Shown here: one piece after another, positions 1 to 24,982 of the stretch
Layout: every line of letters starts with the position of its first letter
Numbering within the stretch: the first letter of the stretch is position 1
Origin: a virus
IMG/VR virus record: IMGVR_UViG_3300045413_000228
Span: 1 to 24,982 of that record
Reading direction: 5' to 3' (one strand)
Length of the DNA: 24,982 nt
Translations under genes and position numbers: made by a program
The notes under the pieces: model-generated
The model's database searches: none
What the model was told of the DNA's origin: nothing
What the model saw: the letters and a program-made list of their open reading frames with translations, nothing else

Positions 1-1521
1 CGCAGTTATGTTTGAATTAGAAGCACTTAATGACCCGCTTAATTGTGACAATAAAATGATTTTATTTTTGAATATATTTAATCTCAATTCCGCAGACGAA
101 AAATTAACAAAATTAGAAAACTCACTAAAATCTGTATTAAATTTGGCTAGATTTTTTTCTATATCTATATTTTGAGTTTGTATCGGCGAAATGTTATCAC
201 TTATGGATTCTTTAGTATATTCTACTGTAAATGTTTTTTCAGGTTGATTGTTTAATAAAGAAGAAAAATCAGCTGGCTTGATCAGAATTGTTTTGGTTTT
301 TGTATCGGTTTTTAATACAATATTAAACAAATACGGAGGCATCGATATATTAGATATCCAGCACGAATCTTTTAAAGATATTCCCAAAGGAAGCGTATCT
401 AATAATTTTACAACCAAAGATATAGATGAATCGGGTTCGTTAGAATATGTATGATCTAATATAGGAATTAACTTGTTATGCCCAAAATTTAAAGCATTAC
501 TAAGATATGCATAATATTTTTCATTGTATTTGGATTCTAATATATTAATTCTATCATCATAAAATTCTTTTACAAAAAAATCATAAATAAACTTTTTTGC
601 ATATGCATATACTTTATTATTAAGCTCTCCAATCTGAGAAAACCTATCATTTATTCTTTTTGTAACAAAATCCGAAAACGTATTTCTTATATCCGAAAAC
701 CCCCAAATTGTTTCGTAATTAAGCGATAACGAATTATTAAAATTTGTTCGTATTCCTGTAATTCGTGTCAATCTGTCCGGTACAAACCCACCGTCTATCT
801 GTGATTGAGTTAACGATGTATATGTTACCACATCCTCGTATAGATTTTTTAGGAATGTAATAAATTTATCGTCATCGGGCAAAAAGAACAAAGTCCGTAT
901 CGTTTCTATAGCCCCCTTGTTTTCCGATTTAATTTTATTATAAATTTCGGTATATGGACATTGTTGCAAATATGAAAATACTATTGGCACCACGTCTTTT
1001 ACCAAAAACCGTTTGGTGCAAAATGCTGTAAATTGTGTATTTCCATTTGTATTCGGAAAAATTAATTTAATTTCTTTTCTAGATGGCGAAATTTCGGATA
1101 TAGATAACATTGATCCACTTGGATCGCCCGCCATCGTTCGCGTAAAATTATATAACAATGTATATCCATCGGGGGAAACGGTTTTTAAGTCATCGCTTAC
1201 GTTAACTAGAATTTTGTCGTTTTTATATTGTATGTAATCAGGAACCAGTTGTTTATAAGAATATATTACCGTTTCATTCTTTTCATTTAAAAATGATAAT
1301 TCGATGGTTTTATAATTTTTATTTCTATAAATTATATCCCACGTTATAATGTTTCCATTTAAATCAAATACGGATAATTCTTGAACATCGTTTTCGGAAA
1401 ATCCATACCACAAATCTCTTTCTTGAGAATCGAAAAACAATTTGTGATCGGCTTCTTTTAGATATGAAGCCGAATGAATGCTCCCTGTAAACTGTCCTGT
1501 TATTAAAAACGGTAAAGGCAT
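1..1521 (-). CDS. Large tail/baseplate structural protein, C-terminus beyond the window
   Basis: Open for 507 codons from ATG at 1521 to the left edge with no stop, so this is the N-terminal part of a longer protein. It starts MPLPFLITGQFTGSIHSASY and contains LSISEISPSRKEIKLIF, a type of segment I associate with large phage baseplate/tail proteins. It is the last visible gene of the baseplate run, downstream of gp25-like and gp6-like genes, where T4-type phages carry gp7 and other wedge proteins. A gp7-like wedge role is inferred from position; I do not recognise a defined domain. It ends here in a Ser/Asn-rich stretch that may begin a repeat region. No Shine-Dalgarno is visible before the start. 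Confidence 0.75.
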   Translation of the reverse strand, partial: MPLPFLITGQFTGSIHSASYLKEADHKLFFDSQERDLWYGFSENDVQELSVFDLNGNIITWDIIYRNKNYKTIELSFLNEKNETVIYSYKQLVPDYIQYKNDKILVNVSDDLKTVSPDGYTLLYNFTRTMAGDPSGSMLSISEISPSRKEIKLIFPNTNGNTQFTAFCTKRFLVKDVVPIVFSYLQQCPYTEIYNKIKSENKGAIETIRTLFFLPDDDKFITFLKNLYEDVVTYTSLTQSQIDGGFVPDRLTRITGIRTNFNNSLSLNYETIWGFSDIRNTFSDFVTKRINDRFSQIGELNNKVYAYAKKFIYDFFVKEFYDDRINILESKYNEKYYAYLSNALNFGHNKLIPILDHTYSNEPDSSISLVVKLLDTLPLGISLKDSCWISNISMPPYLFNIVLKTDTKTKTILIKPADFSSLLNNQPEKTFTVEYTKESISDNISPIQTQNIDIEKNLAKFNTDFSEFSNFVNFSSAELRLNIFKNKIILLSQLSGSLSASNSNITA

Positions 1522-1547
1522 ACCATATAATAATTATAAATTAGTAT

Positions 1548-2009
1548 TTATTTTATGGGCAAAAATGGAAAATCATTAGAAAAGTCGTTTTCGGAGCTGC
1601 CCTCATTCAATCGAATTCTTAAATCTATTATTATTTGTTTTATAGCCAAATTATTTGCTGCCAGATCATTTTGTTCAGAACTATTTATTATATCGTTCAA
1701 TTTATTTTTCAAACGTTCGTTTTCTTGTAGTACATTTTCTACGTTTTGATTACTACCAGTAACATTGGTATCGCTGGCATTTTTCGCTACTTCCACACTC
1801 CTATTTAAGCTTATTTCGGTAAATGTGGCCAAATTAAATTTATTAATCACATTCGGATTATACTTTGTTACCCTTAACGGCAACGACACATAGTTTTTAT
1901 TAAAATCATTTGATTTGGTATTAATAATAATATTTTCCGATTCATCAAATACGTAACCGAATTCGCCATACGTTACAAATTTTTGAATATGTGTATCTAT
2001 ACTAGCCAT
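1548..2009 (-). CDS. Hypothetical virion-module protein, 153 aa
   Basis: ATG at 2009 directly follows the TAA of the 701-aa gene (2010-2012), so the two are probably translationally coupled. The N-terminal 60 residues look globular (IQKFVTYGEFGYVFDESENI), followed by a polar, Asn/Glu-rich segment around residues 75-125 with coiled-coil character (NVLQENERLKNKLNDIINSS). No family recognised. Position between a tail protein and the large partial structural protein suggests a structural or assembly role. Stop TAA. Confidence 0.7.
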   Translation of the reverse strand: MASIDTHIQKFVTYGEFGYVFDESENIIINTKSNDFNKNYVSLPLRVTKYNPNVINKFNLATFTEISLNRSVEVAKNASDTNVTGSNQNVENVLQENERLKNKLNDIINSSEQNDLAANNLAIKQIIIDLRIRLNEGSSENDFSNDFPFLPIK

Positions 2010-4115
2010 TTATCTTACAATTTTAAAAACATTATTATTATCTATCGTATAGGTACTCCCGCTTTGAGATGTTCTTACAAGTATTTTAAATTGTCTTTCC
2101 TGTGGAAGACCCGTAGTATCTAGTAAGAAATAATTCCCCACTGTATTACAGCTTATTTTAGTATAATCATCAAAATCAACCAATACCTCCTCCGTCTCAT
2201 TATCTTTAATAGAATACTTACTTGAAGTTGGTAAATATTTGGGGGTTATATTATCTGAAAATTGCGTTCCTTTACTAAAATTTTTAATTGGCGATTTAAC
2301 CCCGCCATATACATCCAATTTAACAATGTCTCCTGCTCTATAAGTTGGTTGCAGATTTTTTATAATCACCGAAAACGGCGAATTCAATTGAAGCGGACTT
2401 AAACTACTAGATGCCAAAATTGTTAATGTATTGATACTAGATGTAGTATAACTTCCGCTTACCGATCCGGTTATAAACATTCCTGTAAAATCCCCCGATA
2501 AAAACACACCGCCAAAAATTCCATTAGAATATACCCCCTGTACGTTTCCTTCTACCACCCTACTAGAAATTGTAGCAGTAACAATGCTTGCACTGGTGCT
2601 TCCCGATATTAAACTTCCGCTTATTAAAGCATTTCCATACGATCCAGTAACAACACAGTCAATATATACTCCATTGCTACTTCCAGTACAAAAACTGCCA
2701 CTTAAACTTCCCGAATAAAAATATCCACTTATTCCATTGTTTGTTGACGAATAACTAGCACTTATATACCCATTTACTAAGCTTCCACTTACCAATCCTG
2801 TATATATTGATCCGGTTACACTTCCACTTATTATACTCGATGCGGTGCTAACAGATAAAAAGCTTCCTGTTAAACTACCAGAAAAAAATGTTCCGATTAT
2901 ACTTCCTGTCAAAAAGTAAGCATTGATTGACCCAGAAGCTGTATATGTAGTTGTGCTTCCTGTTGTAATGCTTCCTGTCAGGAACGTAGAATCATCCCAT
3001 TTAACATTCAAATAAGGCGAATAAATTGTGTTTGTATCTTTGCTAAAATATTTTATTAAACCATATGTTGGGTCAGTACTGACTTCTTGCGAATGTATTA
3101 ATATAAATCCTTCATTTGGTATGCTTCCACTAATCCATGCCATTACTGTTGATGTAACATCCATTTTAATATCAGATGCCCGATGATCAAAAGACTGTGT
3201 ATTGACATATGCTGAATTGGTATACCAGGTACCTCCTCCATTTGTAAATGATGCCGTAGCCAAAGACCCGGTATTCAAATAGTCAACAATATTAGTAGAT
3301 GCGGTTATAGGATACCAATATGCTCCGCCATCATAATCTCTATAATTCCAACTAGCCCCCAAATTTGATCCATTATCTGCTAAATATCCATTTCCTGAAA
3401 CCCAACTTTGACTTATTGGAAAAGAATAGATTTTATATGTAATCGGCAAGTTCTTTTCGTTTGATGTTTTAAGAGTCAAATCGAATTTGGGAGCTGTTAT
3501 ATCTCCCGCTGAAATAGATGCAGATATTGTGGATAAATCAAATTTCAAAAGACTTCTACTTAATTTTTTTACACTTGTTGAAGTGACATTTTGAACCGTT
3601 ACAATATCCGATCCTGATACCGAACCCGTAAACGAACCATTAAAATTTGTAAACGTTCCCTGTACCGTAGCCGATCCGATATTATCAACTTTTAAAGTTC
3701 CCGTAACATTCAAATTCACATTGCTTCCAGATATACTTCCACTAAACGATGTAAACGTGGATGTAAATGATCCGGTTATTAATGAACCCGTTTGTAATCC
3801 ATTTACATAACTTGCGGTGACACTTCCTGAAATATATGATGCGGTAAATAACACATTCGTACCCACCAGAGAACCCGAAAAGGTATTAAATTTTGTACTC
3901 GAATACGATCCCGTAACATTTCCCGTAAAGTTTGAAAATAATGTAGATACTATAGTTACATTATTATATTGATATGTTCTTGTGCTATTAATTGACTGTA
4001 CAGTTTGGGTATCGGTACCAATTCGCAGAATTTCATCTATTCCGAAATTTTTTGCTTTCAACCCATCGTTATTTGTTATAAAAAGGTCGTGAGTAGGAAA
4101 AAGAAAATGATGCAT
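2010..4115 (-). CDS. Virion protein with DNRLRE-like domain and Gly-Ser/Thr-Ser repeats
   Basis: 701 aa. Residues about 180-375 resemble a DNRLRE-type beta domain: LSRSLLKFDLS at the start, a VTSTVMAWISG core, and SPYLNVKWDD at the end, the usual order of conserved elements. Long stretches either side are irregular repeats of the form SGSLTGSF/TGSITTGS, typical of extended beta fibres. The last about 120 residues form a separate domain (RAGDIVKLDVYGG, then PKYLPTSSKYSIKD, then LDTTGLPQERQFKILVRT) ending FKIVR. It sits directly downstream of the gp6-like gene (4-nt gap) in the place where T4 has other wedge components. It is probably an exposed baseplate or fibre-attachment protein that may bind cell-surface glycans; this is inference. 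Confidence 0.7.
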   Translation of the reverse strand: MHHFLFPTHDLFITNNDGLKAKNFGIDEILRIGTDTQTVQSINSTRTYQYNNVTIVSTLFSNFTGNVTGSYSSTKFNTFSGSLVGTNVLFTASYISGSVTASYVNGLQTGSLITGSFTSTFTSFSGSISGSNVNLNVTGTLKVDNIGSATVQGTFTNFNGSFTGSVSGSDIVTVQNVTSTSVKKLSRSLLKFDLSTISASISAGDITAPKFDLTLKTSNEKNLPITYKIYSFPISQSWVSGNGYLADNGSNLGASWNYRDYDGGAYWYPITASTNIVDYLNTGSLATASFTNGGGTWYTNSAYVNTQSFDHRASDIKMDVTSTVMAWISGSIPNEGFILIHSQEVSTDPTYGLIKYFSKDTNTIYSPYLNVKWDDSTFLTGSITTGSTTTYTASGSINAYFLTGSIIGTFFSGSLTGSFLSVSTASSIISGSVTGSIYTGLVSGSLVNGYISASYSSTNNGISGYFYSGSLSGSFCTGSSNGVYIDCVVTGSYGNALISGSLISGSTSASIVTATISSRVVEGNVQGVYSNGIFGGVFLSGDFTGMFITGSVSGSYTTSSINTLTILASSSLSPLQLNSPFSVIIKNLQPTYRAGDIVKLDVYGGVKSPIKNFSKGTQFSDNITPKYLPTSSKYSIKDNETEEVLVDFDDYTKISCNTVGNYFLLDTTGLPQERQFKILVRTSQSGSTYTIDNNNVFKIVR

Positions 4116-4118
4116 ATA

Positions 4119-6101
4119 TTATAAAGCTTTGATTTTTATATCCTTATCTGGGAATTTTAATTCAAATATAGATGGATCGACCGACGAATACACCATTTTA
4201 TTTTTTGTGGCATTCTTAATATTATACTCCACTTTAGAATACTCGCTTCCATCAATTGCATTTTTATTAACTATTTTTGTATCTACTACTGCTTGAACTC
4301 CATCTATTTTTGCTACTTCCAGTTCTAACATACTTATATTAATTGGCTGTGCAAAATCCCATTTATCTATATCAAAAAAACTCTTAACCGCATTTATACA
4401 ATTTAAAATTACATTTTTTTTGTTAAATCCTTTATATACAGAAATAGCCATTTCAACTCCAATGTTTATTATATAACCATCTATAAAATTAATCCCATCT
4501 GTAAGTATTCTAAATTGTCTTAAATATTTTATTAAATTTTCTATTAATGCATCATTAGCGGCTATTAAATGTTTATCTGCGTCATAAGACAGTAAATATA
4601 AATTTATAGCAAATGGCACGTTTACATCGTGATTTATTCTTCTAAAAAATGTATTTACATCGTTATCATCAATATCTGAAATATCGTTAGTATCTACAAA
4701 TCCGGTTATAACTTTTCGGGTATCAATACTTAAACTATTATTTGGTATAACTTGAGCTTTTGCTATAGACCCAAATTTCGGTGGCATGGAATATATTCTG
4801 ACTAAATAATCATCTCGTGTAACTGCACGATTTTGAGATGCATGTGATGCTAAAGCATTTAATCTTATTTCATCATTTGTTTCTGAATCTTTCCCCCCCG
4901 TTGCGGCTACCGCATTATTAACTTTCAACGACGATTTAACCGTATTTAATAGACTTGCCTCATCGGCAGATAATCCTTCAGACGTATTATCATATGAAAC
5001 CGATACGATTTTTGTTATATCTCCACTTGGGCAATTAGCTAATACACCTCCACCGATAGTATAGGTTATTGTCAAAACCGTATTTGCTGGTGCTATACCA
5101 TATGTTTCGTTTTTCAAAAAACTTGATGGATCATATGGTATATTTAATCGATTTATTTTAGAAAGCCCCGACCCAACCATTTGTGAGCTTAAATTGACGA
5201 TTTCATCAGTAAACCCCTCTTTTCCAGCACCAAATTCTAAAAATGTTCCATTATTTTCATTTACATTGACAGTAAATCGTTTGGATGTACGCAGATATTT
5301 TAAAATATAAGGAACGACCGCTTTATATGTAGAATAGTTTCCTTCGTGAAAAGCATCATTTGGAACGGAATCCAATACCAATTCTTGAGCCAAATGATCA
5401 ACCTCATACCACTTATTATTGTCCGAATCTCTAACGTCTAAAATTTCCAATACATTAGTTTCATCTAAGCTTAGTTTTAAAAATGGTGTTGGTGCATCAA
5501 TATTAAATGATTTAGTTATGGTCTTCCCCGAAGAGACATTCACCGTTTTTTTAAGGAGAAAAAACGTTGGTTGCCCAGAAGCATCTCTAGAATACACCGT
5601 TGATTCTCTCGGAGACAGATTTGTATCCGTCGAAAAGTCCACCGATTCGTTTAATATGTAATTCGAACCAAAACTATTGGCTACTTCCATTCCATCTCTA
5701 ATTATCAATGCATATTTTTCATCGGGTATAAATTCTCCCGAATCGTTTTCCTTTGCTGGTATTAATTGAAATATATCCAATTTTGCTGTAGCTGCTCTAG
5801 TAGGTTTAACCTTATAACCGAGATAACGAGCAAGCGAAATGATATTTTTTCTTTCTTTTGCAGTATTAATCAACCCCTCATTAAAAACATAATCTGTATA
5901 ATATGATAAAACATCGCCAACATAGGCTGCCATTTCTACAAACATCATGCCGGGCGAAGCATCGTTAAAATCTTTATAAGTGTTTGGAAAGTAAACCTTT
6001 GCAAAATTTACAAGCGATTCTCTTAATTGAGCAAAATCTCTGTTCAGATATTTTATATCTTTTGACAGAGGTTTAAACGTTTTTGATGTTGTAGTAGCCA
6101 T
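4119..6101 (-). CDS. Baseplate wedge protein, gp6 / baseplate J-like
   Basis: 660 aa. The N-terminal part (DIKYLNRDFAQLRESLVNFA, then FNDASPGMMFVEMAAYVGDV) matches the start of gp6/baseplate-J-like proteins: a tail-tube-facing helical segment followed by the conserved SPG-MM-E-AAY-GD pattern. Further on come GGKDSETNDEIRLNALASHA and RAVTRDDYLVRIYSMPPKFG, the central baseplate-J signatures. In T4, gp6 dimers form the ring that joins the baseplate wedges. The ATG at 6101 directly follows the TAA of the gp25-like gene, the same gene pair order (25 then 6) as T4, which supports the call strongly. Stop TAA, then 3 nt to the next gene. Confidence 0.92.
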   Translation of the reverse strand: MATTTSKTFKPLSKDIKYLNRDFAQLRESLVNFAKVYFPNTYKDFNDASPGMMFVEMAAYVGDVLSYYTDYVFNEGLINTAKERKNIISLARYLGYKVKPTRAATAKLDIFQLIPAKENDSGEFIPDEKYALIIRDGMEVANSFGSNYILNESVDFSTDTNLSPRESTVYSRDASGQPTFFLLKKTVNVSSGKTITKSFNIDAPTPFLKLSLDETNVLEILDVRDSDNNKWYEVDHLAQELVLDSVPNDAFHEGNYSTYKAVVPYILKYLRTSKRFTVNVNENNGTFLEFGAGKEGFTDEIVNLSSQMVGSGLSKINRLNIPYDPSSFLKNETYGIAPANTVLTITYTIGGGVLANCPSGDITKIVSVSYDNTSEGLSADEASLLNTVKSSLKVNNAVAATGGKDSETNDEIRLNALASHASQNRAVTRDDYLVRIYSMPPKFGSIAKAQVIPNNSLSIDTRKVITGFVDTNDISDIDDNDVNTFFRRINHDVNVPFAINLYLLSYDADKHLIAANDALIENLIKYLRQFRILTDGINFIDGYIINIGVEMAISVYKGFNKKNVILNCINAVKSFFDIDKWDFAQPINISMLELEVAKIDGVQAVVDTKIVNKNAIDGSEYSKVEYNIKNATKNKMVYSSVDPSIFELKFPDKDIKIKAL

Positions 6102-6527
6102 TTAAATTGAATTTTGATCTACAATAATATCAACCGTATTTTCTTGATTGGTAGAATTTACTTTATATGTTACTTTAACATATAATCTATAAGTATCTTT
6201 TGCCTCAGCTTTAGTATTTGTAACCACATTCACATCTGTTACAGATACATCTGGAATCCACCGGGATATCTCATCTCTAACAATATTTGACGCTATATCT
6301 TCTATAGAATCAGTATTCTGTTCAAATACCAATTCGGCTAATTTTGTTCCAAATAATGGATTAAGGCGTCTTTCTCCCCGTTTTGTTTTCAATAAGTTCA
6401 GTATATTCATTTTAACTTTTGAGAACGAATCATATGTCGCATCAAAATACCCTATAATACCCCTTTTTATAGGGATGCTCAGTCCTATAGGCGATTTAAA
6501 AGATAAATTGGTGTTTACTACTGCCAT
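6102..6527 (-). CDS. Baseplate wedge protein, gp25/GPW-like
   Basis: 141 aa, the usual size of the gp25/GPW family. The diagnostic segment is at residues about 48-70: KTKRGERRLNPLFGTKLAEL, followed by FEQNTDSIEDIASNIVRDEI and the RWIPDVSV strand. gp25-like proteins are the conserved wedge core component whose N-terminus contacts the sheath initiation site. The gene lies between a 195-aa protein (9-nt gap) and the gp6-like gene (no gap), so it belongs to the baseplate operon. No Shine-Dalgarno before the ATG. Confidence 0.93.
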   Translation of the reverse strand: MAVVNTNLSFKSPIGLSIPIKRGIIGYFDATYDSFSKVKMNILNLLKTKRGERRLNPLFGTKLAELVFEQNTDSIEDIASNIVRDEISRWIPDVSVTDVNVVTNTKAEAKDTYRLYVKVTYKVNSTNQENTVDIIVDQNSI

Positions 6528-6536
6528 ATAAATTTT

Positions 6537-7124
6537 TTACGACAAACTTACGTTGGCTCCCATACCAAAAACTCCATTTTTCTTTTTTTCATCTATAGCT
6601 TTCATAATGTCTCTAAAATTTTTATTAAAAACCTTTTTAAGCTCCGGAGAAACGTTCGATGTCTCTGTTATAGATGTTGGCCGGGGTGAAACCGGAGCAC
6701 TTTCGGAGATTATACTTTTCAAAAAATCTAGCTTGCTGCCACCATTTCCAAGCAGCATTTTTTTATTGTTATTCGATTCTTCTTTTAAAGTGCCATTGGG
6801 CACCGGCGGGTTTTCAGAATGTTCTACGACCGGATCAACGGGCAAATCGTTTATCGTTTCATTTAAAATATCATTCAAAATTGCATTTTTTGTATATATT
6901 TTCTTTTTTTCGTGTATATTAACGGCCGACGCCTTAGGCGGGGTAGCAACAAAAGGTTTTATTAATGGCGCCGCAGACTCCCCCCCAAAAACCAATTGAA
7001 TATTCTTTCCTTTAACCATTTCCGACAAAAAAGCTTCTATCTTCTTGTTAACCTGAACATCAACTTCTTCTTTAATAAGCTTTTTTATAGCATTTTTAAA
7101 TTTATTAATAGCAATCTCATTCAT
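6537..7124 (-). CDS. Hypothetical virion-module protein with N-terminal helix, 195 aa
   Basis: Starts with a charged amphipathic helix (INKFKNAIKKLIKEEVDVQV) and continues as a Pro/Ser/Asn-rich, probably disordered linker (residues 60-160), ending in a second short helical segment (ELKKVFNKNFRDIMKAIDEK). No enzyme motif. The gene is inside the baseplate operon just before gp25-like, so it may be a small baseplate or assembly factor. Its ATG at 7124 is preceded by TATTTATG and 4 nt, part of a recurrent start-site arrangement described in the findings. Overlapping plus-strand reading frames are shadows. Confidence 0.65.
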   Translation of the reverse strand: MNEIAINKFKNAIKKLIKEEVDVQVNKKIEAFLSEMVKGKNIQLVFGGESAAPLIKPFVATPPKASAVNIHEKKKIYTKNAILNDILNETINDLPVDPVVEHSENPPVPNGTLKEESNNNKKMLLGNGGSKLDFLKSIISESAPVSPRPTSITETSNVSPELKKVFNKNFRDIMKAIDEKKKNGVFGMGANVSLS

Positions 7125-7128
7125 ATTA

Positions 7129-7136
7129 CATAAATA
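7129..7136 (-). promoter_or_regulatory. TATTTATG element 4 nt before a start codon
   Basis: Minus-strand TATTTATG, then TAAT, then the ATG of the 195-aa gene at 7124. Same layout as the elements at 9135-9142, 11691-11698 and plus-strand 19050-19057. Confidence 0.35.
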
Positions 7137-7149
7137 TTATAATTTCTGT

Positions 7150-8706
7150 TTATCTTCTATTCTTCCCTTTCCACTCTCCCGGTACACCATTTCCACTTGA
7201 AACGTCTATTTTTACTGGTGCATCACCATCTTTTATAGTTCCGCCATCTTTTCCAGGAGCAAATCCTCCGCCACTTACAAATACCCTTTTACTCATTAAT
7301 GTAGATAGCCGATCTCTTAATTGAATTAAGGATTGCACTTCTACAGGAATTTGTGTTTTATCTGGACTTGGACCACCTGTTTTTGGATGAAAATGCTTAT
7401 ACCAATGTGTATGCTTAAGTAACCATTGGCATAAATCGTATAGCCAATTTACCGTAGTTTGTCCTAATAAAGCGGGTTCATCGGTAACATTATATTCTCC
7501 CAAATATATTGCGGGGGAATTTATAACCGTTTTGTTATTTGTAGTTAAAACGATTTGATTATGCGCATCCACTGTAAATTCCGAATCGGTAACAATTCCG
7601 TATCTTTTCTTAGAAAAGTGAAATGATTCCCCAAATCTAGATGAAAATATAAGTCTATCAGAGTTAATAACTACTTGATCTCCCCATAATGTGGGATATT
7701 TAAATAAACTACTTTCTGCGGGAGAAAAGGCTCGTTGTTCTTCTTTTCCACTCTCAAACATTTGCTTATAACACGTAGATATAAATTTGCTTACGGTTAC
7801 TCCCGATGTAATATGTATCGATGATCCGTCATTGTTAATGTCCTCGTCTATATACCCACCAACATTTTTCTCTGCTTCCGTATAATTAATAGCAGGAAGC
7901 TTTTCATGCAACTTTACCGAAGTTCCAGCTTTTACCAAAGGTCGTTGGCGATTTCTTATTAGAATCATGGGGTTTCCGCCTCCCGATTCCTTAGAACTAA
8001 ACTTATTAATACTGCCATCTCCTTTATAATCAGAATACCCAGCGTTTTCTGGAGCATATCCTTTGTCATTATCTCTTATGGCATCATATGCTGAAAATCG
8101 TATAGATTGTCCGAATCGAGATTCCAGCACAGTGTCCCCCTCATACTTTCGTATTGACCTGATATTTTTGTTAAATAAAAAGTATCTTCCTATTGCCCCC
8201 GCATATCCAAATCTATCTTGAGCACTTAATTTAGATATAGGGCCCTCAAAATCTGTTAAAACTGGATTATTATTAAATTGTAATTCTCTATTTCCCCTTG
8301 ATTCGAACTGTCCATTCGAACTTTTAGAATACCCCCCATAAAGTATTTCTAAATTAAAATCTGCAGAAGAATTTATAAAATTTTTTATATTCATCCTTTG
8401 AGTATAAAATATCTTATTTAAACGTTTCACTGCTAATACCGGTTCATTGATAAGAGGATATTCAAATAAGCCATTATCAAGAGGTAATGCCCAAACAAGT
8501 GCTTCTTTTTCTAATTCTTTTTGAAACCCAACAATTCGTATTAGAGCTCTACCAATCCACGTATAATCCGGGTCTTTTGAATCGGGTATCATATCAAAAG
8601 AATCGGATGGCCAAACATCAGAGTTTGCACCTATTTTATGGTTTTTAAATACAGGATGGGACGAATCTAAAATTATATCTAAAACAATGGCGAGGTTAAA
8701 TTCCAT
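7150..8706 (-). CDS. Baseplate/hub-like structural protein (gp5-region), 518 aa
   Basis: Recognised as a phage tail structural protein by the segment DTVLESRFGQSIRFSA (residues about 190-205) and a second similar stretch IFSSRFGESFHFSK, then DAHNQIVLTTNN, typical of OB-fold/hub proteins of T4-like phages. A His-rich cluster near residues 425-440 (LLKHTHWYKHFHPKTGG) could bind metal. The C-terminus is Gly/Lys-rich and flexible. No lysozyme domain is seen, unlike T4 gp5. Position before the gp25 and gp6 homologues fits a baseplate hub or central spike role; the exact equivalence is inference. The ATG at 8706 lies 6 nt after the stop of the 139-aa gene. Confidence 0.75.
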   Translation of the reverse strand: MEFNLAIVLDIILDSSHPVFKNHKIGANSDVWPSDSFDMIPDSKDPDYTWIGRALIRIVGFQKELEKEALVWALPLDNGLFEYPLINEPVLAVKRLNKIFYTQRMNIKNFINSSADFNLEILYGGYSKSSNGQFESRGNRELQFNNNPVLTDFEGPISKLSAQDRFGYAGAIGRYFLFNKNIRSIRKYEGDTVLESRFGQSIRFSAYDAIRDNDKGYAPENAGYSDYKGDGSINKFSSKESGGGNPMILIRNRQRPLVKAGTSVKLHEKLPAINYTEAEKNVGGYIDEDINNDGSSIHITSGVTVSKFISTCYKQMFESGKEEQRAFSPAESSLFKYPTLWGDQVVINSDRLIFSSRFGESFHFSKKRYGIVTDSEFTVDAHNQIVLTTNNKTVINSPAIYLGEYNVTDEPALLGQTTVNWLYDLCQWLLKHTHWYKHFHPKTGGPSPDKTQIPVEVQSLIQLRDRLSTLMSKRVFVSGGGFAPGKDGGTIKDGDAPVKIDVSSGNGVPGEWKGKNRR

Positions 8707-8712
8707 AGAATA

Positions 8713-9129
8713 TTATTTATTATCATCGGCATTATATATAGTTGGAATAGATATTACGGGTATAGATGCTGGAAAATCATTTTTTACACTCTCTATTTGT
8801 TTTAACAACTCCTTGCGTTCGTCATCTGTTAGTCCGCCTTCAATTGCCTCACTTTCAGATTTAACGGTGGTTGAGAAAAACCGCTGTAATACTGCTGCTA
8901 TTTTGGTTAACTGATCATCATTTTTAATTTCTATGTCAAAATACTCTTTAAGAAGGGGAACAATTATTAATGCATCATTTGTGGTTTTAATTAGCGGTTT
9001 TAATTCGCTTATAAGACTGTTTATTTGTGCACGGTTATTTTCTGTATTTGTTACAACATCTTTGATTAAATCAGAAAATGTTTTTCCAGGAAATATTTCG
9101 AAATTGGTTGTAATATTATCGTTTGCCAT
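8713..9129 (-). CDS. Hypothetical structural-module protein, about 138 aa
   Basis: I start it at ATG 9129 (MANDNITTNFEIFPGKTFSD); an in-frame TTG one codon upstream is a weaker choice. Mostly helical and acidic, with no enzyme motif; the FEIFPGKTFSDL opening is a pattern I associate with small structural proteins next to phage hub genes, without known function. It is first of the virion run and follows the sigma-factor gene. CTATTTATTGG lies immediately upstream (9133-9143), ending 5 nt before the ATG counted from TATTTATT. Stop TAA. Confidence 0.65.
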   Translation of the reverse strand: MANDNITTNFEIFPGKTFSDLIKDVVTNTENNRAQINSLISELKPLIKTTNDALIIVPLLKEYFDIEIKNDDQLTKIAAVLQRFFSTTVKSESEAIEGGLTDDERKELLKQIESVKNDFPASIPVISIPTIYNADDNK

Positions 9130-9132
9130 CAA

Positions 9133-9143
9133 CCAATAAATAG
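9133..9143 (-). promoter_or_regulatory. TATTTATT element 5 nt before a start codon
   Basis: Minus-strand CTATTTATTGG. The same 11-mer recurs at 15012-15022. If it is the -10 of a late promoter read by the gp55-like sigma factor, transcription would begin at about the ATG at 9129, giving a leaderless mRNA. It may instead be a translation-start element. Inference from recurrence only. Confidence 0.4.
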
Positions 9144-9164
9144 GGAAACGACGTTAAATTTGAT

Positions 9165-10010
9165 TCACAATTTAATGTTTGTGGGTACCGTTCCTGTATC
9201 CTTATAGGCTCTACAAATAACATCTTGATAGCCTCTCATTTTATTTAAAATTTTTGTTATAGATTGAGTACGACACCCACATATTTCTCTAATATATAGA
9301 TATAATGCTTTTTTATTAACCGCATCTATTCGTTGATAATTCCTAAACAATTCGATTACTGCATTAGCTATAGTTAAGTCTTTGTTTTTAGTGAAAATTT
9401 TTGGAGCATTTATCTCCCAAAAATTCACAATAAGGTTCATATATTCAGAACTTTCTTTGTCTTTATAATAAGAGTCTTCTGACTGCAATTGAACCGTATG
9501 ATCATCTTTTTCCTCACTTATATCTACATGTTGATTAAATCGTTTATAATTTGTATTGTTTAAAAATATCAAATAGTTTTTAGCTATAATTGAAAAATAT
9601 GAATAAGCTTTAAATCCAAGAGTGGGATCAAATTTATGCATATTCAACACAAGATGAGAAACTGTTTCTTTTTGTATATCTAAACTCGATACTTCAAAAT
9701 ATGAAAATTTAAACCGATTTATAATATTTTCCACCAATTTTTCAAAAGGATATTTTATATATAAATTATAAATTTTGTCTCTTTCGGTGGAATCGGCCTC
9801 TTTATTATATTGCACAATACGATTTTCCGTGTCTGACGTAAAATACATTTTGTCAATAGAATACATTTTCTTTCTTTTATCCGATGGACCCGTTTTTATA
9901 TTCTTGCGCTTTTTTTTTCCGATTGCCTTGGCTTGTGATGATATCAATCGGATGGTTCTTTTTTGAATTTCTTTAAATTGTTTATTCTTTTTCGGTCTCA
10001 TTAGTTTCAT
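9165..10010 (-). CDS. RNA polymerase sigma factor for late genes, gp55-like
   Basis: 281 aa. A basic N-terminal extension (about 50 residues) is followed by a sigma-70 region-2-like core; the clearest part is residues 126-150 (KFDPTLGFKAYSYFSIIAKN), the conserved DP-x-x-x-KAYSYFxxIAKN pattern of T4-type late sigma factors. A C-terminal segment (REICGCRTQSITKILNKMR, about 244-262) looks like a helix-turn-helix. In T4, gp55 directs host RNA polymerase to late promoters. This protein is longer than T4 gp55 (185 aa). It overlaps the end of the 95-aa gene by 29 nt, so it belongs to the unit starting at the promoter at 10482-10510, and it lies just before the virion genes it probably activates. Stop TGA is real: readthrough would run out of frame far into the next gene. 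Confidence 0.85.
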   Translation of the reverse strand: MKLMRPKKNKQFKEIQKRTIRLISSQAKAIGKKKRKNIKTGPSDKRKKMYSIDKMYFTSDTENRIVQYNKEADSTERDKIYNLYIKYPFEKLVENIINRFKFSYFEVSSLDIQKETVSHLVLNMHKFDPTLGFKAYSYFSIIAKNYLIFLNNTNYKRFNQHVDISEEKDDHTVQLQSEDSYYKDKESSEYMNLIVNFWEINAPKIFTKNKDLTIANAVIELFRNYQRIDAVNKKALYLYIREICGCRTQSITKILNKMRGYQDVICRAYKDTGTVPTNIKL

Positions 10011-10269
10011 CGGTTCGATTACTTAATTTATTTAATAGCTCTAATATTTGAGTGAATGATGATCCTACTTCATCATCTTTTGAAAAAATTTCTTTTTGAT
10101 CAATTTCTTTCATTTGCAAATACGTGTTTTCTACATCACGTTGAAATTCTTGTATCCAATCCTCGTATATATCCAACTTTTTTTCTTGTATAACAATGCC
10201 TTTATAAAGAAAAACATTAAGTGTAACGGATATCAGCAATATAATAACCAATATTATTTCAAGTAACAT
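9982..10269 (-). CDS. Small membrane-anchored coiled-coil protein, 95 aa
   Basis: One N-terminal transmembrane segment (LLEIILVIILLISVTLNVFL, residues 2-21) followed by a highly charged helical tail with coiled-coil character. No signal-cleavage motif is evident, so probably a type-II-like anchor in the host inner membrane. No known function. It overlaps the sigma-factor start by 29 nt and follows the 45-aa gene by 12 nt, so all three are likely cotranscribed. Confidence 0.65.
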   Translation of the reverse strand: MLLEIILVIILLISVTLNVFLYKGIVIQEKKLDIYEDWIQEFQRDVENTYLQMKEIDQKEIFSKDDEVGSSFTQILELLNKLSNRTDETNETEKE

Positions 10270-10281
10270 GTTTTTTAAATT

Positions 10282-10419
10282 TTATTCTTCTTCATTATCA
10301 ACATCATTATCTATAAAATCTTTTAGATAATACATGATGTTTTCTATCTCATCCCAATTTTTATCATCATATGCATTTTTTAACATTTCCAATAATTCTT
10401 TTATTTCGTCTTGGTCCAT
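10282..10419 (-). CDS. Small acidic protein, 45 aa
   Basis: ATG at 10419 to TAA at 10282. Reads MDQDEIKELLEMLKNAYDDK and continues strongly acidic to NNE-type residues at the end; helical, no Cys, no known domain. The coding look (balanced acidic helix, tight spacing of 12 nt to the next gene) and the sigma70-like promoter 63 nt upstream support it as real. It may be a small regulatory or inhibitor protein, but that is not shown by the sequence. Confidence 0.6.
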   Translation of the reverse strand: MDQDEIKELLEMLKNAYDDKNWDEIENIMYYLKDFIDNDVDNEEE

Positions 10420-10481
10420 AAATTCTCAACGTTATATATTTTTTATATTTTTTATATACATAAAAGCTATTATTATATTTA

Positions 10482-10510
10482 ATTATTATTTAAAAAAACG
10501 AAAATGTCAA
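10482..10510 (-). promoter_or_regulatory. Sigma70-like promoter for the sigma-factor unit
   Basis: TTGACA at 10505-10510 (minus strand), 17-nt spacer, AATAAT at 10482-10487. It lies between the stop of the membrane-protein frame and the 45-aa gene, so it would drive the 45-aa, 95-aa and sigma genes with host RNA polymerase. One of four well-matched TTGACA promoters in the window. Confidence 0.6.
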
Positions 10511-10522
10511 GATTTATTCTTT

Positions 10523-10753
10523 TCACATTTTGAAATACCCCATATAAAAAGCATCCGGCTGGGTAGCAGAGGGTGGCGGTGATTGCGACTCCGATATCGG
10601 CAAAGAGACCGCTTCAGAAACTATAATGGATGATGCGGGCTCACCATTTTTTGTTTTTTCTAAGTTTTCATTTACCACACAATCGGGAGTACTTTTTATC
10701 TCCGTCACTGTTTTATTATCGGCATTAACCGCTGATACCACTTCAGTTTTTTT
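10523..10753 (-). other. Possible -1 frameshift extension of the membrane protein
   Basis: A second open frame of about 74 codons overlaps the end of the membrane-protein gene and continues to TGA at 10523. Between them is a run of nine A residues (minus strand, positions 10747-10755), in the setting GAT GAT AAA AAA AAA CTG. A -1 slip there would replace the last 13 residues of the membrane protein with a hydrophilic Ser/Pro/Glu-rich tail (TEVVSAVNADNKTVTEIKST at its start). The alternative is an independent gene from GTG at 10741 without a ribosome-binding site, or a sequencing error in the homopolymer. Confidence 0.4.
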
Positions 10754-11685
10754 TTATCATCTATCGATTCCGTGACAGTCGTTTCTGGAACATTATCAAA
10801 AACAGATTGAAGGAGTTGGGTATTCTCTTTTTCTACCTGTATATTTGATTTTGTCGATGCGATTTTATCTAAACTTTCCAATGACGGATCATATATAACA
10901 ATATTATATGCAAGTATTAATGCTAAAGCTAACGGGTCAAATACAAATATTATTGTTAATATAAAAATATTTACAAGTTTATTTAAATCCATTTTTAAAG
11001 CATCCGCAACAAATGTAAACGTTTGTATATCTTTTTTACTTAACGAATTCAATTTTAATTGTCCAACTTGATTATCAATTGATTGCAACTCATCAATCGA
11101 TGACTGTATTTTATCGTTTTCACTCTTAATATCTTTATTAGCCGTGTCAATTAAATCAATTGTTTGTTGCTGAATCTGTTTTAATTGAATCGGGTTTCGA
11201 GAAAGAAATTCATTCGTTAACGACTCACTTAGTCTCGATTCTTGAAGGGCTCTAGATTGATTTAGTATATCTATTCGTTTGCGCGATTGATCTATTTTAT
11301 CCACAAAATATGGTTTTTGAGACTCTATCAATACAATTTTGTCTTGGGTGGATTTGAATTCTAGTGCACTAGATTGATATGCTGAAGATAGATATCCATA
11401 TATTCCTAGTGACGTTATAAGAACCAAAATTATTACTGCTGCTGTCAAATACATTTTTATAATTTTTTGAGCTTTTTTCCAATACCTGAATAAAAACGTG
11501 GCTGCTACTAGCTTTCCTAATTCTAAAGATGATGCCATTATTGCTACCGATATAAATGATCCTTTAAATAAATTTGCTATACCAAATGTACTGTAATACG
11601 CAGAACAAAATGCTATAATAATAGCACTGAATCCAAGTAATGCAGTAAATCCTATTTTATTTATAATTTTATCTTTTATAGTCAT
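10705..11685 (-). CDS. Multi-pass membrane protein with central coiled coil, 326 aa
   Basis: I start at ATG 11685 (MTIKDKIINK) because it is placed 5 nt after TATTTATT and leaves the first hydrophobic helix intact; an earlier non-ATG start is less likely. Transmembrane segments at about 11-31, 40-63, 78-99 and 237-264. Residues about 105-225 form a long Gln/Ser/Lys/Asp-rich coiled coil, presumably on one side of the membrane. No enzyme motif. Similar membrane proteins occur in T4-like phages with unknown role; superinfection exclusion or host-membrane remodelling are guesses. The frame ends KQ then TGA at 10705, but see the -1 frame entry. It follows the Hsp20 terminator and therefore needs its own promoter. 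Confidence 0.7.
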   Translation of the reverse strand: MTIKDKIINKIGFTALLGFSAIIIAFCSAYYSTFGIANLFKGSFISVAIMASSLELGKLVAATFLFRYWKKAQKIIKMYLTAAVIILVLITSLGIYGYLSSAYQSSALEFKSTQDKIVLIESQKPYFVDKIDQSRKRIDILNQSRALQESRLSESLTNEFLSRNPIQLKQIQQQTIDLIDTANKDIKSENDKIQSSIDELQSIDNQVGQLKLNSLSKKDIQTFTFVADALKMDLNKLVNIFILTIIFVFDPLALALILAYNIVIYDPSLESLDKIASTKSNIQVEKENTQLLQSVFDNVPETTVTESIDDKKKLKWYQRLMPIIKQ

Positions 11686-11690
11686 GATTA

Positions 11691-11698
11691 AATAAATA
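11691..11698 (-). promoter_or_regulatory. TATTTATT element 5 nt before the membrane-protein start
   Basis: Minus-strand TATTTATT, then TAATC, then ATG at 11685. It is the only promoter-like element between the Hsp20 terminator (11713-11743) and this gene, which favours a promoter role. Confidence 0.4.
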
Positions 11699-11712
11699 TA
11701 CTGAATGTACAC

Positions 11713-11743
11713 AAAAAATCCCGACTGACGTTACTCAATCGGG
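11713..11743 (-). terminator. Intrinsic terminator after Hsp20
   Basis: Minus-strand stem CCCGATTGA / TCAGTCGGG (9 pairs, one G-T) with loop GTAACG, followed by ATTTTTTG. It begins 20 nt after the Hsp20 stop, so Hsp20 appears to be a single-gene unit. Confidence 0.85.
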
Positions 11744-11763
11744 CAAATCAATATTACAATATA

Positions 11764-12249
11764 TTACTTTATATCGATTTTTTTTATGTTGGGCAGTGAG
11801 GGTTCGACCTTTTTAAGAATCACCGTAAGTACGCCATTATTGAATTCTGCATCAACACCGGTTTTATCTATATTATCACCCAACGAGAATGATCTTTTAA
11901 AAGATGATCGTTTCAACTCCCGTCTAAGATACTTTCCTGTATCATTTTTAGATTCAGAATCGTGCCGTTTTTCTCCTTTAATAGACAGCACATCATCTAC
12001 AAGTTCTACCGAAACATCTTCTTTTTTTAATCCTGGAATCTCAGCTTCAATTATAAACTTATCATCGTGCTCAATAACATCTACTTTAGGATAACTTCCC
12101 TTTTCCCAAAATCCCACTCCAAAACTTTTAGAAAGATCGGGGAATGTTTTTGAAAACACTTCATCAAAAAACGAATCGAATGGCGCTAAAAATTCATTTC
12201 TATCTGGAAGTGTATTATGGAAGTTTTTATATTTTACTAGATTGTTCAT
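11764..12249 (-). CDS. Small heat shock protein, Hsp20/alpha-crystallin family
   Basis: 161 aa, normal family length. N-terminal region rich in Phe (LAPFDSFFDEVFSKTFPDL), then the alpha-crystallin domain from about residue 50: YPKVDVIEHDDKFIIEAEIP, GLKKEDVSVELVDDVLSIKG, ending with the hallmark AEFNNGVLTVILKK, and a C-terminal IKKIDIK tail. These ATP-independent chaperones hold unfolding proteins; phage copies (for example in cyanophages) are thought to protect or assist capsid/host proteins. The start is supported by AAGGAAAAT before ATG, one of the few Shine-Dalgarno-like sequences here. It has its own promoter (12336-12364) and terminator (11713-11743). Confidence 0.95.
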   Translation of the reverse strand: MNNLVKYKNFHNTLPDRNEFLAPFDSFFDEVFSKTFPDLSKSFGVGFWEKGSYPKVDVIEHDDKFIIEAEIPGLKKEDVSVELVDDVLSIKGEKRHDSESKNDTGKYLRRELKRSSFKRSFSLGDNIDKTGVDAEFNNGVLTVILKKVEPSLPNIKKIDIK

Positions 12250-12335
12250 ATTTTCCTTTTTTAATTACATTGTTTATGTCAATTAAATCCCGAATGTCTT
12301 CATAAAAAGACCAATCGGATATTTATTCAATATTA

Positions 12336-12364
12336 AATATAACCGATATTTGATTTTTTGTCAA
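12336..12364 (-). promoter_or_regulatory. Sigma70-like promoter for Hsp20
   Basis: TTGACA at 12359-12364 (minus strand), 17-nt spacer, TATATT at 12336-12341, about 85 nt upstream of the Hsp20 ATG. The spacer and downstream sequence also form the imperfect hairpin between 12312 and 12346 (ATCGG...CCGAT), followed on the minus strand by TCTTTTT, so the fibre-gene transcript may end here; the two functions may compete. Confidence 0.7.
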
Positions 12365-12371
12365 CCCGTTT

Positions 12372-13553
12372 TTAAGTTATATAAAATCGAATTTTCCATT
12401 TTGTAGCCTCAGTTAGATTTATAAAGGATGGTATCACATCATTTATACTCGATGGCGATTTGGGATACACAAACAATCCACCTAAAGTTAAAAACCTAAT
12501 TGTAGTTGTATCATATGTTATTTGATTTCTTGGTTCAAGAATTCTTGGTGGGCCTCTATATCCGACTGGCAAAGAATATGTTATTTGAAGAAGTCCTTGT
12601 CCGGCGGTATTATATAAATCGATTTCATCTCCCGATGTGAATCCAAGTGAATCTAAATGGCATCGTAATACACATCTTACTGTTAAAGGCAACCTTCCCA
12701 ATGGATGAGATAAACTAAAATAGAGTGCTGGTGGCGGTCCATCATATGGTGATAGTGTTGCTACAATCATTCCATTATTCCAATTTGTTCCCCAATTCGG
12801 ATTAGCTGTTAAATATGAACTTATAACCTCACTGTCCACCGTACGTACGGTTAGTCCACCTCCAGTAATAGTTTTAGCTTCTTGTGCAAGTGATGCACTA
12901 ACACTATAAGAAGATGTTATTGCATATGACCCAGATATAGAATTGCTAGAAGTTATAGCATTACTAGCGGTGATAGCATTACTAGCAGTTATCGCATATG
13001 AAGCGGTTATTGCATTCGAAGCAGTAAAAGCATTACTGGCAGTTATCGCATACGATGCCGTTATGGCATTTGACGATGTTATCGCATATGATGCAGTCAA
13101 TGCATTAGATGACGATACCATATATGACGCTGTAAATGTGTATGACGATGTAAAAGAATTACTGGCCGTAATTGCAAATGATGATGTCGTAGTATTTGGC
13201 CATGCTAAAGATGACGCAGTAAATGATACGCTAGCAGTACTGGCATATGATGCACTAGTCGTAGTTAACGAGTATGAGCCCGATACTGAATAACTTGCGG
13301 TTATTGCATTACTAGCAGTAATAGCATTGGAACTTGTAATAGCATACGATGCGGATAAAGAACTGCTAGCATATGATGAAGATAACGAACTTGTTGCAAA
13401 TTTAGCTGACCCGCTTTGCGACATATAATTGCCCAATACGGAAAAATTGGCTCTATACGTTGTCATAGAGCTACTTTGAACCAGTGGGAAGAAATCGCTT
13501 CCACTAATTAGAGCAAGATTCGTTAACCGACTTATTTTAATAGCATCTGGCAT
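12372..13553 (-). CDS. Tail-fibre-like protein with hexad repeats, 393 aa
   Basis: N-terminal about 45 residues (ISRLTNLALISGSDFFPLVQ...) resemble the attachment domain shared with the 470-aa neighbour. Residues about 50-215 are hexad repeats of the type AITASN/AITASY (period 18 nt at DNA level), expected to form a trimeric beta-structured shaft. The C-terminal about 165 residues are a non-repetitive domain beginning near TGGGLTVRTVDSEV, probably the receptor-binding tip. An appendage protein of the virion is the best reading; no catalytic motif is visible. The plus-strand frame over the repeat region (12943-13293) is a shadow of the repeat. Stop TAA. Confidence 0.75.
   Translation of the reverse strand: MPDAIKISRLTNLALISGSDFFPLVQSSSMTTYRANFSVLGNYMSQSGSAKFATSSLSSSYASSSLSASYAITSSNAITASNAITASYSVSGSYSLTTTSASYASTASVSFTASSLAWPNTTTSSFAITASNSFTSSYTFTASYMVSSSNALTASYAITSSNAITASYAITASNAFTASNAITASYAITASNAITASNAITSSNSISGSYAITSSYSVSASLAQEAKTITGGGLTVRTVDSEVISSYLTANPNWGTNWNNGMIVATLSPYDGPPPALYFSLSHPLGRLPLTVRCVLRCHLDSLGFTSGDEIDLYNTAGQGLLQITYSLPVGYRGPPRILEPRNQITYDTTTIRFLTLGGLFVYPKSPSSINDVIPSFINLTEATKWKIRFYIT
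12943..13390 (-). repeat. Tandem 18-nt coding repeats in the fibre gene
   Basis: Degenerate units on the plus strand such as gcattactagcagtaat and gcatatgatgcagt recur every 18 nt, encoding the six-residue motif Ala-Ile-Thr-Ala-Ser-Asn/Tyr. Not CRISPR: there are no unique spacers and the reading frame is kept. Confidence 0.8.
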
Positions 13554-13572
13554 AAATTTCTACATATAATTA

Positions 13573-14985
13573 CTATGTTGTATTAACAACTACTATAGAA
13601 TCCGCTTTTGTATAAAAATAAAAATTTATATCTCTTCCTGATGTACTTAAAGTTACTCCGGTATTCGATGCAGTTACAAATACATTATATCTCCCCTGTG
13701 GTAACATTGCTTTTCCGTTAAGCGAAAAACTACTTGTTACTCCACCCACACCAGACGAAGTTACATATTCATATCGCGAGGTATCGAAAGTATAAACACT
13801 AGATGGATTATCATAATCTATAGCTCTCAATGCTAGTGTATGACTCTGAGCTGAACTTGTAAGCGGCACATTAACATCGCCATATGCAAAAAGTATGATT
13901 AATTGGTTTCCTGGAACGCTTGATGTTACTCTTGTTTCTGTATATAATGGAGCCAAAACAGTTGTTCTATTACTTGCTGTAAACGGCCCAAACATGTTGT
14001 ATATATTAGACTTAGTATTCGATATAGAAAAATATGACGCGGTAAATGCAAGTGATGATGTCACTGCTTGTGACGATGAAATCGCAAGCGATGATGAAAT
14101 TGCAAAACTAGATGTTGTGCTATATGACGCTGATGTAGCTATATTACTTGCAAAAGTTATTACTGCATAACTTGCTGAAGTAGCCGTATCGGATGTGGTA
14201 GCTCTTGTTGCATATGAACTTGAAAGACCTGCTGCGGAATACGATGCTGTACCATTAGAAATGGCACTAGAATACACCAAAAATGATGCTGTTTTAGAAT
14301 AACTTGCTGTCAGCGAATTAATTCCATAAGAAGCGGTGCCATTAAAATTGGTACCGTCATAACTTAAAAATGATGCCGTTTGTACATTGGATGCTGTTAT
14401 AGCGTATGATGCGGTACCGTTAACCTTACTTCCGGTATAATAAAGGAAACTGGAAGTAAGAACATTAAAAGCATGAGATGCGGTTATAGAAAAACTAGCC
14501 GTTCCGTTAGATATTCCCGCTACATTCGAAACAAATGATGCGGTTTGAGCATTTGTAGCTAAAGAAGCGGATATAGATGTTCTCACGGTTCCATTATCCG
14601 TGCCCGCATATAAAACATAAGATGCAGTATATGAATATGATGCTGTGGGTATTATACCGCTGACATTTGATGCCGAAACATAAGATGCGCTCACTACACT
14701 TAATGCTCTACTAGATGTGAACGAATAACTTGATGTTATCGAATAACTTGCTGATGGAATAAGACCTACATTGGTTGGATTTATATACGACGCAGTACTG
14801 GCAAGTATAGCGGGTGTACCTATTGTGCCTGTAATTTCTGGACTACCCAAAATATAAGCTTTTAATGTGCTTATATCGATTTTTTTGGTTTCTACCGCAT
14901 CTATATCTACTATTGGAAGTAAATCTCCTGATGCAACAGAATCAGCATTTAATCCAGTTAACTCCGAAATTCTATAATTGGACAT
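13573..14985 (-). CDS. Tail-fibre-like protein with TASY-type repeats, 470 aa
   Basis: N-terminus SNYRISELTGLNADSVASGD followed by LLPIVDIDAVETKKIDIST resembles a common phage fibre attachment module (I-eL-...-DLLPIVD-...-T). Residues about 80-320 are repeats centred on NGTASY/ITASH/QTASFL, spaced more loosely than in the 393-aa protein. The C-terminal about 130 residues (from FGPFTASNRTTVLAPLYTET) are non-repetitive and likely the distal domain. The two fibre-like genes are adjacent (19-nt gap) and share N-terminal logic, so they may be alternative or co-assembling appendages. Stop TAG is followed directly by TAA. Confidence 0.75.
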   Translation of the reverse strand: MSNYRISELTGLNADSVASGDLLPIVDIDAVETKKIDISTLKAYILGSPEITGTIGTPAILASTASYINPTNVGLIPSASYSITSSYSFTSSRALSVVSASYVSASNVSGIIPTASYSYTASYVLYAGTDNGTVRTSISASLATNAQTASFVSNVAGISNGTASFSITASHAFNVLTSSFLYYTGSKVNGTASYAITASNVQTASFLSYDGTNFNGTASYGINSLTASYSKTASFLVYSSAISNGTASYSAAGLSSSYATRATTSDTATSASYAVITFASNIATSASYSTTSSFAISSSLAISSSQAVTSSLAFTASYFSISNTKSNIYNMFGPFTASNRTTVLAPLYTETRVTSSVPGNQLIILFAYGDVNVPLTSSAQSHTLALRAIDYDNPSSVYTFDTSRYEYVTSSGVGGVTSSFSLNGKAMLPQGRYNVFVTASNTGVTLSTSGRDINFYFYTKADSIVVVNTT

Positions 14986-15011
14986 TTTTCAATTATTAAT
15001 AATTTATACGT

Positions 15012-15022
15012 CCAATAAATAG
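15012..15022 (-). promoter_or_regulatory. CTATTTATTGG element upstream of the fibre genes
   Basis: Exact copy of the 11-mer at 9133-9143, here about 26 nt before the ATG at 14985; GTATAAATT, close to the T4 late consensus TATAAATA, follows it. Candidate late promoter region. Confidence 0.35.
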
Positions 15023-15026
15023 TGAC

Positions 15027-15782
15027 TTAAAATCTTTTTTTAGTTTTTTGTATTATAAATTTAACCAATCCACTTCTAACGATATCTTCATCGGTAAATC
15101 GAAATATAAAAACTCCATTGTTCCTGCTTTCTTCGTCATCGAAACAATCCATCATTTTCAACAACCCAGATTTTCCATTAATATCACTTTGATCCGGGTC
15201 TCCCAATATAAAAACTTTACTAAACTCTCCTGTTCTTGTTATAAGAGTAAATAACTCTTTAAATGTCATGTTTTGAGCTTCATCAGCAATTATAACTTTA
15301 GCATTCCAATTCAATCCACGAAGAAAAGATACAGAAATAGCTGATATTCTTTCTTCTTTTTTTAACAAGTTAATTTCATTCTTTGGAAGCAATTCACTCA
15401 ATTTATCTATAAGAGGTTGAATATATGGCTGTAATTTTTCATCAACCTGACCAGGCAAAAATCCAATTTTTGAGTCTGCTGATTCCACTACACTTCTTAT
15501 ATACACCAAATCGCTTACTTTTTTCTGCCCAATCAACATTAATGCAGCATAAACCGCCATGAAACTTTTACTCGAACCAGCAGGACCAGAAACAAATACA
15601 AGCTTAGATTGTTTGTTTAATACTAAATCTAAAAATTCTTTTTGCTTGTCTGTGAGAGGGCGGGAAGATAAATTTAAATTGCTTTTAAGTTTTGATCGTT
15701 GATGGATTATCGGACTAGTATCTTTTGAATATGTTGCATTAGTATTAATGTTATTATCAACCAAATTCTTTTTGTGCTTCAT
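15027..15782 (-). CDS. phoH: PhoH-like P-loop ATPase
   Basis: 251 aa. Walker A GPAGSSKS at residues 66-73, Walker B VIIADEAQ at 163-170, and GDPDQSD at 194-200 (sensor-like), with IRSVVESADSKIGFLPGQVD between them, all signatures of the PhoH family. PhoH-like proteins are RNA helicase/ribonuclease-type P-loop ATPases of uncertain role, very common in T4-like and marine phages. The Walker A has Ser-Ser in place of the more common Gly-Thr/Thr-Lys arrangement but keeps Lys-Ser. An N-terminal tail of about 40 polar residues precedes the domain. The ATG at 15782 overlaps the end of the 131-aa gene by 26 nt, so the two are coupled. Stop TAA. Confidence 0.93.
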   Translation of the reverse strand: MKHKKNLVDNNINTNATYSKDTSPIIHQRSKLKSNLNLSSRPLTDKQKEFLDLVLNKQSKLVFVSGPAGSSKSFMAVYAALMLIGQKKVSDLVYIRSVVESADSKIGFLPGQVDEKLQPYIQPLIDKLSELLPKNEINLLKKEERISAISVSFLRGLNWNAKVIIADEAQNMTFKELFTLITRTGEFSKVFILGDPDQSDINGKSGLLKMMDCFDDEESRNNGVFIFRFTDEDIVRSGLVKFIIQKTKKRF

Positions 15783-16152
15783 TTTCGTCGTTATTTTGTT
15801 TTGATTTTGAAGACAACATACTTTTTAATTTAACCACTCTAGTACATAATTCATATTGCTCAGTATCCATATAGAATTTATAAAATTGATCTAAATTGGA
15901 CTCAAAATCTTGAGAGGATATAGTAATTACAAACTGAGAATTTTTAAACTGAAAAACTTCTATAAGAGGCAACCTTTCTTTTATGGCACATTCTATAGAA
16001 GAAACTGCATGTTCGGTCATGTTTGTTTTATATTTTTCTATAAAACATTTCAATTCATTAATATCGGCTGGCAAAATATAAGGATTAAAATTAATAGATA
16101 CTTTTTTGTTTGGCATTATTTTACATAAAGTTTCTTTCTTATTCCCAGCCAT
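15757..16152 (-). CDS. Hypothetical protein coupled to phoH, 131 aa
   Basis: No family recognised. A predicted alpha/beta fold in the first 110 residues (VSINFNPYILPADINELKCF, then NSQFVITISSQDFESNLDQF) is followed by a Lys/Ser/Asn-rich tail. Start at ATG 16152 (MAGNKKETL); an internal ATG at residue 14 is possible. Ends EFG then TGA followed directly by TAA TAA, and overlaps phoH by 26 nt. TATTTATTT lies 16 nt upstream (16168-16176). A structural or PhoH-related role is not shown by the sequence. Confidence 0.6.
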   Translation of the reverse strand: MAGNKKETLCKIMPNKKVSINFNPYILPADINELKCFIEKYKTNMTEHAVSSIECAIKERLPLIEVFQFKNSQFVITISSQDFESNLDQFYKFYMDTEQYELCTRVVKLKSMLSSKSKQNNDENEAQKEFG

Positions 16153-16167
16153 AATATAATTTAACGC

Positions 16168-16176
16168 AAATAAATA
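16168..16176 (-). promoter_or_regulatory. TATTTATTT element upstream of the phoH unit
   Basis: Minus-strand GATATTTATTTGCG, about 16 nt before the ATG at 16152. Possible late-type promoter; a TSS around 16160 would give a short leader. Confidence 0.3.
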
Positions 16177-16239
16177 TCATTGACGAAAAGCAAAAAAAGA
16201 AAATCGGCGAAAAAACAATTTTTTTATTTATTAATATGG

Positions 16240-16920
16240 TTAATTCGTTTCTTCCTCTTGTTTTCGGGGTTTAAATTGTTCCGTTACATCTTTACCAGTT
16301 TTGGTGTCAAACACCTGTAGTATGTCAATTTTATCCGCTGAAGCTTTGCCATCTGTCGCCCAAGGTTCATTAATCTTCGCATCCAACGGAATCCTGATTT
16401 TAGCCTCATATGGCCTCCAGCCATATTTTTCAGCACACTATTCCATCGAAGCAAAGTAAAAACCTGGAAATGAACACATGAGGCGTTCATCCGAAGCGAA
16501 GACTTCGCCTGGTCGAAGCTCGTTGAGGCCAACCTTGAACTGATATCCTTCGTTGATTAAACCATTATCAAACTGTTTCCAATAGATGCCGCCTGGTTTG
16601 ACGTTCATCGATTTAGTTAAACCAATGGTATTTGTTAATTTGGCTTCAGTTAAATTTGCTTCGGTTAAATTGGCTCCATATAAATAAGCTCTTAAATTGG
16701 CTCCACTCAAATTGGCTCCAGTCAAATCGGCTCTACGCAAATCGGCTCCACCCAAATCATCTTCACTCAAATCAGCATAGAGCAATTTATGTTTATTTCG
16801 TTCAGCAAGTTGAACAAGCGTCAGTATGTTTGATTCGGCTATTACGTATCTGGTTATTGATAAAATTTGCGTTTTCACCTTGTTTTCTACATCACCAAAT
16901 TCGATGTTTTTTATTATCAA
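16240..16920 (-). pseudogene. Pentapeptide-repeat protein gene with an internal TAG
   Basis: Start taken at TTG 16920, which overlaps the preceding gene by 29 nt; no ATG is available before the repeat. Residues about 45-95 are pentapeptide repeats (ADLSEDDLGGADLRRADLTG, then ANLSGANL, ANLTEANLTEA), a right-handed beta-helix. Then comes a globular domain (GGIYWKQFDNGLINEGYQFK). A TAG at 16438-16440 interrupts it, but the same frame stays open for 65 more codons with clear coding character (CAEKYGWRPYEAKIRIPLDA, INEPWATDGKASADKIDILQ) to TAA at 16240. Either a recent nonsense mutation (TGG to TAG is the likeliest single change) or readthrough. Function unknown. Confidence 0.6.
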
Positions 16921-17197
16921 ATTCTACTATTTCTGCTTTCGTACCATCTGGCCACTCTTTAATTATTTTTTGCCAATGCTCTAATTCAATTAAAGCTGTC
17001 GGATCGGAATCTGTATCATATTCCAAATCGGATACTCGTTTATGATCTCTTACAACAACATATTTCTTTTCTTTTTTAGAAACCGATATGTTACTACCAG
17101 AATCATTCGGTTGAGATAATGATTGTCTGTGTAAATCACCAACTTCCAATTCAATCGGCGTGGCTACTGTTTTTGTGAATTTATTATTCTTTTTCAT
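16892..17197 (-). CDS. Small phage protein of unknown function, 101 aa
   Basis: The C-terminal half (KKYVVVRDHKRVSDLEYDTD, then TALIELEHWQKIIKEWPDGT, ending KHRIW) is a module I associate with small phage proteins; a C-terminal Trp right before the stop is normal there, so the TGA at 16892 is taken as genuine. N-terminal 40 residues are polar and probably disordered. No enzyme motif. It overlaps the pentapeptide gene by 29 nt in a different frame through an AAAAAA run, so a frameshifted single gene cannot be fully excluded. Confidence 0.55.
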   Translation of the reverse strand: MKKNNKFTKTVATPIELEVGDLHRQSLSQPNDSGSNISVSKKEKKYVVVRDHKRVSDLEYDTDSDPTALIELEHWQKIIKEWPDGTKAEIVEFDNKKHRIW

Positions 17198-17313
17198 TAT
17201 TTAATTTGTTTTTGTTTGTATTCTATTTGTTTGTCATTTTTAACTCCCGTACACTCAAATCCGTTTTGCACATTCCATTCTCACGAGTATCAGTCATACT
17301 TTACAAAACATTG

Positions 17314-17589
17314 TTAATTTTTATTATTCAAATACAAAACTATTTCATCCGCATCGGAATCGGTTAGTATAACTCCATCAGAAAATGGTTTGCCTTTTGT
17401 TAAAATAAACCAACACCATCTTAACCTTTCTTTAAATGACATTGGATAGGTATATGATCCTTGTTTCCAAAAAGAAAAATAAAAGCCTTTATCATTTGCA
17501 ATCTCCGTATCAGAATAATTAAACCTAAGTATCTCTACTGCTTCAGTTGAGCACGCGCATTTAACAAATAATGGTTTATACACATTCAT
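17314..17589 (-). CDS. Small conserved phage-type protein, 91 aa
   Basis: Layout VKCACSTEAVEI (paired Cys), GFYFSFWKQGSY, PMSFKERLRWCWFILTKGKP, then LTDSDADEIVLYL. This CxC plus FSFW plus RLR-W-I-LxxGKP pattern recurs in small phage proteins of unknown function, which supports it being real. Possibly a compact zinc- or RNA-binding protein; the sequence alone does not decide. Its ATG overlaps the TGA of the upstream 131-aa gene as ATGA, implying coupled translation and that TGA is a normal stop here. Confidence 0.65.
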   Translation of the reverse strand: MNVYKPLFVKCACSTEAVEILRFNYSDTEIANDKGFYFSFWKQGSYTYPMSFKERLRWCWFILTKGKPFSDGVILTDSDADEIVLYLNNKN

Positions 17590-17981
17590 GTTTTTCTTTT
17601 AATACTATACTGCTTGTTAGATAGATTATCAACATCTATTTCTTCTACCCGGCCAAATTGATATACACTGTGTTCAGGATGTACGGCTACCGAATCATAA
17701 TAAAACGATTGTAATTGGCCACATTCAGCATTCCACACACGTATTCCACCGTATGGATAATGCTTTTCTCCCGGTCGATGATAATCATATAAATAAATTT
17801 TATAAAAATCGGGATATCTTGCAACCAATACCCGTGTTCCTCTCAAAGTATTTTCATTTACTTTTTGCGAGTCTTTTACATTAATAAAAATTTTATGAAC
17901 CACCCCACTGGCTATATTAAAAATTTTATGTGTTCGTGAATAATACTCCAATACCTCTACATCTTCTTTTTTCTTTCGCAT
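17586..17981 (-). CDS. Hypothetical protein, 131 aa
   Basis: Rich in Tyr, His and Val (FYKIYLYDYHRPGEKHYPYG, then FYYDSVAVHPEHSVYQFGRV), predicted mostly beta. No domain recognised. Starts with a Lys-rich MRKKKEDVEV and ends KRKT followed by TGA, which overlaps the next ATG. First gene of the pair 17981 to 17314, preceded by a gene-free region of about 480 nt. Confidence 0.55.
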   Translation of the reverse strand: MRKKKEDVEVLEYYSRTHKIFNIASGVVHKIFINVKDSQKVNENTLRGTRVLVARYPDFYKIYLYDYHRPGEKHYPYGGIRVWNAECGQLQSFYYDSVAVHPEHSVYQFGRVEEIDVDNLSNKQYSIKRKT

Positions 17982-18466
17982 AATTATAAGGACTTTTTAT
18001 ATTCCCACCACATCATATTAATATTTACTATACATGAAATACACCTTCATAAGTAGATTAAAACATTTTCGACTTTATTCAATCTGCTTGTGTAAATGTA
18101 CATTATTATTTATACAAAGAAAATTAAATACAACACAGTACATTAACAAATCTTTATATTTTATAAAAGGAATATTAAGGACTATCAACATTTTAGAGTA
18201 AATAAAAAACCGATGGAATGATCCGTCAGATTCTTGTCCAACTCAAAGCTTTTATATTCGATAAAGCAATCTATTTCCAAATTCAGTTGAATTCAACAAC
18301 TTACTTTTTTATGGAAATACGCCGTGTATATATACGACAGCGAATAATATAGGATTTCCATCGGTCTATGAATAAATATTAAAAACATTAATTACAATTA
18401 AACACTTGCTATTTTTTCTGAAAATATTTTTGTTTTTTATAACAGTTTAATTTAAAATACTTGAAA
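17982..18466 (-). other. Gene-free stretch of about 485 nt
   Basis: No convincing protein gene. It contains the structured RNA candidate at 18200-18365. A plus-strand frame of 55 codons (18034-18201) exists but is Ile/Leu/Lys-rich with no ribosome-binding site and is probably chance. The part next to the tRNA array (18366-18466) is AT-rich with A/T runs and no clear hairpin terminator. Confidence 0.6.
18200..18365 (-). ncRNA. Candidate structured RNA closed by a 10-bp stem and U-tract
   Basis: Minus strand begins ACCGATGGAA (18356-18365) and ends TTCCATCGGT (18209-18218), a perfect 10-bp pairing that can extend further (GGAT/ATCC), immediately followed by TTTTTTATTT. Inside are a perfect 12-nt palindrome GTTGAATTCAAC near 18286-18297 and a CGT-TATATATACG hairpin near 18330. 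A closing stem followed by a U-run is the layout of many bacterial small RNAs. TAATATTTATT lies just upstream. No known RNA family recognised. Confidence 0.45.
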
Positions 18467-18546
18467 TGGTAGGTCTGGGGGGAGTCGAACCCTCATAGTT
18501 TCCAATTATGCACATACTGATTAGAAGTCAGCGCCATTACAGACCC
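18467..18546 (-). tRNA. tRNA-Arg(UCU), D-arm almost absent
   Basis: Acceptor GGGTCTG/CAGACCT, anticodon arm GCTGA-CTTCTAA-TCAGT, T-loop TTCGACT, encoded CCA. Only seven nt (TAATGGC) lie between acceptor and anticodon stems, so there is no D-stem. The variable region is expanded and contains the 20-bp block at 18494-18513 shared with tRNA-Arg(CCU). Confidence 0.8.
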
Positions 18547-18552
18547 ATAAAA

Positions 18553-18628
18553 TGGTACTCTTAGAAAGATTTAAACTCTCAACTTTTCGTTCGAAGCGAA
18601 GTATGATTTTCATTTTCACCATAAGAGC
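18553..18628 (-). tRNA. tRNA-Arg(UCG)
   Basis: Acceptor GCTCTTA/TAAGAGT, D-arm GTGA-AAATGAAAA-TCAT, anticodon loop CTTCGAA, T-arm GAGAG-TTTAAAT-CTTTC, CCA encoded. D-loop has GA where GG is usual and the T-loop has UU at 55-56, a compensating change. Confidence 0.85.
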
Positions 18629-18634
18629 ATAAAA

Positions 18635-18710
18635 TGGTCTGAATGACAGGTGCCGCCCCTGCTTGATCTTGGCCCCAAACCAAGCGCCTCACTGTTAGGC
18701 TACATCCAGA
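18635..18710 (-). tRNA. tRNA-Pro(UGG)
   Basis: Acceptor TCTGGAT/ATTCAGA, anticodon arm CTTGG-TTTGGGG-CCAAG, T-arm GCAGG-GGCGGCA-CCTGT, CCA encoded. The T-loop lacks UU at 54-55 (G55, C56 kept) and the D-loop carries AG instead of GG. Confidence 0.88.
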
Positions 18711-18715
18711 TAAAA

Positions 18716-18789
18716 TGGTAGGGTGTACAGGTATCGCGCCTGTTCCGTATGCGTGTAAAGCATATGTCCGTCTTCCGGGCACACACCCT
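18716..18789 (-). tRNA. tRNA-Val(UAC)
   Basis: Acceptor AGGGTGT/ACACCCT, anticodon arm TATGC-TTTACAC-GCATA, T-arm ACAGG-CGCGATA-CCTGT, CCA encoded. AG in the D-loop with G55-C56 in the T-loop. Confidence 0.88.
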
Positions 18790-18790
18790 A

Positions 18791-18885
18791 TGGCGGATCG
18801 AGAAAGAGTTAAACTTTCACCGGGTCTAAAACCGGGCTTGTTTAGCAAACAAGTGCAGCAAAAATTCACTATCTGCCTTCGATCC
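18791..18885 (-). tRNA. tRNA-Ser(GCU)
   Basis: Class II. Acceptor GGATCGA/TCGATCC, D-stem GCAG/CTGC, anticodon arm CTTGT-TTGCTAA-ACAAG, variable arm CCCGG-TTTTAGA-CCCGG region, T-arm GAAAG-TTTAACT-CTTTC, discriminator G, CCA encoded. D-loop GTGAA pairs with UU at 55-56 (GA/UU class). Confidence 0.88.
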
Positions 18886-18914
18886 AAAAAATCCAAAGAT
18901 CAATATAATTAAAA

Positions 18915-19006
18915 TGGCGGACCGGTGTCGGTACTGCCCCGACCTTCGTTCTTCACGAACCTTGTTTTCAAGACAAGTGCAACCATCTTATATCTGCCTA
19001 CCGTCC
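18915..19006 (-). tRNA. tRNA-Ser(UGA)
   Basis: Class II. Anticodon arm CTTGT-CTTGAAA-ACAAG, variable arm GTTCG-TGAA-GAACGAA, T-arm GTCGG-GGCAGTA-CCGAC, discriminator G, CCA encoded. The acceptor has two mismatches (positions 5 and 7). AG in the D-loop with G55-C56. First gene of the array segment served by the promoter at 19019-19046. Confidence 0.85.
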
Positions 19007-19014
19007 AATCTACC

Positions 19015-19057
19015 TATAAATATATCGAAATCTACAAATCTGTCAACAATATTTATA
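19015..19057 (+). promoter_or_regulatory. Plus-strand start region: TATAAATA and TATTTATA-N5-ATG
   Basis: TATAAATA at 19015-19022 equals the T4 late-promoter consensus, 40 nt before the ATG. TATTTATA at 19050-19057 is followed by exactly 5 nt and ATG 19063, as at three minus-strand genes. Either could serve the only plus-strand gene of the window. Confidence 0.4.
19019..19046 (-). promoter_or_regulatory. Sigma70-like promoter for the tRNA block 18467-19006
   Basis: TTGACA at 19041-19046 (minus strand), 16-nt spacer, TATATT at 19019-19024, about 13 nt before tRNA-Ser(UGA). It overlaps a plus-strand TATAAATA (19015-19022) and the leader of the plus-strand gene, so the two directions may exclude each other. 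Confidence 0.65.
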
Positions 19058-19062
19058 TTATC

Positions 19063-20505
19063 ATGTATATAATAAAATTAAAAGAATTATTACTCGAATC
19101 CCAAGCGGAATCAGATGTATCTCAAGAACCCACAGTCATTTCTGAAAAAGGATACCGATATCTAAAAACTCGGGTCGATGAATTAAATAAAAAAGCAGCA
19201 CGTTATGGCGTTCCTCCAATGGAACTTAAAGTTCTTAAAGAAGAATTCGTTAAAACCAAAATATTTGTAAATTTAGCTGGCCGTCCAACAACAGCTAACG
19301 ACCCGAAAGCTGAAGAAAAAGAAATAACTGTAAAAAAATATACCATAACTATAGAAGGTAATTCTCCACGCGTGGAAGGTTATGAGTTTATAGCAAAAAT
19401 TGAGCATACACCCGAAGGAAATATACTTAATTATAATCCCAATGCTTCAGTTAAAAATCTTCCGCCAGAATATAGAACATATTCACAAAAATGCGATGTG
19501 TGCGAAACAAACCGAGAGCGTTCTAATACATTTATTCTAAAATTAGAAAACCTCGATCAAGACCGATTCCCAGACAAAAACGTTGGCGATTTTATAATGG
19601 TTGGGTCCGGCTGCTTAAAAAGATTTCTTCCGGGAATAACCGTTTCAGCATTATTAAACTATGCGGAAATGATAGAGTCAATAAGAAACGATATAAAACG
19701 TTCCGAAACTATGACCGATGATTCTGGGTGGGGAAAAGAATATAGTAATTATGAAAATACATATGATGTACTTAAATGGCTGGCAACAGAATATCTCTAC
19801 ACGGGAAAATACCTTTCCGCTAAAAAAGCACAAGAATTTCAAACATCATCAACTTTACAAGATGCATTAGGCTTGCTATATTACAGTCCGCTTCTTACAA
19901 AAGATATTCCAAAAGAAATAGAAAAACTTCAAACCGATAAAACATTTTCTGATAAAGTAGATGCCTTTGTAAATGAATTTATAGAATGGAGAGATAAAAA
20001 AGATTTTGATGTTGAAATCGGAAAAAATCCAAATTATGCTGATTTCTTTCACAATATGAAAATTATTGCAAAGAAAAAAGATGCTATAGAGAAAAACAAT
20101 CTTGCAAAGTTTGGTGCTCTGTTTCAAATATTCTTACGAGATAAAGGTGAGTTTGAACGCAAAAAAGAATTGGCACAAAAAGCAGCTACAGCAACATACG
20201 TCGGTACCATCGGGCAAAAATTAAAAATACCCGTAACTGTAGAAAAAATTAAAGATTTTGAGACCGTCTATGGTCTGTCTTATTTGTACAAAATGAAAGA
20301 TGATAATGGAAACGTTTTGGTTTGGTTCACCAGTACTTCACCCACAACAGCCTTATCTAGAATAGAACCCGATGCCTTAAAATCCATATATGAAGGTGGA
20401 AAATATGAAATAGAAGGTAAGGTTAAGAAGCACGAACCAAATAAATATACCAGTATTCCGGAGACATCATTAGAACGTGTTAAATTTCTAAAAGTTTTAA
20501 GTTAA
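19063..20505 (+). CDS. Putative nucleic-acid-binding protein with Cys motif and C-terminal OB-like domain, 480 aa
   Basis: I start at ATG 19063 (MYIIKLKELLLESQAES) because an upstream in-frame ATG lies inside tRNA-Ser(UGA). A Cys motif at residues 144-184 (KCDVCETNRERSNTFIL, then VGSGCLKRFL) resembles a module seen in uncharacterised phage and plasmid proteins. Residues about 370-480 (YVGTIGQKLKIPVTVEKIKD, FETVYGLSYLYKMKDDNGNV, then a VKKHEP segment) look like an OB-fold nucleic-acid-binding domain. Middle part helical. No nuclease or helicase motif. It is the only plus-strand gene, sits between two tRNA blocks, and its stop is 2 nt from the 3' end of the converging tRNA-Thr(GGU). Confidence 0.8.
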   Translation: MYIIKLKELLLESQAESDVSQEPTVISEKGYRYLKTRVDELNKKAARYGVPPMELKVLKEEFVKTKIFVNLAGRPTTANDPKAEEKEITVKKYTITIEGNSPRVEGYEFIAKIEHTPEGNILNYNPNASVKNLPPEYRTYSQKCDVCETNRERSNTFILKLENLDQDRFPDKNVGDFIMVGSGCLKRFLPGITVSALLNYAEMIESIRNDIKRSETMTDDSGWGKEYSNYENTYDVLKWLATEYLYTGKYLSAKKAQEFQTSSTLQDALGLLYYSPLLTKDIPKEIEKLQTDKTFSDKVDAFVNEFIEWRDKKDFDVEIGKNPNYADFFHNMKIIAKKKDAIEKNNLAKFGALFQIFLRDKGEFERKKELAQKAATATYVGTIGQKLKIPVTVEKIKDFETVYGLSYLYKMKDDNGNVLVWFTSTSPTTALSRIEPDALKSIYEGGKYEIEGKVKKHEPNKYTSIPETSLERVKFLKVLS

Positions 20506-20507
20506 AC

Positions 20508-20581
20508 TGGAGCCCCATTCCGGAATTGCACCGAAATTTCTTGATTACCAATCAAGTGTAATGCTATTATACGAAAAGGGC
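20508..20581 (-). tRNA. tRNA-Thr(GGU)
   Basis: Anticodon arm CTTGA-TTGGTAA-TCAAG, D-arm GTAT-AATAGCA-TTAC, T-arm TTCGG-TGCAATT-CCGGA, CCA encoded; one acceptor mismatch. AG/GC elbow class. Its 3' end nearly touches the converging plus-strand gene. Confidence 0.88.
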
Positions 20582-20588
20582 ATAAAAA

Positions 20589-20664
20589 TGGAGCCGAAGA
20601 CAGGACTTGCACCTGCAACCATCATATTACAAATATGACGCTCTGCTAATTGAGCTACTTCGGC
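20589..20664 (-). tRNA. tRNA-Thr(UGU)
   Basis: Acceptor GCCGAAG/CTTCGGC, D-arm GCTC-AATTAGCA-GAGC, anticodon arm TCATA-TTTGTAA-TATGA, T-arm GCAGG-TGCAAGT-CCTGT, CCA encoded. All stems complete; D-loop AG with T-loop G55-C56. Confidence 0.95.
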
Positions 20665-20668
20665 AAAA

Positions 20669-20742
20669 TGGAGCCATGTTCTGGTAATTCTCCAGATTCT
20701 CTTACTTACGAGGCAAGCGTTATAATTTTCTACTAACATGGC
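20669..20742 (-). tRNA. tRNA-Thr(CGU)
   Basis: Acceptor GCCATGT/ACATGGC, anticodon arm CTTGC-CTCGTAA-GTAAG, T-arm TCTGG-AGAATTA-CCAGA, CCA encoded. D-loop AAAATTA aligns with AATAGCA of tRNA-Thr(GGU), giving AU at 18-19, and the T-loop has GA at 55-56: a double compensating change. Confidence 0.85.
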
Positions 20743-20744
20743 AA

Positions 20745-20818
20745 TGGCTGTTGCTACAAGAATTGCACTTGTTCCTTTTCTTTCAGAGAGAATCATGCGA
20801 CTATTACACCAAACAACA
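20745..20818 (-). tRNA. tRNA-Gln(CUG)
   Basis: Acceptor TGTTGTT/AGCAACA, anticodon loop CTCTGAA (first anticodon pair A-A), T-arm ACAAG-TGCAATT-CTTGT, CCA encoded. AG/GC elbow class. Confidence 0.82.
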
Positions 20819-20823
20819 ATAAA

Positions 20824-20897
20824 TGGCTGGGGTTGATGGTATTGCGCCACCTTCTTTTGGTTCAAAGCCAACTATAATACTTTTATACTAAACCCCA
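20824..20897 (-). tRNA. tRNA-Gln(UUG)
   Basis: Acceptor TGGGGTT/AACCCCA, anticodon loop CTTTGAA, T-arm GGTGG-CGCAATA-CCATC, CCA encoded. D-loop AAAAGTA (AG) with G55-C56. Begins right after the trailer of the permuted tRNA. Confidence 0.88.
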
Positions 20898-20909
20898 TCT
20901 AAAAAAGTG

Positions 20910-21070
20910 AGGATTTCACGAAGCGTTCCAATACTCGTTTTCATGTAAATATTCTTACCAGTTAAATTACCGGCCCATTTTGTCGGGCCGGGGTGGATTC
21001 GAACCACCGTTTTTTACACAATCCCTTTTTTGTCTATCTCTTATTAATATTACGAAGTAAAGGATTTCAC
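20910..21070. repeat. 10-bp direct repeats flanking the permuted tRNA
   Basis: aggatttcac occurs at 20910-20919 and 21061-21070 (plus strand), one copy after the 5' half and one before the 3' half. This fits tandem duplication of an intron-containing tRNA followed by loss of the outer halves. The leader 21018-21107 has no other gene. Confidence 0.6.
20938..21017 (-). tRNA. Circularly permuted tRNA candidate (3' half before 5' half)
   Basis: Read on the minus strand: anticodon 3' strand GTAAA (21013-21017), variable AAAC, T-arm GGTGG-TTCGAAT-CCACC, acceptor 3' strand CCGGCCC (20985-20991), an 8-nt linker GACAAAAT, then acceptor 5' strand GGGCCGG (20970-20976), TA, D-arm ATTT-AACTGGTAA-GAAT, A26, and anticodon 5' strand TTTAC followed by ATGAAAA. 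All four stems pair perfectly once the halves are swapped (7+4+5+5 bp) and the loops are canonical (GG with TTC). If the whole loop is on the 5' half the anticodon is GAA (Phe); a split loop could give GAU (Ile). No CCA is encoded. Flanks share a 10-bp direct repeat. Either a permuted gene or the relic of a tandem duplication. Confidence 0.65.
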
Positions 21071-21107
21071 AATTTTATTCGTCAATAAAAAAGGTTCCTA
21101 ATATGCA

Positions 21108-21180
21108 TATTTTAAACAAGAATCGAACTTGTATTTCCGACTTTGGTGTTCGGCGTCCTATCCAATTAGACGATTAATTT
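21108..21180 (-). tRNA. tRNA-Trp-like(CCA), structurally aberrant
   Basis: D-arm CGTC-TAATTGGATAG-GACG and T-arm ACAAG-TTCGATT-CTTGT are complete. The anticodon arm CCGAA-CACCAAA-GTCGG has A at position 33 instead of U and a poor last pair. The acceptor AAATTAA/TTAAAAT is all A-T with two A-A mismatches, but pairing resumes outside it (TGCATA/TATGCA). No CCA encoded. Could be decayed or a special tRNA. Confidence 0.5.
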
Positions 21181-21250
21181 ATGCAACTATAGTCTATCTT
21201 TACAACGTCATTTATTGGCGTTTCCGGTTCTCCAATAAAAATTCAAAAAA
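21181..21250 (-). other. Short stem-loop between tRNA-like genes
   Basis: TTATTGG at 21212-21218 and CCAATAA at 21232-21238 form a 7-bp inverted repeat around CGTTTCCGGTTCT. No T-run follows on either strand. Nothing else recognised in this spacer. Confidence 0.35.
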
Positions 21251-21340
21251 TGGCTGGTGGGGCTGGGGACGATCCAGCATATACCTTCTGAGGGCCTCAA
21301 GGTTAACAGCCTTGGGATCTACCAATTGATCTACCCACCA
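21251..21340 (-). tRNA. tRNA-Asn(GUU) with unusually long variable region
   Basis: Acceptor TGGTGGG/CCCACCA, D-arm GATC-AATTGGTA-GATC, anticodon arm CAAGG-CTGTTAA-CCTTG, T-arm GCTGG-ATCGTCC-CCAGC, discriminator G, CCA encoded. The variable region is 19 nt (with a CCT-CAGA-AGG mini-hairpin), whereas tRNA-Asn is normally class I. GG/UC elbow. Confidence 0.88.
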
Positions 21341-21356
21341 ATTAAAAAAATAAAAA

Positions 21357-21432
21357 TGGTGGAGCTATCCGGAATCGCACCGGAAACCTTTGCATTGCAA
21401 GTGCAACGCTCTACTAATTGAGCTATAACCCC
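21357..21432 (-). tRNA. tRNA-Ala(UGC)
   Basis: Acceptor GGGGTTA/TAGCTCC, D-arm GCTC-AATTAGTA-GAGC, anticodon arm TTGCA-CTTGCAA-TGCAA, T-arm TCCGG-TGCGATT-CCGGA, CCA encoded. The usual Ala-specifying G3-U70 wobble is present. AG/GC elbow class. Confidence 0.95.
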
Positions 21433-21442
21433 ATATAAAAAA

Positions 21443-21519
21443 TGGTGCAATCGGTGAGGTATGATCTCACAACCTTGATGTTAAAAGCATCTTGCTCTAC
21501 CAAATTGAGCTACGATTGC
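21443..21519 (-). tRNA. tRNA-Lys(UUU)
   Basis: Acceptor GCAATCG/CGATTGC, D-arm GCTC-AATTTGGTA-GAGC, anticodon loop CTTTTAA, T-arm GTGAG-ATCATAC-CTCAC, CCA encoded. Keeps GG with UC at the elbow although T54 is A. Confidence 0.93.
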
Positions 21520-21520
21520 T

Positions 21521-21594
21521 TGGAGCATCATGTGGGAATTGCACCCACTCCTCAAAATTGGCAATTTTGAATTCTACTATTAAACTAATGATGC
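21521..21594 (-). tRNA. tRNA-Gly(GCC)
   Basis: Acceptor GCATCAT/ATGATGC, anticodon arm CAAAA-TTGCCAA-TTTTG, T-arm GTGGG-TGCAATT-CCCAC, CCA encoded. AG/GC elbow class. Confidence 0.93.
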
Positions 21595-21599
21595 AAATT

Positions 21600-21674
21600 T
21601 GGAGCGCTGTGAGTTCCTTGCAAACTCATCCCAAGATTGGAAATCTCGAATTTTACTACTTAAACTAACAGCGC
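21600..21674 (-). tRNA. tRNA-Gly(UCC)
   Basis: Acceptor GCGCTGT/ACAGCGC, anticodon arm CGAGA-TTTCCAA-TCTTG, T-arm GAGTT-TGCAAGG-AACTC, CCA encoded. AG/GC elbow class; similar overall to the preceding tRNA-Gly, suggesting duplication. Confidence 0.93.
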
Positions 21675-21677
21675 AAA

Positions 21678-21764
21678 TGGTCCCACATGTAGGTATTGCA
21701 CCTACCCATTCAACAGAAGCTTGTTTTACAGACAAGCTCGTGTCTTTAACGATTTAATGTGGGA
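21678..21764 (-). tRNA. tRNA-Tyr(GUA)
   Basis: Acceptor TCCCACA/TGTGGGA, anticodon arm CTTGT-CTGTAAA-ACAAG, long variable arm as expected for bacterial tRNA-Tyr, T-arm GTAGG-TGCAATA-CCTAC, CCA encoded. AG/GC elbow class. Confidence 0.92.
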
Positions 21765-21770
21765 ATAAAG

Positions 21771-21848
21771 TGGCCCGAATTATTGGTTACGCTCCAATCT
21801 TTTCATGCGTCTTCAGCGCACAGCTTTCACTAGATTAGCTTAATCCGG
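21771..21848 (-). tRNA. tRNA-Phe(GAA)
   Basis: Acceptor CCGGATT/AATTCGG, D-arm GCT-AATCTAGTGAA-AGC, anticodon arm GTGCG-CTGAAGA-CGCAT, T-arm ATTGG-AGCGTAA-CCAAT, CCA encoded. C1-G72 and discriminator G are unusual for tRNA-Phe (normally discriminator A). AG/GC elbow class. Confidence 0.82.
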
Positions 21849-21849
21849 A

Positions 21850-21926
21850 TGGTCAGCGGGAAGGGACTCGCACCCTTACAGGTTTCTTCACAGGAAACGA
21901 TGCTAGCTAATTACATCACCACGCTG
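21850..21926 (-). tRNA. tRNA-His(GUG)
   Basis: Anticodon arm GTTTC-CTGTGAA-GAAAC, T-arm AAGGG-TGCGAGT-CCCTT, CCA encoded. Position -1 is A and the discriminator is A, so the G-1:C73 pair used by bacterial histidyl-tRNA synthetase is not encoded. AG/GC elbow class. Confidence 0.88.
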
Positions 21927-21940
21927 TTTATTATAAAAAG

Positions 21941-22043
21941 TGGCGGTCCATATGAGACTCGCACCAACGCCATATATAAAATCATCCATAATAATATTCG
22001 CCAATTGGGTTCTGAATTATCACAGTCATAACACCCAATGACC
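21941..22043 (-). tRNA. Unresolved tRNA-like gene, only the 3' part clear
   Basis: 3' end has encoded CCA, acceptor ATGGACC, and a T-loop TGCGAGT identical to that of tRNA-His with a 4/5-paired T-stem. The best 5' partner GGTCATT (22037-22043) pairs at 5 of 7 positions. The roughly 60 nt between do not fold into a normal D and anticodon arm; ATTGGGT/ACCCAAT forms a 7-bp stem instead. Could be a pseudogene, an interrupted tRNA, or a non-canonical class. Confidence 0.4.
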
Positions 22044-22112
22044 GATTTGGTGTTTTTTCCCTAACCTAATTCCGTTTTGGTGGAACACCACAGAGTACTA
22101 ATCCATATAAAC
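22044..22112. other. Short spacer with 7-bp inverted repeat
   Basis: TGGTGTT at 22048-22054 and AACACCA at 22084-22090 face each other across 29 nt. It resembles an acceptor stem, but no T-arm or anticodon arm can be found between. No gene seen. Confidence 0.3.
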
Positions 22113-22145
22113 AAAAAACCCGCTGTCCTCCTTAGAATCAGCGGG
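22113..22145 (-). terminator. Intrinsic terminator with AAGGAGG in its loop
   Basis: Minus-strand CCCGCTG / CAGCGGG (7 bp) with a 13-nt loop containing AAGGAGG, followed by TTTTTTG. It closes the short unit that begins at the promoter 22251-22278. The Shine-Dalgarno-like loop could bind 16S rRNA if exposed. Confidence 0.8.
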
Positions 22146-22167
22146 CGAAAAGCTTTTTATAGAGTAT

Positions 22168-22239
22168 TTACATACGTCCGCTGCTCCTTCTAGCAGTAAT
22201 TCTATTATACTGCTTAAACCAATGTTGTTTATCTTTCAT
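22168..22239 (-). CDS. Very small basic peptide, 23 aa
   Basis: MKDKQHWFKQYNRITARRSS ends GRM then TAA. Basic and Arg-rich at its end. A strong promoter (22251-22278) would start transcription about 5 nt before the ATG, and a terminator follows 23 nt after the stop, so it fills a dedicated short transcript. Whether the peptide or the RNA is functional is open; no ribosome-binding site is present. Confidence 0.4.
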   Translation of the reverse strand: MKDKQHWFKQYNRITARRSSGRM

Positions 22240-22250
22240 TCTATGATATA

Positions 22251-22278
22251 AGTATATTCAAACTCCAAAAAATGTCAA
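22251..22278 (-). promoter_or_regulatory. Sigma70-like promoter of the short unit
   Basis: TTGACA at 22273-22278 (minus strand), 16-nt spacer, TATACT at 22251-22256. Between tRNA-Cys and the small peptide gene. Confidence 0.65.
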
Positions 22279-22296
22279 GCCTTTTATAATTATTTT

Positions 22297-22371
22297 TGGA
22301 GGCAAATGTGGGAATCGAACCCACGTCTCAAGTTTTGCAAACGAGCATATGACCCACTCTACCAATTTGCC
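22297..22371 (-). tRNA. tRNA-Cys(GCA), overlapping a protein gene
   Basis: Acceptor GGCAAAT/ATTTGCC, anticodon loop TTGCAAA (anticodon stem only partly paired), T-arm GTGGG-TTCGATT-CCCAC, CCA encoded. GG/UC elbow. The last 14 codons of the zinc-ribbon gene lie inside this tRNA on the same strand. Confidence 0.82.
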
Positions 22372-22636
22372 CGTCTTCCATACTATAAATATATAAATAC
22401 CTTTTATATTTCCGATGTAGCAGTACTAGATATCCCCATTTTTTTTTACTAATAACTAAAGAATTTCCACAAGTACATTTTAATCTTACTTTTAATCCAT
22501 AATCATGTGACACGAATTTTCTCTCACTACATACCTCACAAGCAAACCAATCCTTTTCAGTAGAAACCGTTGCCCAATCGCATCTTGTATTTAAAGCTTT
22601 TCTGTAAGTTGCTCTGTTTTTTTGATGAATACTCAT
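22328..22636 (-). CDS. Small zinc-ribbon-like protein, about 102 aa
   Basis: I start at ATG 22636 (MSIHQKNRATYRKALNTRCD); the longer frame would begin next to the tRNA upstream. Four Cys as two CxC/CxxC pairs: FACEVCSERKFVSHDYGL and LKCTCGNSLVI, spaced like a zinc ribbon, then a basic segment LHRKYKRYLYIYS. Probably nucleic-acid binding. The frame ends with TGA inside tRNA-Cys, so processing of that tRNA would cut the mRNA inside the coding region. Confidence 0.55.
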   Translation of the reverse strand: MSIHQKNRATYRKALNTRCDWATVSTEKDWFACEVCSERKFVSHDYGLKVRLKCTCGNSLVISKKKWGYLVLLHRKYKRYLYIYSMEDGQIGRVGHMLVCKT

Positions 22637-22653
22637 ATCGTCTATAATAAAAG

Positions 22654-22733
22654 TGGCGGTCAAGAAGAGATTCGAACTCTCATAGTTTCCAATTATGCAC
22701 TTTCTGCTTAGGACGCAGAGCCATTACTTGACC
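22654..22733 (-). tRNA. tRNA-Arg(CCU), D-arm almost absent
   Basis: Acceptor GGTCAAG/CTTGACC, linker TAATGGC instead of a D-arm, anticodon arm TCTGC-GTCCTAA-GCAGA, expanded variable region with the 20-bp block at 22681-22700 identical to that of tRNA-Arg(UCU), T-arm GAGAG-TTCGAAT-CTCTT, discriminator G, CCA encoded. Confidence 0.82.
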
Positions 22734-22738
22734 AAACT

Positions 22739-22812
22739 TGGTAGCAATTACAAGACTTGCACTTGTATTTTCGGCGTATGAAACCGCTGTTCTTCTATTG
22801 AACTAAACTGCC
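22739..22812 (-). tRNA. tRNA-Met(CAU), or tRNA-Ile(CAU)
   Basis: Acceptor GGCAGTT/AATTGCT, D-arm GTTC-AATAGAA-GAAC, anticodon loop TTCATAC, T-arm ACAAG-TGCAAGT-CTTGT, CCA encoded. Not an initiator type (G1-U72 rather than an unpaired C1). Lysidine-type Ile is possible. AG/GC elbow class. Confidence 0.85.
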
Positions 22813-22843
22813 ATTATAATTAAATATCAATGCTTTATAGAAA

Positions 22844-23062
22844 TTATATACCTTTTCTACAAAATGGACACTCATCATGATATTTTTTTGTACCTACGTG
22901 ATTACACATTGACTGAACTTTACGCAAATTCTTGTTTAATTCGTCCATTACTTCATTATGTCTTCTTTCCTCTTCATCAATCAATCGACAATACTCATCA
23001 TAACTCTGCCGTATCATTGATTTTTTACTTTCACTTATTTCATCCGCTTTATTCTTTTTCAT
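22844..23062 (-). CDS. Small helical protein with C-terminal Cys/His motif, 72 aa
   Basis: First 50 residues are a charged helix with coiled-coil pattern (RLIDEEERRHNEVMDELNKN). The end, CNHVGTKKYHDECPFCRKG, has the Cys/His spacing of a small zinc-binding knuckle. Function unknown. It follows the 91-aa gene by 5 nt, so they are cotranscribed. Confidence 0.6.
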   Translation of the reverse strand: MKKNKADEISESKKSMIRQSYDEYCRLIDEEERRHNEVMDELNKNLRKVQSMCNHVGTKKYHDECPFCRKGI

Positions 23063-23067
23063 AATTT

Positions 23068-23343
23068 TTATACTGACAACTTAGGCTTTCTCAATTCATT
23101 CGGTAATAATTCATCAAGTATTGTATTACACTTAGAACAATAAAAAACGTTAATAGGTAATATTGCATCTTTATCTGTTCCGGCTAATATCTTACTTATT
23201 CGCCTAAACATTACTCCCTCAACAAATACTTCCCCTTTACACGATGTACAAACCATTGGATCGGTTTTGTCTAATGTCAAATTTAAATTAGGCGTCTGTA
23301 AAGACATCATTTCCGGCCCCGGCATTCTTCTATCATTCATCAT
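23068..23343 (-). CDS. Zinc-ribbon protein of a common phage type, 91 aa
   Basis: Two CxxC pairs: VCTSCKGEVF and FYCSKCNTIL, separated by about 40 residues with FRRISKILAGTDKDAILPIN between. This is a frequent T4-like phage small protein without assigned function, probably a single zinc ribbon. The start is ATGATG at 23343/23340. It overlaps no gene and follows the GIY-YIG gene by 5 nt. Confidence 0.7.
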   Translation of the reverse strand: MMNDRRMPGPEMMSLQTPNLNLTLDKTDPMVCTSCKGEVFVEGVMFRRISKILAGTDKDAILPINVFYCSKCNTILDELLPNELRKPKLSV

Positions 23344-23348
23344 AATAG

Positions 23349-23627
23349 TTATTTATCCTTTCTTCTATGAATCAATTGTATCTTGTCTTTTTTAGTTAAT
23401 TGTTTTATCCTATATTCTCTTTTTAAAGCAAAACTCTTATTCCTACACTCTTCAGTGTACAATAATTTAACAGGCAATCTACATCTCGTGTATTTTGATG
23501 CTACTCCAGTATTGTGTTTTTTTAGCCGATTGTCAATATCATTTGTACACCCTGTATATAATGTGTCGTCAGAACATAAAAGTATGTAAACCAACCAGTT
23601 GCTATGTTTATTCGTATCGATTGTCAT
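23349..23627 (-). CDS. GIY-YIG nuclease, small UPF0213/YhbQ-like type
   Basis: I start at ATG 23627 (MTIDTNKHSNWLVYILLCSD), giving 92 aa; the longer TTG start lies in the upstream gene. The domain runs VYILLCSDDTLYTGCTND (GIY...YIG core, here VYI and YTG), then NRLKKHNTGVASKYTRCRLP, and KREYRIKQLTKKDKIQLI with the catalytic-type Glu. Length and layout match the single-domain UPF0213 group rather than a homing endonuclease. Its start overlaps the preceding TGA as ATGA. Confidence 0.85.
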   Translation of the reverse strand: MTIDTNKHSNWLVYILLCSDDTLYTGCTNDIDNRLKKHNTGVASKYTRCRLPVKLLYTEECRNKSFALKREYRIKQLTKKDKIQLIHRRKDK

Positions 23628-24118
23628 GCGAACAAATGGCAAACTATGTATTTACTTGTTTCTCCATATGACGCTAATTCAGTACTTAAATCGGGAATCC
23701 AAATATTTTGAAATCCAAATCGACTCCACAATACATGTGTACCATAAACCAAAACACCAGCTAATGATTTAATACCCATACTGCAAGAAAGAGTTTTTAT
23801 ATACTCTATATACTGTATAGACGCTTTACTACCCCGAGCCACGGGCAAAATAGCTATGTCATGAAGATACATACAATTGGAAACATCAGGAAGTTTTCTC
23901 AAAAATGTATTTAATGGAAGAATTGAATAAAGCATTCAAGGATGAGAAATTCCATATCCAACAAGTGTTCCATTCAATACAAGTTTTTGACATCCTTTAG
24001 GAAAAAGTATATATTTTTCTAAAAAAACATCCGACCGCTCTGATAGTGTTGTATGTATCGTGTCCGCAATACAATTTATCAACCCCATATCTTCCAAAGT
24101 AAGCAATTTCCATTCTAT
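23624..24118 (-). pseudogene. GNAT acetyltransferase interrupted by a TGA
   Basis: Frame reads WKLLTLEDMGLINCIADTIH, VFLEKYILFPKGCQKL and LVGYGISHP, then TGA (23936-23938), then LYSILPLNTFLRKLP and LHDIAILPVARGSKASIQYI, ending SRFGFQNIWIP. This is one GNAT N-acetyltransferase split by a stop exactly where related proteins have SHPW, so TGG to TGA is the likely change. No ATG is available at the 5' end (TTG at 24106 is the best start). The second half from ATG 23933 could not make a complete enzyme. Ends with TGA overlapping the GIY-YIG start. Confidence 0.7.
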
Positions 24119-24120
24119 TT

Positions 24121-24513
24121 TTAATTTATATTCTTTTCATCGTGATTCCGCAATAAATTTATTATATTTTTCTTACCCCTAGGATTTGCAGAATGAACAA
24201 TGCAAATTGGAAGTTTTATTTTATTATGTTTACAATATTCAATTAAATATTGAGCTGCATGATATCCCGTTTTTAATTTGTATGTTTCATATGGAATATC
24301 CTTTTCAGCAGAAATTCCAACGGAAAGATAATGTTCAAGTGACAAATCATGATCAAAACTAACCACCGTAGGTAATCCACGCGTGTCTATAGTAGATACA
24401 AATTCATTATAAGTCTTACAATGTACAACTTCTAAACACAAATTTCCAATTTCATCAGGATATACCATTTGTGAATACTTGCGAACATCATCTAAAAATA
24501 AAAAATAACCCAT
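24121..24513 (-). CDS. Cyclic-phosphate-processing receiver (cREC)-like protein
   Basis: 130 aa. Signature segments in order: FLFLDDVRKYS near the N-terminus, VVSFDHDLSLEHYL in the middle, TGYHAAQYLIEYCKHNKIKL, and VHSANPRGKKNI near the C-terminus. This LDDxR...SFDHDL...TGxxAA...HSANPxG arrangement is that of the cREC family, receiver-like domains predicted from genome context to act on 2',3'-cyclic phosphate RNA ends in phage RNA-repair systems. Acidic DD and DHD residues are conserved as in receivers. Its location beside a tRNA array fits tRNA repair; no ligase or kinase partner is in this window. Confidence 0.8.
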   Translation of the reverse strand: MGYFLFLDDVRKYSQMVYPDEIGNLCLEVVHCKTYNEFVSTIDTRGLPTVVSFDHDLSLEHYLSVGISAEKDIPYETYKLKTGYHAAQYLIEYCKHNKIKLPICIVHSANPRGKKNIINLLRNHDEKNIN

Positions 24514-24577
24514 CTGTACACAAATTTTTACACCGATTATTATTCCCGTTTATAACAATTTCGCGACCAAAAATTGA

Positions 24578-24659
24578 TGGCCAAGAACGGATTCGAACCG
24601 ATAATGGATAGTTGATCTTGAATCAACCGGTTGTGCCAACTTCTTTTATCCACTTGGCC
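24578..24659 (-). tRNA. tRNA-Leu(CAA)
   Basis: Class II. Acceptor GGCCAAG/CTTGGCC, anticodon arm GTTGA-TTCAAGA-TCAAC, T-loop TTCGAAT, discriminator A. CCA is not encoded, unlike the main array. GG/UC elbow. Confidence 0.9.
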
Positions 24660-24660
24660 G

Positions 24661-24744
24661 TACGCATGGACCGATTCGAACGGACAAAGGATGACAAGTT
24701 CTAAGCTTGTTGCTTGTACCTTAATTTCGCTTATCCACATGCGC
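24661..24744 (-). tRNA. tRNA-Leu(UAG)
   Basis: Class II. Acceptor GCGCATG/CATGCGT, anticodon arm ACAAG-CTTAGAA-CTTGT, T-arm GTCCG-TTCGAAT-CGGTC, discriminator A, no encoded CCA. Only 1 nt separates it from tRNA-Leu(CAA). GG/UC elbow. Confidence 0.9.
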
Positions 24745-24757
24745 AATTAATATTTTA

Positions 24758-24785
24758 ACTCTATCAATAATTAAATATATGTCAA
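24758..24785 (-). promoter_or_regulatory. Weak sigma70-like promoter before the tRNA-Leu pair
   Basis: TTGACA at 24780-24785 (minus strand), 16-nt spacer, TAGAGT at 24758-24763; the -10 is a 4/6 match. The -35 overlaps the stop of the methyltransferase frame. Confidence 0.35.
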
Positions 24786-24982
24786 CTAAAAAAAGATGCG
24801 TCATTGCCCGAATCAATTATCAGCTCCCCCGAACATCGTTTTGCTGCTATTTCACAATACTTTTCATTGTTGTCTATTCCTATTGCTCGATACCCCAACC
24901 GTTTTGCTGCAACCAAAGTCGATCCACTCCCCATCTAACAATCAATAATGGTTCCTCCAGCTGGAACTTTAAGATGCTCAAT
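24782..24982 (-). pseudogene. DNA methyltransferase C-terminus with in-frame TAG, partial
   Basis: The frame runs from the right edge: VPAGGTIIDC, TAG (24935-24937), [33 protein letters not shown], ending SFFS then TGA. This is the FxGxG S-adenosylmethionine-binding motif and following helix of a beta-class (N4-cytosine/N6-adenine) methyltransferase, in which this motif is C-terminal. The TAG replaces the aromatic residue of D-[PC]-[FWY]-MGSG. Trp or Tyr codons are one change from TAG; Phe codons are two. The catalytic DPPY-type motif would lie beyond the window. Either a nonsense mutant or a read-through gene. Confidence 0.7.

Follow-up and report, generated by a model that had tools for sequence, protein, structure and literature searches.

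A covarying alternative to the canonical tRNA elbow in phage tRNAs and bacterial tRNA arrays

The contact between D-loop and T-loop that forms the tRNA elbow, G18-Psi55 with G19-C56, is regarded as nearly universal, and in canonical tRNAs it is accompanied by the pair U54-A58. A tRNA cluster on a viral contig (IMG/VR record IMGVR_UViG_3300045413_000228; its 24,982 nucleotides are referred to here as the window) raises the question of whether this contact can be exchanged as a unit and, if so, why. An earlier note on this DNA had claimed that positions 18-19 and 55-56 change together in every tRNA of the cluster.

Standard finders perform unevenly on this cluster, with ARAGORN detecting only 11 window tRNAs and Rfam, at its gathering score, 15-18. 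A cloverleaf scan blind to the loop letters in question, which scores stem pairing, U33 and CCA with minor credit for U8/A14 and ignores the letters at 18, 19 and 54-60, found 16 tRNAs in the window at a score of at least 36, whereas 8 shuffled versions of the window yielded none. Hand folding was repeated for the window Tyr, His and Cys tRNAs, and the letters of Ser(GCU) were taken directly from the sequence. Between them, the scan, the refolds and Rfam recover the features of RF00005 (7-bp acceptor, D, anticodon and T arms, U33 and CCA), and the matched D-loop and T-loop changes described earlier reappear in a search guided by the fold. The low or missing scores from standard finders would also be expected if the elbow pattern came from pseudogenes or misalignment. 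However, the stems are paired, CCA is encoded, shuffled sequence gives no matches, and cultured isolates (BvORR034, Geminisphaera colitermitum TAV2 and Pseudoalteromonas phage J2-1, the last through its tRNA-Cys) obey the same A18-G55 rule. Overall we give this reading a vanishingly small chance, and for the bulk of the tRNAs the covariation counts set out below refute it.

Four combinations of elbow letters occur in the window (the tRNA coordinates below are all listed on strand (-)). Fourteen tRNAs carry A18 G19 with G55 C56 (AG/GC). ARAGORN and the letter-blind scan both support Thr(GGU) (20508..20581), Thr(UGU) (20589..20664), Ala(UGC) (21357..21432), Gly(GCC) (21521..21594), Gly(UCC) (21600..21674) and Met(CAU) (22739..22812); the letter-blind scan supports Pro(UGG) (18635..18709), Val(UAC) (18716..18789), Ser(UGA) (18919..19006), Gln(CUG) (20745..20818), Gln(UUG) (20824..20897) and Phe(GAA) (21771..21848); hand refolding supports Tyr(GUA) (21679..21763) and, with ARAGORN, His(GUG) (21850..21926). 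Thr(CGU) (20669..20742; letter-blind scan) has A18 U19 with G55 A56, bringing the tRNAs with G at position 55 to the 15 originally counted. Arg(UCG) (18553..18628; ARAGORN and letter-blind scan) and Ser(GCU) (18794..18885; a weak Rfam match and sequence reading) have G18 A19 with U55 U56. The elbow is therefore rewritten, departing from G18 G19 with U55 C56, in 17 of about 26 window tRNAs, and "every tRNA" was too strong a statement. Canonical GG/UC letters are found in Lys(UUU) (21443..21519) and Asn(GUU) (21251..21340), both from ARAGORN and the letter-blind scan, in Cys(GCA) (22297..22371; ARAGORN and hand refold), and in the pair Arg(UCU) (18467..18546) and Arg(CCU) (22654..22733), which lack a D arm, have a long variable arm and were identified from Rfam and the sequence. 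Two Leu tRNAs, a Trp-like tRNA and a permuted tRNA were assigned as canonical by reading letters, without rigorous folding. The cluster also encodes a protein (19063-20505), for which a search for relatives found none.

The joint change at 18-19 and 55-56 is confirmed, but a third coupled site, 54-58, had been overlooked. In the window this pair is A-U in Phe and Thr(CGU), and also in Lys and Asn, whose elbows are otherwise canonical; it is G-G in Pro and Ser(UGA), and C-A in Val and Gln(UUG). To measure coupling we combined the window with relatives picked through a baseplate gene, so that the set was not selected on the elbow. Within this set 18·55 is either G·U (29 tRNAs) or A·G (23) with no other combination, and the 52 matches out of 52 compare with a mean of 26.4 and a maximum of 40 in 2000 shuffles. 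Position 19-56 is Watson-Crick in 52/52 (G-C, A-U, U-A or C-G; shuffled maximum 50), and 54·58 is U·A, A·U, G·G or C·A in all 135 tRNAs scored, with a maximum of 109 in 300 shuffles. The shuffles ignore kinship among tRNAs, and many further contigs obey the same pairing rule. Loss of the U54 target accompanies loss of U55: in the same set, position 54 is not U in 17 of 38 tRNAs with G55 as opposed to 5 of 97 with U55. Among 92 verified tRNAs lacking U55, 50 have G18-C55, 38 have A18-G55 and 4 have something else. A pattern scan for 19-56 was noisy, with 23 of its 27 matches unverified as tRNAs (13 of them AG, one repeated-looking sequence); the 4 verified tRNAs were all Watson-Crick.

The covariation thus establishes a pairing rule and, at 18-55 and 19-56, lends strong support to the earlier suggestion of a coordinated replacement that preserves tertiary structure. 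Because the letters change together, the two loops very probably still interlock and 19-56 very probably still offers its stacked face, although the elbow geometry itself is something we infer. Compared with the canonical elbow, the loops, positions and pairing partners are the same and 19-56 is Watson-Crick in both; the alternative has A-G at 18-55, also allows A-U, U-A and C-G at 19-56 and A-U, G-G and C-A at 54-58, and lacks the target bases of TruB and TrmH. Unusual 54-58 pairs have a laboratory precedent, in that the Steinberg group reportedly randomised the D- and T-loops in suppressor tRNA libraries and selected functional tRNAs that include 54-58 G-G. Those molecules were selected in the laboratory, whereas the elbows described here are natural, widespread and present in large tRNA sets.

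Both loops switch jointly and repeatedly within isoacceptor lineages. Window Gln(UUG) is 88% identical outside the elbow to the canonical Gln(CUG) of a relative, G002, and an Arg(UCG) pair likewise shows the switch on a fixed body. On a FastTree phylogeny built from masked tRNAs with 331 tips, the elbow changes 60 times, a raw count from which we draw no conclusion. Elements read by aminoacyl-tRNA synthetases are retained outside the elbow (G3-U70 in Ala; U1-A72 and G73 in Gln, including window Gln(CUG); U73 in Gly and Cys; C1-G72 and A73 in Pro), with window Phe carrying G73, an atypical identity letter. The rewritten tRNAs are very probably working translation tRNAs. Loss of GG and T-Psi-C is a published hallmark of tRNAs excluded from translation, the example being the staphylococcal peptidoglycan tRNA-Gly, a single isoacceptor kept from translation in which these contacts are lost. 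The departure from GG and T-Psi-C is common to both. In our tRNAs, however, many isoacceptors are affected, identity features persist and the contacts are rebuilt, and a staphylococcal-type assignment was rejected on these grounds. Moreover, among the 30 tRNAs found in the SAR11 MAG G047, which may be an incomplete genome, Phe, His and Val(GAC) are represented solely by tRNAs with A18-G55. A non-ribosomal role for the window tRNAs is accordingly very improbable.

The alternative elbow extends well beyond the window. Scans of IMG/VR used shorter patterns, a long and highly specific AG/GC pattern having matched nothing, and they placed tRNAs combining A18·G55 with G19/C56 on at least 119 contigs. 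G18 with G55 was found only 2 times, and the "A18+U55" pattern gave 61 matches, most unconfirmed as tRNAs. Related phages mix canonical and rewritten elbows, and a single phage can hold several states; at 18-19/55-56, T4 is canonical, as are Atuin, BrutonGaster and Weasels2 in the stretches of them that were read. Among bacteria, the A18-G55 elbow turns up in the tRNA arrays of Verrucomicrobia, in Nostocales and in some genomes of SAR11 and candidate phyla. The replacement is shared by many phages without being confined to them.

These bacterial occurrences bear on whether the phages simply match hosts whose own housekeeping tRNAs have A18-G55 and whose enzymes are suited to it. Some bacteria do hold single-copy A18-G55 tRNAs, SAR11 G047 among them, and 17/118 genomes of its family have a G55-type T-arm match. 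Nevertheless, in Verrucomicrobia nearly every array tRNA is rewritten while the sampled housekeeping tRNAs of two genomes are all canonical GG/UC, no examined genome has more than a few A18-G55 tRNAs outside arrays, and both elbow types are mixed in related phages. Where it could be tested, in the two Verrucomicrobia genomes, the earlier idea of matching an altered host found no support, and we consider host matching improbable.

The Verrucomicrobia arrays are linked to RNA repair in the sense that a gene for the RNA ligase RtcB adjoins them: across 13 genomes, 14 arrays have RtcB at a distance of 494-4536 bp, and these genomes include all 6 of a follow-up set (6/6). For several of the 23 first-round array genomes, G032, G036 and G043 among them, the contig with the array carries no RtcB. 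RtcB was set aside as an improbable partner in the phages: it is present in 2/29 phage records with the A18-G55 elbow, records that may be fragments, and none was seen among the window ORFs. In Anabaena PCC 7120, the repressor TrcR controls both rtcB and the many-tRNA trn operon, and both are responsive to translational stress (PMC10272220). The Anabaena case is one of shared regulation, whereas in Verrucomicrobia the linkage is physical and accompanies rewritten elbows.

Our preferred explanation, to which we assign a probability of roughly 55%, is that the window phage tRNAs carry an alternative elbow favoured outside the host's normal tRNA supply chain because the bases used by elbow-reading factors are removed. 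In most window tRNAs, A18-G55 and a Watson-Crick 19-56 take the place of G18-Psi55 and G19-C56, often together with A60 and with A-U, G-G or C-A in place of U-A at 54-58. The switch would be favoured in phage tRNAs and in RNA-repair-linked arrays, and would eliminate U55 (TruB), G18 (TrmH) and often U54 (TrmA), possibly along with contacts of tRNA-damaging defence nucleases, leaving a tRNA set that may do without those modifications or withstand damage. The likeliest reason is probably escape from such nucleases or from enzymes that read the elbow, which is made plausible, indirectly, by the RtcB linkage of the bacterial arrays and by the PARIS nuclease AriB, which contacts the tRNA D-loop, a contact weakened by a phage-type D-loop change (PMC12409363). 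T5 tRNAs differ at the contacted D-loop through a change at position 16 (PMC12409363), and phage tRNAs that evade anticodon nucleases do so mainly through anticodon-loop changes (PMC10264068). These tRNAs are changed in ways that may shield them from host defence; the likeness is an analogy from the literature, the window changes lying instead at 18, 19 and 54-58. Counted against this explanation are the mixture of elbow types in the window, which means that the change is dispensable for some of its tRNAs; the rarity of RtcB in phages and its absence from several array contigs; and the A18-G55 elbow of a few ordinary chromosomal SAR11 tRNAs, for which defence is not an evident function.

Compensatory neutral drift would account for the pattern differently, with one change arising under weak selection and a second restoring the pair without any advantage. 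The rare intermediates (A18+U55 and G18+G55), the AT-rich and diverse phage tRNAs and the several elbow states held by one phage are consistent with this. Drift does not readily explain why nearly all changed tRNAs of the window and its relatives converge on A-G at 18-55, why 55 and 54-58 change jointly, or why Verrucomicrobia arrays are nearly all rewritten and the sampled housekeeping set not at all; we regard it as unlikely, if a more serious contender than the other alternatives. Returning to escape from elbow-reading factors, a broader version can be offered tentatively, with more doubt than belief: A18-G55 might be a second, interchangeable elbow class marking reserve tRNAs, held by phages and RNA-repair loci for times when host tRNAs are damaged or modification is limiting, with the Verrucomicrobia RtcB locus and its near-complete rewritten array forming one stress-response system.

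No description of an A18·G55 elbow was found in the literature searched, including reviews (PMC7912444, PMC4810234), which bears out the earlier impression that a covarying replacement is unreported. The matched letters in many phage tRNAs and some bacterial-array tRNAs suggest a second working version of the elbow, and its existence accounts for the undercounting of phage tRNAs by standard finders. A natural alternative makes it testable whether the conserved letters and Psi55 serve the fold or recognition. It also points to a possible reserve tRNA system linked to RNA repair, and to what may be a new route by which phage tRNAs escape defence.

The window is a 24,982-base IMG/VR fragment of a T4-like phage whose translations identify a gp6-like baseplate wedge protein, PhoH and a small heat-shock protein; tblastn matches the baseplate protein to Microcystis phage Mel-JY01 (43%), a 484-kb uncultured phage and Flavobacterium immuto phages. 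Its tRNA cluster lies at 18467-22812 on the minus strand. So as not to presuppose the elbow letters under test, we used a custom cloverleaf scan whose score comes from paired stems, U33 and CCA and, to a small extent, U8/A14, while positions 18, 19 and 54-60 are ignored. At a score of at least 36, 16 tRNAs were recovered from the real window and none from eight shuffled windows; Rfam at gathering score gave 15 over the whole window. Tyr, His and Cys tRNAs were folded again by hand and Ser(GCU) was taken from the printed sequence. Standard finders undercount: ARAGORN reports 11 of about 26 tRNAs in the cluster, so public annotations of such phages probably give tRNA counts that are too low.

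The earlier note had claimed matched changes of D-loop 18-19 and T-loop 55-56 in every tRNA. Its combinations hold in the letter-blind scan and refolds: A18 G19 with G55 C56 (AG/GC) in 14 tRNAs, G18 A19 with U55 U56 (GA/UU) in Arg-UCG and Ser-GCU, and A18 U19 with G55 A56 in Thr-CGU alone. "Every" went too far, all remaining foldable window tRNAs having the canonical elbow (GG/UC). Beyond the note's table, the scan shows the internal T-loop pair 54-58 to be altered in matched fashion as well, to A-U in Lys, Asn, Phe and Thr-CGU, to G-G in Pro and Ser-UGA, and to C-A in Val and Gln-UUG.

Relatives were contigs with a baseplate-wedge homologue, chosen without regard to the elbow and then scanned, and 18-55 and 19-56 were counted for 7-nt D-loops, where both positions are unambiguous. 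The covariation proposed at these contacts was borne out in the window and relatives: 18-55 is only G-U (29) or A-G (23), with no other combination, and 19-56 is always a Watson-Crick pair (G-C 49, and A-U, C-G and U-A once each). Over 135 tRNAs, 54-58 is U-A in 113, A-U in 10, G-G in 8 and C-A in 4. Base 60 tracks this pair, being A where 54-58 is A-U or G-G and a pyrimidine where it is U-A. Shuffling partners matched at most 40/52, 50/52 and 109/135 at 18-55, 19-56 and 54-58, maxima that are not strict probabilities because shuffling ignores common descent. Other IMG/VR contigs, with pattern-selected tRNAs excluded, again follow the rule with few exceptions.

Replacement is thus coupled at three tertiary contacts, in many phages, and the elbow switches while the tRNA body around it stays the same. 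Window Gln(UUG) and the canonical Gln(CUG) of the relative contig G002 share 88% identity once the elbow is left aside, their D and T stems being the same and their loop letters different but matched; on that basis window Arg(UCG), GA/UU, is 80% identical to an AG/GC counterpart. Because such bodies differ in elbow, and the nearest neighbour of phage G55 tRNAs is often a canonical tRNA for the same amino acid, the sequences suggest that the elbow has switched repeatedly, and not that these tRNAs descend from a single aberrant family.

The cluster also holds unusual tRNA-like sequences. At 20915-21075 (minus strand), a T arm and 3' acceptor strand (CCGGCCC) precede a short linker and then GGGCCGG and a D arm, bordered by the repeat GTGAAATCCT; this arrangement resembles that of a circularly permuted tRNA gene. 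Two tRNA-Arg genes, 18467-18550 (UCU) and 22654-22736 (CCU), both minus strand, lack a D arm and have in common the long variable arm GCATAATTGGAAACTATG. At 21945-22095 (minus strand), T-arm-like GGUGCGAGUC adjoins GGACC; a full cloverleaf was not found around it, and the element is possibly an interrupted tRNA.

More widely, an AG/GC pattern (7-nt D-loop plus CCA) occurs on at least 119 IMG/VR contigs. Pairing G18 with G55 gave 2 matches, and A18 with U55 gave 61, 7 of them listed as confirmed tRNAs. With position 18 left free and U55 excluded, a scan returned 92 verified tRNAs: 38 A18-G55, 4 others and 50 G18-C55; these G18-C55 tRNAs make up another non-U55 class that is just as common. Of the named phages, Pseudoalteromonas phage J2-1 carries an AG/GC tRNA-Cys; the elbow was not found in T4 tRNAs or in those parts of Atuin, BrutonGaster and Weasels2 that were read. 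GTDB genomes yielded 72 loci, including Verrucomicrobia arrays of 4-22 tRNAs, Nostocales, candidate-phyla bacteria and SAR11. Four Nostocales loci (L304, L327, L330, L339) carry a conserved AG/GC tRNA-like gene with a TACATAC acceptor and varying anticodons (GAA, CTA, AGT), accompanied in 3/4 by a second tRNA-like gene; Nostoc plasmids carry related sequence. A natural A18-G55 elbow was not found in the freely available literature searched, nor by term searches of the reviews PMC7912444 and PMC4810234; "unreported" has only this sense here.

The Verrucomicrobia arrays are distinct from housekeeping tRNAs. In Verrucomicrobium sp. BvORR034 and MAG G033, sampled housekeeping tRNAs are GG/UC (n=35 in all) and array tRNAs almost all G55; the main array of Geminisphaera colitermitum TAV2 has G55 in 24/24. 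The arrays are also linked to RtcB, a tRNA repair ligase, whose gene (PF01139) is found close to the array in G033, G042 (two arrays), G037, G039, G041, G044 and G035. It lies 1.2-4.5 kb from the tRNA cluster in 6/6 further genomes, which had been picked across the phylum for their clustered T-arm matches before RtcB was searched. It was not on the array contig in several first-round genomes (G032, G036, G043), and some other contigs were too short to tell. Array neighbours are RtcB and a TROVE/Ro60 protein in G033, and RtcB, a small unknown protein and a sigma-70-like protein in TAV2. At the Verrucomicrobia loci L463, L464 and L465, a near-complete array is adjoined by RtcB, TROVE/Ro60 or a sigma-70-like protein, and TAV2 has two copies of this layout. 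In Anabaena, a single repressor is common to rtcB and a 26-tRNA operon, both of which respond to translational stress (PMC10272220). RtcB is rare in phages with the rewritten elbow (2/29); Arthrobacter phage Atuin (L507) has an annotated Ro-like RNA-binding protein within its tRNA cluster.

There is strong indirect evidence that rewritten tRNAs are functional. Aminoacyl-tRNA synthetase identity features are kept (Ala G3-U70, Gln U1-A72/G73), and among the 30 tRNAs recovered from the SAR11 MAG G047 the sole Phe(GAA), His(GTG) and Val(GAC) are A18-G55, although a MAG may miss genes. The Phe and His pair is likewise A18-G55 in the stretch read of a second alphaproteobacterial MAG (L323).

A18-G55 would be a near-isosteric stand-in for G18-Psi55. 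The main rival is neutral compensatory drift as the explanation of the elbow changes. The proposed advantage, either independence from elbow-reading enzymes or escape from tRNA-damaging nucleases, is supported by the additional loss of U54 in 17/38 G55 tRNAs versus 5/97 U55 tRNAs, and by the D-loop contact of AriB, the nuclease of the PARIS defence system, which a phage-type change weakens (PMC12409363). Since the known targets of TruB and TrmH are U55 and G18, neither enzyme should be able to act where these bases are absent.
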